From Pseudotabrizicola formosa (GTDB lineage Bacteria > Pseudomonadota > Alphaproteobacteria > Rhodobacterales > Rhodobacteraceae), in assembly GCF_002900965.1 (NCBI RefSeq), contig NZ_PJOM01000003.1:434001-498000 (forward strand): DNA of 64,000 nt, in the 5' to 3' direction. Below are positions 1 through 64,000 of this stretch, one piece after another (within the stretch, counting starts at the first letter, position 1; the number at the start of each line of letters is the position of its first letter). The position numbers and the translations under genes were made by a program. The notes below the pieces were generated by a model. The model was given only the letters and a program-made list of their open reading frames with translations, had not been told where the DNA came from and did no database searches.

Positions 1-484
1 GGGCATGGGCATTGATCTGGTGGACCCGAACAAATGGGGCGATGAAACCGATCCGCGCATCGTGGGCAATGAAGTCACCTCGGGCAACGAAGAAGGCGGC
101 CTGAAGGCGATGGAATCGCTGCTGGCCAAAGACCCCGACATCAATGTGGTCTATACCATCAACGAACCTTCAGCCGCCGGCGCGTTCGAGGCGCTGAAAG
201 CGGCAGGCAAGGAAAACGTGCTGATCGTCTCTGTCGATGGCGGCTGCCCGGGCGTGCAGGATGTCAAGGACGGCGTGATCGGTGCGACCAGCCAGCAATA
301 CCCGCTGCAGATGGCGGCTCTGGGTGTCGAAGCCATTGCGAAATTCGCCGCAGATGGCACGAAACCGGCCCCGACCGAAGGCAAGGCCTTCTTTGACACG
401 GGCGTGGCGCTGATCACCGACAAGCCGGTTGATGGCGTCGAGTCGCTCGATACCACCAAAGGCATGGAGCTGTGCTGGGGCTGA
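1..484 (+). CDS. frcB: Sugar ABC transporter substrate-binding protein, 3' part (FrcB-like), cut by window edge
   Basis: Periplasmic binding protein that captures a sugar and delivers it to the FrcC/FrcA transporter encoded next. Only the C-terminal 160 residues or so are present; the reading frame is open to the left edge, so the signal peptide and first lobe are missing. The visible part is typical of the ribose/fructose-type periplasmic binding protein 1 fold: a stretch reading [17 protein letters not shown], then the hinge-proximal [13 protein letters not shown] and a [15 protein letters not shown] helix. The following permease, ATPase and kinase give the frcBCAK gene order known from Sinorhizobium meliloti, so fructose (or a related sugar) is the best substrate guess. 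The family assignment is firm; the exact sugar is an inference from gene order. Confidence 0.85.
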
Positions 485-546
485 TCCTGGCACCCTGGCA
501 ACAGCGCAGTTGATTTGCGGCGTTGCCTGACCTCAGTCTTACGGTC

Positions 547-570
547 AAGGGCGGCCATCGCGCCGCCCTT
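547..570 (+). promoter_or_regulatory. Intercistronic stem-loop between frcB and frcC
   Basis: A 9-base perfect inverted repeat (AAGGGCGGC / GCCGCCCTT) with a 6-base loop lies in the 134-base gap between binding-protein and permease genes. There is no T-run after it, so it is not a classical terminator. Hairpins at this place in ABC operons commonly stabilise or attenuate the message so that the binding protein is made in excess; that role is inferred here. Confidence 0.5.
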
Positions 571-618
571 GTCACAGCCAACGCACAGCCGAGCGGCTGC
601 GCCGGGGAGGGGAACGAC

Positions 619-1692
619 ATGGCATCAGATGCAAAGACCGCGACCAGTTTCGAAGAGGGGCTGAAAGGCGCCTCCGAGAAAGTGGCCGAGTTTCATGAAG
701 AGCAGAGCCTGCTGAAAAAGCTGCAGCACTGGCTGCATCAGACACCTTCGGCGGTGCCGCTGATCGTGCTGGTGGCCGCGCTGATCGTGTTCGGGTTTCT
801 GTCGGAGAATTTCTTCAGGGCCGGCACCCTGTCGGTGATCTTGCAGCAGATTGCCATCGTCGGCATTCTGGGCTGTGCGCAGACCATCGTGATCCTGACC
901 GCCGGCATCGATCTGTCGGTAGGGGCCATTGCAGTGTTTTCATCCGTGCTGATGGGACAGATCACTTTCCGCTTCGGTCTTCCGGCAGAGCTGGCGATTC
1001 TGATCGGTCTGGTTCTTGGCACCGGCATGGGGGCGATGAACGGCTTTCTGATCGCCAAGATGAAGCTGCCGCCCTTCATCGTCACGCTGGGCACCTGGCA
1101 GGTTCTGCTGGCATCGAATTTCATCTTTTCCGCGAACGAGACGATACGATCTTCCGACATTGCCGCAAACGCCCCGGCCTTGCAGCTGTGGGGCGGATCG
1201 ATCGAGCCGGGTGGGGTCAAGATCCTGTACGCGGTGTTTCTGATGATCGCGCTGGTCGCCATCATGGCCTGGATTTTGCGCAACACCGCCTGGGGCCGCC
1301 ATGTCTATGCCACGGGTGATGATCCGCAGGCGGCGGAACTTGCGGGGGTGCCGACCAAACGTGTGCTGATCCAGGTCTACGCGCTGGCCGGGTTTTTCTG
1401 CGCCATCGCGGGCTGGGTGATGATCGGGCGTTTCGGGTCGGTGTCCCCCACCGCATCAACCGGGCAGTTGGGCAATATCCAGTCGATCACGGCTGTGGTG
1501 ATCGGCGGCATTTCCCTCTTTGGCGGACGGGGCAGCATCATGGGTATGTTCTTTGGCGCGCTGATCGTGGGCGTGTTCGAAATGGGCCTTCGGCTGGTGG
1601 GCACCGACCCGCAATGGACGTTCTTCCTGATCGGCGTGCTGATCATCTTTGCAGTCGCCGTGGACCAATGGATCAGAAAGGTGGCAAGCTGA
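619..1692 (+). CDS. frcC: Sugar ABC transporter permease (FrcC-like)
   Basis: Inner-membrane permease of 357 residues that forms the sugar channel with the FrcA ATPase. It has a cytoplasmic N-terminus of about 45 residues followed by eight or more hydrophobic segments and the BPD_transp_2 family signature region (AGIDLSVGAIAVFSS and later GRHVYATGDDPQAAELAGVPT, close to the EAA-like loop). I chose the ATG at 619 because it follows a GGAGGGGAA ribosome site; upstream in-frame codons lie in the intercistronic hairpin region. The stop overlaps the next ATG by one base (TGATG), so translation of the ATPase is probably coupled. Substrate (fructose) rests on operon order only. Confidence 0.88.
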   Translation: MASDAKTATSFEEGLKGASEKVAEFHEEQSLLKKLQHWLHQTPSAVPLIVLVAALIVFGFLSENFFRAGTLSVILQQIAIVGILGCAQTIVILTAGIDLSVGAIAVFSSVLMGQITFRFGLPAELAILIGLVLGTGMGAMNGFLIAKMKLPPFIVTLGTWQVLLASNFIFSANETIRSSDIAANAPALQLWGGSIEPGGVKILYAVFLMIALVAIMAWILRNTAWGRHVYATGDDPQAAELAGVPTKRVLIQVYALAGFFCAIAGWVMIGRFGSVSPTASTGQLGNIQSITAVVIGGISLFGGRGSIMGMFFGALIVGVFEMGLRLVGTDPQWTFFLIGVLIIFAVAVDQWIRKVAS

Positions 1693-2468
1693 TGGAACCG
1701 CTTCTGAAAGGCACAAATCTGGTCAAGCGTTATGGCAAGGTGACAGCGCTGGACCATTGCGACTTCGATCTGTACCCCGGCGAGATTCTGGCGGTGATCG
1801 GTGATAACGGTGCCGGCAAATCGACGCTGATCAAGGCGATTTCCGGCGCGGTCATTCCCGATGAGGGCGAGATCACGCTGGAGGGGAAGCCGGTGCGGTT
1901 CTCTACCCCGATCGAGGCGCGGGCTGCGGGGATTGAAACCGTCTATCAGACCCTTGCGATGTCTCCGGCCCTGTCGATTGCCGACAACATGTTCATGGGC
2001 CGCGAATTGCGCGCGCCAGGGATCATGGGATCGGTGTTTCGCAAGCTCGACCGGCCCCGGATGGAAAAGTTCGCCCGTGAAAAGCTCAATGAACTGGGTC
2101 TGATGACGATCCAGAACATCAATCAGGCGGTGGAAACCCTGTCGGGCGGCCAGCGCCAGGGGGTTGCCGTGGCGCGGGCGGCGGCATTCGGGTCCAAGGT
2201 GGTGATTCTTGACGAACCCACCGCGGCGCTGGGCGTCAAGGAATCGCGCCGGGTGCTGGAACTGATCCGCGATGTGCGCGGGCGGGGCATTCCGATCATC
2301 CTGATCAGCCACAACATGCCGCATGTATTTGAAGTGGCCGACCGCATCCACATTCACCGCCTTGGCAAGCGGTTGTGCGTGATCAAGTCGGGCGAGCATT
2401 CGATGTCGGATGCGGTGGCCTATATGACCGGGGCAAAGCTGCCCGAAGGCGTGGCAGAACCGGCATGA
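1692..2468 (+). CDS. frcA: Sugar ABC transporter ATP-binding protein (FrcA-like)
   Basis: Cytoplasmic ATPase (258 residues) energising sugar import. Visible motifs are Walker A GDNGAGKST, the signature LSGGQRQG, Walker B VVILDEPT and the switch His in LISHNMP. It is a single ABC domain, about half the length of RbsA/XylG-type double ATPases, which is what the FrcA subgroup looks like. It starts inside the frcC stop codon and its own stop overlaps the kinase gene start (ATGA), so frcC, frcA and frcK form one tightly coupled transcription unit. Confidence 0.9.
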   Translation: MEPLLKGTNLVKRYGKVTALDHCDFDLYPGEILAVIGDNGAGKSTLIKAISGAVIPDEGEITLEGKPVRFSTPIEARAAGIETVYQTLAMSPALSIADNMFMGRELRAPGIMGSVFRKLDRPRMEKFAREKLNELGLMTIQNINQAVETLSGGQRQGVAVARAAAFGSKVVILDEPTAALGVKESRRVLELIRDVRGRGIPIILISHNMPHVFEVADRIHIHRLGKRLCVIKSGEHSMSDAVAYMTGAKLPEGVAEPA

Positions 2469-3073
2469 CACCCGATGGGCTGGCCGATCTGATCCGTCAG
2501 CGGGCTGAGGGGCAGGGGCGGTTTCTGACCGCCCTTGCCGGCCCCCCGGGTGCGGGCAAATCCACCCTTGCCGAAGCGGTTGTCGCGGCGCTTGGGGCAG
2601 GCGCGCGCGTGGTGCCGATGGATGGATTTCATCTGGATGATGCGGTGCTGGACAGGCGCGGCTTGCGCGCGCGCAAGGGCGCGCCCGAGACCTTTGACGT
2701 GCTCGGCTTTGCCCATCTCATCCGCCGTCTGCGCAACGATGCAGAGGTTGCGATCCCGGTGTTTGACCGCAGCATGGAACTGTCACGCGCTGCCGCAGAT
2801 ATGGTGCTGGCCGAGGACCGCTTTTTGGTGATCGAGGGTAATTATCTGCTGCTGAACGAGGCGCCATGGTCAGCCATGGCCCCGGCCTTTGACTTGACGG
2901 TGTGGATCGACGTGCCCGAGGCAGAATTGGACCGTCGCCTGATGCAGCGTTGGCTGCACCATGGCAAAACGCCTGAAGCGGCGCGGGCCTGGATTGATGG
3001 CAATGACATGCCCAACATCCGCCGCACCATTGCACACTCGCGCCCCGCGGATGTGTCGATCGGCTGGCCCTAG
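2465..3073 (+). CDS. frcK: P-loop nucleoside/sugar kinase-like protein (FrcK-like)
   Basis: A 202-residue P-loop protein of the uridine kinase / pantothenate kinase / phosphoribulokinase-like superfamily. Near the N-terminus it has GPPGAGKST (Walker A), then PMDGFHLDD (the family's substrate-side Asp/His region), FDRSMELS, VIEGNYLLL (Walker B-like) and a WIDVPEAELDRRL lid region. The last gene of the frc operon in Sinorhizobium meliloti (frcK) encodes the same type of kinase; the phosphorylated substrate is not established from the sequence. The ATG at 2465 overlaps the frcA stop by four bases, which settles the start. Confidence 0.75.
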   Translation: MTPDGLADLIRQRAEGQGRFLTALAGPPGAGKSTLAEAVVAALGAGARVVPMDGFHLDDAVLDRRGLRARKGAPETFDVLGFAHLIRRLRNDAEVAIPVFDRSMELSRAAADMVLAEDRFLVIEGNYLLLNEAPWSAMAPAFDLTVWIDVPEAELDRRLMQRWLHHGKTPEAARAWIDGNDMPNIRRTIAHSRPADVSIGWP

Positions 3074-3121
3074 GCGGCGCGGCGCAGAGCGTGCCATGCG
3101 CGCTGCCCAGATGCGGCTGGC

Positions 3122-4042
3122 TTATGAGCCGGGTGGCATTGCCTTGCGCTGGCGGGCCCGTTCGAGCCCCAGGCGACGCTCGCGCCAGATGATCAGCACG
3201 CCGGCGCTGATCACCAGGGCTGCCCCGGCCAGCATGGTGACGGTGGGCACCTCGGCAAAGAAGAACCAGCCAAACAGCAGGGCAAAGAGCATCGAGGCGT
3301 AATCAAAAGGCGCAATGACCGATGCATCGGCGCTGCGATAGGAGGAGGTCAGGAAAATCTGGCCCAGCCCGCCCAGCAATCCGGCGGTGACCAGCAGGGC
3401 GGCCTCGGTCCGGGTCGGGATCACCCAGCCATAGGGCAGGGTGACAAGCGACAGCAGCGTGGCGGTCGCCGAAAACCAGAACACGATGGTGGCGGTCTGT
3501 TCGGTCTGCACCAGTTTGCGCACGAACACCTGGGCCAATGCGGCAAAGACCGCGCTGCTCAGCACCATGATCGCCCCTAGCGCCTCGGCCGGATTGGCGC
3601 CGCCGTTCAGCACGCTGAGCCGGGGCGAAACCACGATCAGAACACCGACCATGCCAAGGATGACACAGCTGATCCGGAAGGCACGCACCTCTTCGCCCAG
3701 AAACATGGCGGCAAAGATGACGGTCAGCAAGGGGGCGGTGTAGCCGATGGCCGTCACCTCGGGCAGCGGCAGATAGCCAAGGGCGGCAAAGCCCAGACAC
3801 ATGGAGGTGGTGCCCACCAATCCGCGCCAGAAATGTCCGAACGGGTTTTTGGTGCGCAGGCCGGTTGACAGTTCACGCCGCCAGATCAGCCAGATCAGGA
3901 TAACGGGAATGGCAAAGAACGACCGGAAGAACACCGCCTCGCCCGGCGGCACATGGTCGGCGGTGGCCTTGATCAGCGCCGACATCGTGATGAACAGCAG
4001 GACCGAGATGAGTTTGAGGGCAATGCCGCGCAACGGGTTCAT
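3122..4042 (-). CDS. DMT superfamily transporter, EamA family
   Basis: Inner-membrane protein of 306 residues with about ten hydrophobic helices arranged as two EamA repeats (first repeat MSALIKATADHVPPGEAVFF, second repeat beginning near GAIMVLSSAVFAALAQVF). Such proteins export or exchange small metabolites, often amino acids or purines; the substrate cannot be read from sequence. The reading frame extends 47 codons further upstream, but that extension is Pro/Cys-rich with no membrane character, so I chose the ATG at 4042. It is divergent from adenine deaminase with a shared 132-base promoter region and converges on frcK. Confidence 0.82.
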   Translation of the reverse strand: MNPLRGIALKLISVLLFITMSALIKATADHVPPGEAVFFRSFFAIPVILIWLIWRRELSTGLRTKNPFGHFWRGLVGTTSMCLGFAALGYLPLPEVTAIGYTAPLLTVIFAAMFLGEEVRAFRISCVILGMVGVLIVVSPRLSVLNGGANPAEALGAIMVLSSAVFAALAQVFVRKLVQTEQTATIVFWFSATATLLSLVTLPYGWVIPTRTEAALLVTAGLLGGLGQIFLTSSYRSADASVIAPFDYASMLFALLFGWFFFAEVPTVTMLAGAALVISAGVLIIWRERRLGLERARQRKAMPPGS

Positions 4043-4174
4043 GATGGTGCATGGTGGCGGGGATGGCCCGGGGCTGCAAGGGGCGGGATTGTCCCCGGCA
4101 CAATCGCGCCGGGTGCAATCGCGGCTTCCCTGCCGGCTGCCGGTCTGATTTGCTAAAGCGAAAGGAGTCGCCTC

Positions 4175-5887
4175 ATGCCACATCTCGCCCCCAAAGCCCC
4201 GTTGTCAGACCGGATCACCCAAGGCCGGGGGCTGCAACCCGCCGATCTGGTGCTGAAGGGCGGCAGGGTGTTCGATCTGGTCACCGGCGATCTGGTCGAA
4301 ACCGATGTTGCGATCTGTGGTGACACCATCGTGGGTGTGTTCGGAGATTACAGCGGACAGCGTGAGATTGACGTGTCGGGCAAGATCCTGGTGCCCGGAT
4401 TTATCGACACCCATCTGCATATCGAATCCTCGCTGGTCACCCCATTCGAGTTTGACCGCTGCGTGACCCCGCGCGGGGTGACCACCGCGATCTGCGACCC
4501 GCATGAGATTGCAAATGTCTGCGGGATCAAGGGGGTGCAGTACTTTCTTGATGCGTCGTTGCACTGCCTGATGGACATCCGCGTGCAGCTGTCGTCCTGC
4601 GTGCCATCCACCCATATGGAAACCGCCGGGGCGCGGCTGGAGGCGGCGGATCTGTTGCCGCTGCGCGACCATCCGCGCGGGATCGGGCTGGCCGAATTCA
4701 TGAACTTTCCGGGCGTGCTGATGCAGGACGCGGGCTGCATGGCCAAGCTGGAGGCATGGCAGGGCCGTCATATCGACGGCCATGCGCCCCTGCTGCGCGG
4801 GAATGACCTGAACGGGTATATCAGCGCCGGCATCCGCACCGAGCATGAGGCGACCACGGCTGAAGAGGGTTTGGAAAAGCTGCGCAAGGGGATGCGGGTG
4901 CTGATCCGCGAAGGATCGGTCAGCAAAGACATGCAGGCGCTGGCCCCGCTGCTGACCGAACGGCACGCGCCCTATCTGTGCCTGTGCACCGATGACCGCA
5001 ACCCGCTGGACATCGCCGAACATGGCCATCTGGACTACATGATCCGCACGCTGATCAGCCTTGGCTGCCCGTCGCTGGCCGTGTACCGCGCGGCGAGCCT
5101 GTCGGCGGCAGAGGCCTTTGGGTTGAAGGATCGCGGGCTGATTGCGCCGGGCAAGCGTGCGGATATTGCAGTGATCGATACGCTGGAGAGCTGCCGCGCC
5201 AGCCTGGTGCTGGCCGGCGGTGTGGTGGCGCATGCGGCGGCCTTTGCCGCGCGGGGGACCGTGGCGCCGGTGGCGCGGCGCTCGGTCAGGGCGCGGCCGG
5301 TGGCGGCTGCGGATTTCCGGACCGGTGGCAACCGCGTCGAGACGCCGGTGATCGGTATCCTGCCGGGCAAGATCATCACCGAGCATCTGACCTTTGAGAT
5401 AGCGCCAGTTGATGGCGACAAGCGGCCTGACCTTGACCGCGACCTGATCAAGATTGCGGTGATCGAGCGGCACGGGGTGAACGGCAATATCGCGACCGGC
5501 TTTGTGCAGGGATTTGGGCTGAAGCGCGGGGCCATTGCCTCGACCGTCTGCCATGACCATCACAACATCGCAGTGGTGGGCGCAGAGTACCATGACATGG
5601 CTTTGGCAGCAAACCGGCTGGGCGAGATCGAGGGCGGGTTTGTGGTGGTCTGTGACGGCAAGGTGCTGGCGGAACTGGCACTGCCCGTGGCGGGGCTGAT
5701 GAGTCTGGAACCGTTCGAAGGGGTGCGGGATACCCTGATCGGGCTGCGGGCGGCGGCGAAGGGGCTTGGGGTGGCGCTGGAAGAGCCGTTCTTGCAGCTG
5801 GCCTTCCTGTGCCTGCCGGTGATTCCGCATCTCAAGATTACCGACATGGGGATGGTGGACGTGGACCGTTTCGAGGTGATGGCGTGA
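4175..5887 (+). CDS. ade: Adenine deaminase
   Basis: Cytoplasmic amidohydrolase (570 residues) converting adenine to hypoxanthine plus ammonia for purine salvage. The metal-binding start of the amidohydrolase barrel is DTHLHIESS (His80, His82), followed by [15 protein letters not shown] and the LCTDDRNP Asp region; the C-terminal half has the adenine deaminase-specific domain ([20 protein letters not shown]). Length matches the family (about 560-600). The ATG at 4175 follows AAAGGAG at ideal spacing. The gene is divergent from an EamA transporter that might move purines or their products, but nothing in the sequence proves this. Confidence 0.92.
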
Positions 5888-6031
5888 CCCTGTCCCCCGG
5901 GGCAGCCTCGGGGAGCATCGAGCCCCCGCTCGGCCGCGCTGCCGCGGACCAGTGTCGGATGGTGCGCGTGGGGCTGTCCGGGGCCTCTGGCGGGCAGCCT
6001 TGGGAAAGGCGCAAGCCGGAGGGATGCGCCG

Positions 6032-6925
6032 GTGATTGACAAGCTGGAAATGTTCATAGCGCTGGCCCGGGCGCGCCATTTCGGACGCGCGGCAGAGGCC
6101 TGCGGCGTGTCGCAGCCCTCGCTGTCGGCGGCGATCCGGCAGCTGGAAGAGCAGCTGGGGGTGCAGCTGGTGTTTCGCGGTGCGCGCTATCAGGGGTTGA
6201 CGCCCGAGGGGCAGCGGGTGCTGGAGCGGGCACAGGGCATCGTGGCCGAGGTGCGGGCCCTGCGCGACGAGATGCGGTCAGCCAAGAAAGGGCTGGCGGG
6301 CAAGCTGCGGATCGGGGTGATCCCCACGGCCTTGCCGATGGTGGCGCAGCTGACGGGGCCGCTGATCCGGCGGCATCCGGCGGTTTCGGTCACCGTGCTG
6401 TCACGCACCAGCGCCGAGATCCTGTCTGGAATCGAGGGTCTGGAGCTGGATGCCGGCATCACTTATCTGGACAACGAGCCATTGGGCCGGGTGTCGAGCC
6501 TGCCGCTTTATACCGAGTTCTACCGGCTGATCTGTGCGCCGGAATCGCCGATGGCGGACCGGACGCAGGTGCGCTGGGCCGATCTGGCGGGCCTGCCGCT
6601 GTGCCTGCTGACCGGCGATATGCAGAACCGGCGCATTGTGGACCAGCATCTGGCCGAGGCCGGGGTGCGCACGGTGCCGGGGATTGAGAGCAATTCAACA
6701 ATTGCCCTGATGGCCCATGTGGCCAGCGGGCCATGGGTGTCGATCCTGCCCCGCGCGCTGGCCGATCTGTTCGCGCAGTCGGGTGCCGTGCGGGCGGTGC
6801 CGATCGTTGAGCCGGAGGCCGGGCATCTGGTCGGGGTGATTGCCGCCCGGCGCGATCCGCCGACGCCGCTGATCGAGGCGCTGATCGAGGCCGCAAGACG
6901 GATGGCGGAGGGGCAGGTTCAATAG
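6032..6925 (+). CDS. LysR-family regulator, probable regulator of the formate dehydrogenase operon
   Basis: A 297-residue LysR-type transcriptional regulator with the N-terminal winged HTH (residues about 3-62: ALARARHFGRAAEACGVSQPSLSAAIRQLEEQLG) and a C-terminal effector-binding domain (GKLRIGVIPTALPMVAQLTG onward). It begins with GTG. It lies directly upstream of and parallel to fdsG; LysR regulators (FdsR) are known next to fds operons in Cupriavidus. A palindrome with a T-N11-A core overlaps its stop codon and could be its operator. The effector, perhaps formate or a growth-related signal, is unknown. Confidence 0.85.
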   Translation: MIDKLEMFIALARARHFGRAAEACGVSQPSLSAAIRQLEEQLGVQLVFRGARYQGLTPEGQRVLERAQGIVAEVRALRDEMRSAKKGLAGKLRIGVIPTALPMVAQLTGPLIRRHPAVSVTVLSRTSAEILSGIEGLELDAGITYLDNEPLGRVSSLPLYTEFYRLICAPESPMADRTQVRWADLAGLPLCLLTGDMQNRRIVDQHLAEAGVRTVPGIESNSTIALMAHVASGPWVSILPRALADLFAQSGAVRAVPIVEPEAGHLVGVIAARRDPPTPLIEALIEAARRMAEGQVQ

Positions 6926-6936
6926 GCTTTGCCTAT
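6922..6936 (+). promoter_or_regulatory. Candidate LysR-type operator ahead of fdsG
   Basis: ATAGGCTTTGCCTAT is a perfect 6+3+6 inverted repeat containing a T-N11-A core, the general LysR recognition pattern. It starts at the lysR stop codon and lies about 80 bases before the fdsG start, a normal place for an activator site. It could instead be a weak hairpin ending the lysR transcript, but no T-run follows. Confidence 0.45.
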
Positions 6937-7014
6937 CGTTTGACGGGATTTCATTATTGATCCGGCTGTCATGGCAGATAAACTCCGGCGCAGAGCAGAG
7001 CCACGGGAGAAGCC

Positions 7015-7485
7015 ATGCCGGACGATGATGCGATCCTTGCACGTACCGCAGAGATTGTGCTGGCCCATCAGGGGCTTGAAGGGGCAATGCTGCCGATGCT
7101 GCACGCGGTGCAGGCCGAATTCGGCCATGTGCCGCAGGCGGCGATGCCCGCGCTTGCCGAGGGAGCCGGGGTGACGCGGGCTGAATTGCATGGCGTTGTG
7201 AGCTTTTATCACGATTTTCGCGAGGCACCTGCCGGGGCAACCGTGGTGCGGTTGTGCCGGGCCGAGGCCTGTCAGGCGATGGGGGCGGACCGGCTGGCGG
7301 TTGAGGTGCAGGCGCGGCTGGGCCTTGGCTGGCACGAGACCAGCGCCGATGGGGCGGTGACGCTGGAGCCGGTGTTCTGTTTGGGGCTGTGCGCCTGCGC
7401 CCCGGCGGCGCAGGTGAAGGGAGGGCTGATCGGGCGGGCCGATGCAGCCCGGATTCTGGCGGCTGCGGGCAGGGGGCAGGCATGA
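7015..7485 (+). CDS. fdsG: NAD-dependent formate dehydrogenase gamma subunit
   Basis: Small iron-sulfur subunit (156 residues), homologous to NuoE of complex I, that passes electrons within the FdsGBA diaphorase. The thioredoxin-like [2Fe-2S] ligands are visible as C-x4-C (RLCRAEACQ, around residue 83) and C-x3-C (CLGLCACAP, around residue 126). The N-terminal helical region (HAVQAEFGHVPQ) is typical of NuoE-like proteins. The ATG at 7015 follows a GGAGAA site. It is the first gene of the fdsGBACD operon; its stop overlaps the fdsB start by four bases. Confidence 0.92.
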   Translation: MPDDDAILARTAEIVLAHQGLEGAMLPMLHAVQAEFGHVPQAAMPALAEGAGVTRAELHGVVSFYHDFREAPAGATVVRLCRAEACQAMGADRLAVEVQARLGLGWHETSADGAVTLEPVFCLGLCACAPAAQVKGGLIGRADAARILAAAGRGQA

Positions 7486-8999
7486 AGGTCTATGTGCCGC
7501 TGGATGCTGCCGCGCGGGCGCTTGGCGCGGATGAAGTGGCAGCAGCCTTGCAGGCCGAGGCCGCACGGCGCGGGATAGACCTGACCATCGTGCGCAATGG
7601 CAGCCGGGGGATGGTCTGGCTGGAGCCGCTGGTCGAGGTAGAGACGGCGCAGGGTCGCATGGGCTTTGGCCCGGTGGAGGCGGCATCGGTGGCGCAGGTG
7701 TTCGATGGCGGGCCGTTGGCGCTTGGCCCGGTGGAGGATCTGCCCTGGATGAAGGCGCAGACCCGGCTGACCTTTGCGCGCTGCGGGGTGATTGATCCGC
7801 TGTCTGTTGACGATTACCGGGCGCATGGTGGCTGCACCGGGTTGCTGCGTGCGCTGGGCATGGATGTGGAGGGGCGGCTGGCGGAGGTCACCGAGTCGGG
7901 CCTGCGCGGGCGTGGCGGGGCGGGCTTTCCCACCGGCATCAAGTGGCGCACGGTGGCGGGGGCGGTGGCCGACCGCAAGTATATTGTCTGCAATGCCGAT
8001 GAGGGCGACAGCGGCACCTTTGCCGACCGGATGATCATGGAGGGCGATCCCTTGTCGTTGATCGAGGGCATGGTGATTGCCGGGATCACGGTGGGGGCCG
8101 GCAAGGGCTTTGTCTATCTGCGCAGCGAATACCCTGATGCGATTGCGATGATGACCCGGGCGGTCGAGGCCGCAAGGGCGGCGGGGATGCTGGGGCCGTC
8201 GGTCATGGGGTCGGGGCTGCCCTTCGATATGGAGATCCGCGTCGGCGCGGGGGCCTATGTCTGCGGCGAGGAAACCAGCCTGCTGAACAGTCTGGAGGGC
8301 AAGCGCGGCGTGGTGCGCGCCAAGCCGCCGCTGCCGGCGTTGGAAGGGTTCATGGGCAAGCCCACAGTGGTGAACAACGTGATTTCGTTGGCGACCATAC
8401 CTGTGATCTTTGAGCGCGGGGCTGCGGCCTATGCTGCGCTTGGCATCGGGCGGTCGCGCGGTACGATTCCGTTGCAGATTGCCGGGAATGTGGCGCGGGG
8501 CGGGTTGTTCGAGGCGGCCTTTGGAATGTCGCTGCGCGAGATTGTCGATGATCTGGCGGGCGGGACCGCCACGGGGCGCCCCGTGAAAGCGGTGCAGGTC
8601 GGCGGGCCACTGGGGGCCTATTTCCCGCGCGCGCTGTTCGATGTGCCGTTTGGCTATGAAGACTATGCCGGGCAGGGCGGGCTGATCGGCCATGCCGGGA
8701 TTGTGGTGTTTGATGACACTGCCGACATGCTGGCGCAGGCGCGGTTTGCCTTTGAATTTTGCGCTGTGGAGTCCTGTGGCAAATGTACACCCTGCCGTAT
8801 CGGGGCGGTGCGTGGGGTGGAAACGGTGGACCGGGTCGCGCGCGGCGATGCCGATGCCATCCCCCTGCTGCATGATTTGTGCGACACGATGAAGGCCGGA
8901 TCGCTTTGTGCGCTGGGGGGATTCACGCCCTATCCGGTGCTGTCGGCCCTGACTCATTTTCCCGATGATTTTGCCCGTGTGAAAGAGGCTGCCGAATGA
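7482..8999 (+). CDS. fdsB: NAD-dependent formate dehydrogenase beta subunit
   Basis: FMN/NAD-binding diaphorase subunit (505 residues), homologous to NuoF. It reduces NAD+ with electrons from the alpha subunit. It carries a short NuoE-like N-terminal extension, the NADH/FMN glycine loop GLRGRGGAGFPTGIKW (around residue 140), CNADEGDSGTFADR, the flavin region GAGAYVCGEETSLLNSLEG, and the [4Fe-4S] motif ESCGKCTPCRIG near residue 430. The start is fixed by the ATGA overlap with fdsG; the stop overlaps fdsA in the same way, so the three structural genes are translationally coupled. Confidence 0.93.
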   Translation: MKVYVPLDAAARALGADEVAAALQAEAARRGIDLTIVRNGSRGMVWLEPLVEVETAQGRMGFGPVEAASVAQVFDGGPLALGPVEDLPWMKAQTRLTFARCGVIDPLSVDDYRAHGGCTGLLRALGMDVEGRLAEVTESGLRGRGGAGFPTGIKWRTVAGAVADRKYIVCNADEGDSGTFADRMIMEGDPLSLIEGMVIAGITVGAGKGFVYLRSEYPDAIAMMTRAVEAARAAGMLGPSVMGSGLPFDMEIRVGAGAYVCGEETSLLNSLEGKRGVVRAKPPLPALEGFMGKPTVVNNVISLATIPVIFERGAAAYAALGIGRSRGTIPLQIAGNVARGGLFEAAFGMSLREIVDDLAGGTATGRPVKAVQVGGPLGAYFPRALFDVPFGYEDYAGQGGLIGHAGIVVFDDTADMLAQARFAFEFCAVESCGKCTPCRIGAVRGVETVDRVARGDADAIPLLHDLCDTMKAGSLCALGGFTPYPVLSALTHFPDDFARVKEAAE

Positions 9000-11875
9000 A
9001 GGATTTCATCATTCCCGACCGCGATTTCGGCACGCCTGCGGCGAAGTCGAAGGTGATGGTCACGCTGAGGATTGACGGGTTCGACGTGACGGTGCCGGAA
9101 GGCACCAGCATCATGCGCGCGGCGGCAATCGCGGGCATCACGGTGCCAAAGCTGTGCGCCACCGACTCGGTGGAGGCATTCGGGTCTTGCCGGTTGTGTC
9201 TGGTAGAGATCGAGGGGCGCAATGGCACGCCGGCCAGCTGCACCACGCCGGTGGCGCCGGGGCTGAAGGTGTCCACCCAGAACGAGCGCCTCAAGAAGCT
9301 TCGGCGCGGGGTGATGGAGCTCTATATCAGCGACCACCCGCTGGATTGCCTGACCTGTTCGGCCAATGGCGATTGCGAGTTGCAGGATATGGCGGGCGCC
9401 GTGGGTCTGCGCGATGTGCGTTATGACGCTGTGGAGACGCATTTCCGCGCCAAGAACACCAGCGGCGAGGTCAACCCCCAGTGGGTGCCGAAGGACGACT
9501 CCAACCCCTATTTCACCTATGACCCGGCGAAATGTATCGTCTGCAGCCGCTGTGTACGGGCGTGCGAAGAAGTGCAGGGCACCTTTGCGCTGACGATCGA
9601 AGGCCGCGGCTTTGACAGCCGGGTGTCGTTCGGGGCCAAGACCGACACTGCGCTGACCTCTGATTGCGTGTCCTGCGGGGCCTGCGTGCAGGCCTGCCCG
9701 ACCGCGACCTTGCAGGAAAATTCCATCATCGACATCGGCACACCGGAACGGTCGGTGATCACCACCTGCGCCTATTGCGGGGTCGGGTGCAGTTTCAAGG
9801 CCGAAATGCGCGGGGATGAGCTGGTGCGGATGGTGCCCTACAAGCACGGCAAGGCCAACCGGGGGCACAGCTGTGTCAAGGGCCGCTTTGCCTATGGCTA
9901 TGCCACGCACAAGGACCGCATCCTGAAACCCATGATCCGCGAGGCGATCACTGATCCGTGGCGCGAGGTGTCCTGGGATGAGGCGATGACCTTTGCCGCC
10001 GCCCGCATGAAGGGGATTCAGGCGCAATACGGTCGGCAGTCGGTGGGGGTGATCACATCAAGCCGCTGCACCAATGAGGAAGCCTATCTGGTGCAGAAGC
10101 TGACCCGGGCGGTGTTTTTGAACAACAACACCGATACCTGCGCGCGGGTGTGCCATTCGCCCACCGGTTATGGTCTGGGCCAGACCTTTGGCACCAGCGC
10201 AGGCACGCAGGATTTCGACTCGGTCGAGGAAACCGATGTGGTGATCGTGATCGGGGCCAACCCGGTGAACGGCCACCCGGTCTTTGCCAGCCGCTTGCGC
10301 AAGCGGCTGCGGCAGGGGGCCAAACTGATCGTGATTGATCCGCGCCGCACGGAAATGGTGGAAGGCCCGCATTACAAGGCCGACCACCACCTTGCGCTTA
10401 AACCCGGGACCAATGTCGCCGTGGTCTCGGCCATGGCCCATGTGATCGTGACCGAAGGGCTGATGGATGAGGCGTTCATCCGTGACCGTTGCGATTGGGA
10501 CGCGTTTCAGGACTATGCCGAGTTCATCGCCGCCCCGCATCATGCGCCCGAGGCGGTGGAATTGCTGACCGGGGTGCCGGCGGCAGAGCTGCGGGCGGCA
10601 GCGCGGCTTTTTGCCAAAGGCGGCAATGGCGCGATTTACTACGGGCTGGGGGTGACGGAACATTCCCAAGGCTCCACCACCGTGATCGCAATTGCCAATC
10701 TTGCCATGCTGACCGGCAATATCGGGCGGCCGGGTGTGGGGGTGAACCCGCTGCGCGGGCAGAACAATGTGCAGGGGTCCTGCGACATGGGGTCGTTCCC
10801 GCATGAGTTGCCCGGCTATCGCCATGTGAAGCTGGATGACGCGCGGGCGGTGTTCGAACGGGTCTGGGGCGTGCAGATCGACAATGAACCCGGCCTGCGC
10901 ATCCCCAATATGCTGGATGCGGCGGTGGAGGGCACCTTCAAGGGGTTGTATTGTCAGGGCGAAGACATCCTGCAATCGGACCCCGACACCAAACACGTCG
11001 CGGCGGGGCTTGCGGCAATGGACTGCGTGATCGTGCATGACCTGTTTCTGAACGAGACTGCAAATTACGCGCATGTGTTCTTTCCCGGCAGTTCGTTCCT
11101 TGAGAAAGACGGCACCTTCACCAACGCCGAACGCCGCATCAACCGCGTGCGAAAGGTGATGGCCCCGAATCAAGGTTACGCCGATTGGGAAGTGACGCAG
11201 TTGTTTGCTAATGCCATGGGGGCGGGCTGGGGTTACACCCACCCCAGCCAGATCATGGATGAAATCGCCCTGACCACACCCAGCTTTGCCGGGGTGAGCT
11301 ATGAGCGGCTGGAAACCCTTGGGTCGGTGCAATGGCCCTGCAATGAGGCCAACCCCGAAGGCACGCCGCTGATGCATGTTGATGGATTTGTGCGCGGCAA
11401 GGGCCGGTTCATCCGCACCGAATATGTGGCGACGGATGAGAAGACCGGGCCGCGCTTTCCGCTGCTCCTGACCACCGGGCGCATCCTGTCGCAATACAAT
11501 GTCGGCGCACAGACCCGGCGCACGGCGAATGTGGTCTGGCATGCCGAGGATGTGCTGGAAGTGCATCCGCATGACGCCGAGGTGCGCGGGATACGGGATG
11601 GTGACTGGGTGCGGCTGGCGTCTCGCTCGGGGGAGACAACCCTGCGGGCCGAGATCACCGACAAGGTGTCGCCCGGGGTGGTCTATACCACCTTCCACCA
11701 TCCTGAAACGCAGGCCAATGTGATCACCACCGATTTCAGCGACTGGGCCACCAATTGCCCGGAGTACAAGGTGACGGCGGTGCAGGTGTCCCCTTCCAAC
11801 GGGCCAAGCGAATGGCAGGAAGACTATGCCGAGCAGGCAGCGCTGGCGCGGCGTATTCTGCCAGCGGCAGAATAA
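8996..11875 (+). CDS. fdsA: Formate dehydrogenase alpha subunit (molybdenum, multi-FeS catalytic subunit)
   Basis: Catalytic subunit of the cytoplasmic NAD-dependent formate dehydrogenase, 959 residues. In order: N-terminal NuoG-like [2Fe-2S] ferredoxin (Cys54, Cys65, Cys68, Cys82), the His/Cys cluster (DHPLDCLTCSANGDC), two [4Fe-4S] motifs (CIVCSRCVRAC and CVSCGACVQAC, residues 180-234), the CAYCGVGCSF cluster (residues 259-266) and the molybdopterin domain. Cys386 in DTCARVCHSPTGYG sits at the position of the molybdenum-ligating Cys described for the Rhodobacter capsulatus enzyme, and His387 next to it is the conserved active-site His. All key residues look intact. It is followed directly by the FdhD-type sulfurtransferase needed for its cofactor. 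Confidence 0.95.
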   Translation: MKDFIIPDRDFGTPAAKSKVMVTLRIDGFDVTVPEGTSIMRAAAIAGITVPKLCATDSVEAFGSCRLCLVEIEGRNGTPASCTTPVAPGLKVSTQNERLKKLRRGVMELYISDHPLDCLTCSANGDCELQDMAGAVGLRDVRYDAVETHFRAKNTSGEVNPQWVPKDDSNPYFTYDPAKCIVCSRCVRACEEVQGTFALTIEGRGFDSRVSFGAKTDTALTSDCVSCGACVQACPTATLQENSIIDIGTPERSVITTCAYCGVGCSFKAEMRGDELVRMVPYKHGKANRGHSCVKGRFAYGYATHKDRILKPMIREAITDPWREVSWDEAMTFAAARMKGIQAQYGRQSVGVITSSRCTNEEAYLVQKLTRAVFLNNNTDTCARVCHSPTGYGLGQTFGTSAGTQDFDSVEETDVVIVIGANPVNGHPVFASRLRKRLRQGAKLIVIDPRRTEMVEGPHYKADHHLALKPGTNVAVVSAMAHVIVTEGLMDEAFIRDRCDWDAFQDYAEFIAAPHHAPEAVELLTGVPAAELRAAARLFAKGGNGAIYYGLGVTEHSQGSTTVIAIANLAMLTGNIGRPGVGVNPLRGQNNVQGSCDMGSFPHELPGYRHVKLDDARAVFERVWGVQIDNEPGLRIPNMLDAAVEGTFKGLYCQGEDILQSDPDTKHVAAGLAAMDCVIVHDLFLNETANYAHVFFPGSSFLEKDGTFTNAERRINRVRKVMAPNQGYADWEVTQLFANAMGAGWGYTHPSQIMDEIALTTPSFAGVSYERLETLGSVQWPCNEANPEGTPLMHVDGFVRGKGRFIRTEYVATDEKTGPRFPLLLTTGRILSQYNVGAQTRRTANVVWHAEDVLEVHPHDAEVRGIRDGDWVRLASRSGETTLRAEITDKVSPGVVYTTFHHPETQANVITTDFSDWATNCPEYKVTAVQVSPSNGPSEWQEDYAEQAALARRILPAAE

Positions 11876-12678
11876 TGCAGGCGCAAGCGCCCTTTCCGCG
11901 CCTGTCATTCGCGGGCGGTCTCGCGCGGGAAAGCCAGCGGGTCTTGCCTGCGGAAGTGGCGGTGGCGCTGTCCTACAACGGGTCTACCCATGCGGTGATG
12001 ATGGCAACCCCCGCCGACCTGACCGATTTCGCGCGCGGCTTTACGCTGGCCGAGGGCATCGCGGCGCGCGACGAGATCGAGCGGATCGATGTGGTGGAAA
12101 CGCCGCTTGGCGTGGATCTGCAGATCTGGCTGGCAGAGGGCGCGGCGGCGCGGCAGATGCAGCGGCGGCGCAGCATGGCGGGGCCGGTCGGCTGCGGGCT
12201 GTGCGGGCTGGAATCCTTGGAAGAGGCCGTGCGTGAGGCGCCGCAGGTGCATAGCGCGCTGGTGATGTCCCCGGCGCAGGTGATGGCGGCGGTGGCCGCT
12301 TTGCCGCAGCACCAACCCCTGCATGACGCGACGCGCGCGGCACATTGCGCGGCGTTGTGGACGCCTGCCGGCATAATGCTGTCGCGCGAAGACGTGGGCC
12401 GGCACAATGCGCTCGACAAGCTGGTGGGGGCGATGCGGCACCCTGCCGATGGGGCGGCGCTGATCCTGACCAGCCGGGTGTCGATCGATCTGGTGCAGAA
12501 GGCCTGCACGGCGGGTTTCGCGGTACTGATCGCAGTGTCTGCGCCCACGGCAACGGCGGTGCGTATGGCCGAAGCCGCAGGACTGACGCTGATCGGCAAT
12601 GCCCGCCCGGACGGGTTTGATTGTTATACCCATCCTTATCGTCTGACCGATTGCAAAGAGGTGGCGCATGTCGCTTGA
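11875..12678 (+). CDS. fdhD: Formate dehydrogenase accessory sulfurtransferase FdhD/FdsC
   Basis: Chaperone of 267 residues that transfers sulfur to the molybdenum cofactor before it enters FdsA (fdsC in the Rhodobacter operon). The FdhD-type cysteine loop is present as VGCGLCGLES near residue 105, and the cofactor-binding C-terminal region includes SREDVGRHNALDKLVG and LTSRVSIDLVQKA. The start ATG shares one base with the fdsA stop (TAATG). The end overlaps fdsD by 11 bases. It is expected in the cytoplasm. Confidence 0.93.
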   Translation: MQAQAPFPRLSFAGGLARESQRVLPAEVAVALSYNGSTHAVMMATPADLTDFARGFTLAEGIAARDEIERIDVVETPLGVDLQIWLAEGAAARQMQRRRSMAGPVGCGLCGLESLEEAVREAPQVHSALVMSPAQVMAAVAALPQHQPLHDATRAAHCAALWTPAGIMLSREDVGRHNALDKLVGAMRHPADGAALILTSRVSIDLVQKACTAGFAVLIAVSAPTATAVRMAEAAGLTLIGNARPDGFDCYTHPYRLTDCKEVAHVA

Positions 12679-12907
12679 AGCCCGTCTGGCCCCGCAGGAG
12701 AAGCTGATCACCATGGCCAATCAGATCGCGCGTTTCATGGAAAGCAAGCCCCATGCCGAAGCGCGCGAGGGGCTGGCCAGCCATATCAATGACTTCTGGG
12801 AGCCGCGCATGCGGCGGCACCTGTTCGAGATGCTGGATGCAGGTGGCGCGGGTCTGCGACCGCTGGTCCTTGATGCAGCCCCTCTGATCCGCCGCCCCGG
12901 CACCTGA
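12668..12907 (+). CDS. fdsD: Formate dehydrogenase delta subunit
   Basis: Small cytoplasmic protein of 79 residues found at the end of fds operons. The sequence has the recognisable family pattern MANQIARFMESKP followed by INDFWEPRMRRHL. In other fds systems it is needed for a stable active enzyme, though its exact job (cofactor delivery or assembly) is not settled. It overlaps the fdhD gene by 11 bases, so it belongs to the same operon. The call rests on this pattern and its place. Confidence 0.9.
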   Translation: MSLEARLAPQEKLITMANQIARFMESKPHAEAREGLASHINDFWEPRMRRHLFEMLDAGGAGLRPLVLDAAPLIRRPGT

Positions 12908-12988
12908 CCTGACCGCCTGACCCCGCGACGTTACCCCTTGCCACCGGATGTTTCGCGCGCGAAGCATGGGGCAGAGGGAGGACTAAAG

Positions 12989-13747
12989 ATGTTTGCCATT
13001 GTCACAGCGGGGCCTTCGGCCATCGGGCGCAGGTTGGTCACGGCGCTGGCCGGGGCCGGGTATGATGTGGCCTTTACCCATCTTGGTGCAGCCGAAGCTG
13101 CCGTCGATCTGGTGGCAGAGGTCGCAGCGCTGGGCCGTCGTGCCCGCGCGTGGGAGTCGGATGCGGGCGACGAGGGGGCCGTGCAGCGCCTGCATGCCGA
13201 GGCGGTAGACTGGGCCGGAGACGCGCCGGACGTGCTGGTGAACAATGCCGGTATCCAGACCTGGGCCGGTCTTCTGGACCTGCGGGCCGATCAGTGGGAT
13301 GCGGTGATGCACACCAATCTGCGCGGGACATTCCTGAACACACAGGCGGCAGGGCGGGCCATGGTCGCGGCGGGCAAGGGGGGCAGCATCGTGACGCTTG
13401 GGTCTGGCTGCAACAAGCTCGCCTTCCCGAAACTGGTGGATTACACCGCCAGCAAGGGCGGGATCGAGCAGTTCACCAAATCCGCAGCGGTGGAACTGGG
13501 GCCGCATGGTATCCGCGTCAACTGCATCGCGCCGGGGGCCATCGCGACCGAGCGCACGGCGGCCGAGGCGGGCGATTATGCGGCCACATGGTCCAAGGTC
13601 ACGCCGTTGCGCCGGGTGGGCACGCCCGATGACATCGCCGGGCCGCTGTTGTTTCTGTGTTCAGAGGCGGCCAGCTTTGTCACCGGGCAGACGATCTGGG
13701 TCGATGGCGGCGTATTTTCGCAGGCAACATGGCCCTATGATCTGTGA
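12989..13747 (+). CDS. SDR-family NAD(P)-dependent oxidoreductase
   Basis: Classical short-chain dehydrogenase/reductase of 252 residues. Seen: NNAG (residue 86 region), a Ser in TLGSGCN, the catalytic YTASK pair near residue 152, and a C-terminal SFVTGQTIWVDGG. The nucleotide-binding loop is unusual: TAGPSAIGR stands where most members have TGxxxGIG, so cofactor choice is uncertain. The start at 12989 has AGGGAGG upstream. It lies 80 bases after fdsD and may be read from the same promoter, but nothing links its substrate to formate; closest general types are sugar or 3-oxoacyl reductases. Confidence 0.8.
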   Translation: MFAIVTAGPSAIGRRLVTALAGAGYDVAFTHLGAAEAAVDLVAEVAALGRRARAWESDAGDEGAVQRLHAEAVDWAGDAPDVLVNNAGIQTWAGLLDLRADQWDAVMHTNLRGTFLNTQAAGRAMVAAGKGGSIVTLGSGCNKLAFPKLVDYTASKGGIEQFTKSAAVELGPHGIRVNCIAPGAIATERTAAEAGDYAATWSKVTPLRRVGTPDDIAGPLLFLCSEAASFVTGQTIWVDGGVFSQATWPYDL

Positions 13748-13817
13748 TCTGGCCCGCCTGTGACGCCGGGGGCCGATAATGCTTGCAACATGAAACGCTG
13801 CGCCTAAATCACCCCCT

Positions 13818-14582
13818 ATGACACAGACCGCCCTGATCGTGGCCCATGGCCAACCTTCCGACCCCGAACCTGCCGAGGCCGCGCTGGCCGCGCTTGCTGC
13901 TGATGTGGCGGCGCATTTGCCCGGCTGGCAGGTGGGGTCGGCCACGCTGGCGGCCGAGGGCAGGCTTGCGGACGCCCTGTTGCGGGCGGGGGATGCGGGC
14001 GGGCTGGTCTATCCGATGTTCATGGCGGATGGCTGGTTCACCCGGCAGCATCTGCCGGAACGGCTCGCCAAGGCCTGTGCGGAGGCCCTGTTTGACACCG
14101 GGCACTGTGACCGGACAGGGTGCGGTGGCGCGGCGGGCTGCGCGCGCTGGCGTTGCCTGCTCCCTTTCGGGCTGGACCTGGAGGTGCAGAACCTGGCCCT
14201 GCGGGTGCTGCACGAGGCCGGGGTGCCGCCGGGGGGCGAGGTTTTGCTGGCGGCCCATGGCTCGGGTCGCAGTTCGGCCCCGTCGGATGTGGCCAATGCC
14301 GTTGCAGGGCGGTTGAAGGAAGGTCTTCTGCTGGCGCGCTGTGACGCCGCCTTCATCGACCAGCACCCGCGGCTGGCCGAGGTCAGCGGATACCGTGCCG
14401 ACGCGGTTTGCCTGCCCTTCTTTGCCGCAGAAGGCGAGCATGTCACCGACGACTTGCCCGCGGCCCTGAGCGAGGCCGGATTCAAGGGCCCTGTCCTGCC
14501 GGCCTTGGGGCGTGATGCGCGGGTGCCCGGGCTGATTGCAAGCGCCTTGCGCCGCGCGGCACAGGGTTCAGGCGAGCAGTGA
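13818..14582 (+). CDS. CbiX-like sirohydrochlorin cobaltochelatase / ferrochelatase family protein
   Basis: A 254-residue protein built from two CbiX-type half domains: the first begins ALIVAHGQPSDPEP and ends near VYPMFMADGWF; the second begins VLLAAHGSGRSSAP and ends near VCLPFFAAEGEHV. Family members insert Co or Fe into sirohydrochlorin. Between the halves (residues about 95-115) is a cysteine pattern C-x4-C-x5-C-x4-C that could bind a metal or FeS cluster, as in some long CbiX proteins. The first His (AHG) is kept in both halves. Its 3' end overlaps the convergent histidine kinase gene by 15 bases. Substrate metal is not decidable from sequence. Confidence 0.72.
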   Translation: MTQTALIVAHGQPSDPEPAEAALAALAADVAAHLPGWQVGSATLAAEGRLADALLRAGDAGGLVYPMFMADGWFTRQHLPERLAKACAEALFDTGHCDRTGCGGAAGCARWRCLLPFGLDLEVQNLALRVLHEAGVPPGGEVLLAAHGSGRSSAPSDVANAVAGRLKEGLLLARCDAAFIDQHPRLAEVSGYRADAVCLPFFAAEGEHVTDDLPAALSEAGFKGPVLPALGRDARVPGLIASALRRAAQGSGEQ

Positions 14583-17165
14583 TCTGCTGTGCGCGGCCAG
14601 CACCTGACGGGTGTCGGACCAGAGTGCGGGTAAGGTCGAAACCAGTCGGGCGGTCTCTTCATGGTCGGCCGCGTCGATGGCCCGCTCGAGGGACGACAGC
14701 GCATCCCGCAAGGCAGTCGCGCCAAAGATGGTGCAACTGCCCGCCAGATGGTGGGCGATCCTGGCCGTTTCGGCATCAGGGTTAAGCTCTGCGCCGATCC
14801 GGGCGATCGTTTCGCCGCCTTCGGCCAGCATCCGGTCAATGAGGGAGGCCGCAAAAGGCTTGCCCACACCGTCGGCGAGGGCATCCAACTCGGTCTGTTC
14901 CACGGGATCAGCGACCGTGCTTGCAGGCAGTGGCGCATCGCCGTGCAGCTGCGCCAGCAGTTGCTCGCGCCTGACCGGTTTGGTCAGGCACACATCCAGC
15001 CCGGCGAGCCGGAACGCCTCCACATCTTCGGGCAGGGCATGGGCCGTCAGGGCGATGATGCGGGCCTGCATCGATGCGCCCCCGGCCCGGATGCGGCGTG
15101 CCGCTTCGATCCCGTCCAGCCGGGGCATGGAAATATCGGTGATGATCAGGTCGAACCGGGTCTTTGCCGCAAGTGCCACACCTTCGATCCCATCTGTCGC
15201 CTCGGTCACCCGGTGGTTCAGATCGCTCAGCGTGCGACGCAGCAAAAAGCGGTTGATCTCGTTGTCCTCGATCAGCAGGATCTCCATTCCCTGCTTGTCG
15301 GATAGCGGGGGCAGGGTGGGCCTGCCCGGCATCTGCGCCAGTGGCGGGGCAGGTTCGGCGACAGGGTCGGGGACAGATTCGGCGGCGGGCAGCGGCAGGC
15401 GCAGCCAGAACAGGCTGCCTTCGCCGGCTTCGCTTTCGGCACCGATCGTGCCCCCCATCGCCTGTGCAAGCCGCCGCGCGATGCCCAGCCCCAGCCCGGT
15501 GCCGCCCGCTTCGCGCCCGAACGAGGAATCGACGGTGGCAAAATCGTCAAACACCCGGTCCAGATCGCTGTGTGGAATGCCGATGCCGGTATCGATCACC
15601 CGGAATTCGATCATCTGCGCCCCGGCATTGGCCGCGGTGGTGCCGGCCCGGTGCGACAGGCGTTCGCTTTCCACAGTGATGGTGCCGTTGCGGGTGAACT
15701 TGACCGCATTGCCGATCAGGTTCAGCAAGATCTGCTGCAAGCGTCCCGGATCGCCGCGCACAGTGCCAAGCGGGCCCGAAAGGGGCACATGCCGCAGCAC
15801 ATTGCCACCGGCGCGGGCGATGCCTGCCTGATTGGCCAGACAATCCTCGATCAGCTGATCCAGCGCAAAGGGTGTGTCAGACAGCCGGATCTGACCGGCG
15901 GCGGTGCGCGACAAGTCCAGCACGGAATCGACATGTCCCAGCAGGATGGTGCCCGACACTTCCATGATCCGCAGCAGTTCGCGCTGATCCTCATCAAGGC
16001 TTGTGTTGCGCATCAGGTCCATCGAGCCGATCAGCCCGTTCAGCGGAGTACGCATCTCGTGACTCATCACGGCCAGAAACTCCGCCTTGGCCTTTTCGCC
16101 TGCCTGCGCCCGTGTCAGGGCCTCTTGCAGGGCCTGCCGGTCTTCCAGCCGCTGCGAGATATCGCGCAGGAAGCTGACGACAAGAGCCCCACGGTTCAGG
16201 TCGCGGATCGCCAGCGACGCTTCCAGCGGAATGGCCCTGCCATCGGCGCGGCGGGCGGTCATCTCGAATCGTTGCGGGCCAGAACTGGCCGCAGCTGTGG
16301 TGATGGCACGCAGGCGGGCGGCGTAGGCCTCCTGATGTTCGGGGGCAAACAGGAGGGGCACGATCTGCCGGCCCAGAACCTGACCGCGTGACAGACCGAA
16401 CATCGCCTCGGCCACATGGTTGAACTCGACCACCCACCCACCCCGGTTCGTCACCACAATGGCATCGGGAGAGGTGGCGATGATCAGTTGCAGCCGTTCG
16501 CCCGCGATCTGGTTTTCGCGCGCCTGTTGCCGGGTCACGCGGAACAGCCGGGTCGCCATGACGGCCAGCAAGACCAGCAAAAGGATGGTGGTCACAACGG
16601 CCATGGCAAGAAGTGTCAGGGTCTCCTGCACTCTGGCGCGGGACGCATCCGTGTTTGCCGAAAACATCAGCAGCGAGTCGAGCGACAGATCCCGTCCCAG
16701 CCGCTGCACCTCGACGCTTTGCGCCTCCATTTCTGGGAGGGCTGCCATAAGCGCCGCATCATCGGCGTCAATCGCGCTGACCCAGCGATCGGCATAGGCC
16801 TGCATTGCGTTCAGCCGGCTCAGGTTTTCGGGCTGCTGAATGAACCCGGCATAGAGCGGACTTTGTTCCAGCATCTGCAGACGGCTGTACATCACGTTGA
16901 ACCAGCGCCGCACATCGCCAAGGCTGGCCCGTCCGGCCTGCGCCTTGACCAGCGCGCTTTGCAGACGCAGCACCTCGACTTCGGTCTGCATCATGACCCA
17001 TTGGCCATTGTCGCTGTCCGCGAGATCAAGGTCATCCAGTCGGTCGCGCACATCCAGCGCCAATGTGCCGATGATGGCCAGCAACCCCAACACAAGGCCG
17101 ACAATCGCCATGGTGCGCAGCGATCCGGAGACCGGCCCGCGCGAAATGAATGGGGAAAGTGTCAT
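14568..17165 (-). CDS. Hybrid sensor histidine kinase with PAS, receiver and Hpt domains
   Basis: Membrane-bound signalling protein of 865 residues. Order: TM1 (about 17-37), periplasmic helical region (38-185), TM2 (about 188-208), PAS domain (about 225-340), HisKA with phospho-His in MSHEMRTPLNG, HATPase with N box LIGNAVKF and GTGLGLGIARR, receiver beginning EILLIEDNEINRF with the phospho-Asp in LIITDISMPRLDG, and a C-terminal Hpt domain with IAHHLAGSCTIFGA. This ArcB/BarA-like arrangement supports an internal phosphorelay. It is divergent from a LuxR-type response regulator, the likely partner. The input signal is unknown; the periplasmic part has no recognisable ligand domain. Confidence 0.9.
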   Translation of the reverse strand: MTLSPFISRGPVSGSLRTMAIVGLVLGLLAIIGTLALDVRDRLDDLDLADSDNGQWVMMQTEVEVLRLQSALVKAQAGRASLGDVRRWFNVMYSRLQMLEQSPLYAGFIQQPENLSRLNAMQAYADRWVSAIDADDAALMAALPEMEAQSVEVQRLGRDLSLDSLLMFSANTDASRARVQETLTLLAMAVVTTILLLVLLAVMATRLFRVTRQQARENQIAGERLQLIIATSPDAIVVTNRGGWVVEFNHVAEAMFGLSRGQVLGRQIVPLLFAPEHQEAYAARLRAITTAAASSGPQRFEMTARRADGRAIPLEASLAIRDLNRGALVVSFLRDISQRLEDRQALQEALTRAQAGEKAKAEFLAVMSHEMRTPLNGLIGSMDLMRNTSLDEDQRELLRIMEVSGTILLGHVDSVLDLSRTAAGQIRLSDTPFALDQLIEDCLANQAGIARAGGNVLRHVPLSGPLGTVRGDPGRLQQILLNLIGNAVKFTRNGTITVESERLSHRAGTTAANAGAQMIEFRVIDTGIGIPHSDLDRVFDDFATVDSSFGREAGGTGLGLGIARRLAQAMGGTIGAESEAGEGSLFWLRLPLPAAESVPDPVAEPAPPLAQMPGRPTLPPLSDKQGMEILLIEDNEINRFLLRRTLSDLNHRVTEATDGIEGVALAAKTRFDLIITDISMPRLDGIEAARRIRAGGASMQARIIALTAHALPEDVEAFRLAGLDVCLTKPVRREQLLAQLHGDAPLPASTVADPVEQTELDALADGVGKPFAASLIDRMLAEGGETIARIGAELNPDAETARIAHHLAGSCTIFGATALRDALSSLERAIDAADHEETARLVSTLPALWSDTRQVLAAHSRSLLA

Positions 17166-17283
17166 CGCAACCCTTGCATCTGCGGGCCAAAGTCAGGCTA
17201 GACTATATCCTAGTACATTTTCATAGCGAAGTGACGCCCCTGAAAATGCGACTGTCCGCGGCAAATCGAAGGGAAATCACACC

Positions 17284-17895
17284 GTGCGGATGCTTTTGGC
17301 CGATGATCATGATCTGTTCCGTGAATCGGTCTCGGCAATGCTGGGGGCGGATGGCGGCATTGTGGTTGTATCGGTCGCCGGGGTGCAGGACGCGCTAGAG
17401 TGTCTGGCGCAGCAATCTTTTGATCTGGTCGTGCTGGATTACCAAATGCCGGGCATGGACGGTCTGGAGGGGTTGAAAAAGATCCGGGCTGCGGTTCCGG
17501 CGCTGCCCGTGGCGGTGATGTCGGGGACCATCCGCCGCGACCTGGCGCAAGAGGCACTTGCCTGCGGCGCGGTCGGCTTTGTTCCGAAAACCCTGGGCAT
17601 CAAGGCGTTGATCGCGGCCATCAAACGCATGGCAACCGGTGAGATTTTCGCACCGATGTCAATGCTGGAAGATCCGCCGCCGCCCAACGCCGCGCTGGAA
17701 GATCTGACGCGGAGGGAGCGCGAGGTGCTGGAAGGGATCTGCGACGGCAAGTCCAACAAGGAAATAGCGCGCGACCTTGATGTTCAGGAAGTGACTGTCA
17801 AGCTGCACGTCAAGACCTTGGCGCGCAAACTTGGGGCGCGCAACCGCACCCATGCCGCCATGATCGCACGCAATGCCGGGTTGATCCGACCCTGA
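17284..17895 (+). CDS. Response regulator, NarL/LuxR family
   Basis: Two-domain transcription factor of 203 residues. The receiver has the acidic pair DDHD near residue 6-9, the phospho-Asp in VVLDYQMPGMDG and the Lys of VPKTLG; the C-terminal LuxR-type HTH (about 140-200) reads LTRREREVLEGICDGKSNKEIARDL followed by VKLHVKTL. The start is GTG at 17284, with an in-frame ATG two codons later as alternative. It is transcribed away from the hybrid kinase gene with a 118-base shared upstream region, so the two probably form one signalling pair. Target genes are not apparent. Confidence 0.9.
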   Translation: MRMLLADDHDLFRESVSAMLGADGGIVVVSVAGVQDALECLAQQSFDLVVLDYQMPGMDGLEGLKKIRAAVPALPVAVMSGTIRRDLAQEALACGAVGFVPKTLGIKALIAAIKRMATGEIFAPMSMLEDPPPPNAALEDLTRREREVLEGICDGKSNKEIARDLDVQEVTVKLHVKTLARKLGARNRTHAAMIARNAGLIRP

Positions 17896-18026
17896 CCGCC
17901 ACCCCGGGTTGGGGCGGGACGCGCAGGGCCGGAGCGTGGCGCAGGGGAGGGAGATTTTTCTTCTCCGCCCCCCGCACAGGGCCGGTTGACCCTGAACGCG
18001 CGATCCTCTATTTCCGGCAGCAGAGC

Positions 18027-18100
18027 GCGGGCGTTGTGTAATGGTAAGACCTTAGCCTTCCAAGCTAAAGACGCGGGTTCGATTCCCGCCGCCCGCTCCA
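18027..18100 (+). tRNA. tRNA-Gly (anticodon TCC)
   Basis: A complete cloverleaf can be drawn: 7-base acceptor stem GCGGGCG / CGCCCGC, D arm with AATGGTA, anticodon stem TTAGC / GCTAA around loop CTTCCAA (anticodon TCC at 18059-18061), T arm GCGGG-TTCGATT-CCCGC, discriminator T and an encoded CCA. It reads GGA codons (and by wobble GGG). It ends 10 bases before the stop of the convergent DUF475 gene. Confidence 0.97.
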
Positions 18101-18109
18101 ACTTCCCTG

Positions 18110-19186
18110 TTATGTCTCTGCCGGGTTTGCCTTGTTCCAGCGAATGGACGACCACAGGGCGATGCCGATCAGGGTTGCGCCGCCCAGACCCGTGATCACT
18201 TCGGGAATGTGGACCAGGGTCTGGACATACATGATCACCGACAGGATCAGGATGGCATAGAATGCGCCATGTTCCAAATAGCGGTATTGCGCAAGCGTAC
18301 CGCGTTCGACCAGCATGATGGTCATCGACCGCACATACATCGCCCCGATGCCCAGCCCGATGGCAATGATGAACAGGTTTGACGACAGGGCAAAGGCCCC
18401 GATGACACCATCAAAGCTGAAGCTGGCGTCGAGCACTTCCAGATACAGGAAGGCACCCAGACCACCTTGGGCGGCCCCGGTCAGCGCTTGCTGGCTGCGG
18501 TCCAGAATACCACCCAGCACCTCTACCAGCAAAAAAGTCAGCAGGCCCCAGATTGCCGCATGAAAGAAGGTCGTTGCATAGGCTGCACCCTTCTGGCCTT
18601 CGATCACCTTGGAGAACGCCAGCATCACCACCAGCACAAAGGCGATCTCGATGCCCTTGACCGAAGAATAGGTGGACACTTTTTCCTCAAGCCAGCGCAC
18701 CCAATGGACATCCTTTTCGTGGTCGAAAAAGAACGACAGCGCCACCATCATCAGGAAGGTGCCGCCAAAGGCCGCAATCGGCAGATGCGCTTCCATCATG
18801 ATGCGGCTGTATTCTTCCGGTTGGCTTGCGGCCATAACCAGCGCCGACCATGGGCCGACATTGGCGGCGATCACCACGATCAACAGCGGAAACACGATCC
18901 GCATGCCGAACACCGCGATCAGAATACCCCAGGTCAGGAACCGCTGTTGCCAGACCGGGGTCATGTCCTTGAGCTTGTTGGCATTGACGATAGCATTGTC
19001 GAACGACAGCGAGATTTCCAGCACAGCCAGGACGCTGACAATGAAGAACACCTTCATGGCGCCGCCAAAGGTGTGCTCGGTGCTGAACCCCAGCCAGAGT
19101 CCGAGAGCCAGGCCGATCGCCGTGACGATGAAGGCCCATGTGAAATAGGACAGCGACGAGCGCTGCAGGGTATCTGAGGAAGACAT
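18110..19186 (-). CDS. DUF475 / TerC-like integral membrane protein
   Basis: Polytopic inner-membrane protein of 358 residues with about eight or nine hydrophobic segments. Two similar acidic membrane motifs stand out: LEISLSFDNAIVNANKL near residue 53 and LEVLDASFSFDGVIGAFAL near residue 265, the SFDN/SFDG pairs typical of TerC/DUF475 proteins that are linked to metal (manganese) homeostasis or tellurite resistance. I chose ATG 19186 because the 59-codon upstream extension of the frame is Pro/Arg-rich and not membrane-like; an ATG at 19207 is also possible. It stands alone, converging on the tRNA. Confidence 0.8.
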   Translation of the reverse strand: MSSSDTLQRSSLSYFTWAFIVTAIGLALGLWLGFSTEHTFGGAMKVFFIVSVLAVLEISLSFDNAIVNANKLKDMTPVWQQRFLTWGILIAVFGMRIVFPLLIVVIAANVGPWSALVMAASQPEEYSRIMMEAHLPIAAFGGTFLMMVALSFFFDHEKDVHWVRWLEEKVSTYSSVKGIEIAFVLVVMLAFSKVIEGQKGAAYATTFFHAAIWGLLTFLLVEVLGGILDRSQQALTGAAQGGLGAFLYLEVLDASFSFDGVIGAFALSSNLFIIAIGLGIGAMYVRSMTIMLVERGTLAQYRYLEHGAFYAILILSVIMYVQTLVHIPEVITGLGGATLIGIALWSSIRWNKANPAET

Positions 19187-19379
19187 GAACAAGTGACCGC
19201 GCGGCATGTTGCGGTTCAGGTGCCGACATCGCAGGATTGCCGCAAAGTCCTGCCAGAGGGGCCCGGTCACCCGTTGGCCGAGTCTATGCGCCCAAAAAGG
19301 GCATCTTGCAAGCTTCGGCTTCGGGGGCGGCGGGGCGCAGGAACCCCTGACGGACATCAGCAAAAACAGGGCGTGGGGT

Positions 19380-19407
19380 AAGGGGCCACTGTCTCCAATG
19401 GCCCCTT
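19380..19407 (-). terminator. Hairpin downstream of the 5'-nucleotidase gene
   Basis: AAGGGGCCA and TGGCCCCTT form a 9-base perfect stem with a 10-base loop, 16 bases beyond the nucleotidase stop codon. There is no T-run on the transcript side, so it may be a rho-assisted end or an mRNA 3' protector and not a full intrinsic terminator. Confidence 0.5.
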
Positions 19408-19422
19408 GTGTGGGGCATGCCG

Positions 19423-21024
19423 TTATTTGCGGGTGATCCGCCCGTCCAGATAGGGGGTGTAGGGTTGTGACTTTGCCAGATATTCCGCCATGACATCTGC
19501 CAGATCGGGGCCGAAGTCATAGGCGTTGCTGGCGTCGACAAACATGCGATAGCCATCGCCACCGCCGCGCACATAGTTGTTCGACACCAGCATGTACTCT
19601 GCCGCCGGATCAATCGGTGCCCAGGCGTCACCACCGACCAGAACCATCACATCTGAAACCCGGCTGCCCACAGGTTGCGCCGGATCGAAGGTGTATTTCA
19701 TCCCCGCCACCTGGGCAAAGCGGCCTGCGCCATCTTCCAGACCGCTGACGCCGTTTTCCAAGGCCGCCACAATCGCCTCTCCGGTCACGGTAAAGGTCGA
19801 CAGGGTGTTCTGGAACGGCAGCACGCTCAGCGCCTCGCCCATGGTGACAGGCCCGGCGTCGATCGAACTGCGCAGACCGCCGCCATTGGTGATGGCGATG
19901 GTCACGCCCTGGTCTTTCACCCGGTCGAGCATGGCGTCGGTGACCAGATTGCCCATCTGGCATTCGCCCTGACGACAGGTTTCGCGGCTGCCATCAATCG
20001 CCTCTGCCGTTTCACCGATGACTGTCGATTTCAACTCTTCGATCGGGCCGGCCAGTTCTGTCACCCGCGCTTCAATCGCCGGGTCAGGGGTGACACTGGC
20101 ATCAAGCAGGATGGTGTCGCCGCCCGCATGGATCAGCGTTCCGTCATCGGCAAAGGTCAGTTCCAGATGGCCGAGGTATTTGGAATAAGCATAGGCCTGC
20201 ACCACCGGCACCATGGCCCCAGACTCCTGGCTGACCCAGGTCGGATAGGCCCCGGCGCGATCAGGGTCGCTTGCGGACAGATAGGTATGGCTGTGCCCGC
20301 CCACCACCGCGTCAATCCCGGGCACGGCAGCGGCAATCTCTTGATCGCGCGCATAGCCCACATGGGTCAGCGCGATGATCTTTGTGACACCTTCGGCTTC
20401 CAGGGTCGCCACATCGGCTTTCAGAGAGTCAATCTCGTCCTGAAAGATCACCGACGGGCCAGGGCTGGAGGTTTCAACCGTGTCGGTCGCCAGCACCGAG
20501 ATGATCCCGATCTTCTCGCCACCGACCTCCAGCACCACATGGTTCTGCACCCGGCCGGCCAGCACATTCGACTGGCTGACATCCAGATTGCCCGAGATCA
20601 CCGGAAAGGTCACCTTGTCAAGAAAGCCCGCCAGCCCTTCGGGACCATCATCAAATTCGTGATTCCCCAGCGCCATGGCGTCAGGCTTGATCTGTTCCAT
20701 GAACTCGGCCTCAACAGCGCCCTTGTAGGTGGTGTACATCAGGCTGCCCTGAAACTGGTCACCGGCGTCCAGAAAGATCACATTCTGACCATCGGCGGTC
20801 AGGCTGTCGCGCAGCTCGTTGACCTTGGTGGCCACCCGGGCGATGCCGCCAAAGCATTTGTTCTCGGCGGCGTCTTCGGCAGAGCAGGTTGAATCGAACG
20901 CGTTGACCGCTTCGATCCGGCTGTGCAAGTCGTTGATATGCAAAACGTGAAGCGTGTAATCGGCCTGTGCCGCCCCCGCTGACAGCGCCATGGCCGCAGC
21001 GGACCCAAGCAAACGGTATTTCAT
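19423..21024 (-). CDS. Secreted 5'-nucleotidase / metallophosphatase (UshA-like)
   Basis: Periplasmic enzyme of 533 residues that removes phosphate from nucleotides. It has an N-terminal signal peptide (cleavage near AAQA-DYTLH), the calcineurin-like metal sites (LHINDLHSR, LDAGDQFQGS, LGNHEFDDG, GGHSHTY) in the first half, and the 5'-nucleotidase C-terminal domain from about residue 310 (GETAEAIDGSRETCRQGEC, ITNGGGLRSSI). The start at 21024 follows AAGGGAG with 7-base spacing. Two Cys pairs likely form disulfides after export. It is a stand-alone gene, followed by a hairpin. Confidence 0.9.
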   Translation of the reverse strand: MKYRLLGSAAAMALSAGAAQADYTLHVLHINDLHSRIEAVNAFDSTCSAEDAAENKCFGGIARVATKVNELRDSLTADGQNVIFLDAGDQFQGSLMYTTYKGAVEAEFMEQIKPDAMALGNHEFDDGPEGLAGFLDKVTFPVISGNLDVSQSNVLAGRVQNHVVLEVGGEKIGIISVLATDTVETSSPGPSVIFQDEIDSLKADVATLEAEGVTKIIALTHVGYARDQEIAAAVPGIDAVVGGHSHTYLSASDPDRAGAYPTWVSQESGAMVPVVQAYAYSKYLGHLELTFADDGTLIHAGGDTILLDASVTPDPAIEARVTELAGPIEELKSTVIGETAEAIDGSRETCRQGECQMGNLVTDAMLDRVKDQGVTIAITNGGGLRSSIDAGPVTMGEALSVLPFQNTLSTFTVTGEAIVAALENGVSGLEDGAGRFAQVAGMKYTFDPAQPVGSRVSDVMVLVGGDAWAPIDPAAEYMLVSNNYVRGGGDGYRMFVDASNAYDFGPDLADVMAEYLAKSQPYTPYLDGRITRK

Positions 21025-21200
21025 CAAATGGCTCCCTTATTGGTTGATCGGACAAGCGTGACTCGCAAGATCGGCGGAGTCAAACCCGTGTCGAATTTCC
21101 CGCCAGACCTGACCTTGCGTCACCTTTGCAACTGCCCGGTGACAGTGGGTGGTGCCGCAGTTGCCATTGACCAAGGCTCTTGCAATGTGCATGGAAAGTC

Positions 21201-21539
21201 ATGCTGATTTACAAGATCTTCCGCCGCCCCGAATGGGATGCGTTCCGCGCCGCCGGTGAAACCGCTGGCGCTCCCGTCGATCTGGCGGATGGGTTCATTC
21301 ATTTCTCGACCGCGGCACAGGTGGCCGAAACCGCGGCGCGCCATTTCGCCACCGAAAGCGATCTGGTGTTGGTGGCATTTCGCAGCGGCGCGCTGGGCCC
21401 TGACCTCAAATGGGAGCCATCGCGGGGCGGGGATCTGTTCCCGCACCTGTACCGTCGGCTGACGTTGGCCGATGTGGTCTGGGACAAATCGCTGCCCCTG
21501 GGCGCGACAGGACATATTTTTCCCGAAGGTGTATGGTGA
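21201..21539 (+). CDS. DUF952 family protein
   Basis: Small cytoplasmic protein of 112 residues in the DUF952 family. The family pattern is visible: [13 protein letters not shown] at the start, then [19 protein letters not shown] and LFPHLYRRL. Function is unknown; the fold is thought related to ADP-ribosyltransferase-like enzymes, but that is family-level knowledge only. Its last bases overlap the pyrD start by seven bases, so it is cotranscribed with pyrimidine synthesis. Confidence 0.85.
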
Positions 21540-22594
21540 CCCTGATCGAACGCGCGGGACTTGCCATCCTGCACCGGCTGGACCCTGAAATAGCACATGG
21601 CCTGTCGCTACGGGCGCTGAACAGCGGCGTGGTGCCATTGCCTGGCGAGGTGACATCGCCGCGTCTGGCCTGCACGCTGGCGGGCATGCGCCTGGCCAAT
21701 CCGGTCGGGCTTGCCGCCGGGTTTGACAAGAATGCCACCGCGCTCGGGCCGCTGTCGCGTGCGGGATTCGGTTTCATGGAGGTCGGGGCCGCTACTCCCT
21801 TGCCGCAACCTGGCAATCCAAAGCCACGGCTGTTCCGCCTGACCGAGGACCGGGCCGCCATCAACCGCTTTGGCTTCAACAATGACGGAATGGAGGCGAT
21901 TGCCACGCGTCTGGCAAAGCGCCCCCGCACCCTGCCCATCGGGCTCAACCTGGGGGCAAACAAAACCTCGACCGATCGCGCCGCCGATTTTGCCAATGTG
22001 CTTGCGACCTGCGGGCCGCATGTGGATTTTGCGACCGTCAATGTCAGTTCGCCGAATACCGAAAAGCTGCGGGATCTGCAGGGGGCGGCAGCCCTGACCG
22101 CGCTGCTGGCGCGGGTGATGGAAGTGCGGGAGGCGCTTGTCACGCCGATCCCGGTGTTTTTGAAAATCGCCCCCGACCTGACACTGGATGAGATCGCCGA
22201 AATCGGGGGAATCGCGGTGGCGGCCGAGTTGGCCGGCATCATCGCAACCAATACCACTCTGTCACGAGATGGTTTGAAAAATGCATCCCGCAGCGAAATG
22301 GGCGGTCTTTCCGGCGCGCCCTTGTTCGAAAAGTCTACGCGGGTGCTGGCGCATCTGTCGCTGGCCACCAAGGGCCAGATCCCTTTGATCGGGGTGGGTG
22401 GTATCGGCAGTGCCGAGCAGGCCTATGCCAAGATCCGCGCCGGGGCGTCGGCAGTGCAGCTTTACACTGCGATGGTCTATGAAGGCATCGGCATTGCCGG
22501 CCGCATCGCCGAGGGTCTTGATGCGCTGCTGGCCCGAGACGGGTTCGAAACGGTTGCGGCAGCATGCGGAAGTGGCCGTGCAGACTGGCTGTGA
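21533..22594 (+). CDS. pyrD: Dihydroorotate dehydrogenase (quinone), class 2
   Basis: Membrane-associated flavoenzyme (353 residues) that oxidises dihydroorotate to orotate with quinone in pyrimidine synthesis. The N-terminal amphipathic helix ([21 protein letters not shown]) marks class 2. FMN and catalytic motifs: [57 protein letters not shown] with the catalytic Ser, KIAPDL and [12 protein letters not shown]. The ATG at 21533 overlaps the DUF952 stop. No odd features. Confidence 0.95.
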
Positions 22595-22698
22595 CCCGGA
22601 CTGGCTTTGCCGCTGCAAGTTGCACCGTTTCCAGATACGCAGTGTTGTGCCGGTAAAACCGGCCTGCCGCTCGGCACATTCGCCGATCGCCGGCTCTT

Positions 22699-22714
22699 GA
22701 ATTTGATCAAATTC
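22699..22714 (+). promoter_or_regulatory. Palindromic candidate operator ahead of the aminotransferase gene
   Basis: GAATTTGATCAAATTC is a perfect 16-base palindrome, AT-rich in a GC-rich genome, 33 bases before the ATG at 22747. Such sites commonly bind dimeric regulators (GntR, Lrp or Fur-like). I cannot name the regulator. Confidence 0.5.
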
Positions 22715-22746
22715 CCGGCAATACTGCGGCAGCCAGAGGGATCACC

Positions 22747-24111
22747 ATGTCACAGACCATTGCCGGAGTGCCGACCGACCGCCTGACGGCCTTTGCCGCG
22801 CGTGAGGCGCAACGCTATGCCCGGTCGCGTCCAAAATCGGCCAAGGCGCTGGCCGATGGGGCTGGAACCTTCCTCAACGATGTGCCGATGCATTGGATGC
22901 GCGACTGGCCGATGCCGCATCTGCCATTGGTCGCAAAGGCCAAAGGGGCGCGGATCACCGATATTGACGGCTATGGCATCGACGACTTCTGTCTGGGAGA
23001 CACCGGCAGCATGTTTGGCCATTCGCCCAAGCCCGTGGCCGATGCGATCCGCAAACAGGCGCGCAATGGACTGACCTATATGCTGCCGACCCAATCTGCG
23101 CTGGAGGCGGGTCGTTTGCTGACCGACTGTTTCGGGGCCTTCCGCTGGCAGATCGCCACCACGGCCACAGACGCCAATCGCTTTGCTGTGCGCGTGGCGC
23201 GGGCGGTAACCGGGCGGCCAAAGGTGCTGGTGTTCAACGGCTGCTACCATGGCACGCTGGATGACACGATGGTCGAACTTGCACAGGGCCGCACGGTCAA
23301 CCGCCCCGGCCTGGTCGGGCAGGTGCAGGATCTGAGCCTCGGCGCTGTGGTCTGCGAATTCAACGATCTGGCCGGGGTTGAGGCTGCGCTGGCCAAGGGC
23401 GACGTAGCCGCCATCCTTACCGAGCCGGTGATGACCAATTCCTGCATGGTCCTGCCCGATCCAGGTTTTCACGATGGGCTGCGCGCGCTCACGCAGCGCT
23501 ATGGCACGCTGCTGATCATGGATGAAACCCATACGCTTTCCACCGGTCTGGGCGGGTATACGCGGACGCATGGGTTGTCGCCTGATATGTTCGTCGTTGG
23601 CAAATGCGTGGCGGGGGGGATGCCTACAGCGGTCTGGGGCATGACCGAACCTGTTGCCGCGCGCTTTGCGACCTATGACGCCGCGCGACCGGCGGGCCAT
23701 TCGGGCATGGGCACCACCCTGTCGGCCAATCCGATGCAATTTGCCTGTCTTGTGGCCACCTTGTCCAAGGTCATGACCGAAGACGCCTATGCCCATATGG
23801 ACAAAGGGGCAGGCCGGCTGGCGGCGGCTTTGCAGGCGTCGATCCTGAGCCATGGCGCGCCCTGGCATGTGGTGCGGGTCGGCGCGCGGGTAGAGTTCAT
23901 CTGTGCCCCGGGCCCGTTGCGCAATGGGGCAGAGGCCGCCACCGCGCATCAGCCGCAGGTCGAAGCCGCCATGCACACCGCGCTGCTGAACCGGGGCTGC
24001 CTGATCGCACCGTTTCACAACATGATGTTGGTCAGCCCGGCCACCCGACCGCGCCAGATTGACCGACTGGGTCTGGCCTTTGACGAAATCCTGTCCGAAC
24101 TTTTTGCCTGA
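22747..24111 (+). CDS. Class III PLP-dependent aminotransferase
   Basis: Cytoplasmic aminotransferase of 454 residues, related to glutamate-1-semialdehyde aminomutase and omega-aminotransferases. Visible: DFCLGDTGSMFGHSP near the N-terminus, NGCYHGTLDD, LIMDETHTLSTG (PLP-contacting Asp), and the PLP Lys in VVGKCVAGGMP. The DETHT motif (instead of the usual DEV.T) is a subgroup trait. It is followed after seven bases by a glutamine synthetase-like ligase, a pairing seen in amine or polyamine catabolism; the substrate is not known. A palindrome lies just upstream. Confidence 0.8.
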   Translation: MSQTIAGVPTDRLTAFAAREAQRYARSRPKSAKALADGAGTFLNDVPMHWMRDWPMPHLPLVAKAKGARITDIDGYGIDDFCLGDTGSMFGHSPKPVADAIRKQARNGLTYMLPTQSALEAGRLLTDCFGAFRWQIATTATDANRFAVRVARAVTGRPKVLVFNGCYHGTLDDTMVELAQGRTVNRPGLVGQVQDLSLGAVVCEFNDLAGVEAALAKGDVAAILTEPVMTNSCMVLPDPGFHDGLRALTQRYGTLLIMDETHTLSTGLGGYTRTHGLSPDMFVVGKCVAGGMPTAVWGMTEPVAARFATYDAARPAGHSGMGTTLSANPMQFACLVATLSKVMTEDAYAHMDKGAGRLAAALQASILSHGAPWHVVRVGARVEFICAPGPLRNGAEAATAHQPQVEAAMHTALLNRGCLIAPFHNMMLVSPATRPRQIDRLGLAFDEILSELFA

Positions 24112-24118
24112 GTGTCCC

Positions 24119-25513
24119 ATGACCGCATTGCACCGCCCCTCCGGTTCGACCATCGCCGAGGCCGAAGCCTTCCTTGCCGCCCATCCGGAAATCGAAGCGT
24201 TTGACATCATCTTGCACGATTCGAATGGCATTGGCCGCGGCAAGATCATCCGGCGCCACGAATTGTTGTCATTTTACAAGAATGGGCGGCATTTGCCGAT
24301 TTCTATCCTGGGTCTGGATATCTGTGGCGAGGATGTGCATGAAACCGGCCTGATCTGGGATCAGGGCGATGGCGATCTGCGGGCCTGGCCGATTCCGGGC
24401 AGCCTTGTGCCTTTGCACAATACCACACCGCCGCGCGGTGAGGTGCTGATGTCGATGTATGATCTGGACGGCAAACCAATGCCCTCGGACCCACGCCATG
24501 CGCTGAAGCGGCAGATCGATGCGCTGGCAGGCGAGGGCCTGTTTCCGGCCGGCGCGTTTGAGCTGGAATTTTTCCTGTTGGCCAATGAGCGCAGGTCTGA
24601 TGGCAAGATGCAGCCCGCGCGGGATGTGCTCGATGGGCGCAAATCGTCCAAGACCGAGGTCTACTCGGTTGACCATCTGCACGGCATGTTGCCGCTGTTC
24701 TCCGATATCTACGCCGGGGCTGCCAAGGCGGGCATCACCGCCGAGACGATGATTTCCGAATATGCGCCCGGCCAGTATGAGCTGACCCTGCATTACCGCA
24801 CCGATGTGATGCAGGCGGCGGATGATCTGATGCGGCTCAAGCGCATCGTGCGGGCTCAGGCACGGGCTCATGGCGTGACCGCCTGTTTCATGGCCAAGCC
24901 AAATGAGGATTACGCCGGGTCCGGCATGCATTTCCACGTCTCGATGATGGATGACACGGGCACGAATGTCTTTGTCGAGGCGGAGGAGGGGAAGTGGAAC
25001 CCCACGATCCTGCACGCCTTGGGCGGCTTGCGCGCGACCATGGGGGAATCGATGCTGGTCTTTGCCCCACACGCCAATTCCTGGCGGCGCTTTGCGGCGC
25101 AAAGCTATGCGCCGGTCAGCCCGACCTGGGGGGTGAACAACCGGTCTGTCGCCCTGCGGATTCCGGCGGGGGATATCAACGCGCGACGGATTGAACATCG
25201 GCCGGCCGGGGTTGATGCAAACCCCTATCTGGTTGCGGCAACTGTATTGGCAGGTATCCGTCACGGTCTGCAGCACAGCATGGACCCGGGGCCGGAAACG
25301 GTTGGTAACGGCTATGAGGCGGGACAGGATGCGCCTGCAATCCCTCTGGACTGGCGGCAGGCGATCGAGGTGGCAAAGGCTTCTGTCTTCCTCAAGGATG
25401 CCTTGGGGGAAGATATGCACCGCACCTTTACCGCCATCAAGGCCGCCGAATATGCGCGGGTGATGCGAACCGTGTCAGAGGTCGATTTCGATCTGTATCT
25501 GCACACGGTGTAG
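24119..25513 (+). CDS. Glutamine synthetase family ligase (gamma-glutamylamide synthetase-like)
   Basis: ATP-dependent ligase of 464 residues in the type I glutamine synthetase family but outside the GlnA group: it has an N-terminal beta-grasp (DIILHDSNGIGRGKII), catalytic ELEFFLL, the metal/substrate stretch SEYAPGQYELTLHY, GSGMHFHVSM and NNRSVALRIP. It lacks the adenylylation-site region typical of GlnA. Family relatives (PuuA and similar) glutamylate amines such as putrescine or ethanolamine. Together with the aminotransferase it probably forms a two-gene amine-use operon ended by a clear terminator at 25523. Confidence 0.8.
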   Translation: MTALHRPSGSTIAEAEAFLAAHPEIEAFDIILHDSNGIGRGKIIRRHELLSFYKNGRHLPISILGLDICGEDVHETGLIWDQGDGDLRAWPIPGSLVPLHNTTPPRGEVLMSMYDLDGKPMPSDPRHALKRQIDALAGEGLFPAGAFELEFFLLANERRSDGKMQPARDVLDGRKSSKTEVYSVDHLHGMLPLFSDIYAGAAKAGITAETMISEYAPGQYELTLHYRTDVMQAADDLMRLKRIVRAQARAHGVTACFMAKPNEDYAGSGMHFHVSMMDDTGTNVFVEAEEGKWNPTILHALGGLRATMGESMLVFAPHANSWRRFAAQSYAPVSPTWGVNNRSVALRIPAGDINARRIEHRPAGVDANPYLVAATVLAGIRHGLQHSMDPGPETVGNGYEAGQDAPAIPLDWRQAIEVAKASVFLKDALGEDMHRTFTAIKAAEYARVMRTVSEVDFDLYLHTV

Positions 25514-25522
25514 AGATGCAAA

Positions 25523-25548
25523 AGCCCGGCCAGAGTGCCGGGCTTTTT
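25523..25548. terminator. Bidirectional intrinsic terminator
   Basis: AGCCCGGC / GCCGGGCT stem with a 6-base loop, followed by TTTT on the plus strand and, on the minus strand, by a T-run beyond AGCCCGGC. It sits between the convergent glutamine synthetase-like gene and fabI and can serve both. Confidence 0.9.
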
Positions 25549-25564
25549 GATAAGGGCGAAGCGC

Positions 25565-26356
25565 TTACATGTTGGCGGGCTGCGGAAAGCCCAGCACATG
25601 ATATCCGCCATCGACATGGATCACCTCGCCGGTGGTCGAAGCCCCAAAGTCCGAGCACAACCATGCGGCTGTTCCGCCAATCGCATCGAGCGTCGCATTG
25701 GCGCGCAAGGGCGCGTTTTCCTCGGTGTGGCGATAGGTGGCGCGCGCGCCACCAATGGCCGCGCCTGCCAAGGTTTTCATCGGGCCGGGCGAAATGGCAT
25801 TCACGCGGATCTTTTGCGGCCCAAGATCATTGGCCAGATAGCGCGTGGCTGATTCCAGCGCGGCCTTCGCCACACCCATCACATTGTAATTCGGCGACAC
25901 CCGGTTCGAGCCCTGAAAGGTCAGGGTGATCAGGCTGCCGCCCTCTGGCATCATCTCGGATGCGCGGCGCGCCACGTCGATGAAAGAGAAGCACGAGATC
26001 GTCAGCGAGTTCTGGAAATTCCCGCGTGAGGTGTTGATGAAGCGGCCCGTCAGTTCATTCTTGTCGGAAAATGCGATGGCGTGGATCAGGAAATCCATCG
26101 TGCCCCAGCGGTCCTTCAGCGCGGCAAAGCAGGCATCCATGCTGTCGTCATTGGTCACATCGACATCAACCAGCAGATCAGACCCGACCGAGGCTGCCAG
26201 CGGCTCCACCCGCTTGCCGAAAGCATCACCCTGATAGGAAAACGCCAGCTCTGCGCCCTCATCCGCGAGGGTCTTGGCAATGCCCCAGGCGATCGAGCGT
26301 TCGTTCGCCACGCCCATGACAAGCCCGCGCTTGCCCTTCATCCATCCGGCCATCAT
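25565..26356 (-). CDS. fabI: Enoyl-ACP reductase (NADH)
   Basis: SDR-type enzyme (263 residues) doing the last reduction in each round of fatty acid elongation. FabI features: GLVMGVANERSIAWGIA cofactor loop, SVGSDLLVDVDVTND, and the Y-x6-K catalytic pair in NYNVMGVAKAALE, with SGPMKTLAG later. Two ATGs stand in tandem; an AAGGGA site is 3 bases from the first and 6 from the second, so the second (26353) may be the real start, giving 262 residues. It follows fabB by seven bases, so fabA-fabB-fabI form one operon. Confidence 0.95.
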   Translation of the reverse strand: MMAGWMKGKRGLVMGVANERSIAWGIAKTLADEGAELAFSYQGDAFGKRVEPLAASVGSDLLVDVDVTNDDSMDACFAALKDRWGTMDFLIHAIAFSDKNELTGRFINTSRGNFQNSLTISCFSFIDVARRASEMMPEGGSLITLTFQGSNRVSPNYNVMGVAKAALESATRYLANDLGPQKIRVNAISPGPMKTLAGAAIGGARATYRHTEENAPLRANATLDAIGGTAAWLCSDFGASTTGEVIHVDGGYHVLGFPQPANM

Positions 26357-26363
26357 CTGTCCC

Positions 26364-27593
26364 TTACGCGCGATACTTGCTCATCACCAATGTCGCATTG
26401 GTGCCGCCAAAGCCAAAGCTGTTGGACAGGACCGAGTCCATCTCCACACCTTCGCGGTAGGTGGTGGCGATTTCCTCGGGCTTAAGCTCGGGGTCAAGCT
26501 GGGTAACATTGGCCGAGGCGGTGATGAAATTGCCCTGCAACATCAGCAGGGAATAGATCGCCTCGTGTACGCCGGTGGCCCCGAGGCTATGACCGGTCAG
26601 CGATTTGGTGGAAGAGATCGGGGGCACAGAACCGTCACCGAACACGCGGCGCACGGCTTTGACCTCGGTCACGTCACCTGCGGGGGTGCTGGTGCCATGG
26701 GCGTTGATATAGCTGATCTTCCGCCCTTCGGGCAGCGTGGAGATCGCCTGCCGCATCGACCGCTCGCCGCCTTCGCCCGATGGGGCAACCATGTCATGCC
26801 CGTCCGATGTGGCACCGTAACCGGTGACTTCGGCATAGATTTTTGCCCCACGCGCCAATGCATGGTTCAGCTCTTCCAGCACAACCACACCACCGCCGCC
26901 CGCGATCACGAAACCATCGCGGGTTGCGTCAAAGGCGCGGGAGGCCAGCTCCGGCGTGTCATTGTACTTGGAAGACATCGCGCCCATGGCGTCGAACAGG
27001 CACGACAGGGTCCAATCCAGCTCTTCGCCGCCACCGGCAAAGACGATGTCCTGCTTGCCGAACTGGATCAGCTCGGTGCCATTGCCGATGCAATGGGCGC
27101 TGGTCGAGCAGGCCGAGGTGATCGAATAGTTCACACCCTTGATCTTGAACGGCGTGGCCAGACAGGCGGAGTTGGTCGAGGACATGCCCTTGGTGACCCC
27201 GAACGGCCCGATCCGTTTCGGACTGCCTGAATCGCGCACAATGTTGTGGGCTTTGAAGAAGGATTTGGTCGATGGCCCGCCCGAGCCGACGATGATGCCG
27301 GTGCGATCGTTCGAGATGTCCGACGCCTCCAGCCCCGAATCTTCGATCGCCTGGCGCATGGCGATGAAGTTATAGGCCGCGCCATCACCCATGAAGCGCA
27401 GGTCGCGCTTGTCGATATTGTCTTCCAGACTGATCTGTGGCTGCCCGTGCACCTGGCTCCGGAACCCGCGCTCAGCATATTCGGGGGCGAAGACGATGCC
27501 GGATTTCCCGGCCCGCAGGGATGCTTCAACCTCAGCGGCGGTGTTGCCGATGGGGGAAACAATGCCGATGCCGGTGATGACAACACGACGCAT
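26364..27593 (-). CDS. fabB: 3-oxoacyl-ACP synthase I
   Basis: Condensing enzyme (409 residues) that elongates acyl-ACPs, including unsaturated ones made by FabA. It has the thiolase-fold catalytic triad: Cys in [13 protein letters not shown], His in [11 protein letters not shown] and His in [11 protein letters not shown]. The short STSAHCIG context and pairing with fabA favour FabB over FabF. It is the middle gene of fabA-fabB-fabI, 21 bases from fabA. Confidence 0.94.
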
Positions 27594-27614
27594 GGGCGCC
27601 TCCTTCGTTGGGGA

Positions 27615-28124
27615 TCAGTTGGCCGAGAGGGCCACTTTCATATCGGTCACTTGATAGATCACTTCACCATCGGCTTCCACCCGGCCATTGGCGACACCCA
27701 TGGTCAGGCGGCGGGTCGACAGTGCCTTGGTGAAATCGACGAAATACCGCAGCATCTTGCGGTCAGGCCGTACCATGCCGGTCAGCTTGACCTCACCGAC
27801 GCCAAGCGCATAACCGCGCCCCTGCCAGCCGCGCCAGCCAAGGTTGAACCCGGTCAGCTGCCAGAGCCCGTCAAGACCAAGGCAGCCGGGCATGATCGGA
27901 TTGCCGGGGAAATGGCAGTCAAAGAACCAGAGGTCGGGGGTGATGTCGAATTCGGCCACCACATGGCCCTTGCCGAATTCCCCGCCATCTTCGGAAATCT
28001 CGGTGATGCGGTCCATCATCAGCATCGGGGGCGCGGGGAGCTGGGCATTGCCAGGGCCGAACAATTCGCCGCGCGCGCAGGCCAGAAGTGCGTCTTTGTC
28101 AAAGCTGGACGGAAAGTGCCCCAT
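27615..28124 (-). CDS. fabA: 3-hydroxydecanoyl-ACP dehydratase/isomerase
   Basis: Bifunctional dehydratase/isomerase (169 residues) that introduces the double bond for anaerobic-type unsaturated fatty acid synthesis. The hot-dog fold active site is visible as [24 protein letters not shown] with catalytic His and Asp. The N-terminal [18 protein letters not shown] is a FabA hallmark. The frame continues 69 codons upstream, but the length of about 170 for the family and the motif position place the start at 28124. It is divergent from irr. Confidence 0.94.
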
Positions 28125-28288
28125 CGCCGATTGTTCCCCCGGTTTCGTGTCCTTCGTTTCAACGCTGTAACACTTGCTGCGAGTCAGAGGCAAGGGTGCC
28201 GCGCGCGCCGCCTGGCCGGCACTTTCCCGCTTTTCCATTGAAATCTGGAGGTCAGGCGCTTTATATAGGCGTAACGACAGGATGACAC

Positions 28289-28705
28289 ATGCGGATGACG
28301 GCACAGGAACGATCCACAGAATGGCTGGCACGGGGTGGATTGCGCCCGACGCGTCAGCGATTGTCGCTTGCCAGTCTTCTGGTGGGCGACGGCGTGGATC
28401 GTCATGTCACCGCAGAAAGCCTGTTTGCGCTGTCGGTAGAGTCAGGGGACCGGGTCAGCCTTGCCACCGTTTACAACACCTTGCGGGCGTTCTGTGAGGC
28501 GGGGTTGATGAATGAAGTGGTGGTGGACGGATCGAAAAGCTATTTCGACACCCGGATGGATGACCACCCCCATTTCTATTGGGAAGACACCGCAGAGCTG
28601 ACCGATGCCCCGAAGGATCAACTGGAAATCAGCGGCTTGCCGGATGCCCCCGAGGGCACCGAAATTTCGCGTGTGGATGTCGTGATCCGGCTCAAGCGCC
28701 TCTGA
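28289..28705 (+). CDS. irr: Fur-family iron response regulator Irr
   Basis: Fur-superfamily transcription regulator of 138 residues. The winged HTH spans about 8-75 ([38 protein letters not shown]), and the dimer domain has [19 protein letters not shown]. No CxxC zinc pair is present, consistent with the Irr branch, which senses iron through haem availability and not by binding Fe(II) the Fur way. The gene may begin at 28289 or at the ATG two codons later (28295). It is divergent from fabA, an arrangement I associate with Rhodobacteraceae. It converges on the DUF6476 gene with a three-base gap. Confidence 0.88.
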
Positions 28706-28708
28706 CGC

Positions 28709-29017
28709 TCAGGGCTGCGCCGGAACCACCTCAACCTCTTGCCGCAACCTGCCGTCACGCTCGAAAATCAGGATGCGGTCATCCTCTGTCACCACTGCGA
28801 TGAAATCACGCCCCATGGTGACAGCCGCCGCCTGCGTGCCCTCGGGCAGGGCCAGTTGATCGGGCGTGGCCAGCGGAGTGATGTCCGGCATACGGGTGAC
28901 AAGCAGCCCGACCACGGTTATGACACCGACAATCATCGTGGCGGTGAGGACAATCACCAGCCATTTCAGAAGTCTCAGCGAAGGCGGAAGCGCTTCGGTT
29001 TCAGGAGTGTTGTTCAT
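28709..29017 (-). CDS. DUF6476 family small membrane protein
   Basis: Protein of 102 residues with one strong N-terminal membrane span (LLKWLVIVLTATMIVGVITVVGLLV, about 18-42) and a C-terminal extracytoplasmic beta-rich part that reads like one propeller-type repeat (AAVTMGRDFIAVVTEDDRILIFERDG). Function unknown. The start codon at 29017 shares the CATG tetramer with the start codon of the divergent rluA-family gene, so the two coding regions overlap head to head. Confidence 0.78.
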   Translation of the reverse strand: MNNTPETEALPPSLRLLKWLVIVLTATMIVGVITVVGLLVTRMPDITPLATPDQLALPEGTQAAAVTMGRDFIAVVTEDDRILIFERDGRLRQEVEVVPAQP

Positions 29018-30074
29018 GTCAGGCCCTTTTGCCGATGCGACCGAAGACGAGGATCTCACCCTGCAGGTGACGATTGCCGATGGCTGCGCTGACCGTCTTG
29101 ATAAGGCGCTGGCGCGGTCAGTGCCAGAGGAAGCGGCGCTGTCGCGCACACGGTTGATGAAGATGATCGCCGATGGTGCCGTCTGGCGCGGGGGCGAAGC
29201 GCTGACCGATCCCAAGATCCGGGCCGAGGCGGGTGATGTGATCACCCTGTTTCTCGATCCGCCGGTCAGTGTGGATACTTTGGCCGAAGATATTCCGCTG
29301 ACGGTGATCTATGAGGATGAGCATCTGATCGTTGTCGATAAACCTGTCGGCATGGTGGTCCACCCGGCCCCCGGCACGCCCTCTGGCACGCTGGTGAATG
29401 CGCTGCTGGCGCATTGTGGCGACACGCTGTCGGGGATCGGGGGCGAGCGTCGCCCGGGCATCGTCCACCGGATCGACAAGGATACCACTGGACTGCTTGT
29501 GGTAGCGAAATCCGACAAGGCGCATCATGGGCTGGCCACCCAGTTCGAACGCCATGACGTGAACCGCCGCTATGTCGCGCTGGTCCATGCCGTGCCCAAC
29601 GCTGCCGACCCGCGCCTGCGTGGGATCAAGGGGGTCTCGTTCGAGACCGGCGGCATCATCAAGATTGCCACGTTGCTGGCCCGCCACAAGACCGACCGTC
29701 AGCGTCAGGCCGTGGTCTGGCATGATGGCCGGCACGCGGTCACGCGGGTGCGGGTGCTGGAGGCCTTTGCCGATCAGGCCGCCTTGGTGGAATGCTGGCT
29801 GGAAACTGGGCGCACCCATCAGATCCGGGTACATATGGCGCATGCCGGGCACGGGCTCTTGGGCGACCAGACCTATGGTGGCAAGCGCAAGCTGTCGCCC
29901 AAGGCGCTGACATCCCTGGCGGCGGACCTGGGCAATGCCTTTCCGCGCCAGGCGCTGCACGCAGCCACTTTGGGCTTTACCCACCCGGTCACCGATGAAT
30001 GGCTGGAATTTTCGTCCCCCCTGCCGGACGATATGGCGGGGCTCTTGGACGTCCTGCGCAGGCCCAAGGACTGA
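29016..30074 (+). CDS. rluD: RluA-family 23S rRNA pseudouridine synthase (RluD-like)
   Basis: RNA-modifying enzyme of 352 residues. It has an N-terminal S4-like domain (residues about 15-85: DRLDKALARSVPEEAALSRTRL), then the catalytic domain with HRIDKDTTGLLVVAKSD containing the essential Asp, and LETGRTHQIRVHMAHAGHGLLGDQTYGG. The S4 plus catalytic layout fits RluD/RluC. The ATG at 29016 overlaps the start codon of the divergent DUF6476 gene; there is therefore no space for an ordinary promoter between them, and each promoter must lie within the other gene. Confidence 0.9.
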   Translation: MSGPFADATEDEDLTLQVTIADGCADRLDKALARSVPEEAALSRTRLMKMIADGAVWRGGEALTDPKIRAEAGDVITLFLDPPVSVDTLAEDIPLTVIYEDEHLIVVDKPVGMVVHPAPGTPSGTLVNALLAHCGDTLSGIGGERRPGIVHRIDKDTTGLLVVAKSDKAHHGLATQFERHDVNRRYVALVHAVPNAADPRLRGIKGVSFETGGIIKIATLLARHKTDRQRQAVVWHDGRHAVTRVRVLEAFADQAALVECWLETGRTHQIRVHMAHAGHGLLGDQTYGGKRKLSPKALTSLAADLGNAFPRQALHAATLGFTHPVTDEWLEFSSPLPDDMAGLLDVLRRPKD

Positions 30075-30146
30075 CATTCGCGTGAAAATGCCGACATAAC
30101 CCTTTCCTGTCGGAACGGACAAGCCTTCATTCGGCGTTTACTAAGG

Positions 30147-30152
30147 TATGAT
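30147..30152 (+). promoter_or_regulatory. Possible -10 element of the rpoH promoter
   Basis: TATGAT lies 90 bases before the rpoH ATG in a rather AT-rich patch. The hexamer 16 bases upstream (CTTCAT) is a poor sigma-70 -35 match, so another sigma factor or an activator may be involved. Weak evidence. Confidence 0.3.
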
Positions 30153-30241
30153 ACGCCGTGTCCTTGAAGGAGCGGTCCGCAGACCTTAGGTGATGTGGTC
30201 CCCCGGGGGCTGATGGCACCGGGGCAAACAGGGGGCGACAG

Positions 30242-31135
30242 ATGAGCACCTATACCAATCTACCTGCGCCAAGCCCGGAACAGGGCTTGAACCGGTACAT
30301 GCAGGAAATCCGCAAATTTCCGCTTCTGGAACCGGAAGAAGAATACATGCTGGCCAAGGCCTGGGTCGACCGGCAGGACAGCGCATCAGCCCATAAGCTG
30401 GTGACATCCCACCTGCGTCTGGCGGCCAAGATCGCTATGGGATATCGTGGCTATGGCCTGCCGCAGGCCGAGGTGATTTCCGAAGCGAATGTCGGTTTGA
30501 TGCAAGCGGTCAAGCGGTTTGATCCGGAACGCGGTTTCCGATTGGCGACCTATGCGATGTGGTGGATCCGCGCCAGCATTCAGGAATATATCCTGCGGTC
30601 GTGGAGTCTGGTGAAGCTGGGGACCACTTCGGCGCAGAAAAAGCTGTTCTTCAATCTGCGCAAGGCCAAGGCCAAGCTGGGGGCACTCGAAGAAGGTGAC
30701 CTGCGCCCGGAAAACGTGGCCCAGATCGCCAAGGATCTGTCGGTGACCGAAGAAGAGGTCATCGCCATGAACCGCCGTATGGCGGGGGCCGATGCGTCGC
30801 TGAACGCAACGGTCGGGTCCGAAGACGGAGGCGCACAGTGGCAGGACTGGCTGGAAGACGAAAACAGCGATCAGGCCGAAGCCTACGCCGAAAGCGATGA
30901 GCTGGATATCCGGCGCCGCCTGTTGGTGCAGGCGATGTCTGTGCTGAACGATCGGGAAAAGGAAATCCTGATGCAGCGCCGTCTGGCGGATGAGCCGGTA
31001 ACGCTTGAGACGCTCTCGGAAAAGCACTCGGTCAGCCGCGAACGCATCCGCCAGATCGAGGTGCGCGCGTTTGAAAAGCTGCAGACCAAGATGCGCGAAC
31101 TTGCCAAGGGCAAAGGCATGGTGGTTCCGGGCTGA
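30242..31135 (+). CDS. rpoH: RNA polymerase sigma factor RpoH (sigma-32 type)
   Basis: Alternative sigma factor of 297 residues for heat-shock and envelope or oxidative stress genes. Region 2 is clear (HLRLAAKIAMGYRGYGLPQAEVISEANVGLMQAVKRFDPERGFRLATYAMWWIRASIQEYIL), the RpoH box QKKLFFNLRKAK follows, and region 4 ends in SVSRERIRQIEVRAFEKLQ. Rhodobacteraceae usually have two RpoH paralogues; this sequence alone does not tell which. The 167-base upstream region is non-coding, and an intrinsic terminator closes the unit at 31158. Confidence 0.93.
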   Translation: MSTYTNLPAPSPEQGLNRYMQEIRKFPLLEPEEEYMLAKAWVDRQDSASAHKLVTSHLRLAAKIAMGYRGYGLPQAEVISEANVGLMQAVKRFDPERGFRLATYAMWWIRASIQEYILRSWSLVKLGTTSAQKKLFFNLRKAKAKLGALEEGDLRPENVAQIAKDLSVTEEEVIAMNRRMAGADASLNATVGSEDGGAQWQDWLEDENSDQAEAYAESDELDIRRRLLVQAMSVLNDREKEILMQRRLADEPVTLETLSEKHSVSRERIRQIEVRAFEKLQTKMRELAKGKGMVVPG

Positions 31136-31157
31136 GCGTTGCTCAGGGTCTGCACCA

Positions 31158-31184
31158 GGCGGCACCGGCGACGGGCCGCCTTTT
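31158..31184 (+). terminator. Intrinsic terminator after rpoH
   Basis: GGCGGC / GCCGCC outer stem with an inner CCG-GCGA-CGG stem, followed directly by TTTT. It starts 22 bases after the rpoH stop. Confidence 0.85.
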
Positions 31185-31262
31185 GCATGTCTGCAAGCCC
31201 TTGGCCTTCGCGCCTCAGACCGGTACCACTGCCTGCACTTGTGGCGGACATTCGCCGAAGAG

Positions 31263-31349
31263 ATGACGTTTTTGTTGGCTGATGTGTCGTTTTTGTTTGC
31301 CCCATGGTGGTTGGCAGGCTACGTCATCTGCCATTGGTTGAAAGGATGA
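31263..31349 (+). CDS. Candidate 28-residue hydrophobic small ORF upstream of psd
   Basis: A short ATG frame encodes a Trp/Phe/Leu-rich peptide beginning [16 protein letters not shown] and ending in a Lys-Gly tail, which would fit a single membrane span. Its stop (31347-31349) is nine bases ahead of the psd ATG, and its last codons contain the AAAGGA that would be the psd ribosome site, so translation could be coupled. The DNA underneath carries two similar 18-20 base stretches (around GACGTTTTTGTTGG and GTCGTTTTTGTTTG). There is only a poorly spaced GAAGAG as its own ribosome site. It may be a real small protein, a leader peptide, or chance. Confidence 0.3.
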
Positions 31350-31357
31350 GACCAACC

Positions 31358-32050
31358 ATGACCATGCTGGGCACATTTCTCAAACCGATGCATCCCGAGG
31401 GGTACAAGTTCGTGGCGATCTTTGCCGCGATTACCCTTGTGCTGTTCTGGTTGTGGGAGCCGTTGGGCTGGATCGGCGTCGGTTTGACGGTCTGGTGCTA
31501 CTATTTTTTCCGGGACCCCAAGCGGTCTGTTCCGCAGGGTGCGGGCCTTCTGGTTTCTCCGGCCGATGGTGTGATCAGCCTGATCGAACGCGCGGTGCCA
31601 CCGCCGGAACTGGGCATGGGGCCAGAGGCCTTGATGCGGGTTTCGGTTTTCATGAACGTGTTCAACTGCCATGTAAACCGCGCCCCCATTGCCGGCACGA
31701 TCGGCGCCATGAGCTATCGGCCCGGGAAGTTCCTGAATGCCTCGCTTGACAAGGCGTCGGTGGATAATGAACGCAATTCGCTGCGGATCGACCTGGCCGA
31801 TGGCCGCCAGATTGCCGTGGTGCAGATTGCGGGTCTGGTGGCCCGCCGCATCATGTGGTGGGTGGCGGAAGGGCAGGGGCTGCGCACCGGCGAACGCTTT
31901 GGCCTGATCCGCTTTGGCAGCCGGGTGGATGTCTATCTGCCTGAAGGCGTGAGCCCGCAGGTCGCCTTGGGCCAGACGATGGTGGCGGGCGAAACCGTGC
32001 TGGCGGTGCTGGGGCGTGATCTGCCGCAAACCATGGCCCGTGTGGAATGA
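31358..32050 (+). CDS. psd: Phosphatidylserine decarboxylase
   Basis: Pyruvoyl enzyme of 230 residues that turns phosphatidylserine into phosphatidylethanolamine at the inner membrane. It belongs to the short (about 230 residue) type: N-terminal hydrophobic hairpin ([25 protein letters not shown]), [25 protein letters not shown] and the autocleavage region [11 protein letters not shown], where the Ser of the GS pair becomes the pyruvoyl group. ATGs at 31346 and 31364 are alternatives to 31358. It overlaps pssA by four bases. Confidence 0.9.
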
Positions 32051-32802
32051 CCGAAGATCCCAAACTGCCGCTGCGCCGCCGGATGCATATTCTGCATCTA
32101 TTGCCCAACCTGATTTCGGTCATCGCGCTTTGCGCCGGGCTGACCGCGATCCGCATGGCGGTGGAAGGCCGCTTTGGCTGGGCTGTCGCGCTGATCGGGC
32201 TTGCCGCCGCGCTTGACGGGATTGATGGCCGGCTGGCGCGGATGCTGAAATCCGAAAGTGCTATCGGTGCCGAGCTCGACTCCTTGTGCGATCTGGTGAA
32301 TTTTGGCGTGACCCCTGCCTTGGTGCTGTATTTCTGGGGCATGCATTCAGATACGGCCTTGGGCTGGATTGCGGTGCTGATCTATGCCGTCTGCTGCATG
32401 CTCCGCCTCGCGCGCTTCAATGTCGGCAATCGCGAACCGGATGTCGATGCAAAGCCAAAGGGGTTCGTCGGCGTGCCCTCGCCCGCCGGCGCGATGCTGG
32501 CGCTGCTGCCGATCTATCTGGCCTACGGCTTTGACAACGCCCTGCGCCTGCCCGCATGGGCCGTGGCGATCTGGATGGTCTTTATTGGCGCGCTGATGAT
32601 TTCGCGGATGCCGACGCCGTCGTTCAAGGGGGTCCGGATCTATGCCGAAAATGCCCGCTTCATCCTGGTGGGTTCGGTGGCGCTCATCGCCGCGCTGTTG
32701 ACCTATCCTTGGGTCACATTGCTGTTGTTGGATGTGATCTATCTGGCAGCCATCCTGTTCCTTTGGCGCAAAAGTGCCCGCTCTCTGAGGAGTGTCGTCT
32801 GA
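32047..32802 (+). CDS. pssA: CDP-diacylglycerol--serine O-phosphatidyltransferase
   Basis: Integral membrane enzyme (251 residues) making phosphatidylserine from CDP-diacylglycerol and serine. The CDP-alcohol phosphatidyltransferase motif DG-x2-GR-x2-R...G-x3-D-x3-D is present as DGIDGRLAR followed by GAELDSLCD. Multiple hydrophobic helices surround it. It starts within the psd stop (ATGA) and its product is the psd substrate, so the two act in sequence. pmtA follows at once. Confidence 0.92.
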
Positions 32803-32803
32803 C

Positions 32804-33427
32804 ATGGATATCCGCGCCGTCCGCAAATCCTATGCCCGCTGGGCACCGATTTATGACGCAACCTTTGGCAGGATCACAAAGGCCGGACGGCGGCGGGCGG
32901 TGTCGGTGCTGAATGGTCTGGGCGGGCGGGTTCTGGAGGTGGGCGTTGGCACCGGTCTGTCGCTGCCGGCCTACCGACGCGAGGTGTCGGTAACCGGCAT
33001 CGACGCCAGTGCCGAAATGCTGGAAAAGGCACAGCAAAAGGTGGCAGAGCTTGGCCTGTCCAATGTCGAGGCGCTGCGGCTGATGGATGCGCGGGCGCTG
33101 GAGTTTTCTGATAGCAGTTTTGACCATATCTCTGCCTTGCACATCATGTCGGTCGTGCCAGAGCCGGAACGGGTGATGGCGGAGATGACCCGCGTGCTGC
33201 GCCCTTGCGGCACCATTGTCATGGTGAACCACTTTGCCCGCGACCCGCAGGATAAAGGCGCGCTTCCCTGGCTTGAACGGGTGTTTGCGCCCTTTGCCGA
33301 TCGTCTGGGCTGGCATTCCGATTTCCACCGCAGCACCGTGACCGAGACACGCGGGCTGACCCTGATCGAAGAGGTGGCGCTGCCGCCCTTCGGCATGATG
33401 ACCCTGATGCGGTTCCGCAAGGACTGA
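32804..33427 (+). CDS. pmtA: SAM-dependent methyltransferase, probable phosphatidylethanolamine N-methyltransferase PmtA
   Basis: Class I SAM methyltransferase of 207 residues. It starts VRKSYARWAPIYDATFGRITKAGRRRA, a pattern typical of Rhodobacter-type PmtA, followed by the SAM loop VLEVGVGTGLSLPAY, GIDASAEML and the post-motif LRPCGTIVMVNHF. It would add methyl groups to phosphatidylethanolamine to reach phosphatidylcholine. Its place after psd and pssA supports this. The ATG at 32804 is preferred; a GTG at 32792 inside pssA would add four residues but leaves no room for the GAGGAG ribosome site. Confidence 0.85.
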   Translation: MDIRAVRKSYARWAPIYDATFGRITKAGRRRAVSVLNGLGGRVLEVGVGTGLSLPAYRREVSVTGIDASAEMLEKAQQKVAELGLSNVEALRLMDARALEFSDSSFDHISALHIMSVVPEPERVMAEMTRVLRPCGTIVMVNHFARDPQDKGALPWLERVFAPFADRLGWHSDFHRSTVTETRGLTLIEEVALPPFGMMTLMRFRKD

Positions 33428-33500
33428 CTTGGGTCCAAAATGGCTTCCCCCTGTGGCCGCAAGCCGTTAGGTTGATTGCGCTAACAGGGAGAGACAGCAG

Positions 33501-34493
33501 ATGAAACCAGTTCGTTGGGGCGTGCTTGGCGCTGCCAAATTTGCGCGTGATCACATGGCCCCCGCCATCCACGCTGCCGCAGGGGCCGAGTTTGCGGCGC
33601 TTGCGACGTCAGACGCCGCCAAGGCCGAAGGGTTCCGCGCGTTCTGCCCCGGGTTGCAGGTGCATTCCAGCTATGACGCGCTGCTCGCCGATCCGACCAT
33701 CGATGCGGTCTATGTGCCGTTGCCCAACCATCTGCATGTGGAATGGACGCTCAAGGCGCTGGCCGCCGGTAAGCATGTGCTGACCGAAAAGCCTATCGCT
33801 CTGCGCGCCGAGCAGATCGACCAGATCATCGCTGCCCGCGATGCCAGCGGTCTGCTGGCGGCTGAGGCGTTCATGATCGTGCATCACCCGCAATGGCAGC
33901 GCGCGAAAGAGTGGCTGGCAGAGGGCAAGATCGGCCAGTTGCGCCATGTCGACGCGGCCTTCAGCTATAACAACGCGGCAGAGCCGGGCAATATCCGCAA
34001 CCGCCCCGACACCGGCGGCGGGTCGCTGCGGGACATCGGGGTCTATACCATTGGCTCCATGCGCTTTGTCACCGGCGCAGAGCCCGAGGATGTGGCGGCC
34101 CGCGTTATCATGGAAGCCGGGGTCGAGGTCTTTGCCGATGTGAATGCGATGATGCAGGGGCCGACGGGGCGGTTCACCTATCGCTCGATGACCTCGATGC
34201 GGCTGGCCAACCGGCAGGAAGTGGTGTTTCAGGGTGACAAGGGCATGATCCGCGTCGGCTCGGCACCCTTCAACGCCAATGTGCATGACGTGGCAGAAGT
34301 GGAACTGCATCTGCCCGGCCAGCGGGTGATCACTGACCGGTTTCCGACCGACAACCATTACAAGTTGCAGGTCGAAGCCTTCGGCCGCAGCATCCGCACC
34401 GGGGCCGCTTATCCTTGCCCGCTTGAATTTGTGCGCGGGACGCAGGCGATGATGGACCGCGCCCTTGATACGGCACAGGAAATTGCGCTGTAG
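33501..34493 (+). CDS. Gfo/Idh/MocA family oxidoreductase
   Basis: NAD(P)-dependent dehydrogenase of 330 residues. N-terminal Rossmann domain with RWGVLGAAKFARDHMAPAI, the family Lys in the EKPIAL motif (about residue 97), and the C-terminal GFO_IDH_MocA_C region (GQLRHVDAAFSYNN, GSLRDIGVYTIGSMRFVTG). Members act on sugars, inositol, or dihydrodiols; the DIGVYTI version is common in glucose-fructose oxidoreductase-like and xylose dehydrogenase-like proteins. The substrate is not decidable. It stands 73 bases after pmtA with its own GGGAGAGACAG site. Confidence 0.82.
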   Translation: MKPVRWGVLGAAKFARDHMAPAIHAAAGAEFAALATSDAAKAEGFRAFCPGLQVHSSYDALLADPTIDAVYVPLPNHLHVEWTLKALAAGKHVLTEKPIALRAEQIDQIIAARDASGLLAAEAFMIVHHPQWQRAKEWLAEGKIGQLRHVDAAFSYNNAAEPGNIRNRPDTGGGSLRDIGVYTIGSMRFVTGAEPEDVAARVIMEAGVEVFADVNAMMQGPTGRFTYRSMTSMRLANRQEVVFQGDKGMIRVGSAPFNANVHDVAEVELHLPGQRVITDRFPTDNHYKLQVEAFGRSIRTGAAYPCPLEFVRGTQAMMDRALDTAQEIAL

Positions 34494-34555
34494 GGCGAAA
34501 AATCCAATGATTTCTGCGCCGCAGCAAATTGGTGCGGCGCGGTTTTCTGCAAAAC

Positions 34556-34594
34556 TTGACTGGACAGGTTGACACTTTTCGACAACAGTTGATC
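34556..34594 (+). repeat. Cluster of TTGAC-type half sites ahead of the B12-domain gene
   Basis: TTGAC at 34556 and 34569, GACAAC at 34581 and GTTGATC at 34588 form direct and inverted half sites within 39 bases, about 90 bases before the ATG at 34685. GTTGAC / GACAAC make an imperfect palindrome with a 7-base spacer. This looks like a regulator-binding region or overlapping -35 elements; the regulator is not known. Confidence 0.4.
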
Positions 34595-34684
34595 CAAGGA
34601 CAGGAATCGTCCGGGGGGACTGCCCCGCGTCACAAGGCCCGATCGGCCTGATCAACGCGCGGCTCAAGATTAAAGTGACCTGAC

Positions 34685-35506
34685 ATGGCAACACGTTTTC
34701 CAGCGTCATCGGCTGAGGCCGACAGCGCATTCCGTTCCGGCGGCAAGCGCAGCGCGGCTCCGACAGCCAGTCTCCATTCCTTTGCCGAAGAGGTCATTCT
34801 GCGCGTTGCGGCACAGGCGCGGCGTGACCGGGTTGAAGCGACGGCTCCGAAAATCGCCCAGTTGAGCAAGGCCCTGCTGTCAGAGAACGATGCCTCTGCG
34901 GCAGATTTCGTGCGCGACGCGCGGCTGGGGGGCATGACGGCCGACACCTTGTATTATGGGCTGCTGGCCGGCGCGGTGCAGCAGGTCGGCAATACCTGGG
35001 CGCGGGATGGTATTGCAATGCCTGCGATGCTGCGCACCTCGCACCGGGTCTGGCGGATCATGAATGATCTGCGCGATGTGTTCGTGCAGATATCGGACCG
35101 CAAACCGGGACAGCACGCGGTCTTCGCGCCCTGTCCGCAGGAAGGCCACATGATCGGCCTGACCATGACCGCCGATGATCTGCGCCGTCGGGGCTGGGAA
35201 ATAGAACTGGTGTCCAACGATGACCATGATGGCCTGATCGCCGATATCGAACGTCGCGCCCCGATCAGCGTGGCGCTTGGGGCGACATCACCGGACATGA
35301 CCCTGCCGCTGACCCGGCTGGTGGTGGCGCTGCGCGCGCATATTCCCGGCGTCTGGGTGATGATCGGCGGTGCGATCACCACCCAAGAGCCTGATCTGCT
35401 GGACCTTACCGGTGCCGATGCCGTCGCCAATTCGGCCGAGGCGGCCGAGCAGTTGATGCTTGCCCACCTCGCCAGCCTGGTAGAGCGCCGGTCCAACCGC
35501 GTGTAG
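34685..35506 (+). CDS. Cobalamin-binding-domain protein (B12-binding-like, SCHIC/AerR-like)
   Basis: A 273-residue cytoplasmic protein. After a disordered N-terminus (1-30), a helical bundle (about 35-135, including LLAGAVQQVGNTWARDGIAMPAM with Trp105) leads into a B12-binding Rossmann-like domain (about 143-265: AVFAPCPQEGHMIGLTMTADDLRRRGWEIEL, GATSPDM, VMIGGAIT). The cobalamin-ligand motif is E-x-H-x-x-G around His155, where the classical form is D-x-H-x-x-G. No DNA-binding HTH is present, so it resembles the photoresponsive antirepressors AerR/PpaA of Rhodobacter more than CarH/LitR. Haem or cobalamin as ligand, and its partner, are unknown. Confidence 0.7.
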   Translation: MATRFPASSAEADSAFRSGGKRSAAPTASLHSFAEEVILRVAAQARRDRVEATAPKIAQLSKALLSENDASAADFVRDARLGGMTADTLYYGLLAGAVQQVGNTWARDGIAMPAMLRTSHRVWRIMNDLRDVFVQISDRKPGQHAVFAPCPQEGHMIGLTMTADDLRRRGWEIELVSNDDHDGLIADIERRAPISVALGATSPDMTLPLTRLVVALRAHIPGVWVMIGGAITTQEPDLLDLTGADAVANSAEAAEQLMLAHLASLVERRSNRV

Positions 35507-35516
35507 GCGCGGAGGA

Positions 35517-37343
35517 TCAGCCCTCCATCGCCTCCAGCTCATCGATAAAGCCCGCGATCATCGACAGGCCCTTGTCCCAGAATTTCGGATCCGAGGCATC
35601 CAGCCCGAAGGGAGCCAGCAACTCCTTGTGATGCTTCGACCCTCCGGCTTTCAGCATCTCGAAATATTTCGCCTCAAACTCCGGCAGGCCATCCTCGTAG
35701 GCCGCGTAAAGCGCATTGACCAGCCCATCGCCGAAGGCATAGGCATAAACGTAGAACGGCGAATGCACGAAATGCGGGATATAGGCCCAGAAGGTTTCAT
35801 AGCCGTCCATGAAATCAAAGGCATCACCCAGCGATTCCGCCTGCACGCTCATCCACAAGGCGTTGATGTCGTCCGGTGTCAGCTCGCCCTCGGCGCGCGC
35901 CGCGTGCAATTTGCACTCGAAGTCATAGAACGCAATCTGGCGGACAACCGTGTTGATCATATCTTCGACCTTGCCCGCCAGCAGAGTCTTGCGCTCGGCG
36001 GGGGTCTTCGCCTGATCCAGCAGCTTGCGGAAGGTCAGCATCTCGCCGAACACACTTGCCGTTTCGGCAAGCGTCAGCGGGGTCGATGACAAGAGCTCGC
36101 CTTGACCCGCCGCCAGGACCTGATGCACGCCATGCCCCAGTTCATGTGCCAGCGTCATCACGTCGCGCGGCTTGCCCAGATAATTCAGCATCACATAGGG
36201 ATGCACGGTCGACACTGTGGGATGCGCGAAGGCACCGGGCGCCTTGCCCGGCTTGACCCCGGCATCGATCCAGCCTTTGTCAAAAAACGGTCTGGCAATA
36301 TCTGCCATCTCCGGGGCAAAGCTGCCATAGGCGTCCAGCACCGTCTTGGTCGCTTCCTCCCAGCCGACCACACGCGGCGTTTCCAGTGCCAGTGGAGCGT
36401 TGCGGTCCCAGACCTGCAGCCGTTCCAGCCCCAGCCACTTCGCTTTCAAGCGGTAATAGCGGTGGCTCAGCTTCGGGTAGGCCGCAACCACCGCATTGCG
36501 CAGCGCCTCAACCACTTCCGGCTCGACGTGGTTCGACAGGTGCCGCCCGTGTTGCGGAGAAGGCATCTTGCGCCAGCGGTCGTGGATTTCCTTTTCTTTC
36601 GCCAGAGTGTTGTGAACCCGGGCAAACAGCTTGATGTTCTTGTCAAATACCACCGCCAAGGACCGTGCTGCGGCCTCGCGCTTGGTGCGGTCCGGGTCGG
36701 TCAGAAGGTTGAGCGTCGCCTCCAGGTTCAGCTCTTCCTCTTCCCCCTCGACCGTGAACATCAGACCGGCCATGGTCTCGTCGAACAGCTTGTTCCAGGC
36801 GCTGGCGCCCACCACGGATTCGTCGTGCAGGAATTTTTCCAACTCATCCGACAGCTGATGCGGCCGCATCGCGCGCATCCGGTCAAACACCGGCTTGTAG
36901 CGCGCCAGATCGACATTGGCAGAAATCAGGTCATCTAGGCGCGCGTCTTCCAGCCGGTTGAATTCGAGGCTGAAAAACACCAGCGGCGTGGTGAAGGTCG
37001 TGATCTTGTCCTGCACATCGGCCATGAACTTGGCGCGGTCGCTGTCCATGGTGTTCTGATAATAGCGCAGACCGGCAAAGGACATCAGCCGCCCGGCGGT
37101 GATATCGATCTGTTCATAAGCCCGCACACAATCCAGCAGGCCCTGCGCGTCCAGGTCAGCCAGCTTGCCCTCATAGGCGGCGGCAAACTCCGCACAGGCC
37201 GTCTCCAGCCAGCCCATATCTGCCGCAAACTCTTTGGACTCCGGCGAAGGATAAAGATCGCGCAAATCCCATTCGGGCAGGTTCCCAAACCCGCCAGAAG
37301 CTGCGTTGGCATCAAAAACGGGGCGGGGCATCGGCAGGGTCAT
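35517..37343 (-). CDS. pepF: M3 family oligoendopeptidase (PepF-like), internal start within the fused ORF
   Basis: Zinc metallopeptidase of 608 residues that cuts short peptides in the cytoplasm. The M3 active site is TLAHELGHGVHQ (HELGH, residues 400-404), with the third zinc ligand Glu expected in LAETASVFGEML. Helical substrate domain (YPSPESKEFAADMG onward) and typical total length (about 600) match PepF. The ATG at 37343 has an excellent AGGAAGG site with seven-base spacing, so independent translation is very likely even though the frame is also open into the upstream ligase. Confidence 0.9.
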   Translation of the reverse strand: MTLPMPRPVFDANAASGGFGNLPEWDLRDLYPSPESKEFAADMGWLETACAEFAAAYEGKLADLDAQGLLDCVRAYEQIDITAGRLMSFAGLRYYQNTMDSDRAKFMADVQDKITTFTTPLVFFSLEFNRLEDARLDDLISANVDLARYKPVFDRMRAMRPHQLSDELEKFLHDESVVGASAWNKLFDETMAGLMFTVEGEEEELNLEATLNLLTDPDRTKREAAARSLAVVFDKNIKLFARVHNTLAKEKEIHDRWRKMPSPQHGRHLSNHVEPEVVEALRNAVVAAYPKLSHRYYRLKAKWLGLERLQVWDRNAPLALETPRVVGWEEATKTVLDAYGSFAPEMADIARPFFDKGWIDAGVKPGKAPGAFAHPTVSTVHPYVMLNYLGKPRDVMTLAHELGHGVHQVLAAGQGELLSSTPLTLAETASVFGEMLTFRKLLDQAKTPAERKTLLAGKVEDMINTVVRQIAFYDFECKLHAARAEGELTPDDINALWMSVQAESLGDAFDFMDGYETFWAYIPHFVHSPFYVYAYAFGDGLVNALYAAYEDGLPEFEAKYFEMLKAGGSKHHKELLAPFGLDASDPKFWDKGLSMIAGFIDELEAMEG

Positions 37344-39197
37344 GGACCATCCTTCCTGAAAACTCTTTCTCTCAGATAGGGCCGCCGACACCTGAAAGAC
37401 AACCCACCGCCCATTTTCAGTCTTCAAATATCCTGTGGGTCCGGGGGGCGAAGCCCCCGTTTTTCCTTTATCGGCGGGCGAAGCCCCCGCTTTTCCTTTA
37501 TCGGCGGGCAAAGCCTCCGTTTTCCCTTTATCGGCGGGCGACGCCCCCGTTTGTCCTTTATCGGCGGGCAAAGCCCCTGTCTCTTTTTCTCCCGCCACCA
37601 GAAGCCCAGGCTCGGACACCTGCCGCAACATGTCGCGCAAGCCTTGCAGCGTGTCAATCTCTGCCACGCCCTTGTCCTTGCGCCAGCGCAGCATGCGCGG
37701 AAACCGCAAGGCGATACCGGATTTGTGGCGGGGGCTGGCCTGAATGCCTTCGAACCCGATTTCAAACACCAGCTCTGGCACCACACGGCGTACCGGGCCA
37801 AAGCGTTCCAGCGTGTGCTTGCCCACCCAGCGGGTGATTTCGGCAAATTCGGTATCGGTCAGGCCGGAATAGGCCTTGGTGAAAGGCACCAGATCATTGC
37901 CGTCACGCAGCGCAAAGGTGAAGTCGGTGAACAGGTTGGCCCGCCGCCCGTGGCCCGCCTGGGCATAGAGCATCACCGCATCAACGGTGAACGGGTCCAG
38001 CTTCCATTTCCACCAGTCGCCCCGCTTCCGCCCGGTGTGATAGGGCGACGACAACCGCTTGAGCATCAGCCCCTCGGCCATTCGGTCCCGCGCCTTTGCG
38101 CGAAGGGCGGTCAGGTCTGCCCAATCCCCTGACGCAACCGGAGAAGGCGAGAGCGGCAGGCCCGGCGGCAAGGCCGCAAGCAAGGCTTCCAGCCGCGCCC
38201 GGCGCTCTGATAGGGGCGCGTCGCGCAGGTCCGCGCCATCGGCTTCCAGCAGATCATAGGCCAGAAAATGCCCCGGTGTCTCGGCCAGCAGCTTTTTCGG
38301 CACGGTCTTGCGGCCAATGCGCTTTTGCAGCTCGGCAAAGGGCAGGGGGGCCGTGCCACCCCAAGCAACGATCTCGCCATCCAGCACCGTTCCGGGGGGC
38401 AGATGGTCTTGCAGCGGCGCAAATTCAGGAAAGCGGTCGGTGATCAGATCCTCGCCACGGCTCCAGATCGCAAAGGCCCCGGGCCGCGCGATGATTTGCC
38501 CCCGGATGCCATCCCATTTCCATTCGGCCAGCCAGTCGGTCGCCGGGCCCAGAGTGTCTGGCGCGGCCTCCAGCGGGCTGGCCAGCGCAAATGGGTAGGG
38601 CCGTGCTGCGCCATCTGATCCGCCCTCCTGCGTCAGATCGGCAAAGCGGGTGCGGGCGGGGTCCCAATCCCCCATCAGCCGGTGTGCCATCACCGCCTCT
38701 TCCACCCCCGTCGCCTGCGCCAGGGCCCGGGTCATCAACCCCCGGCTGACCCCCATGCGAAAGCCGCCGGTCAGCAGTTTGTTGAACAGGAACCGCTCAT
38801 CCGGCCCCAAAGCCGCCCAGGACGTGGTGACAAAGGCGCGGCGCTCGGCCTCTGGCCGTCCGGTCAGCGCAATCAGCGCGCGGAGGGTGCTGTCCAGCGA
38901 CGGGTCCGTTTCATGGGCCGGCAAAGGCAGCAGGCGGGCGATGGTTTCAGCAAGATCGCCGGCGATGGTGTAGGACTCTTCGAAGAGCCACAGCGGAACG
39001 CCTGCCTCTGCTGCCGCCCAGACGCGCAGTTCGGTGGCATTGACCGCCCGCTTCGGCCGACGGCCCGACAGAAGCGCAATGGTCCAGACCCGGTCGGCCT
39101 CGGGCGCGGTGCCGAAATAGCTGGCCAAGGCTGCGGTTTTTTCGCCGGTTTTGGTGGTGGCATCCAACGCGTTGAACAGGGCGGCGAAGCGTTTCAT
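35517..39197 (-). CDS. ATP-dependent DNA ligase with its frame running without a stop into an M3 oligoendopeptidase (1226-residue fused ORF)
   Basis: Residues 1-537 are a complete ATP-dependent DNA ligase of the exonuclease-associated type: N-terminal domain, adenylation motif EWKWDGIRG with Lys227, EIVAWGG, AEGLMLKRL, and an OB-fold with RVVPELVFEIGFEGIQ and RFPRMLRWRKDK. No stop follows. Instead residues about 540-585 are encoded by a 30-base tandem repeat (ten-residue units such as PADKGKTGAS), then about 30 residues of intergenic-looking sequence, then the peptidase from residue 619. Most likely the ligase lost its stop codon and the peptidase is still made from its own start at 37343; a true two-enzyme fusion is possible. 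The start overlaps the exonuclease stop by four bases. Confidence 0.75.
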   Translation of the reverse strand: MKRFAALFNALDATTKTGEKTAALASYFGTAPEADRVWTIALLSGRRPKRAVNATELRVWAAAEAGVPLWLFEESYTIAGDLAETIARLLPLPAHETDPSLDSTLRALIALTGRPEAERRAFVTTSWAALGPDERFLFNKLLTGGFRMGVSRGLMTRALAQATGVEEAVMAHRLMGDWDPARTRFADLTQEGGSDGAARPYPFALASPLEAAPDTLGPATDWLAEWKWDGIRGQIIARPGAFAIWSRGEDLITDRFPEFAPLQDHLPPGTVLDGEIVAWGGTAPLPFAELQKRIGRKTVPKKLLAETPGHFLAYDLLEADGADLRDAPLSERRARLEALLAALPPGLPLSPSPVASGDWADLTALRAKARDRMAEGLMLKRLSSPYHTGRKRGDWWKWKLDPFTVDAVMLYAQAGHGRRANLFTDFTFALRDGNDLVPFTKAYSGLTDTEFAEITRWVGKHTLERFGPVRRVVPELVFEIGFEGIQASPRHKSGIALRFPRMLRWRKDKGVAEIDTLQGLRDMLRQVSEPGLLVAGEKETGALPADKGQTGASPADKGKTEALPADKGKAGASPADKGKTGASPPGPTGYLKTENGRWVVFQVSAALSERKSFQEGWSMTLPMPRPVFDANAASGGFGNLPEWDLRDLYPSPESKEFAADMGWLETACAEFAAAYEGKLADLDAQGLLDCVRAYEQIDITAGRLMSFAGLRYYQNTMDSDRAKFMADVQDKITTFTTPLVFFSLEFNRLEDARLDDLISANVDLARYKPVFDRMRAMRPHQLSDELEKFLHDESVVGASAWNKLFDETMAGLMFTVEGEEEELNLEATLNLLTDPDRTKREAAARSLAVVFDKNIKLFARVHNTLAKEKEIHDRWRKMPSPQHGRHLSNHVEPEVVEALRNAVVAAYPKLSHRYYRLKAKWLGLERLQVWDRNAPLALETPRVVGWEEATKTVLDAYGSFAPEMADIARPFFDKGWIDAGVKPGKAPGAFAHPTVSTVHPYVMLNYLGKPRDVMTLAHELGHGVHQVLAAGQGELLSSTPLTLAETASVFGEMLTFRKLLDQAKTPAERKTLLAGKVEDMINTVVRQIAFYDFECKLHAARAEGELTPDDINALWMSVQAESLGDAFDFMDGYETFWAYIPHFVHSPFYVYAYAFGDGLVNALYAAYEDGLPEFEAKYFEMLKAGGSKHHKELLAPFGLDASDPKFWDKGLSMIAGFIDELEAMEG
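37442..37591. repeat. 30-base tandem repeat, about five copies, between ligase and peptidase
   Basis: The unit reads roughly CGGCGGGCGAAGCCCCCGCT plus TTTCCTTTAT, repeated head to tail at 37442, 37472, 37502, 37532 and 37562, the last one decayed. Each copy holds a GGGC-GAA-GCCC hairpin. Because 30 is a multiple of three, copy number changes keep the frame open on the minus strand, giving ten-residue repeats. Copies differ by a few substitutions, so the array is not brand new. It looks like a family of intergenic GC-hairpin repeats that has been absorbed into a coding frame. Confidence 0.9.
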
Positions 39198-40246
39198 GCT
39201 GTGTCCGCCCCCGTGTCTGACCCGGTGTCCGGCCCGGTGTCTGTGGCGGTGTCGGTATCGGCCTCATCGCCGCCAAATTCGGTCTGAACGATCCCGGCCT
39301 CATAGCCCTGTTCCTCCAGCCAACGGCGGAAGGGCGTGGTGTAGCCATGGGTGACAAAGACCCGTTCCGCCCCGGTGGCGCGGATCGCCGTGTTCAGGCC
39401 AGGCCAGTCGGCGTGGTCCGAAATGACAAAGCCGGTGCCCAAACCCCGGCGGCGGCGGATGCCGCGCAGCGCCATCCAGCCGCTGGCAAAGGCCTCGGCC
39501 GTTGGGCCAAAGCGTCGCGCCCAAGACGTGCCAAGCGCCGATGGGGGGGCGATGACCAATGCGCCGGGATGAGATTTCGCATCAATCCCGGGTGTGACGC
39601 GAAGTGTGGCGGGAAGGGGATAGCCCTGATCGCGCAGGATGCGCGTGGTTTCCTCGACTGCGCCATGGGTCAGGATCGGCCCGGCATCCGGCAATAATGT
39701 CATCAACCGCTGCGCCTTGCCCAGACCGTAAGCCGCCAAGATCGAAACCCGCCCCTGGGCCGCATTGGCCTGCCACCAGGCGGCAAGCTGATCGGCAATC
39801 ACATGTTGCGGCTGCCAGCGAAACAATGGCAGCCCGAAGGTGCATTCGGTGATGAACGTATGGCAGGGCACTGGCACGAATGCCTCGGACAACCCGTCAT
39901 CCTCGACCTTGTAATCGCCCGAGACGACCCAGACCTCACCACCGCGCTCCACCCGGATCTGCGCCGATCCAGGCACATGGCCGGCAGGGTGAAAGCTGAC
40001 CTTGACCCCACCGACCTGCCGGGTTTCGCCATAGGCGATGCCCTCGGCATGTATATCCCCCAACCGGTGCCGCATGACCGGCAGCGCAGCATGCGTGCAC
40101 AGATAGTGGCCGTGTCCCCATCGGGCGTGGTCGCTGTGGCCATGGGTGATAAGCGCCCGGTCTACGGGACGCCAGGGGTCGATGTAGAACCCGCCATCGG
40201 CGCAATAGATGCCGCGTTCGCTAAAACTGAGCAATTCTGAGGACAT
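39194..40246 (-). CDS. Ligase-associated DNA exonuclease (metallo-beta-lactamase fold)
   Basis: MBL/beta-CASP-like nuclease of 350 residues. The metal motif THGHSDHARWG (HxHxDH) is at residues about 34-44, with HPAGHVPGSAQI, SGDYK and SDHADWPGL following. This type of nuclease is encoded together with the ATP-dependent ligase, and in many genomes with a DEXH helicase and the phosphoesterase PdeM, as a DNA-repair set; neither partner is nearby here. The last 23 residues are Asp/Thr-rich with repeated DT pairs, encoded by a decayed 12-base repeat, and are probably disordered. The stop overlaps the ligase ATG (ATGA). Confidence 0.88.
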   Translation of the reverse strand: MSSELLSFSERGIYCADGGFYIDPWRPVDRALITHGHSDHARWGHGHYLCTHAALPVMRHRLGDIHAEGIAYGETRQVGGVKVSFHPAGHVPGSAQIRVERGGEVWVVSGDYKVEDDGLSEAFVPVPCHTFITECTFGLPLFRWQPQHVIADQLAAWWQANAAQGRVSILAAYGLGKAQRLMTLLPDAGPILTHGAVEETTRILRDQGYPLPATLRVTPGIDAKSHPGALVIAPPSALGTSWARRFGPTAEAFASGWMALRGIRRRRGLGTGFVISDHADWPGLNTAIRATGAERVFVTHGYTTPFRRWLEEQGYEAGIVQTEFGGDEADTDTATDTGPDTGSDTGADTA

Positions 40247-40416
40247 GACCAGAGCCTAGCACGTCCGGTCCAACGGGAAAGGTCACAGGACACATTCGCG
40301 CCGCACAAAATGCGGGCGAATGGGGGGAATACGGGCAGGAAATGCAGGCTCCCTCTTTCACAGATGGAAACGGCCTGATTAACTGACCCGTAAGGACGAG
40401 GGCACGGGGGCCGTTT

Positions 40417-41829
40417 GTGACAAGTTACTTCAATGAAATGTATCAGGGCAGCGCCGTGCGCGCACCCTATGCGCGGCTGCAAGACTGGATGACCTCCATG
40501 CCGGCCGAGTTGCGCCAGATGAAACAGGCCGAGGCTGAGGCACTGTTTCGCCGCATCGGGATTACATTTGCCGTCTATGGCGAGGGCGGAGATCCCGACC
40601 GCCTGATCCCGTTCGATATGTTTCCGCGCGTGTTTTCCGGGGCCGAATGGGCCAAGCTGGAGCGCGGCATCAAACAACGGGCGCGGGCACTGAATGCCTT
40701 TCTGGTCGATGTCTATGGCCGGGGCGAAATCGTGCGCGCAGGCCGCATTCCGGGCCGGCTGGTCTATCTGAACGAAGCCTATGAGAAATCGGTGGTGGGC
40801 TTTGTGCCACCCAAAGGCGTCTATTCCCATATTGTCGGCATCGACCTTGTCCGCACCGGGCCGGATGAGTTTTTCGTATTGGAGGACAATTGCCGAACGC
40901 CATCGGGTGTCAGCTACATGCTGGAAAACCGCGAGATCATGATGCGGATGTTCCCCGATCTGTTCCGCGAGAACCGGATCGAGCCGGTGGACAGCTATCC
41001 CGAAATCCTGCGCCGCACGCTGGCCTCGGTGGCTCCTGCAAAATGTGACCGCGACCCGACTGTCGTGATCCTGACGCCGGGCCATTTCAATTCGGCCTAT
41101 TATGAACATTCCTTCCTTGCCGATCTGATGGGCGTCGAACTGGTCGAAGGGCAGGATCTGTTTGTGGAAGGCGAGTTTGTGTTCATGCGCACCACCGAAG
41201 GCCCGCGCCGGGTGGATGTGATCTATCGCCGTCTGGATGACGCCTACATCGACCCTCTGTGCTTTCGACCCGATTCCATGCTGGGCATTCCGGGTCTGAT
41301 GGATGTGTACCGGTCCGGGGGGGTCAGCATCTGTTCGGCACCGGGGGCCGGCGTTGCCGATGACAAGGCGGTTTATACCTATGTGCCCGAAATGATCCGG
41401 TTCTATCTGGGCGAGGAGCCGATCCTGAAAAACGTGCCAACCTGGCAATGTGGCAAAGCGGATGATTGCAAATATGTGCTGTCCAACCTCAAGGATCTGG
41501 TGGTGAAGGAGGTCCATGGTTCGGGCGGCTACGGCATGCTGGTGGGGCCCAAGGCCTCGGCCGAGCAGGTCGAGCAGTTCCGAGCCCGCATCACTGCCAA
41601 CCCGCACAACTACATTGCCCAGCCCACGCTGGCGCTGTCCACCACACCGACCTTTGTGGCCGAAGGCATTGCGCCCCGTCATGTTGACCTGCGCCCCTAT
41701 TGCCTTGTGGGGGAACGGATCGAACTTGTGCCCGGTGGCCTGACCCGTGTGGCCCTGACCGAAGGATCGCTGGTGGTGAACTCGTCGCAGGGCGGGGGCG
41801 TCAAGGACACTTGGGTGCTGGCGGAGTGA
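40417..41829 (+). CDS. Circularly permuted ATP-grasp family protein
   Basis: A 470-residue protein with the DUF404/DUF407 circularly permuted ATP-grasp layout: DVYGRGEIVRAGRIP, VGIDLVRTGPDEFFVLEDNCRTPSGVSYMLENR, then LTPGHFNSAYYEHSFLAD and the later LVVKEVHGSGGYGMLVGP glycine-rich region. ATP-grasp enzymes ligate a carboxylate to an amine or thiol, so it may build a peptide-like bond. It heads the Anbu-associated run of genes. The start is GTG at 40417; an ATG at 40438 would shorten it by seven residues. The natural substrate of these proteins is unknown. Confidence 0.88.
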   Translation: MTSYFNEMYQGSAVRAPYARLQDWMTSMPAELRQMKQAEAEALFRRIGITFAVYGEGGDPDRLIPFDMFPRVFSGAEWAKLERGIKQRARALNAFLVDVYGRGEIVRAGRIPGRLVYLNEAYEKSVVGFVPPKGVYSHIVGIDLVRTGPDEFFVLEDNCRTPSGVSYMLENREIMMRMFPDLFRENRIEPVDSYPEILRRTLASVAPAKCDRDPTVVILTPGHFNSAYYEHSFLADLMGVELVEGQDLFVEGEFVFMRTTEGPRRVDVIYRRLDDAYIDPLCFRPDSMLGIPGLMDVYRSGGVSICSAPGAGVADDKAVYTYVPEMIRFYLGEEPILKNVPTWQCGKADDCKYVLSNLKDLVVKEVHGSGGYGMLVGPKASAEQVEQFRARITANPHNYIAQPTLALSTTPTFVAEGIAPRHVDLRPYCLVGERIELVPGGLTRVALTEGSLVVNSSQGGGVKDTWVLAE

Positions 41830-41836
41830 ACAGATC

Positions 41837-42787
41837 ATGCTGAGCAGAACCGCAGACAATCTTTTCTGGCTTGCCCGTTATCTGGAACGCGCAGAAACCT
41901 CGGCCAGATTGCTTGAGGTGGGGGCGCGCATCGCGTTGATGCCCTCCGCCGCAGGTTATCGCAACGAATGGGAATCGCTTTTGCACGCCAGTGGCACGGC
42001 CGATGGCTTTGCCAGGAAATACGGCGATGCCGTCCAGCGCAATCTGGAAAGCTGGTTCTTTTTCGATGCCGACAATCCGTCCTCGGTGATGTCCTGCATC
42101 ACGGCGGCGCGCGAAAACGGCCGTATCGTGCGCACTGCGCTGACCACGCAGGTTTGGGATGCCTTGAACACCGCCTTTCAGGACTTGCGCCAGTTGGAAC
42201 GCCGCCCCCGGTCTGAGCTTGACCTGTCGTTGCTGACCGACTGGACCATGCGCAACACCGCGCTGGTGCGCGGATCGATCGATGCCACGCTTTTGCGCAA
42301 TGATGGCTGGGATTTCCTGAACCTTGGCTATTATCTGGAACGCGCTGATAACACCGCGCGGCTGATGGATGTGAAATATTACGTCCTTTTGCCCAAGATC
42401 GAATTTGTCGGCTCGGGTCTCGACAATTACCAGTGGACCACGTTGTTGCGCGCCATGTCGTCGCACCGGGCGTTTCACTGGGCCTATGGCGGTGAGGTGA
42501 CGGCACCCAAGATCGCGCATTTCCTGATCCTGAACCCGCAATGTCCGCGCAGCCTGATCACCAGTGTCGAAGGCATGACCAACCATCTGGACCGGTTGGC
42601 GCGCGGCTATCAGCGCAAGACGCGCGCTCAGGAAAAGGCGCGCGGGATCCAGGCCGAACTGGCCGAATTGCGGGTCGAGGATATCTTCGAAGAAGGGCTG
42701 CACGAATTTCTCAGCCGTTTCATCGGGGATATGGCACAGGCCGGCTCTGTCATCCGTGACTGCTATCTGAATGGGGATGTGCGCTGA
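41837..42787 (+). CDS. Alpha-E domain protein (DUF403)
   Basis: All-helical protein of 316 residues. The N-terminus MLSRTADNLFWLARYLERAETSARLLEVG and the internal repeat of that pattern (LNLGYYLERADNTARLMDVKYY) are the alpha-E domain hallmarks. It always travels with the permuted ATP-grasp and transglutaminase-like genes and may be a scaffold or substrate-binding partner; no catalytic residues can be named. It begins seven bases after the ATP-grasp stop and its own stop overlaps the next ATG (TGATG). Confidence 0.88.
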   Translation: MLSRTADNLFWLARYLERAETSARLLEVGARIALMPSAAGYRNEWESLLHASGTADGFARKYGDAVQRNLESWFFFDADNPSSVMSCITAARENGRIVRTALTTQVWDALNTAFQDLRQLERRPRSELDLSLLTDWTMRNTALVRGSIDATLLRNDGWDFLNLGYYLERADNTARLMDVKYYVLLPKIEFVGSGLDNYQWTTLLRAMSSHRAFHWAYGGEVTAPKIAHFLILNPQCPRSLITSVEGMTNHLDRLARGYQRKTRAQEKARGIQAELAELRVEDIFEEGLHEFLSRFIGDMAQAGSVIRDCYLNGDVR

Positions 42788-43614
42788 TGCTGTTGAGTGT
42801 GGATCATGTCACTCGCTACTATTATGATCAGCCGGTGCGCGGCGTGGTGCAAAGCCATCGCCTGATGCCGTCGCAATGCGCCGGCCAGAAGCTGGTGAGC
42901 TGGAAGGTCAGCGTTAGCGATGGCCAGATGGGTGGCGGCTTCCGCGACGGCGCGGGCGATTGGGTGCAGGGCTGGACCGTGCTTGGCCCGGTGAATGAAA
43001 TCACCGTGCGGGTGACCGGGCAGATCGAAACGGTCGACATGGCCGGCGTGCTGCGCGGCCACAAGGAACTGACCCCGCCCGAGGCTTATCTGCGCAGCAC
43101 ACACCCGACCGAGGCCGATGCTGCCCTTGCCGCGCTTGCGGATGGGTTGGCACCGTTACAGGATGCGCTTGCCGCCGCGCATGAAATATCGGCCCGGGTG
43201 TCCGATGCAATCGTCTACACCTCCGACACCACCACTGCCCATACCACCGCCGCCGAGGCATTGGCGCAAGGCACTGGCGTCTGTCAGGATCAGGCCCATG
43301 CGGTGATTGCCGTAGCGCGCCACATCGGCCTGCCGGCACGCTATGTTTCGGGCTATCTTCTGGTCGGCGTCGATGGTGCCGCGGATGAGGCCGCGCATGC
43401 CTGGGCCGAGGTGTTCATTGCCGGTCTTGGCTGGGTGGGCTTTGATCCTGCCAACCGCTGCTGCCCGGACGACCGCTATATCCGGCTTGGGTCGGGTCTC
43501 GATTCGCTGCACGCCGCGATGATCCGGGGGATCGCGCGGGGGCAGGGCGAGGAAAGCCTTGATGTCTCGGTCACGGTGCAGGCCTCGCAAACGCAGTCGC
43601 AAACGCAGCAATAG
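42787..43614 (+). CDS. Transglutaminase-like protein
   Basis: Papain-like protein of 275 residues with an N-terminal beta domain (LSVDHVTRYYYDQPVRGVVQSHRLMPS) and the transglutaminase core: Cys in GTGVCQDQAHAVIAVARHIGLPARYVSGYL, His in EAAHAWAEVFI and Asp in GWVGFDPANRCC. All three catalytic residues are present, so it may be a peptidase or amide-forming enzyme. The C-terminus is a short Gln/Ser/Thr-rich tail coded by an imperfect repeat. Translationally coupled to the alpha-E gene. It has no signal peptide and is probably cytoplasmic. Confidence 0.88.
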   Translation: MLLSVDHVTRYYYDQPVRGVVQSHRLMPSQCAGQKLVSWKVSVSDGQMGGGFRDGAGDWVQGWTVLGPVNEITVRVTGQIETVDMAGVLRGHKELTPPEAYLRSTHPTEADAALAALADGLAPLQDALAAAHEISARVSDAIVYTSDTTTAHTTAAEALAQGTGVCQDQAHAVIAVARHIGLPARYVSGYLLVGVDGAADEAAHAWAEVFIAGLGWVGFDPANRCCPDDRYIRLGSGLDSLHAAMIRGIARGQGEESLDVSVTVQASQTQSQTQQ

Positions 43615-43710
43615 GTCCAGGTTTCGCGGTAGATTTCCCTTATTTTGCCGCGCTCTTGCCACATCCTCTGGGCAGCGTCCTGTCTGCGAGAGGGTCGCGA
43701 GGGATACACC

Positions 43711-44376
43711 ATGGCCTTGGCCTATGACTTTGACATTTTCAGGATCGTCCCTGATTTCGGGCCATCAGATCCGGCGCTTGCCGGGCTCTTGAAGGATGTG
43801 GGTGTCGCAGGGCCGCAGGATGCCGCCACGGTCGCTCTGTTTCGGGACCCGCGCACCGCCGCGGCGCTGCGCCGTGCGCCTTCCGGCCTGCGCAGTTATC
43901 TGCTGGACTCGGGCTTCGGGTTGAACACCTACTCCTCCGGTGCCCCGGCTGGCCGATACCCGCCCGGCGATGAAGCCGCGCGGCTGGACCTGATCCAGCG
44001 GCTGGCCGAAAATGCCCCCCGCTTTGCCTTGCCCCGGCCCGAGGACTGTGCCGAGGGCGGCGATGTGTTTCGTCTGGGAGCCTTTCTGGAGGCATTGGAG
44101 GCGGCGCGTCCCGATGACAGCGCGGCCGCAGGTACCCCGGTGCGGAATCCAAACCCCGATCAAAGCGCTGGGCGTGTGCTGCCCCGCCGCGGCTCTGCAC
44201 CACCCCGGTTTGAAACGCAGCCCCTGAGCGATGCGCCGCCACCGGCCGCCCAAAGCCCGGCCCGCCTGAATTTCTGGCAAAGCCGGTATTTCCGGATCGC
44301 TGCCGCCGCCGTTCTGATGCTTGGGGCGATGCAGATGGTCAGCGGCCCGGCACTTTCCGTCATTGCCAGCCTGTAA
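43711..44376 (+). CDS. Uncharacterised tail-anchored-like membrane protein inside the Anbu cluster
   Basis: I do not recognise this 221-residue protein. The first 90 residues look globular (YDFDIFRIVPDFGPSDPALAGLL onward), the middle (about 95-190) is rich in Ala, Pro and charged residues and probably disordered, and the C-terminus has a single hydrophobic segment (IAAAAVLMLGAMQMVSGPALSVIASL), which suggests a tail anchor facing the cytoplasm. The start at 43711 is preferred over an upstream codon that would add a Cys/Arg-rich stretch. It lies between the transglutaminase and Anbu genes, same strand, and may share their function. Confidence 0.65.
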   Translation: MALAYDFDIFRIVPDFGPSDPALAGLLKDVGVAGPQDAATVALFRDPRTAAALRRAPSGLRSYLLDSGFGLNTYSSGAPAGRYPPGDEAARLDLIQRLAENAPRFALPRPEDCAEGGDVFRLGAFLEALEAARPDDSAAAGTPVRNPNPDQSAGRVLPRRGSAPPRFETQPLSDAPPPAAQSPARLNFWQSRYFRIAAAAVLMLGAMQMVSGPALSVIASL

Positions 44377-44468
44377 GCGATGTACAGCCGGGCGTGTGGC
44401 ACCGTCGCCCCTTTCCATCGCCGCGCCCCGGCGCTAGCGTGCAGCCGGAATGTCATGGGGACCGTGAA

Positions 44469-45191
44469 ATGACCTATTGTGTCGGACTTTTGCTCAACGA
44501 AGGCATGGTGCTGCTGTCCGATACGCGCACCAATGCCGGTCTCGACAACATTTCCACCTACCGGAAAATGTTCCATTTCGAAAACCCGGGCGAACGGATC
44601 ATCACCGTGCTGACCGCCGGAAGCCTGTCGGTGACTCAGACCACCATCGCTCGCCTGCGCGATGCCATTGACAGTCCTGATGCCACGCCGCAGACGTCGG
44701 TCCTGCTGGCACCCACGATGCTGGCTGTAGCGGAAATCATCGGTGATGTGCTGGCAAAGGTCCGGCGCGACATCGATGAGAAGCTGTCGATGTCACAGGG
44801 GGCCAGTGCAACGATGATCGTGGCCGGCCAGCGCAAGGGCGGCGGCATGCGGATGTTTCTGATCTATCCAGAAGGCAATTTCATCGAGGCGACAGAAGAC
44901 ACGCCCTTCCTTCAGATCGGCGAGCACAAATATGGCAAGCCCATTCTCGACCGGGTGGTAAAACCCAGCACATCGCTTGGCGACGCGCAAAAGGCCGTGC
45001 TGCTGTCAATGGATTCCACGCTGCGGTCCAACCTGTCGGTTGGCATGCCGCTGGATCTGTGCGTCATCAACCGTGACGAATTCCGTATCTGCACCCTGCG
45101 CCGGATCGAGGCGGGGGACGAATCCTTTCGTGCCATGAGCGACGCCTGGTCCCATGCCTTGCGTGACGGTTTCAGCCAGATCACGATCTGA
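44469..45191 (+). CDS. Proteasome-related peptidase Anbu (bacterial proteasome homologue)
   Basis: Ntn-hydrolase of 240 residues in the Anbu branch of the proteasome/HslV superfamily. After Met removal the nucleophile is Thr (MTYCVGLLLNEG), with Asp in LLSDTRTNAGLDN and Lys in STYRKMFHFE at the positions expected for the proteasome active site. No propeptide is present. Anbu assembles as an open ring or helix in known cases and its natural substrates are not known. Clustering with permuted ATP-grasp, alpha-E and transglutaminase genes is typical for Anbu and suggests a pathway that makes and/or cuts a peptide-like compound. Confidence 0.92.
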   Translation: MTYCVGLLLNEGMVLLSDTRTNAGLDNISTYRKMFHFENPGERIITVLTAGSLSVTQTTIARLRDAIDSPDATPQTSVLLAPTMLAVAEIIGDVLAKVRRDIDEKLSMSQGASATMIVAGQRKGGGMRMFLIYPEGNFIEATEDTPFLQIGEHKYGKPILDRVVKPSTSLGDAQKAVLLSMDSTLRSNLSVGMPLDLCVINRDEFRICTLRRIEAGDESFRAMSDAWSHALRDGFSQITI

Positions 45192-45215
45192 CCTGCCGGT
45201 GCCCCGGCAGCCCCG

Positions 45216-46163
45216 TCAGCGATTTGAGTCAAACAGGCCGGCCGTCAGATCAAAGAACCGTTTGCGCCGATCTGGCGTTTCCATCGGGATCTCATGCTCG
45301 GCCCCCACGAACATTTCCAGCCGTCCACCGCGCCATCCGGCCATTCGAAGGTGGATGGGGGCCAGATCCACCACCTTTTCTGCCGTGCCCAAAGCGGTCA
45401 GCGCCGGATAATCCGGGGCGGGGGCCAGCGCCAGTTCACGGCACTCCGCCAGGGCAGCCTGAAGCCAGCCCATGCTGGGACCGGCAAGCGCCAGCTCGGG
45501 CCGCTCTGTCACCTGACGCTTCATGTAGCGCCACATCCCGGGGTCAGTGGTCAGCACATTGCCGCCAAAGTCCGCCTCTGCGATATAGCTTTTGTCCGAT
45601 GTACTGGGTGCAAGCCGGTGTGACTGCCCGAACCAGCCCGAGAGCTGCGCCATCGGCTGCACAAGGGGCCGCATCCAGGACGCCATGGCAATGCCCCACA
45701 TCGGGGCCGAAAACGAGGCGGCTTTTACCGGCAAGCCGGATATCAAGGCGCGCAGGGCGATGGCACCGCCCATCGAATGCGAAAGAAGATACAAGGGTTC
45801 GGGCAAGCCAAGCCGCCGGATCAGCCCCAGAACAGCCTGCACATCCCGTTGGTAATCCTGAAACCGGGCCACATGGCCCAGCATGCGGTTGTCCAGCATC
45901 CGGTCGGCAAGACCCTGCCCGCGCCAGTCAATCGCCACCGTCGCATAGCCGCGGGCCTGCAGATCTGCGGCGGCCAGCCCGTATTTCTCGACATATTCCG
46001 TGCGGCCGGGAAACAGCAGCACGGTCCCTTTCGTCCCCATCGGCCAGACACCGGCACGGATGCGCAGCCTGTCCTCGGTGACAAGCCAGAACGCCTCCCC
46101 GCCCTCTGGGCCAAGGGCGAGGTCGGCGTAGAATGGTGCAGTGAGCAGCGGCCCCTCTGTCAC
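45216..46163 (-). CDS. Alpha/beta hydrolase (lysophospholipase-like)
   Basis: Serine hydrolase of 315 residues. The nucleophile elbow is SHSMGG (around residue 133), the oxyanion region TVLLFPGRTEYVEKYGLAAADL is characteristic of the PldB/monoglyceride lipase group, and AIDWRGQGLADR follows. A His in GAEHEIPMETPDRR near the C-terminus completes the likely triad. It could cleave lysophospholipids or monoacylglycerols; that is family-level inference. Its start overlaps the SCP2 gene stop by four bases, so the two are coupled and both deal with lipids. Confidence 0.82.
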   Translation of the reverse strand: MTEGPLLTAPFYADLALGPEGGEAFWLVTEDRLRIRAGVWPMGTKGTVLLFPGRTEYVEKYGLAAADLQARGYATVAIDWRGQGLADRMLDNRMLGHVARFQDYQRDVQAVLGLIRRLGLPEPLYLLSHSMGGAIALRALISGLPVKAASFSAPMWGIAMASWMRPLVQPMAQLSGWFGQSHRLAPSTSDKSYIAEADFGGNVLTTDPGMWRYMKRQVTERPELALAGPSMGWLQAALAECRELALAPAPDYPALTALGTAEKVVDLAPIHLRMAGWRGGRLEMFVGAEHEIPMETPDRRKRFFDLTAGLFDSNR

Positions 46164-46447
46164 CCCAGAACCGATCCCAGTTTCATCGCCAGACCCATGC
46201 TGCCATCCACAGCCAGCTTGCCCTGCATGAAGGCCATTGTCGGGTTCAGGTCGCCATCCAGAATGCGCTTGAACACATCGGCACTGGCCGTCATCGTCAC
46301 TTCGGCCGGTTCGTCGCCGGCACGCACGCCGGTCGGGTCCAGCATGATCGCGCCTTCGCCTTCGATCACGAATTTTGCGACACCGTCAAAGCCGCCAGAC
46401 AGCTTTTTCGACAGCACTTCGACGGCTTCTGTTACCACGTCGCTCAT
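46160..46447 (-). CDS. SCP2 sterol-binding domain protein
   Basis: Small soluble protein of 95 residues that is just one SCP2 domain (KLSGGFDGVAKFVIEGEGAIMLD, VTMTASADVFKRILDGDLNPTMAFMQGKLAVDGSMGLAMKL). Such domains bind fatty acids, acyl-CoA or other lipids. The start at 46447 removes a 17-codon unlikely extension and follows an AGAGAGGA site. Cotranscribed with the lipase-like hydrolase downstream. Divergent from the TPR gene. Confidence 0.88.
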   Translation of the reverse strand: MSDVVTEAVEVLSKKLSGGFDGVAKFVIEGEGAIMLDPTGVRAGDEPAEVTMTASADVFKRILDGDLNPTMAFMQGKLAVDGSMGLAMKLGSVLG

Positions 46448-46515
46448 GTAACGTCCTCTCTGCCTTGTGACGGCTTGGATATGGTGTTCTTGCGCCAATG
46501 CGCTACCATCATCAT

Positions 46516-47073
46516 ATGAAAGTTCATCGTCAGTTTCTCAATCCTACCGTTGCGGCACTTCTTGCAGTTTTTCTGCTGGCGACGCCCGTTGTCGCGGAAG
46601 AACCGCTTGACGGGCTTTTCGACCGGCTGAAATCTGCCGATGCCCGCGCCGCCGCCAGGCTGGAGCGTGAGATCTGGAACGAATGGTCCAAAAGCGGCTC
46701 GCCCGCGATGGATCTGTTGTTGCAACGCGGGCGTGATGCGTTGGCCGCAGGCAACCCGGGTGAGGCGATTGATCATCTGACCGCGCTGACCGATCATGCC
46801 CCGGATTTTGCCGAAGGCTGGAACGCCCGGGCCACCGCCTATTACCAGGCCGGCCAGTTCGGCCCATCCATTGCGGACATTGCCCGAACGCTCACCCTGA
46901 ATGACCGGCATTTTGGGGCGATGGCGGGACTGGGCGCGATGTATGAAGAGTTGGACAATCCGCAAAAGGCGCTTGAGGTGTACCGCGCCGCTTTGGCTAT
47001 ACATCCCAACCTGCGCGGCGTATCAGAGGCGGTAGAGCGGCTGGAGGCAAAGGTCGCGGGCACCGATCTGTAA
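46516..47073 (+). CDS. Secreted TPR-repeat protein
   Basis: Protein of 185 residues with a signal peptide (basic start MKVHRQ, hydrophobic core, cleavage near TPVVA-EEP) and three TPR-like helix pairs (GRDALAAGNPGEAIDHLTALTDHAPDF, GWNARATAYYQAGQFGPSIADIARTL, GAMYEELDNPQKALEVYRAAL). It should be a periplasmic protein-protein adapter; function unknown. The start at 46516 puts the signal peptide right at the N-terminus; an ATG at 46498 would add six residues. It ends 27 bases before the helicase gene and may share its message. Confidence 0.78.
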   Translation: MKVHRQFLNPTVAALLAVFLLATPVVAEEPLDGLFDRLKSADARAAARLEREIWNEWSKSGSPAMDLLLQRGRDALAAGNPGEAIDHLTALTDHAPDFAEGWNARATAYYQAGQFGPSIADIARTLTLNDRHFGAMAGLGAMYEELDNPQKALEVYRAALAIHPNLRGVSEAVERLEAKVAGTDL

Positions 47074-47099
47074 CGGCAGGGCGTAAAGGCACCGAAAGC

Positions 47100-50039
47100 A
47101 TGAGCGCGACCACCGGCCGGGTCACGGCAGTCCTTGGGCCGACCAACACCGGCAAGACGCATTACGCCATCGACCGGATGCTGGGCCACCGCACCGGCGT
47201 CATCGGTCTGCCGCTGCGTCTGCTGGCACGCGAAGTCTATGACCGCATCGTCGCCTTGCGCGGGCCATCGGTGGTGGCGCTGGTGACAGGGGAAGAGCGC
47301 ATCGTGCCAGACCGCACGCAATACTGGGTCTGCACGGTCGAGGCGATGCCGCTGGAAATCGGCGCGGATTTTGTGGCGATCGACGAAATCCAGCTTTGTG
47401 CCGATCCGGATCGGGGCCATGTCTTCACCGACCGTCTGCTGCGGGCGCGCGGGTTGCATGAAACGCTCTTTCTGGGGGCCGAAACCATGCGCCCGGCGAT
47501 TGCAGGTCTGGTGCAGGGCGTGACCTTCCTGAAGCGCGAGCGGTTCAGCACTCTGACCTATACGGGTTCGAAAAAGATAAGCCGGATGCCGCCACGCAGC
47601 GCCATTGTCGGCTTTTCGGTTGAAAACGTCTATGCCATTGCCGAACTGATCCGCCGTCAAAAGGGGGGGTGCGCGGTGGTGATGGGCGCGCTCTCCCCCC
47701 GGACCCGGAATGCCCAGGTGGCGCTGTATCAGAACGGCGATGTCGATTATCTGGTCGCCACCGATGCCATCGGCATGGGTCTGAACCTGGACATCAAGCA
47801 TATCGCCTTTTCCGCCACTTCCAAATTCGATGGCCGCCGCATGCGCGCGCTCTATCCACAAGAGCTGGCGCAGATCGCGGGCCGGGCCGGACGGCACACG
47901 GAAAACGGCACCTTCGGGGTGACGGGCGAGGCCCGGCCCTTTGACGAAGAGATCATCGAGGCCATCGAAAACCATCAGTTCGCCCCGGTGCGCAAATTGA
48001 TGTGGCGCAACCATGCGCTCGATTTCGGCACGGCCGACCGCCTGATCCGAAGTCTTGAAGAGCATACATCCAACGAATGGCTGACCCGCGCCCGCGATGC
48101 CGATGATGTGCTGGCACTCAAGGCGCTGGTGGAAATGGCCGAGGTGCGCGACCGCCTGACCAGCCCCAAGCGCGTGCAACTGCTGTGGGATGTCTGCCGC
48201 ATCCCCGATTTCCGCGGGTCAAGTGACAGCGACCATGCGGGCCTTCTGGCGCGCATCTTCGAATACCTTTGCGGTCGGGGGCTGGGCGGGGGCAGGGTCC
48301 CTTCGGACTGGATCGGCAAGGCTGTCGCGCGCATCGACCGGACCGATGGCGATATTGATGCCATTTCCAAACGTTTGGCGTATATTCGCACCTGGACCTA
48401 TATTGCGCAGCGCAAAGGCTGGGTCGATGACGAAAGCCATTGGCGCGACGAGACGCGCGCTGTAGAAGACCGCCTGTCAGATGCATTGCACGCAAGACTG
48501 ACGCAGAGATTTGTAGACCGGCGGACAAGTGTGCTGCTTCGCCGGTTGAAGCAGAAGGAGACCCTCGTGGCCGAGGTGAATGACAAAGGCGAAGTGACGG
48601 TTGAGGGCGAGTTTGTCGGCAAGCTGGAGGGATTCCGGTTCCGCCAGGATGCCAGCACGTCACCTGACGAGGCAAAGGTGATGGCGCAGGCTGCCGTTCA
48701 GGCGCTCAAGCCGGAATTCCACCTGCGGGCGGATCGTTTCTACAACGCACCCGATACCGAGATGGATTTCACCGAGCAGGGGGGGCTGATGTGGGGCACC
48801 ACCGCTGTCGGCAAGCTGGTCAAGGGGGCCGAGGCGCTGCGCCCGTCGGTCGAGGCTTTCGTCGATGACGAGGCCGGCTTCGAGGTTGCCGAAAAGGTCC
48901 GTCGTCGCCTGCAGCATTTCATCGACCGCAAGGTGGCGGCGCAGTTCGAGCCGCTGGCCGCCATGAGCCGCGATGAAGCGCTGACCGGGCTGGCGCGCGG
49001 CTTTGCTTTCCGTCTGGTCGAAGGCCTGGGCGTGCTGCCGCGCGACGTGGTGGCAAATGATGTCAAGGAACTGGACCAGGAGGCGCGCGGTGCTCTGCGC
49101 AAGCATGGGGTGCGCTTTGGCCAGTTCACCATCTTCCTGCCGTTGCTGTTGAAGCCCGCACCCACACGGTTGCGTCTGGTGCTGTGGTCGCTGTGGAACG
49201 GTCTGGACGAATTTCCCGAAAGTCCGCCCCCCGGTCTGGTCACCATCCCGAATGTGGCCGAGGTGCCCAAGGCGCATTACACGCTGGCCGGTTACCACCC
49301 GGCTGGCAGCCGCGCGATCCGCATTGATATGCTGGAACGTCTGGCCGATATCCTGCGCCAGAAAGACAGCCGCGCCGGGTTTGAGGCAACGCCCGACATG
49401 CTGTCGATCACGGGCATGACGCTGGACCAATTCGCCGATCTGATGGCTGGTCTGGGCTACAAGGGCGAAAAGGCTGAACGTCCCAAGGTCAAGGCTGCAG
49501 AGCCGGCGGTGGTGTTGCCCACGGTCGATCCCGAGCTGCCGCAGAACCCGATTCCCGAGGAAGTGTCGGTGCTGGCTCCGGTGCCAGAGGCTGCGCCGGA
49601 GGCCCCAGAGGCCGAGGCCGCCGCACCTGAGATGGAGTCGTTTTACACCTTCACCTGGGCCCCCAAGCCGCGCAATGCCCGCCCGGAACGCGGCCCTCGT
49701 CCGCAGGGTGACCGGCGCGAGCGTCCGCAAGCAGACCGTCCGCAAGGTGACAGCCCGCAGGCGGATCGCCCCAAGAGAGACCGCCCGCGCGGCGACAAAC
49801 CGCAGGGGGACAGGCCGCAAGGGGATAGGCCGCAGGGCGACCGTGGGCCGCGTCCGCAGGGGGATGGCAAACCCCATGCCAAGGGTGACCGTGGCAAGCC
49901 CAAGGGCAAGGGCGACCGCCCCGACCGGAACGATGCCAACAAGCCACGTCAGTTCGAGGCCCGCCCACAGCGTGCCGACAAACCGATCGACCCGGACAAC
50001 CCCTTTGCCGCACTGCTTGCACTGAAGGGCAAGGTCTGA
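47100..50039 (+). CDS. Suv3-like superfamily 2 helicase with C-terminal charged repeats
   Basis: RNA/DNA helicase of 979 residues. Motif I is GPTNTGKTHYA (residue 13 region), motif II IDEIQLCADPDRGHVF, motif VI QIAGRAGRHTENGTFG, and the SUV3-type C-terminal domain follows (KLMWRNHALDFGTADRLIRSL). From about residue 870 the tail is built of RPQGD and related repeats rich in Arg, Pro, Gly and Asp (a disordered RNA-binding-type tail), coded by a GC-rich repeat. Mitochondrial SUV3 partners with an RNA exonuclease; here an S4 RNA-binding protein is encoded three bases downstream, so a role in RNA handling is likely. Confidence 0.85.
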   Translation: MSATTGRVTAVLGPTNTGKTHYAIDRMLGHRTGVIGLPLRLLAREVYDRIVALRGPSVVALVTGEERIVPDRTQYWVCTVEAMPLEIGADFVAIDEIQLCADPDRGHVFTDRLLRARGLHETLFLGAETMRPAIAGLVQGVTFLKRERFSTLTYTGSKKISRMPPRSAIVGFSVENVYAIAELIRRQKGGCAVVMGALSPRTRNAQVALYQNGDVDYLVATDAIGMGLNLDIKHIAFSATSKFDGRRMRALYPQELAQIAGRAGRHTENGTFGVTGEARPFDEEIIEAIENHQFAPVRKLMWRNHALDFGTADRLIRSLEEHTSNEWLTRARDADDVLALKALVEMAEVRDRLTSPKRVQLLWDVCRIPDFRGSSDSDHAGLLARIFEYLCGRGLGGGRVPSDWIGKAVARIDRTDGDIDAISKRLAYIRTWTYIAQRKGWVDDESHWRDETRAVEDRLSDALHARLTQRFVDRRTSVLLRRLKQKETLVAEVNDKGEVTVEGEFVGKLEGFRFRQDASTSPDEAKVMAQAAVQALKPEFHLRADRFYNAPDTEMDFTEQGGLMWGTTAVGKLVKGAEALRPSVEAFVDDEAGFEVAEKVRRRLQHFIDRKVAAQFEPLAAMSRDEALTGLARGFAFRLVEGLGVLPRDVVANDVKELDQEARGALRKHGVRFGQFTIFLPLLLKPAPTRLRLVLWSLWNGLDEFPESPPPGLVTIPNVAEVPKAHYTLAGYHPAGSRAIRIDMLERLADILRQKDSRAGFEATPDMLSITGMTLDQFADLMAGLGYKGEKAERPKVKAAEPAVVLPTVDPELPQNPIPEEVSVLAPVPEAAPEAPEAEAAAPEMESFYTFTWAPKPRNARPERGPRPQGDRRERPQADRPQGDSPQADRPKRDRPRGDKPQGDRPQGDRPQGDRGPRPQGDGKPHAKGDRGKPKGKGDRPDRNDANKPRQFEARPQRADKPIDPDNPFAALLALKGKV

Positions 50040-50042
50040 CGC

Positions 50043-50363
50043 TTGGCCGGGCCGGGGGCGAAACCCGCGCCCGATGCCCGGCCGCGTCTGCGGCTGGACA
50101 AATGGCTCTGGCAGGCGCGGTTCTTCAAATCGCGCGGCCTGTCTGCCGAGGTGATCGAAAGCGGACATTGCCGCGTGAATGGTCAGCGCACGAAAAAGCC
50201 CGGCCACGGCATTTGCATCGGGGATGTGCTGACCTTTGTTCAAGGCCAGCAGGTCCGGGTCATCAAGGTTCAGGCGCTTGGGCTGCGGCGCGGCCCGGCT
50301 GCCGAGGCGCAATCGCTTTATCTCGACCTTGACCCACCCCCGCTGCCAGAGGCGCTTGAATGA
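50043..50363 (+). CDS. S4-domain RNA-binding protein (Hsp15-like)
   Basis: Small basic protein of 106 residues with an S4 fold: RLRLDKWLWQARFFKSRGLSAEVIESGHCRVNGQRTKKPGHGICIGDVL. Hsp15-type proteins bind stalled 50S subunits with nascent chains; this role is family inference. No ATG or GTG precedes the domain in frame, so the TTG at 50043 is the best start, with the helicase stop four bases upstream. The C-terminus is Pro-rich. Confidence 0.85.
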   Translation: MAGPGAKPAPDARPRLRLDKWLWQARFFKSRGLSAEVIESGHCRVNGQRTKKPGHGICIGDVLTFVQGQQVRVIKVQALGLRRGPAAEAQSLYLDLDPPPLPEALE

Positions 50364-50414
50364 TCCTCCGGCTTGCTCTAGCTAGTGACCCGACCCAGCC
50401 AAAGGCCTGATCCG

Positions 50415-50753
50415 ATGACTTATGTGGTGATTGATAACTGCATTGCCTGCAAATACACCGACTGCGTAGAAGTCTGTCCGGTGGACTGCTTTTACGAAGG
50501 CGAGAATATGCTGGTCATTCACCCGGATGAATGCATCGACTGTGGCGTGTGCGAACCTGAATGTCCTGCCGACGCCATTCGCCCGGATACGGAACCGGAT
50601 ATGGACGCCTGGGTATCGTTCAACCGCAAGTACTCCGAAATGTGGCCGGTGATCACAGTGCGCCGCGACCCCTTGCCCGAGGCAGAGGCGCGGGATGGCG
50701 AAAAGGACAAGCGCGAGAAGTATTTCTCGGAAGCGCCGGGCGAAGGCAGCTGA
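50415..50753 (+). CDS. fdxA: Seven-iron ferredoxin FdxA
   Basis: Electron carrier of 112 residues. The N-terminus carries the Azotobacter-type ferredoxin pattern [21 protein letters not shown] followed by [16 protein letters not shown]: ligands for one [3Fe-4S] and one [4Fe-4S] cluster. A charged C-terminal tail follows. The start is at 50415, as the ten upstream codons lack a ribosome site and the family starts at MTYVV. It lies between the S4 and CarD genes, an order seen in related Rhodobacteraceae. Confidence 0.93.
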
Positions 50754-51076
50754 CGTCGGCGCGGCTTAACCGCGCGTGACGGTAGCGCCCTCACAGGCAG
50801 TGATTCGGCAACGCTGCAACCTTGATTCGGCGCTGCCTAAAAAAGGCCAATGATTTCAACAGTGGATGCCCGACGCGCTCTGATTTGGAGCAGTTGGAAT
50901 CAGGTGAAATTTGTGCTATACATATATGACAAACAATCATGGACGCCTGACCTCCGCTCAGCGCTGCTCGCCTGAGATGGAAATTCTTGTGACATCTGCT
51001 GCCGCATCGCCGGACCTTTTCAGGTCTAGGCGGTTCTTTTGTCGCCAGAGGGCCTCCGCTGTTAGGAAGCGACTGA
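50754..51076 (+). other. 323-base intergenic region between fdxA and carD
   Basis: No convincing gene. It begins with a GCGCGG / CCGCGC hairpin (50759-50775, no T-run) just after fdxA. A well-formed sigma-70-type promoter lies at 50894-50922, leaving a leader of about 150 bases before carD. The leader contains a small GACCT / AGGTC hairpin at 51013-51026. An open frame at 50926-51114 that runs into carD has no coding character. Confidence 0.6.
50894..50922 (+). promoter_or_regulatory. Sigma-70-type promoter of carD
   Basis: TTGGAA and TATACA are separated by exactly 17 bases, in an AT-rich patch of an otherwise GC-rich region, about 155 bases upstream of the carD ATG. Confidence 0.65.
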
Positions 51077-51586
51077 ATGACCAAGTCCAAAAGACCCGAG
51101 TTCCGCCCGAATGAATTCGTTGTATATCCCGCTCATGGCGTGGGCAAGATCATGTCCATCGAAGAGCAGGAAATTGCCGGGTTCAAGCTGGAGCTGTTCG
51201 TCATCACCTTCGAAAAGGACAAGATGACACTGCGGGTTCCCACCCATAAGGCCACCGAAATCGGCATGCGCGCGCTGTCGGCCCCCGATGTGGTGTCCAA
51301 GGCGCTGGATACGCTGAAGGGCAAGGCCAAGGTCAAGCGGGCCATGTGGTCCCGCCGCGCGCAGGAATATGAACAAAAGATCAACTCCGGTGACCTGATG
51401 GCCATTGCCGAGGTGGTGCGCGACCTGCATCGCAGCGATGACCAGCGTGAGCAGTCGTATTCTGAGCGGCAGCTGTACGAAGCCGCCCTCGAGCGTCTGA
51501 CCCGCGAAGTTGCTGCCGTGTCCGGCATCGATGCAGGCTCTGCCGCGAAAACGGTCGATGACGTTCTGGTCAGCCGCGCAGCGTAA
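51077..51586 (+). CDS. carD: CarD family transcriptional regulator
   Basis: RNA polymerase-binding regulator of 169 residues that stabilises open promoter complexes. The N-terminal RID/Tudor-like domain (FVVYPAHGVGKIMSIEEQEIAGFKLELFVITFEKDKMTLRVP) is followed by a helical DNA-binding part (RAMWSRRAQEYEQKINSGDLMAIAEVVRDLHRSD). It is the usual size for this family. Its own promoter and a strong terminator at 51606 show it is a single-gene unit. In alphaproteobacteria CarD proteins boost rRNA and stress promoters lacking a good -10 region. Confidence 0.93.
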   Translation: MTKSKRPEFRPNEFVVYPAHGVGKIMSIEEQEIAGFKLELFVITFEKDKMTLRVPTHKATEIGMRALSAPDVVSKALDTLKGKAKVKRAMWSRRAQEYEQKINSGDLMAIAEVVRDLHRSDDQREQSYSERQLYEAALERLTREVAAVSGIDAGSAAKTVDDVLVSRAA

Positions 51587-51605
51587 CTCATCCTAGGTAT
51601 TTGGA

Positions 51606-51632
51606 AACGGCGGCCCTTGGGGCCGCCGTTTT
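51606..51632. terminator. Intrinsic terminator after carD, shared with cobS
   Basis: AACGGCGGCCC / GGGCCGCCGTT is an 11-base perfect stem with a TTG loop and a short T-run (TTTT) on the plus strand. It lies right at the cobS stop codon, so it may also serve cobS from the other side. Confidence 0.9.
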
Positions 51633-52387
51633 CATGCCAGCATGGCCGCCGCAGTGGCCAGTGCCGCCAGATGGGCAAGCTGTTGGCTTGCTCCAAGAAT
51701 ATCCCCGGTTTGCCCCCCGATCCGCGCCTGCGCCAGCACGGCAACCATCAGAGAGGCAACCGCTGCGGCCCCGATCATCCCCCCGGCCACCAGCCCCAGC
51801 GGCCCTGCAATCCCCATCGCCACCGCCACCGCGCACAGTGCCGCCAGCCGCGATGGCCGCCCCACACTGCGCGACAAGCCGTCCGCCCGTGCATGGGGCA
51901 GGGCCGCCATGATGACTGCCATAGGGGCACGGGAGATCACCGCCGCCGCCACAATCGCCCCATAGGCTTCGGCGGTCAGCAAGGCCCCAAGCGCCGACCA
52001 GGATGCCAGTGTCACCAGCAGAAGCGCCAGCGTGCCATAGCTGCCGATCTGGCTGTCTTTCATGATGCTCAACCGTCGTTCGCGCGTCCAACCGCCGAAC
52101 AGCCCGTCGGCGGTATCCGCCAGCCCGTCTTCGTGCAGCGCACCCGTCGCCATGGCCCCCACCGCCAGCACCAGCGCCGCCGCCAGCCCGACAGGCAGGC
52201 CGACCGCCATCGCGCCCCAGCCGGCGGCCATCGCCAGCGCGCCCACCACCAGCCCGACCAGCGGCCAGGCCCAGCAGGCCGCGGCTCTGTGGTGGCGGGT
52301 CTGTGGCAAGGGCAGGCGGCTGAGCAGGCCGAAGGCCGAAGCCAGGTCGGCCAGGAGCCAGACAGGTCTGTCGCGTTCGGTGGTCAC
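51632..52387 (-). CDS. cobS: Adenosylcobinamide-GDP ribazoletransferase
   Basis: Membrane enzyme (about 251 residues) that joins adenosylcobinamide-GDP with alpha-ribazole in the last part of cobalamin synthesis. It is very hydrophobic with five or more spans, and the Mg-binding motif [14 protein letters not shown] is clear, as is [14 protein letters not shown]. The start is the GTG at 52387 with an AAGGGACAG site; extending upstream would run into the divergent cobT region. It is divergent from cobT with a 79-base spacer, so the pair shares a control region. Confidence 0.9.
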
Positions 52388-52466
52388 CCTGTCCCTTCCC
52401 GGCTGGAATCTTGTTGCGTCTGTCTGTAGCCAAGGGCTTAGCCCCTTGCAACGCAGGACCCTGTCC

Positions 52467-53474
52467 ATGTTCACCTCGCCTGTCTGCTTTCGCGCCGCAC
52501 TGGCCGCGCAACCCGGCACCGACACATCCGCCAGTGCTGCGGCGTCAGCCCGCAATGGCCAGCTGACCAAACCGCCCGGCGCGTTGGGACGGCTGGAAGA
52601 TCTGGCGATCTGGCTGGCCGGATGGCAGGGGCGCGAGATGCCAAGCGCCGATGCGCCACAGGTGGTGATCTTTGCTGGCAATCACGGCGTCGCCGCGCGT
52701 GGCGTGTCTGCCTTTCCGGCCGAGGTGACGGCGCAGATGGTTGCGAATTTCCGGCATGGCGGCGCAGCCATCAACCAATTGTCGAAAGCCTTCGGCGCAG
52801 CGATGACCGTTCATGCCCTTGACCTTGATCACCCCACCGCCGATTTCACCCAAGGCCCGGCGATGACCGAGACAGAGGTGATGACAGCCTTGACGATCGG
52901 TTGGGACGCGGTTGACCCAAAGGCCGACCTGCTGGTGACCGGCGAGATGGGCATCGGCAACACCACCTCTGCTGCCGCTATCGCGGCGGCTCTGCTGGGC
53001 GGTGCGGTCGAAGACTGGGTGGGGCGCGGCACGGGCGTGGATGACCATGGCCTTGCCCGCAAGGCCGCGGCTGTCCGCGCGGGGCTTGCCACCCATGCGG
53101 CGCTGCTGTCAGATCCGTTGCAGGTGTTGCGCTGCCTTGGCGGGCGCGAGATTGCCGCCATGGCCGGGGCCATCGCCCGCGCTCGGGCTGAGCGCATTGC
53201 GGTGGTGCTGGACGGTTTCATCTGCTGCGCCGCCGCCTTAGTGCTGCAACAGACGCAGCCCGGTGCGCTCGATCATTGCCTTGCCGGCCATGTCAGCGCC
53301 GACGTAGGCCATGGTCGCCTGTTGGCCGCACTCGACAAGAAGCCGCTGCTTGACCTTGGTCTGCGGCTTGGCGAGGGCTCGGGCGCGGCACTGGCCTTGG
53401 GGATCGTTAAGGGGGCTGTCGCCTGCCATTCGGGAATGGCGACCTTTGCCGAAGCCGGGGTCAGCGGGGCCTGA
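52467..53474 (+). CDS. cobT: Nicotinate-nucleotide--dimethylbenzimidazole phosphoribosyltransferase
   Basis: Cytoplasmic enzyme of 335 residues that makes alpha-ribazole phosphate, the lower ligand of cobalamin. Motifs include [21 protein letters not shown] at the start, [28 protein letters not shown] and the catalytic [16 protein letters not shown] region near the end. It supplies the substrate for CobS. The ATG at 52467 is the first start that keeps the conserved N-terminus. Confidence 0.93.
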
Positions 53475-53490
53475 ACTCTTGGGGAAAGGC

Positions 53491-56400
53491 TCAGCCCTTT
53501 GGCATTGCAAGGGCCAACATCCGTCCACCCTTCTGATAGCGCACTTCCGATGCGGTGATCGCCTGGACCCGGCCACCATCCAGATTGTCGCCGACGCCCA
53601 CCTTCCGGTAGCGGCCATTCGCTTGGCGCACCAGGGCATAGCGGTTGGATTGCGTGCCATAGACCCCGATCAGATTGATCTTCGACAGGTTGATCGCATT
53701 CACGAAAGTCGCCTGCTTGGCAACATTGGCGCGGGTTGGAATGCGCGGGGCGGCACTTGCGACTTCGGGTTCGTCATCCGCCTCATCTGCAGCAGGGCCA
53801 GAGCGGGCCGCAGGGGCTGCGGTCGAGGCAGAGGCCAGCACATCCGGCGCAGCGCGGCGGGTGGCTGCGGCGACGGCCGCCTCGACAGCGCTGCTCAGAT
53901 CGCGCGGGCGTGGGGCAGGGACGCGCGACACCGATACGGCCAGCGGGCTGATGCTTCCGTCACTTGCGGCCTCGGCCACGGCCATCTGCACTGCCAGCGA
54001 TGCAGACTCGGAGGCCTGGCGTGCCGCTTCGCCCGCTGCAAGAATTGCAGCAGGGCGCAAACGCGGGCGCAGGCTGGCGAAGCGGCTGTCCTCGGCCGGG
54101 GCCAGCGAAGCGTCATCCTCACCCGAGGCTTGCGCGGCAAGCCCTTCGGGACGCGAGCGCGGGCGAGCATTTGCCAGGGCCGGGTCCGCGGCAAAGGTCT
54201 GTGCAGGCAGCAGATCGCCATCGGCGGGCGGGGCTGTTGCCTCGGCTACGGCACTGGTGATTGCCGCCGTTGATGCATTTCCTGCCTCGGCCGGGGCGGC
54301 TGGCGTCTCGGCCAGCGCAGCCGCCGCAGCGGGACGGGGCGGTGGCACGACCGACGGCGGGCCCGCCACCAGCCGCACCCCTTCGGGCGTCATGATCCCT
54401 TCGGCGGTCGGCACGATGCGGCCATCGGCGTCAAACTGATACACTGTGCCAAAGGGCGGGGGCGGCATCTGGGCTGCGGGTGGCGCATCGCCCTGCGCCG
54501 CAGGCGCGGGCAGCACCAGCGGATCGCTCAACGCGGGAGGCACATCCATGCCAGCCAGAAAAATCTCGTCCTGATTGGCCGGGTCGGGCTGGGTTGCCTC
54601 GGCGACCACATCCTGCATGCCGGTCTGCGGTGCGGGTTCCGCGCTGACAGGTTCTGCGACAGCGGGGTCCGCAGCGCCTGGCTCTGCGACGGCACTCTCT
54701 GGCGCGGGTGTGATCTCGGCCAGATTGTCTACCGGTGCGACGCCGACCGCTTCTTCCGTCGCCGTCAGATCCACATCGACGGGCAGATCCGCGGGGTCTT
54801 GCAGATCGGCCAACATCTCGGCCTCTGCAGCCGGCACCTGACCATCTGCAAGCGCTTCGTCATCGACGGTGGCAACCTGCACTTCGGTTGCCGGATCATC
54901 GCCACCGGCGATGATGAAGGATGACCAGGCCGCAACCAGCGCCAGCAGCAGCAGCAGCACCGCCGTCAGGATCAGCCCCAGATACTTCGGCTTGCCCCGC
55001 TGCGGCATCGTCCGCGCGCTCAGACCCTTGGCGATCGCATCCGGCGACACCGGTTGCTGACGCCCCAGCGACTGGGACGCCGCCCGGACCGTGGCCGCAG
55101 ATCCATCCAGCGGTGCCGCAAGGGTCGATCCGGCGGTCAGGGCGGCGGGGCGGACCCCGCTGGCTGTCGCACCATTCAGGGTCGGTTTTTTCTTTCGGGT
55201 GCCCGGAATGCTGGGGGCAGTCACAAGCCCGCCAAGACCGCGAAACCCCTTGCCCGTCTTGCCCGCGACCGCCGCCGAAGGCGTCGGCGGGTCGCCGGGC
55301 AGGCGGGGCGGCGGTGGCACCGGATCGTCATAGCTGAACTTCGGGGCGGGTCGGGCGGCGGCGGGCCGCTCTACCACGGGCTTGGGCGGCGCGGCGGGGC
55401 GTGCGACGCTTGGTTCGGCCGGCCGGGCGGGGGCCGTGTCAGACCCCGTCGCAGCCCCCAAGGGGCGCGGCTGACCCTCCTGCCTGCGGCTGGCAAATGC
55501 GGTCAGCGCTGCTGCCGAAGGCGGCGGCGGCAGATCGTCGTCGGCGGGGGCCTGACGGGAGGCCAGAACCGAAGCGCGTGCGCCCGGCGGCATGGGCGGC
55601 ACATCATCAAAACCGTCTTCGGCCGGCACATCCACCGCCATCGGGGCTTCCGACTCTTCTGCCTTGGTCTTTGCTGCGACCTGATCCGGACGAGCTTTTG
55701 CCTCTGCCTCTGCCTTTGGCTCTGGCGTGGCCCGCCGCGCAGACGGCAAGATGTCCTGACCCCGCGAGGCAGCGGTGAACTGCGGCCCGGAAGGCGCTGG
55801 CGGGGGAAGGTCGGGCTCGGTCACCGGACTGGCAGGCGGAGCGTGGGGTGGGGCCTGCGGCGGCAGATCAGGCTCTGGGGTGGGGCCGGGAACAGGCTCT
55901 GGCGTCGGTGCCGGCTCTGGCAGGCCGGGATCGGGCATTTCAGGTTCCGGCGCACTGGGGCCCGGCATCTCTGGCCCTGGCAGATCGGCAGCCGTCGCTG
56001 GCGCAGGCTCTGCGACCGGTGCATCGGCAAGCGGTGCCGGCGCGACGCTTGGTTCAGCGGCCGATGGCTGTGCGGGGGCCCCTGCAAACGCTGCCGGTTC
56101 CTCGGCAAAGGCCGCCACTTTGGCCTGCGGCTGTTCTTGCCCGATGACCTTGACGGGTGCCGGGTCCGGCTCGACCTTCTCACCTGCCTTCACCAGGCTG
56201 GGGGCCAGGGTTGAGGGGCCAAAGAACGGCTCCTTGTCAAACCCGGTCTCCGGGCGGGCGACGAAGGCCACCGGGTTGAACTTATGCTCGGTGGCAAAAG
56301 CTTCGGCCTCGCTCAGGGTTTCGCGGGCCACAACCGCCACGGTCACCATCGGCCCTGTGCCCGACCAGTCATAAATCAGCTCATCCAGCGTATAGGGCGT

Positions 56401-56679
56401 GCGCCCGTCCAGCGCTGCCTCGATCTGCGCGCGGCGGCTGGCGTCATCCGGACCCGCTGCCTCAATCTGCAGATACAGGATCTGAGACTCGGGGATGATC
56501 AGCTTGGTGGTGATGCCCTTGGGCGACTCTGCCTCGGCGCGGCTGCGCAGATCGTCCAGCGCGGCTGCCAGGTCGGGCGTGTCAAAGGCCACAGATCCCA
56601 GATCGCGCCACCCCCCGGATGTCCGGTGCAGGAGCGTGATGCTGTCTTCGGTCAAGTTCAGGGCAAAACTGGGTGTCAT
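53491..56679 (-). CDS. Large envelope protein: GspL/PilM-like N-terminus, one membrane span, GspC/PilP-like C-terminus
   Basis: A 1062-residue protein, uncharacterised. Residues 1-160 look like the cytoplasmic actin-like part of GspL/PilM (FALNLTEDSITLLHR, SQILYLQIEAAGPDDASRRAQIEAAL with DGRTPYTLDELIYDW, VAVVARETLSEAEAFA). Residues 165-560 are low-complexity Pro/Ala/Glu. One membrane span is at about 566-590 (LGLILTAVLLLLLALVAAW). Residues 595-970 are again Ala/Pro-rich. The last 90 residues (INLIGVYGTQSNRYALVRQANGRYRKVGVGDNLDGGRVQAITASEV) resemble the HR domain of GspC or PilP. This looks like two assembly-platform parts in one chain. Such proteins are often misnamed IF-2 because of their composition. 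Confidence 0.6.
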   Translation of the reverse strand: MTPSFALNLTEDSITLLHRTSGGWRDLGSVAFDTPDLAAALDDLRSRAEAESPKGITTKLIIPESQILYLQIEAAGPDDASRRAQIEAALDGRTPYTLDELIYDWSGTGPMVTVAVVARETLSEAEAFATEHKFNPVAFVARPETGFDKEPFFGPSTLAPSLVKAGEKVEPDPAPVKVIGQEQPQAKVAAFAEEPAAFAGAPAQPSAAEPSVAPAPLADAPVAEPAPATAADLPGPEMPGPSAPEPEMPDPGLPEPAPTPEPVPGPTPEPDLPPQAPPHAPPASPVTEPDLPPPAPSGPQFTAASRGQDILPSARRATPEPKAEAEAKARPDQVAAKTKAEESEAPMAVDVPAEDGFDDVPPMPPGARASVLASRQAPADDDLPPPPSAAALTAFASRRQEGQPRPLGAATGSDTAPARPAEPSVARPAAPPKPVVERPAAARPAPKFSYDDPVPPPPRLPGDPPTPSAAVAGKTGKGFRGLGGLVTAPSIPGTRKKKPTLNGATASGVRPAALTAGSTLAAPLDGSAATVRAASQSLGRQQPVSPDAIAKGLSARTMPQRGKPKYLGLILTAVLLLLLALVAAWSSFIIAGGDDPATEVQVATVDDEALADGQVPAAEAEMLADLQDPADLPVDVDLTATEEAVGVAPVDNLAEITPAPESAVAEPGAADPAVAEPVSAEPAPQTGMQDVVAEATQPDPANQDEIFLAGMDVPPALSDPLVLPAPAAQGDAPPAAQMPPPPFGTVYQFDADGRIVPTAEGIMTPEGVRLVAGPPSVVPPPRPAAAAALAETPAAPAEAGNASTAAITSAVAEATAPPADGDLLPAQTFAADPALANARPRSRPEGLAAQASGEDDASLAPAEDSRFASLRPRLRPAAILAAGEAARQASESASLAVQMAVAEAASDGSISPLAVSVSRVPAPRPRDLSSAVEAAVAAATRRAAPDVLASASTAAPAARSGPAADEADDEPEVASAAPRIPTRANVAKQATFVNAINLSKINLIGVYGTQSNRYALVRQANGRYRKVGVGDNLDGGRVQAITASEVRYQKGGRMLALAMPKG

Positions 56680-56852
56680 GTTCGGCTTCTAGCATCATGA
56701 GGCAAGATGCGGGAACCGCGTCTTGCTGGCTAAGTCTTTCCTACAGCAGCTTTCCGCCGAAAGAAAGAAAAAGCCCCGTGATGCGCCAAGGATCGCCTTG
56801 CGGCGCGCGTTCCATAGCCGGAAACTGATTGCAGCCTTTTGGAGAACACCTC

Positions 56853-57557
56853 ATGCGCATTCTGAACGCCGCCCTTGTCGCCACCCTGCTTTCGGCCACC
56901 GCGCTGACGGCGGTGCAGGCACAGACCACCGCGCCCACCGCGCAGATCACCGTGACCGGCGAAGGCGTGGTCGATGGAATTCCTGACATTGCCACCCTGT
57001 CGCTGGGGGTCACCACCACGGGCGAAACGGCGGCCGCCGCCATGGCCGGCAACACCGAGGCGCTCACTGCGGTCATGGCGCGGCTGAAAGCGGCGGGCAT
57101 CGCCGACCGTGACATGCAGACCACCAATTTGTCGGTCAATCCAAACTGGACAGGATATGACAACGGTGCACGCCAACGCATCGACGGCTACACTGCGTCA
57201 AATCAGCTTACCGTCCGCATCCGCGATCTGGACGGGCTGGGCCAAGTGTTGGACGCCGCCATTCAGGATGGGGCCAATACCCTGAACGGGTTGAGCTTCG
57301 GCCTGTCCGAACCGCGCCCTGCACTGGACGCCGCCCGCAAGGCGGCGGTCGAAGATGCCCGCGCCCGCGCCACGCTGTTGGTCGAGGCGGCGGGGGCCAG
57401 CCTGGGACCGATCGTATCGATCACCGAAGGTGGCGGGTACATGCCGCCTCAGCCGATGTTCCGCCAGTCTGCTGATTCAGCCGGAGCGGTCCCGGTCGCG
57501 GCTGGCGAAGTCGCCACCACCGCCTCGGTCACCATCGTCTTCGAGATCGCGCAATAG
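56853..57557 (+). CDS. SIMPL domain (DUF541) periplasmic protein
   Basis: Protein of 234 residues with a signal peptide (MRILNAALVATLLSATALTAVQA cut before QTT) and a SIMPL domain: ITVTGEGVVDGIPDIATLSLGV, YTASNQLTVRIRDLDGLGQVLDAAI and the C-terminal ALDAARKAAVEDARARATLLVEAAG. Homologues (BP26/OMP28 of Brucella and YggE of E. coli) are periplasmic proteins linked to oxidative stress or channel-like rings. The ATG at 56853 follows a TTGGAG site. It is divergent from the large envelope protein. A stem-loop follows. Confidence 0.9.
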   Translation: MRILNAALVATLLSATALTAVQAQTTAPTAQITVTGEGVVDGIPDIATLSLGVTTTGETAAAAMAGNTEALTAVMARLKAAGIADRDMQTTNLSVNPNWTGYDNGARQRIDGYTASNQLTVRIRDLDGLGQVLDAAIQDGANTLNGLSFGLSEPRPALDAARKAAVEDARARATLLVEAAGASLGPIVSITEGGGYMPPQPMFRQSADSAGAVPVAAGEVATTASVTIVFEIAQ

Positions 57558-57568
57558 CCGCGCGTCAC

Positions 57569-57605
57569 AATCTGCCGGGCGCATCTGCGCTGCTCCCGGC
57601 AGATT
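57569..57605. terminator. Stem-loop between SIMPL gene and metY
   Basis: AATCTGCCGGG / CCCGGCAGATT is an 11-base perfect stem with a 15-base loop, located between convergent genes. T-runs are short, so it may be a bidirectional terminator or a 3'-end stabiliser. Confidence 0.75.
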
Positions 57606-57636
57606 GATTTCGGATCAACCTGTTACGAGCCAAAGC

Positions 57637-58929
57637 TCAGGCAAGCGCTGCCGTCATGGCCTGATCCAGATCGGCTATGATATCGGCCAGATCCTCGATC
57701 CCGATCGACAGCCGCACCACATTTGGTCCGGCCCCGGCCCTGATCTGGTCGGCCTCTGGCAACTGGCGATGTGTGGTCGATGCCGGGTGGATGATCAGGC
57801 TGCGGGTGTCCCCCAGATTGGCGACATGGCTGAACAGCTTCACGTTGTCGATCAGCTTGACGCAGGCGTCATAGCCGCCCTTCAGCCCAAAGGTGAACAG
57901 GGCTCCCGCGCCCTTCGGACAGATCCGGGGAATTCGGTCAGCATAGGGGCTGCTGTCCAGACCGGCATAGGTTACCATTTCGACCCGCGGATCAGCCTCC
58001 AGCCAGCGGGCCACGGCAACCGCGTTCTCCACATGCCGCTGCATCCGCAGCGACAAGGTTTCAATTCCCATCAGCGTGTAATGCGCGCCTTGCGGGTTCA
58101 TCGTCATGCCCAGATCGCGCAGGCCCACGGCGATGGAATGGAAGGTGAAGGCCATCGCGCCAAGTGCCGGATGGAAGGCCAGCCCGTGATAGGCAGGCTC
58201 GGGGTCGGACAGGGACGGAAACTTGCCGCTGGCCGACCAGTCGAATTTCCCCGAATCGACCACCACACCACCGGTGACGGTGCCGTTGCCGGTCAGGTAT
58301 TTGGTGGCCGAATGCACCACCAGCGTCGCGCCATGCTCAATCGGCTTGCACAGGTAAGGCGTGGCCGTGGTATTGTCGACGATCAGCGGCAGGCCGACCT
58401 TGTCGGCAATCGCGGCAATCGCATCCAGATCGGTGATATAGCCACCCGGATTGGCGATGGTTTCGCAGAAAATCGCGCGGGTGTTGTCATCCACCGCCGC
58501 TTCCACCGCTGCCAGATCGTCGAAATCGACAAATTTGGCAGACCAGCCAAAGCGCTTGATGGTCTGGCTGAACTGGGTCAGCGTACCGCCGTAAAGCCGG
58601 GTCGAGGCCACGACGTTCAGCCCCGGTCCCATCAGCGGAAACAGCGCCATGATCTGCGCCGCATGCCCCGATGAGCAACAGACCGCTCCGGCCCCGCCTT
58701 CCAGCGCGCAGACCCGGTTGGCCAGGGCCGATACGGTGGGGTTGGTCAGGCGGGAATAGATATTGCCCACCTCCTGCAGGTTGAACAATTTGGCTGCATG
58801 ATCCGCATCGCGGAACACATAGGCCGTGGTCTGGTAGATCGGTACCTGCCGCGCGCCCGTCGCCGGGTCGGGCTCCGCCCCAGCATGAATCGCCAAGGTG
58901 TCAAAGCCGTAGCTGGATGTGTCTGTCAT
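57637..58929 (-). CDS. metY: O-acetylhomoserine aminocarboxypropyltransferase / sulfhydrylase
   Basis: PLP enzyme (430 residues) of the Cys/Met metabolism family that uses sulfide to form homocysteine from O-acetylhomoserine. Typical features: FDTLAIHAGAEPDPATGARQVPIYQTTAYVF, CCSSGHAAQIMAL, PLIVDNTTATPYLCKPIEHGA and the PLP Lys in VVHSATKYLTGNG. The 430-residue size and these motifs favour MetY over MetB/MetZ. Stands alone, converging on the SIMPL gene. Confidence 0.92.
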   Translation of the reverse strand: MTDTSSYGFDTLAIHAGAEPDPATGARQVPIYQTTAYVFRDADHAAKLFNLQEVGNIYSRLTNPTVSALANRVCALEGGAGAVCCSSGHAAQIMALFPLMGPGLNVVASTRLYGGTLTQFSQTIKRFGWSAKFVDFDDLAAVEAAVDDNTRAIFCETIANPGGYITDLDAIAAIADKVGLPLIVDNTTATPYLCKPIEHGATLVVHSATKYLTGNGTVTGGVVVDSGKFDWSASGKFPSLSDPEPAYHGLAFHPALGAMAFTFHSIAVGLRDLGMTMNPQGAHYTLMGIETLSLRMQRHVENAVAVARWLEADPRVEMVTYAGLDSSPYADRIPRICPKGAGALFTFGLKGGYDACVKLIDNVKLFSHVANLGDTRSLIIHPASTTHRQLPEADQIRAGAGPNVVRLSIGIEDLADIIADLDQAMTAALA

Positions 58930-59105
58930 CTGATGTCCCCCCGTAATGGATGTGGCCGGACGCTACCGGGGATTGCGGCAGCCATCAACCGTTGCCATGG
59001 TTGAAAACAGGGGCGCTGGTGTGCATTGACCCTTTTCCGGATACGCCCCGAGGTGCCTGCGGCGCGTGCATTTGACAAAGGTTCATGGTGCAGCGGCCTG
59101 TACCG

Positions 59106-59558
59106 TCAGGCGCGTAGGTCCTTCGGGCTGCCCATCACCACAAAGGTGGTGATCGACCGGACCTGGGGCAAAACGCCCAGAACTTCGGTATGCCAGTGCT
59201 TGTAGGCCGTCAGATCCGCCGCCTCGACCCGCAGCAGGTATTCGACACTGCCGGTCACATTGTGACATTCGGTGACCTGGGGCGCGCGGGCGACGGCCCG
59301 TTCAAAGGCCTCTTGTGACTGCTTGGTGTGGGCGTTCAGCCCGACCGTGACATAGGCGATGAAACCCACGCCGATGGCTGCAGGGTCCAGCACGGCCCGG
59401 TACCCCCTGATCACGCCCTGCCGTTCCAGCTCTTGCACCCGACGCAGGGTGGCGGAAGCGGACAGGTTGATGCGCGCGGCAAGCTCCAGATTGGATTGCC
59501 GGCCATCGCGGGTCAGTTCGCGCAATATCTTTTCGTTAGTCTGGTCAATCTTCGTCAT
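59106..59558 (-). CDS. Lrp/AsnC family regulator
   Basis: Transcription factor of 150 residues with an N-terminal HTH (TNEKILRELTRDGRQSNLELAARINLSASATLRRVQEL) and a C-terminal RAM domain (FIAYVTVGLNAHTKQSQEAFERAVARAPQV). It is divergent from a LysE-family exporter, the classic arrangement in which the Lrp-type protein senses an amino acid and controls its exporter. The ATG at 59558 is chosen because the longer frame upstream covers the lysE gene. The amino acid it senses is unknown. Confidence 0.9.
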   Translation of the reverse strand: MTKIDQTNEKILRELTRDGRQSNLELAARINLSASATLRRVQELERQGVIRGYRAVLDPAAIGVGFIAYVTVGLNAHTKQSQEAFERAVARAPQVTECHNVTGSVEYLLRVEAADLTAYKHWHTEVLGVLPQVRSITTFVVMGSPKDLRA

Positions 59559-59582
59559 TTGTTGTGCTGTATCGCATGCCGC

Positions 59583-59607
59583 GCCGCAGTTCGCAATTTC
59601 ATGCGGC
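59583..59607. promoter_or_regulatory. Inverted repeat in the Lrp/LysE divergent region
   Basis: GCCGCA and TGCGGC are separated by 13 bases in the 72-base gap between the divergent regulator and exporter genes. Lrp/AsnC sites often look like this, so it is a candidate operator, but the evidence is only position and symmetry. Confidence 0.4.
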
Positions 59608-59630
59608 AAGCGCCGTGCCAAAACTCCGTG

Positions 59631-60224
59631 ATGACATATGACCTTCTGACCGCCTTGATCGGCTTTGCTTTCGTGACCTCGGTCACACCGGGACCGAACA
59701 ATATGATGTTGTTGGCTTCTGGCGCGAATTTCGGATTTCGTCGCAGCTTGCCGCATATGCTGGGCATCAGCCTTGGCCATGCGCTGATGGTGCTTTTGCT
59801 GGGTCTGGGCTTGGCGCAGGTGTTTGTGATCCTGCCTGCGCTGGGACTGCTGTTAAAAATCGCCTCGGTTGGCTATATGCTGTGGCTGGCATGGAAGATC
59901 GCCCATGCTGCCGCGCCCAAAGAGGGCACGGTCGGCGGCCGCCCGTTCAGCTTTCTGCAAGCGGCGGCCTTCCAATGGGTGAACCCCAAGGCCTGGGCCA
60001 TGGCGCTGACGGCGGTGACTGTCTATGCGGCCGGGCAGGGGGCGTGGGCGATGCTGACCGTCGCCATTGTGTTTGCGATGGTCAATCTGCCCTCGGTCTC
60101 GGTCTGGACGGTCGCGGGCCAGCAACTGCGGCGCTGGCTGACCACGAACCGGCGGTTGCAGGTGTTCAACTGGACGATGGCAGTCTTGCTGGTGGCATCG
60201 CTCTGGCCCATCCTGCGGCTTTAG
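59631..60224 (+). CDS. LysE family amino-acid exporter
   Basis: Inner-membrane exporter (197 residues, about six spans). The LysE/RhtB signature SVTPGPNNMMLLASGANFGFRRSLPHMLGISLG is at residues about 17-50; the C-terminal half has FQWVNPKAWAMALTAVTVY. It probably exports an amino acid or a homoserine-lactone-like molecule. It is divergent from the Lrp-type regulator and probably controlled by it. Confidence 0.9.
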   Translation: MTYDLLTALIGFAFVTSVTPGPNNMMLLASGANFGFRRSLPHMLGISLGHALMVLLLGLGLAQVFVILPALGLLLKIASVGYMLWLAWKIAHAAAPKEGTVGGRPFSFLQAAAFQWVNPKAWAMALTAVTVYAAGQGAWAMLTVAIVFAMVNLPSVSVWTVAGQQLRRWLTTNRRLQVFNWTMAVLLVASLWPILRL

Positions 60225-60235
60225 CGCAGCCGGGC

Positions 60236-61237
60236 TCAGCGCAGCCACAATCCTTCACGTTTCAGCGTGTTGCGGATCACCTGTTCGCGGTGGGGCAGGT
60301 TGGCGCGGTCAAACAGCGCTCGCGCGCGGCGGCCCTGATTTTGCAGCACCATCGACTTGACCGGCGGATGGTCGCGCAGCACCCGGCGCAGAGGGGGGGC
60401 TTTCGCCACCGCCTCCAGCACCTCGACCGCCCGGTCGCTTTCGCGGGCATAGAGCAACGGCAGGCTGCGGTAATGGCAGGTCACATCGCCATCAAGCCCG
60501 GCAAGCCCCGGCCCGGGCCTGCCGCCGCCCAGTGAATGGATCACCAGCGGCAGCGCCACCTGATCCAGCCAGGGGTCAAGCTCTTGCAGCACCAGTTCGG
60601 GCGGCGGGTCGTCGCGGATCGACTTGGCATAGGTCAGGAATCTGGTGCCAAACCGGCGCGGGCTGTCATGAAAGAACCAGCCAGCGTTGAAATAGAGATA
60701 GCGCTGCCAGTATTCATCCGGCTGACCCAGATCCAGCGAAGTGGCAAAGTCCAGCCCGAAGCGATCATAAAGGGATTTCCAGATCGTGCCGTAACCCGGC
60801 CCGTACAACTCGGTCTTTGGCCAAGTCGCTTGCCGCCGCATGCTGGCAGAGGGGCGGCTGAAATCGATCGCCAATGTGGCCAGATCGCCGGTGATCAGCG
60901 TGTCTGTGTCCAGAAACAGAAACGGCGCATCGGGCAGAGCGGCCAGCGCCTCGATCTTGTTGCCATAAGGATAATCCTGCCCGAACACCCGAGACTGAAA
61001 GGGGATGATCACCGCTCCCAGATCTTTGAGCACCGCATGCGCTGCATCGGTCATCCGCGGATCGTTTTGCCACAGCGGCCCGGGCTGCGGCTCGCAGATC
61101 ACCAGACGGCCTGTGACATCAGGGTTGGTCAGCCGCAGCGACCCGGCCAGCAGGATCGCCTCATATTGCAGCCGTCCGGCCTGACCAATGGCCATGATGG
61201 TGAAATCCTGTCGCTGCATCGGGCCGGGGTCTGGCAT
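60236..61237 (-). CDS. Glycosyltransferase-like protein, uncharacterised
   Basis: Cytoplasmic protein of about 333 residues without a clear family name. Features of a GT-A-type nucleotide-diphospho-sugar transferase are visible: AIGQAGRLQYEAILLAGSLRLTNPD near the N-terminus and a FLFLDTDTLITGD stretch (DxD metal motif) near residue 110, followed by FNAGWFFHDSPRRFG. The C-terminal third is basic. Starts at 61237, 61219 or 61249 (GTG) are possible; 61237 has a GGAAG site. No sugar-biosynthesis genes are nearby, so substrate is unknown. Confidence 0.55.
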   Translation of the reverse strand: MPDPGPMQRQDFTIMAIGQAGRLQYEAILLAGSLRLTNPDVTGRLVICEPQPGPLWQNDPRMTDAAHAVLKDLGAVIIPFQSRVFGQDYPYGNKIEALAALPDAPFLFLDTDTLITGDLATLAIDFSRPSASMRRQATWPKTELYGPGYGTIWKSLYDRFGLDFATSLDLGQPDEYWQRYLYFNAGWFFHDSPRRFGTRFLTYAKSIRDDPPPELVLQELDPWLDQVALPLVIHSLGGGRPGPGLAGLDGDVTCHYRSLPLLYARESDRAVEVLEAVAKAPPLRRVLRDHPPVKSMVLQNQGRRARALFDRANLPHREQVIRNTLKREGLWLR

Positions 61238-61358
61238 CGGGGCTTCCACAGACGGTTAGGCCTGCGGGGCAGGCCGTATTGCCGTGTCTAACGGGCTTTG
61301 CAGCCTTGCGAAAGCCTGTGCCGGACGCGGCCAGCCCCAAGTGTCGCTGGGCCTACTC

Positions 61359-61375
61359 TTGCGAACGGTTCGCAA
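61359..61375 (+). promoter_or_regulatory. Fur-family-like palindrome 1 ahead of the metal transporter
   Basis: TTGCGAACGGTTCGCAA is a perfect 8+1+8 palindrome, 71 bases upstream of the binding protein ATG. Its TGCGAA / TTCGCA arms are the same as those of the second box 12 bases downstream. Confidence 0.6.
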
Positions 61376-61380
61376 AACTA

Positions 61381-61408
61381 TTGACATTGAGAATAATTCG
61401 CATATCTT
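61381..61408 (+). promoter_or_regulatory. Promoter of the metal ABC transporter operon overlapping a Fur-family box
   Basis: TTGACA at 61381-61386 and TATCTT at 61403-61408 are 16 bases apart. The palindrome TGAGAATAATTCGCA (61388-61402) fills the spacer, so a bound repressor would block RNA polymerase. The box resembles Fur/Mur-type sites (TGAGAAT-N-ATTCnCA). Zur-type sites in this group look different, so an iron or manganese regulator is the better guess. Confidence 0.6.
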
Positions 61409-61445
61409 TCATTCAAAGTTGTAGCACCTGTAAAGGACACCCTTC

Positions 61446-62408
61446 ATGCTGGCGCGACGCGGTTTTCTGGGGTTGATGGCCGGGGCTTTGGTCCCCGCTG
61501 CGGGCCTTGCCCCTCGATTTGCCCTTGCCGACACGGCAGCTGCCGCCCCGGCCATCGTTGCCACCACCGGCATGATCGCCGATGCGGCCCGCGCCCTGAC
61601 CGGGTTGCCTGTCACGGCGCTGATCGGCCCGGGGATGGACCCGCACGGCCATCGCCCCACCCGCAACGACATTCTGACGCTGTCGCGTGCCGATCTCGTG
61701 CTCTGGCACGGCCTGAACCTTGAGGCGCAGTTTGCCGATCTTATGGCGGGCCTGTCGCAAAAGGCCAGCGTGCTTGCAGTGGCGGAAACCCTGCCGGCCG
61801 ATCTGCTGCTGGCCGATCCCGCCTATCCTGACCGTCCGGATCCGCATATCTGGTTCGACCCGGCGCTCTGGTCGCAGGCAACCCTTGCCATGGAGCCGGC
61901 GCTGTCCGTTTTCGCCTCCGACGTGGCGGCCCGCGGGGCCGAATACCGCGCATCGGTCGATGCGATGGCGCGATATGCCAAGGAGGTGCTGGGCACCATT
62001 CCCGTGTCATCGCCTCTTTTGATCACCGCGCATGACGCTTTTGCCTATTTTGGCCGCGCCTTCGGGCTTGAGGTGGAAGGGGTGCAGGGCATTTCCACCG
62101 ACTCCGAAGCCGGGCTGTCACGCATCGCGGAACTGGTCGATCTGCTGGTTGACCGGCAGGTGCCTGCGGTCTTTGTTGAAAGCTCGGTTTCTGACCGCGC
62201 CTTGCGCGCCTTGATCGAGGGGGCGGCGGCGCGGGGCCACACCGTCCGCATCGGGGGGGAGCTGTTCTCCGACGCCATGGGCCCCGAGGGCAGCTATGAA
62301 GGGACCTGGGTCGGCATGATGGATCATAACGCGACCACCATCGCCCGTGCTCTGGGCGGCACCGCGCCAGAGCGTGGGGCTTCAGGCAGATTGGCCGCAA
62401 ATGGCTGA
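61446..62408 (+). CDS. Metal ABC transporter substrate-binding protein (SitA/MntA/TroA-like)
   Basis: Periplasmic metal-binding protein of 320 residues. The N-terminus MLARRGFLGLMAGALVPAAG is a twin-arginine-like signal. Metal ligands of the cluster 9 family are visible: His in MDPHGHRPTRND, His in DPHIWFDPALWS, Glu/His area ISTDSEAGLS and the C-terminal GGELFSDAMGPEGSYEGTWVGMMDHN. There is no His-rich loop, which speaks against a ZnuA-type zinc protein and fits Mn/Fe uptake. The ATP-binding protein gene overlaps its 3' end by eight bases. Two palindromes and a promoter lie upstream. Confidence 0.88.
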   Translation: MLARRGFLGLMAGALVPAAGLAPRFALADTAAAAPAIVATTGMIADAARALTGLPVTALIGPGMDPHGHRPTRNDILTLSRADLVLWHGLNLEAQFADLMAGLSQKASVLAVAETLPADLLLADPAYPDRPDPHIWFDPALWSQATLAMEPALSVFASDVAARGAEYRASVDAMARYAKEVLGTIPVSSPLLITAHDAFAYFGRAFGLEVEGVQGISTDSEAGLSRIAELVDLLVDRQVPAVFVESSVSDRALRALIEGAAARGHTVRIGGELFSDAMGPEGSYEGTWVGMMDHNATTIARALGGTAPERGASGRLAANG

Positions 62409-63207
62409 GGATGGCGCAGGCCACCGGCCGGTCCAGGCCGCCGACCAGATGGCGCTCCGGGTGCAGGGGCTGACCCTGCGCTATAATGAGGTGCTGGCGC
62501 TGGACGGAGCCTCGGCGCAGTTTCCCATCGGCAGCATGACCGCCATCATCGGCCCCAACGGCGCGGGCAAGTCGACCTTTCTGAAATCCGTGCTTGGTCT
62601 GGTCGCGGCAGCGGGCACGGTGGCGGCCTTTGGCGGGCCGGTGGCGCAGTCGATGCCCCGCATCGCCTATGTGCCGCAGCGCGCGGCAGTGGACTGGAGC
62701 TTTCCGGTCCGGGTGATCGATGTCGTGCTGATGGGCTGTTATCGCAAGACCGGCCTGCTGGGCCTGATCGACGCCGCAACGTCTGCGCATGCCATGGCGG
62801 CGCTCGCCCGCGTCGGCATGCAGGATTTCGCCCGCCGCCAGATTGGCGCGCTGTCGGGCGGCCAGCAGCAACGGGTGTTTCTGGCCCGGGCCTTGGCGCA
62901 GGGGGCGGATCTGTTTTTGCTGGATGAACCCTTTGCCGGGGTTGATGCCGCGACCGAAGCTGCCATCATCGCGGTGCTGAAAGCCCTGCGCAAGGATGGC
63001 GCGACCATCATCGCTGTCCATCACGACCTCAGTTCGGTGGCCGCCTATTTTGACCGGGTGTTGCTGATGAACCGTCGTACCGTCGCCGAAGGTCCGGTTG
63101 CCACGACCTTCACCCGTGCGGCCCTTGCGCAGGCCTATGGCCCGGCCCTGATGCTTGATCCGACAGACCTGCGCAGCGAAGGCCCAACGGAAAGGCCTGC
63201 CGCATGA
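62401..63207 (+). CDS. Metal ABC transporter ATP-binding protein (SitB/MntB-like)
   Basis: ATPase of 268 residues driving metal import. Walker A is GPNGAGKST, signature LSGGQQQRVFLARAL, Walker B LFLLDEPFAGVD, and the switch His is in IAVHHDLSS. An N-terminal extension of about 16 residues precedes the ABC domain; an in-frame ATG at 62449 (MALRVQGL) may be the true start if the overlap with the binding protein is not used. The 3' end overlaps the permease ATG by four bases. Confidence 0.9.
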   Translation: MAEDGAGHRPVQAADQMALRVQGLTLRYNEVLALDGASAQFPIGSMTAIIGPNGAGKSTFLKSVLGLVAAAGTVAAFGGPVAQSMPRIAYVPQRAAVDWSFPVRVIDVVLMGCYRKTGLLGLIDAATSAHAMAALARVGMQDFARRQIGALSGGQQQRVFLARALAQGADLFLLDEPFAGVDAATEAAIIAVLKALRKDGATIIAVHHDLSSVAAYFDRVLLMNRRTVAEGPVATTFTRAALAQAYGPALMLDPTDLRSEGPTERPAA

Positions 63208-64000
63208 TCTGGCAGGCCCTGCTGCTGCAAGCCGGTTACAACGCCGCGCTGGTCAGCCTCGGGGCCGCCCTCTTGGGCGCTGCCGCTGGTGCGGCGGGGG
63301 CGTTTCTGACCCTGCGCCGCCGGGCGCTGATGTCGGATGCCATGGCCCATGCCACCTTGCCGGGCATTGGCCTTGCTTTTCTGGCCATGGTGGCGCTTGG
63401 CGGCGATGGGCGTTTTCTGCCCGGGCTGATGCTGGGCGCAGCGCTGACCGCTGCGGCAGGCCTTTGGGCGGTGCAGCGCCTTGCGCGCCAAATGCACGAA
63501 GACGCGGCCACCGGCGCGGTGCTGGCCAGCTTTTATGGCGCAGGAATCGTGATCCTGACCTTGATCCAGGGCCTTGGCACCGGGCGCCCGGCGGGGCTGG
63601 AAACCGTGCTCCTGGGCTCTACCGCGGGGATGCTGCGCGCGGATGCGCTGGTGATCGGTTTTGGCGGTCTGGCGGTGATCTGCGCGCTCTGGTCGCTGCG
63701 CCGCCCGCTGGCCATGGTGGCCTTTGATCCGCTTCATGCCCGGATGATGGGCGTGAACCCGCGCCGGATGGATGCGACGCTGATGGCGCTGGTGCTGGCG
63801 GTGGTCCTCGTCGGGTTGAACGTCACCGGGCTGATCCTGATCGTGGCGCTTCTGGTGACCCCTGCCGTCTCGGCCCGGATGTGGAGCACGACTGTCACCG
63901 GCACCGCAACCTTGTCGGCGGTGATCGGCGCGGTCTGCGGCTACATTGGTGCCGCGATCTCGGCCTCGGTGCCCGACCTTCCCACCGGTCCGGTGATCGT
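63204..64000 (+). CDS. Metal ABC transporter permease, 5' part, cut by window edge
   Basis: ABC-3 type membrane permease; 265 codons are visible and the frame is open to the right edge. It begins MIWQALLLQAGYNAALVSLG and continues with TLRRRALMSDAMAHATLPGIGLAF and VTGLILIVALLVTPAVSARM, the family's conserved cytoplasmic and membrane regions. It begins in the ATPase stop codon (ATGA). With the two genes before it, it completes a binding protein-ATPase-permease set. SitABCD systems have a second permease, which may lie beyond the window. Confidence 0.9.
   Translation, partial: MIWQALLLQAGYNAALVSLGAALLGAAAGAAGAFLTLRRRALMSDAMAHATLPGIGLAFLAMVALGGDGRFLPGLMLGAALTAAAGLWAVQRLARQMHEDAATGAVLASFYGAGIVILTLIQGLGTGRPAGLETVLLGSTAGMLRADALVIGFGGLAVICALWSLRRPLAMVAFDPLHARMMGVNPRRMDATLMALVLAVVLVGLNVTGLILIVALLVTPAVSARMWSTTVTGTATLSAVIGAVCGYIGAAISASVPDLPTGPVI

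Follow-up and report, generated by a model that had tools for sequence, protein, structure and literature searches.

Changes of reading frame that occur in a single genome have been surveyed as singleton frame transitions, some of which touch adjacent genes (PMC3711429), and the locus described here is like them in that a single genome shows a frame change, which lies close to a gene's 3' end. In the portion of that survey used here, the genes are read in two frames, whereas the present locus is one continuous frame over two complete enzymes. A second described process is C-terminal extension by loss of the stop codon, in which, much as proposed here, a frameshift ahead of the stop adds former 3' noncoding sequence to the protein; 45 of 54 such extension cases in yeast were frameshifts (PMC4494051). 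The portion of that study used here differs in that it concerns yeast and fly and gives short additions in part of its table, and its sole putative gene fusion was discredited as an assembly error. The third comparison is with Rickettsia palindromic elements and ERIC, hairpin repeats that are scattered through genomes and, like the repeat at this locus, can be read within a conserved protein (PMC2229807). Those elements are about 100 to 200 bp long, whereas the present one is about 35 bp long and lies at a gene end, and a stop codon inside the repeat, as seen in several relatives here, is absent from the part of that account used here. By analogy, the case resembles known singleton frame transitions, stop-loss C-terminal extensions, and in-frame small-repeat fusions.

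Judged by title, the open-access literature yielded no description of a pairing between a DNA ligase and an oligoendopeptidase and nothing on topic for this ligase family and its associated exonuclease. Titles likewise gave nothing on the present hairpin or array repeats among the best 10 of 302 matches for Rhodobacteraceae repeats and nothing on topic among the best 6 of 7 for M3 peptidase promoters.

A continuous frame over two enzymes

The locus lies in a window of 64,000 nucleotides from Pseudotabrizicola formosa, the whole stretch of DNA that was analyzed, within a genome of 3,702,758 bases on 14 contigs, one of which is 1,520,968 bases long. One uninterrupted frame of 1226 codons runs on the minus strand from an ATG at 39197 to a stop codon ending at 35517. 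The features of the region, numbered within the window, are as follows.

39194..40246, minus strand: ligase-associated DNA damage response exonuclease, the upstream neighbor (TIGR04122; 4-base overlap with the ligase start)
37620..39197, minus strand: ATP-dependent DNA ligase, conserved part, residues 1 to 526 (TIGR04120, PRK09247, and matches in the genus)
37344..37619, minus strand: joining segment, residues 527 to 618 (limits of ligase homology; substitutions spread evenly across codon positions of the last 93 nt ahead of the peptidase ATG)
37442..37577, minus strand: array of 4.5 tandem 30-bp units, corresponding to residues about 541 to 586, ADKGKTGASP-like (Tandem Repeats Finder)
37424..37458, minus strand: hairpin repeat element, with the ligase stop of the relatives here out of frame (comparison with genus relatives)
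37443..37448, minus strand: C run of six bases, read CCC CCC (alignment; five bases in eight relatives)
37424..37426, minus strand: TGA at the place of the relatives' ligase stop, in the +1 frame here (alignment)
37374..37402, minus strand: peptidase promoter-like site TTGTCT-17-CTATCT, 59 bp 5' of the ATG (pattern in upstream regions)
37351..37357, minus strand: AGGAAGG, a Shine-Dalgarno-like sequence for the peptidase (4 of 8 aligned relatives share GGAAGG)
35517..37343, minus strand: M3 family oligoendopeptidase, residues 619 to 1226, with HELGH at 1018 (TIGR02290, Pfam M3 domains)

The 1226-codon open reading frame is real, which confirms the observation with which an earlier note on this DNA began. 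That note had described a complete ATP-dependent DNA ligase and a complete M3 peptidase in one frame, and both families were matched over their full domains. Its description of the joining segment as repeat derived or intergenic-like was borne out by the 30-bp array, the hairpin repeat, and the promoter-like and ribosome sites of the peptidase, and the AGGAAGG and the ATG at 37343 that it said the peptidase retained were both located, the Shine-Dalgarno-like sequence at 37357 to 37351.

The ligase belongs by sequence to the cisplatin damage response ATP-dependent DNA ligase family, and its ligase activity and role in the DNA damage response are predicted from the family name. It matched TIGR04120 with 611 bits (cutoff, 400) over residues 2 to 524 and all of the model (1 to 526 of 526), and the match to PRK09247 covered residues 1 to 526. 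The adenylation motif KxDG is present as KWDG at residue 227, and Lys227 was invariant in 34 aligned ligases. The peptidase matched TIGR02290 with 642 bits (cutoff, 562) over residues 642 to 1224, and its zinc motif HExxH is HELGH, beginning at residue 1018. Pfam placed three ligase domains and two M3 domains in the fused frame. The exonuclease upstream, whose stop codon overlaps the start of the ligase by four bases, matched TIGR04122 with 468 bits (cutoff, 325); a counterpart occupies the same position in two relatives (G011 and G002) and lies 5' of the ligase in all 12 loci fetched from the family.

Ligase matches 74 to 93% identical were found in 14 of 15 same-genus genomes, in two pieces in G004 and partial in G009 and G010; G008 was the only one of the 15 in which the ligase was not found. 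The matches in G004 (L022) and G009 (L015) are split over two frames, which reflects either real breaks or errors in draft assemblies.

Both enzymes were also compared with regard to replacements found in one genome only, at sites invariant in the other five. For the ligase, there were 4 such replacements here versus 0, 6, and 10 in G011, G002, and G007, and for the peptidase, there were 6 here versus 4, 1, and 11. These counts gave no sign of decay after fusion. By these comparisons, the ligase and the peptidase are both under ordinary constraint.

The junction in related genomes

The junction was compared across the 15 same-genus genomes, taken as one genome per species, and could be read in 13. 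The two genes are adjacent in all 13, and the ligase stops before the peptidase in every one, with gaps of 77 to 216 bases between the ligase stop and the peptidase. The two genes are in different frames in 8 of these relatives and in the same frame with an intervening stop in the other 5. A fourteenth genome with the ligase (G012) shows the ligase stop and has no peptidase in the fetched stretch, which ends with the contig. The same arrangement was found among 80 named peptidase loci, in which a ligase lies at most 4 kb upstream on the same strand in 37 and stops before the peptidase in 37 of 37; the gaps measure 51 to 227 bases in 31 of these loci and 923 to 1160 bases in 6. Six of the 37 look to have been counted already within the genus set, and the other 43 loci have no ligase in that 4 kb, partly because contigs end there.

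A search of the family found the ligase in 189 of 394 genomes. Among the matches listed, a frame long enough for both enzymes occurs only here (1248 codons) and in G130 (1416 codons). The latter was rejected as an independent fusion since its surplus length sits upstream of the ligase. Long ligase frames elsewhere in the family (up to 1416 codons, among the matches listed) were considered as independent fusions at 12 fetched loci, a selection from the listed matches with long frames, and rejected there; in all 12, the ligase stop lies 20 to 49 codons past residue 505, and 261 to 880 codons of open frame precede the ligase.

A conserved ligase-peptidase fusion family is thus unsupported, with the fusion in 0 of 13 genus genomes and 0 of 37 named loci. 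The earlier note had proposed comparing relatives for a stop codon after the ligase, and such a stop was found in all 13 of the genus genomes with a readable junction and in all 37 of the named loci with both genes within 4 kb. It had also held that the fusion would fall if relatives always kept the genes apart and this frame proved to be an assembly error; the genes are indeed separate in the relatives (5 of 13 share a frame, with a stop between), but an assembly error was not demonstrated. The suggestion that the pairing is meaningful in itself was not supported, because no relative examined has the fusion and a single base, in the C run of a repeat element, accounts for the difference.

The joint, its promoter-like site, and the one-base difference

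Over the joining stretch (37619 to 37343), the frame in use contains no stops, one other frame contains a single TGA, and the third contains six. Gly, Ala, Lys, Ser, and Pro abound in its translation, and in relatives the corresponding sequence lies mostly beyond the ligase stop or within the repeat. The 93 bases before the peptidase ATG are alike in five species, and their substitutions are distributed 81:62:75 over codon positions versus 56:71:260 in the initial 240 bases of the peptidase gene (five sequences); leaving this genome out gives 39:34:47 and 34:41:154, and all of these figures are sums over pairs and hence not independent. Translations of the 93-base stretch are also alike in the five species, and protein-level conservation was considered and rejected on account of the even distribution over codon positions. 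By this measure the stretch evolves like noncoding DNA, and its likeness among species looks like DNA conservation around a promoter.

The conserved sequence before the peptidase does look like a promoter. The pattern TTGNNN-17-CTANN(T/G), which was defined after inspection of the genus junction sequences, occurs in 46 of 63 distinct upstream regions; 100 rounds of shuffling gave on average 0.3 such regions and never more than 2 of 63. The 63 regions are what remained of 95 loci after the removal of 6 duplicates and of 26 loci with an alignment that fell short of residue 1 or with too little upstream sequence. In 43 of the 46, the pattern lies 54 to 61 bases 5' of the ATG; 17 of the 63 regions lack it. 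This genome has kept the site (37402 to 37374), which a generic sigma-70 scan did not report. A stand-alone peptidase, which the earlier note had thought possible, gains support because this conserved promoter-like site lies within what had been called the linker, and the peptidase's own start is intact.

Terminator-like sites in the coding direction were absent from 37200 to 37800, and all seven that were found face the opposite way. On the plus strand from 37442 to 37581, the units of the array resemble intrinsic terminators (7 sites, some overlapping, versus 1.0 in shuffles), each a hairpin followed by a T-rich tail that points away from the ligase-peptidase direction. With no terminator in the coding direction, one transcript spanning both genes would be expected and, from it, a protein of about 136 kDa, together with free peptidase from its own start. 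Two matches to RNA families in the region, both less than half of the curated cutoffs, were taken as chance, and the RNA folding of the joint was not unusual (z score of -1.0).

In 7 of 14 genus relatives (G011, G002, G004, G001, G006, G005, and G014), the ligase frame terminates within a copy of a hairpin repeat, whose typical form is GGGGGCTTTGCCCCCGGACCCCCAGGATATTT, with TGA, TAA, or TAG spanning its end. G003 and G015 carry a divergent version, G007 has the repeat with the ligase stop preceding it, and in the remaining four the ligase ends without a repeat. The repeat also occurs elsewhere, with 7 copies at up to three mismatches, and its 18-base core was found 17 times, counting the copy at the ligase, when two mismatches were allowed; an exact 17-base core is present in 15 of 16 genus genomes (this one among them, G013 not). 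Reversed-pattern controls gave 0 in each of these searches. The exact core occurs 11 times in this genome. The repeat is scattered over these genomes, and any mobility is putative.

The C run of the hairpin at the ligase end has six bases here versus five in 8 of 8 aligned relatives (alignment A1). Fourteen other hairpin copies in this genome fit the stem pattern, 12 with five Cs and 2 with six; both of the six-C stems carry a matching six-G arm, and the combination of five Gs with six Cs is found only in the ligase copy. Because the run is one base longer, the TGA at 37426 to 37424 falls in the +1 frame. The relatives' genes are separate and a frame-changing indel precedes the stop, which is the pattern of an indel-made fusion of adjacent genes. 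The array next to the hairpin (37442 to 37577, 4.5 copies) had a score of 216, the highest of the 13 Tandem Repeats Finder rows for the window; it lengthens the frame but preserves its phase. Within the genome, none of 23 other matches to a 216-base query extends into its first 138 bases, which comprise most of the array. Units like those of the array are present, judged by eye, in G002 and G007.

The frame of the peptidase is open upstream of its start for 40 to 63 codons in five relatives (G011, G002, G007, G005, and G004), so the open junction by itself is, on this comparison, unremarkable. In G014, G006, and G001, the open stretch is only 27, 17, and 3 codons long. Since the newly reached frame is already open in the nearest species, one base would suffice to turn an arrangement such as that in G011 into the joined genes. 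This one-step route would be valid for some relatives only, because the ligase of G007 stops before the repeat and G001, G006, and G014 have short open stretches.

Similar ligase tails (PPDPQDI, PPAPPEDI) recur across several genera, in L004, L005, L006, L008, L009, L010, L012, L013, and L022, where a DNA repeat holds the stop, in divergent form in L008 and L010. A similar tail was seen, from protein sequence only, in L070, L091, L169, and L180.

Origin of the fused frame

We consider it quite probable, from the sequence comparisons, that two separate neighboring genes were merged into one frame in this genome by a one-base difference in length, giving an incidental fusion together with a stand-alone peptidase. 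The fusion is known from a single assembly, and the fusion protein is predicted from sequence. The ancestral state would have been a ligase and, after it, an M3 peptidase that had a promoter-like site and start of its own, the ligase stop being held by a hairpin repeat as in half of the genus relatives. In this genome the 30-bp unit before the hairpin is present 4.5 times in frame. An insertion of one base, taking the C run from five to six, would have thrown the stop into the +1 frame, and the region upstream of the peptidase, to judge from the nearest species, would already have been open in the frame thus reached. Ribosomes on the ligase message would then continue to a protein of 1226 residues and about 136 kDa with a joint rich in Gly, Ala, Lys, Ser, and Pro, while the 68-kDa peptidase would still be made from its own promoter and start. 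Some ligase-only protein may come from clipping in the joint or from ribosomes that slip by +1 at CCC-CCC and so reach the old TGA. Most likely, the fusion arose recently and by accident in a single species and is no designed two-enzyme protein, and it is probably tolerated, not selected for.

An unlikely alternative is that the extra C is a sequencing or assembly error and that the true genome has a stop like that of the relatives and two separate genes, given that the discrepancy amounts to a single base in a homopolymer adjoining a tandem array and is confined to one genome. Illumina sequencing is not prone to indels in six-base runs. P. formosa XJSP, whose published genome figures match those of the present genome, is a lake water isolate assigned to the family Paracoccaceae and was sequenced by Illumina HiSeq at about 300x and assembled with Velvet, according to the part of the report used here (PMC9698765), and an indel error is unlikely for that reason. 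The published precedents pull both ways: singleton frameshifts validated by BLASTp were generally expected to be sequencing errors rather than genuine indels, yet the same authors speculated that those near the 3' end are more often true indels (PMC3711429), and the study in which a putative yeast fusion turned out to be an assembly error doubts fusions known from single assemblies (PMC4494051). Frame integrity within the window also speaks against an error. Among 48 frames conserved between G011 and G002 and picked blind to this genome, 5 had no match and lie at or past the window end, and 37 of the remaining 43 are, by the criterion applied, intact here, including both of the joined genes; inside these 37 frames, there are 17 other G or C runs of six or more. 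The six that are not intact comprise four that differ at the upstream end of the stop-to-stop frame, one that differs at its downstream end, and one, antisense to another gene, that is split.

That the product is mostly ligase with a long tail, clipping in the joint or +1 slippage at CCC-CCC restoring two ordinary enzymes, seems to us very unlikely. The run is read CCC CCC GGA with the TGA ahead in the +1 frame, and the joint has the Gly/Ala/Lys/Ser/Pro-rich composition described above. In the portion of the work on Escherichia coli used here, CCC CCC is a known slippery proline context, with +1 shifts on CCC-C of up to 1% when it is placed at the second codon, where shifting is easiest (PMC4519876). 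Given this slippery context, the old stop may still be reached by a small fraction of ribosomes, but these published rates are low even at that most favorable position, so slippage alone could not yield the main product. As for a programmed +1 frameshift, the slippery site is not conserved, the six-C run being found here only among nine aligned genomes.

It is also very improbable, in our view, that the hairpin repeat acts as a movable gene end that donates a stop, grows by in-frame units, and through C-run slippage switches a neighboring pair of genes from separate to fused products and back, here caught in the fused state (a chimera plus free peptidase) and possibly varying between cells or strains. 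Least credible is a selected bifunctional enzyme in which the peptidase is tethered to the ligase, for example, for turnover of repair proteins: both domains are intact and constrained, the genes are adjacent in many genomes of the family, and the in-frame repeat units would make a plausible flexible linker, but the fusion occurs in no relative examined (in the family search, among the matches listed), the peptidase has its own conserved promoter-like site, and the stretch before it lacks coding constraint. We know of no functional link between M3 oligoendopeptidases and DNA ligation.

Under the merger of neighboring genes by one base, which we prefer, the locus would be a clean example of the birth of a gene fusion, in which a repeat holding the stop and an open downstream region allowed a single base to join two complete enzymes and left the promoter-like site of the second gene untouched. 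Automatic annotation may show one protein of 1226 residues here and mask the separate peptidase, and a working partnership between ligase and peptidase should not be inferred from the fused frame.

The frame comparison within the window also drew attention to a CobT-like gene (52041 to 53474, plus strand), for which the stop-to-stop frame is open far upstream in this genome and is divided over two or three frames in two relatives. This opening is probably open noncoding sequence before the true start.
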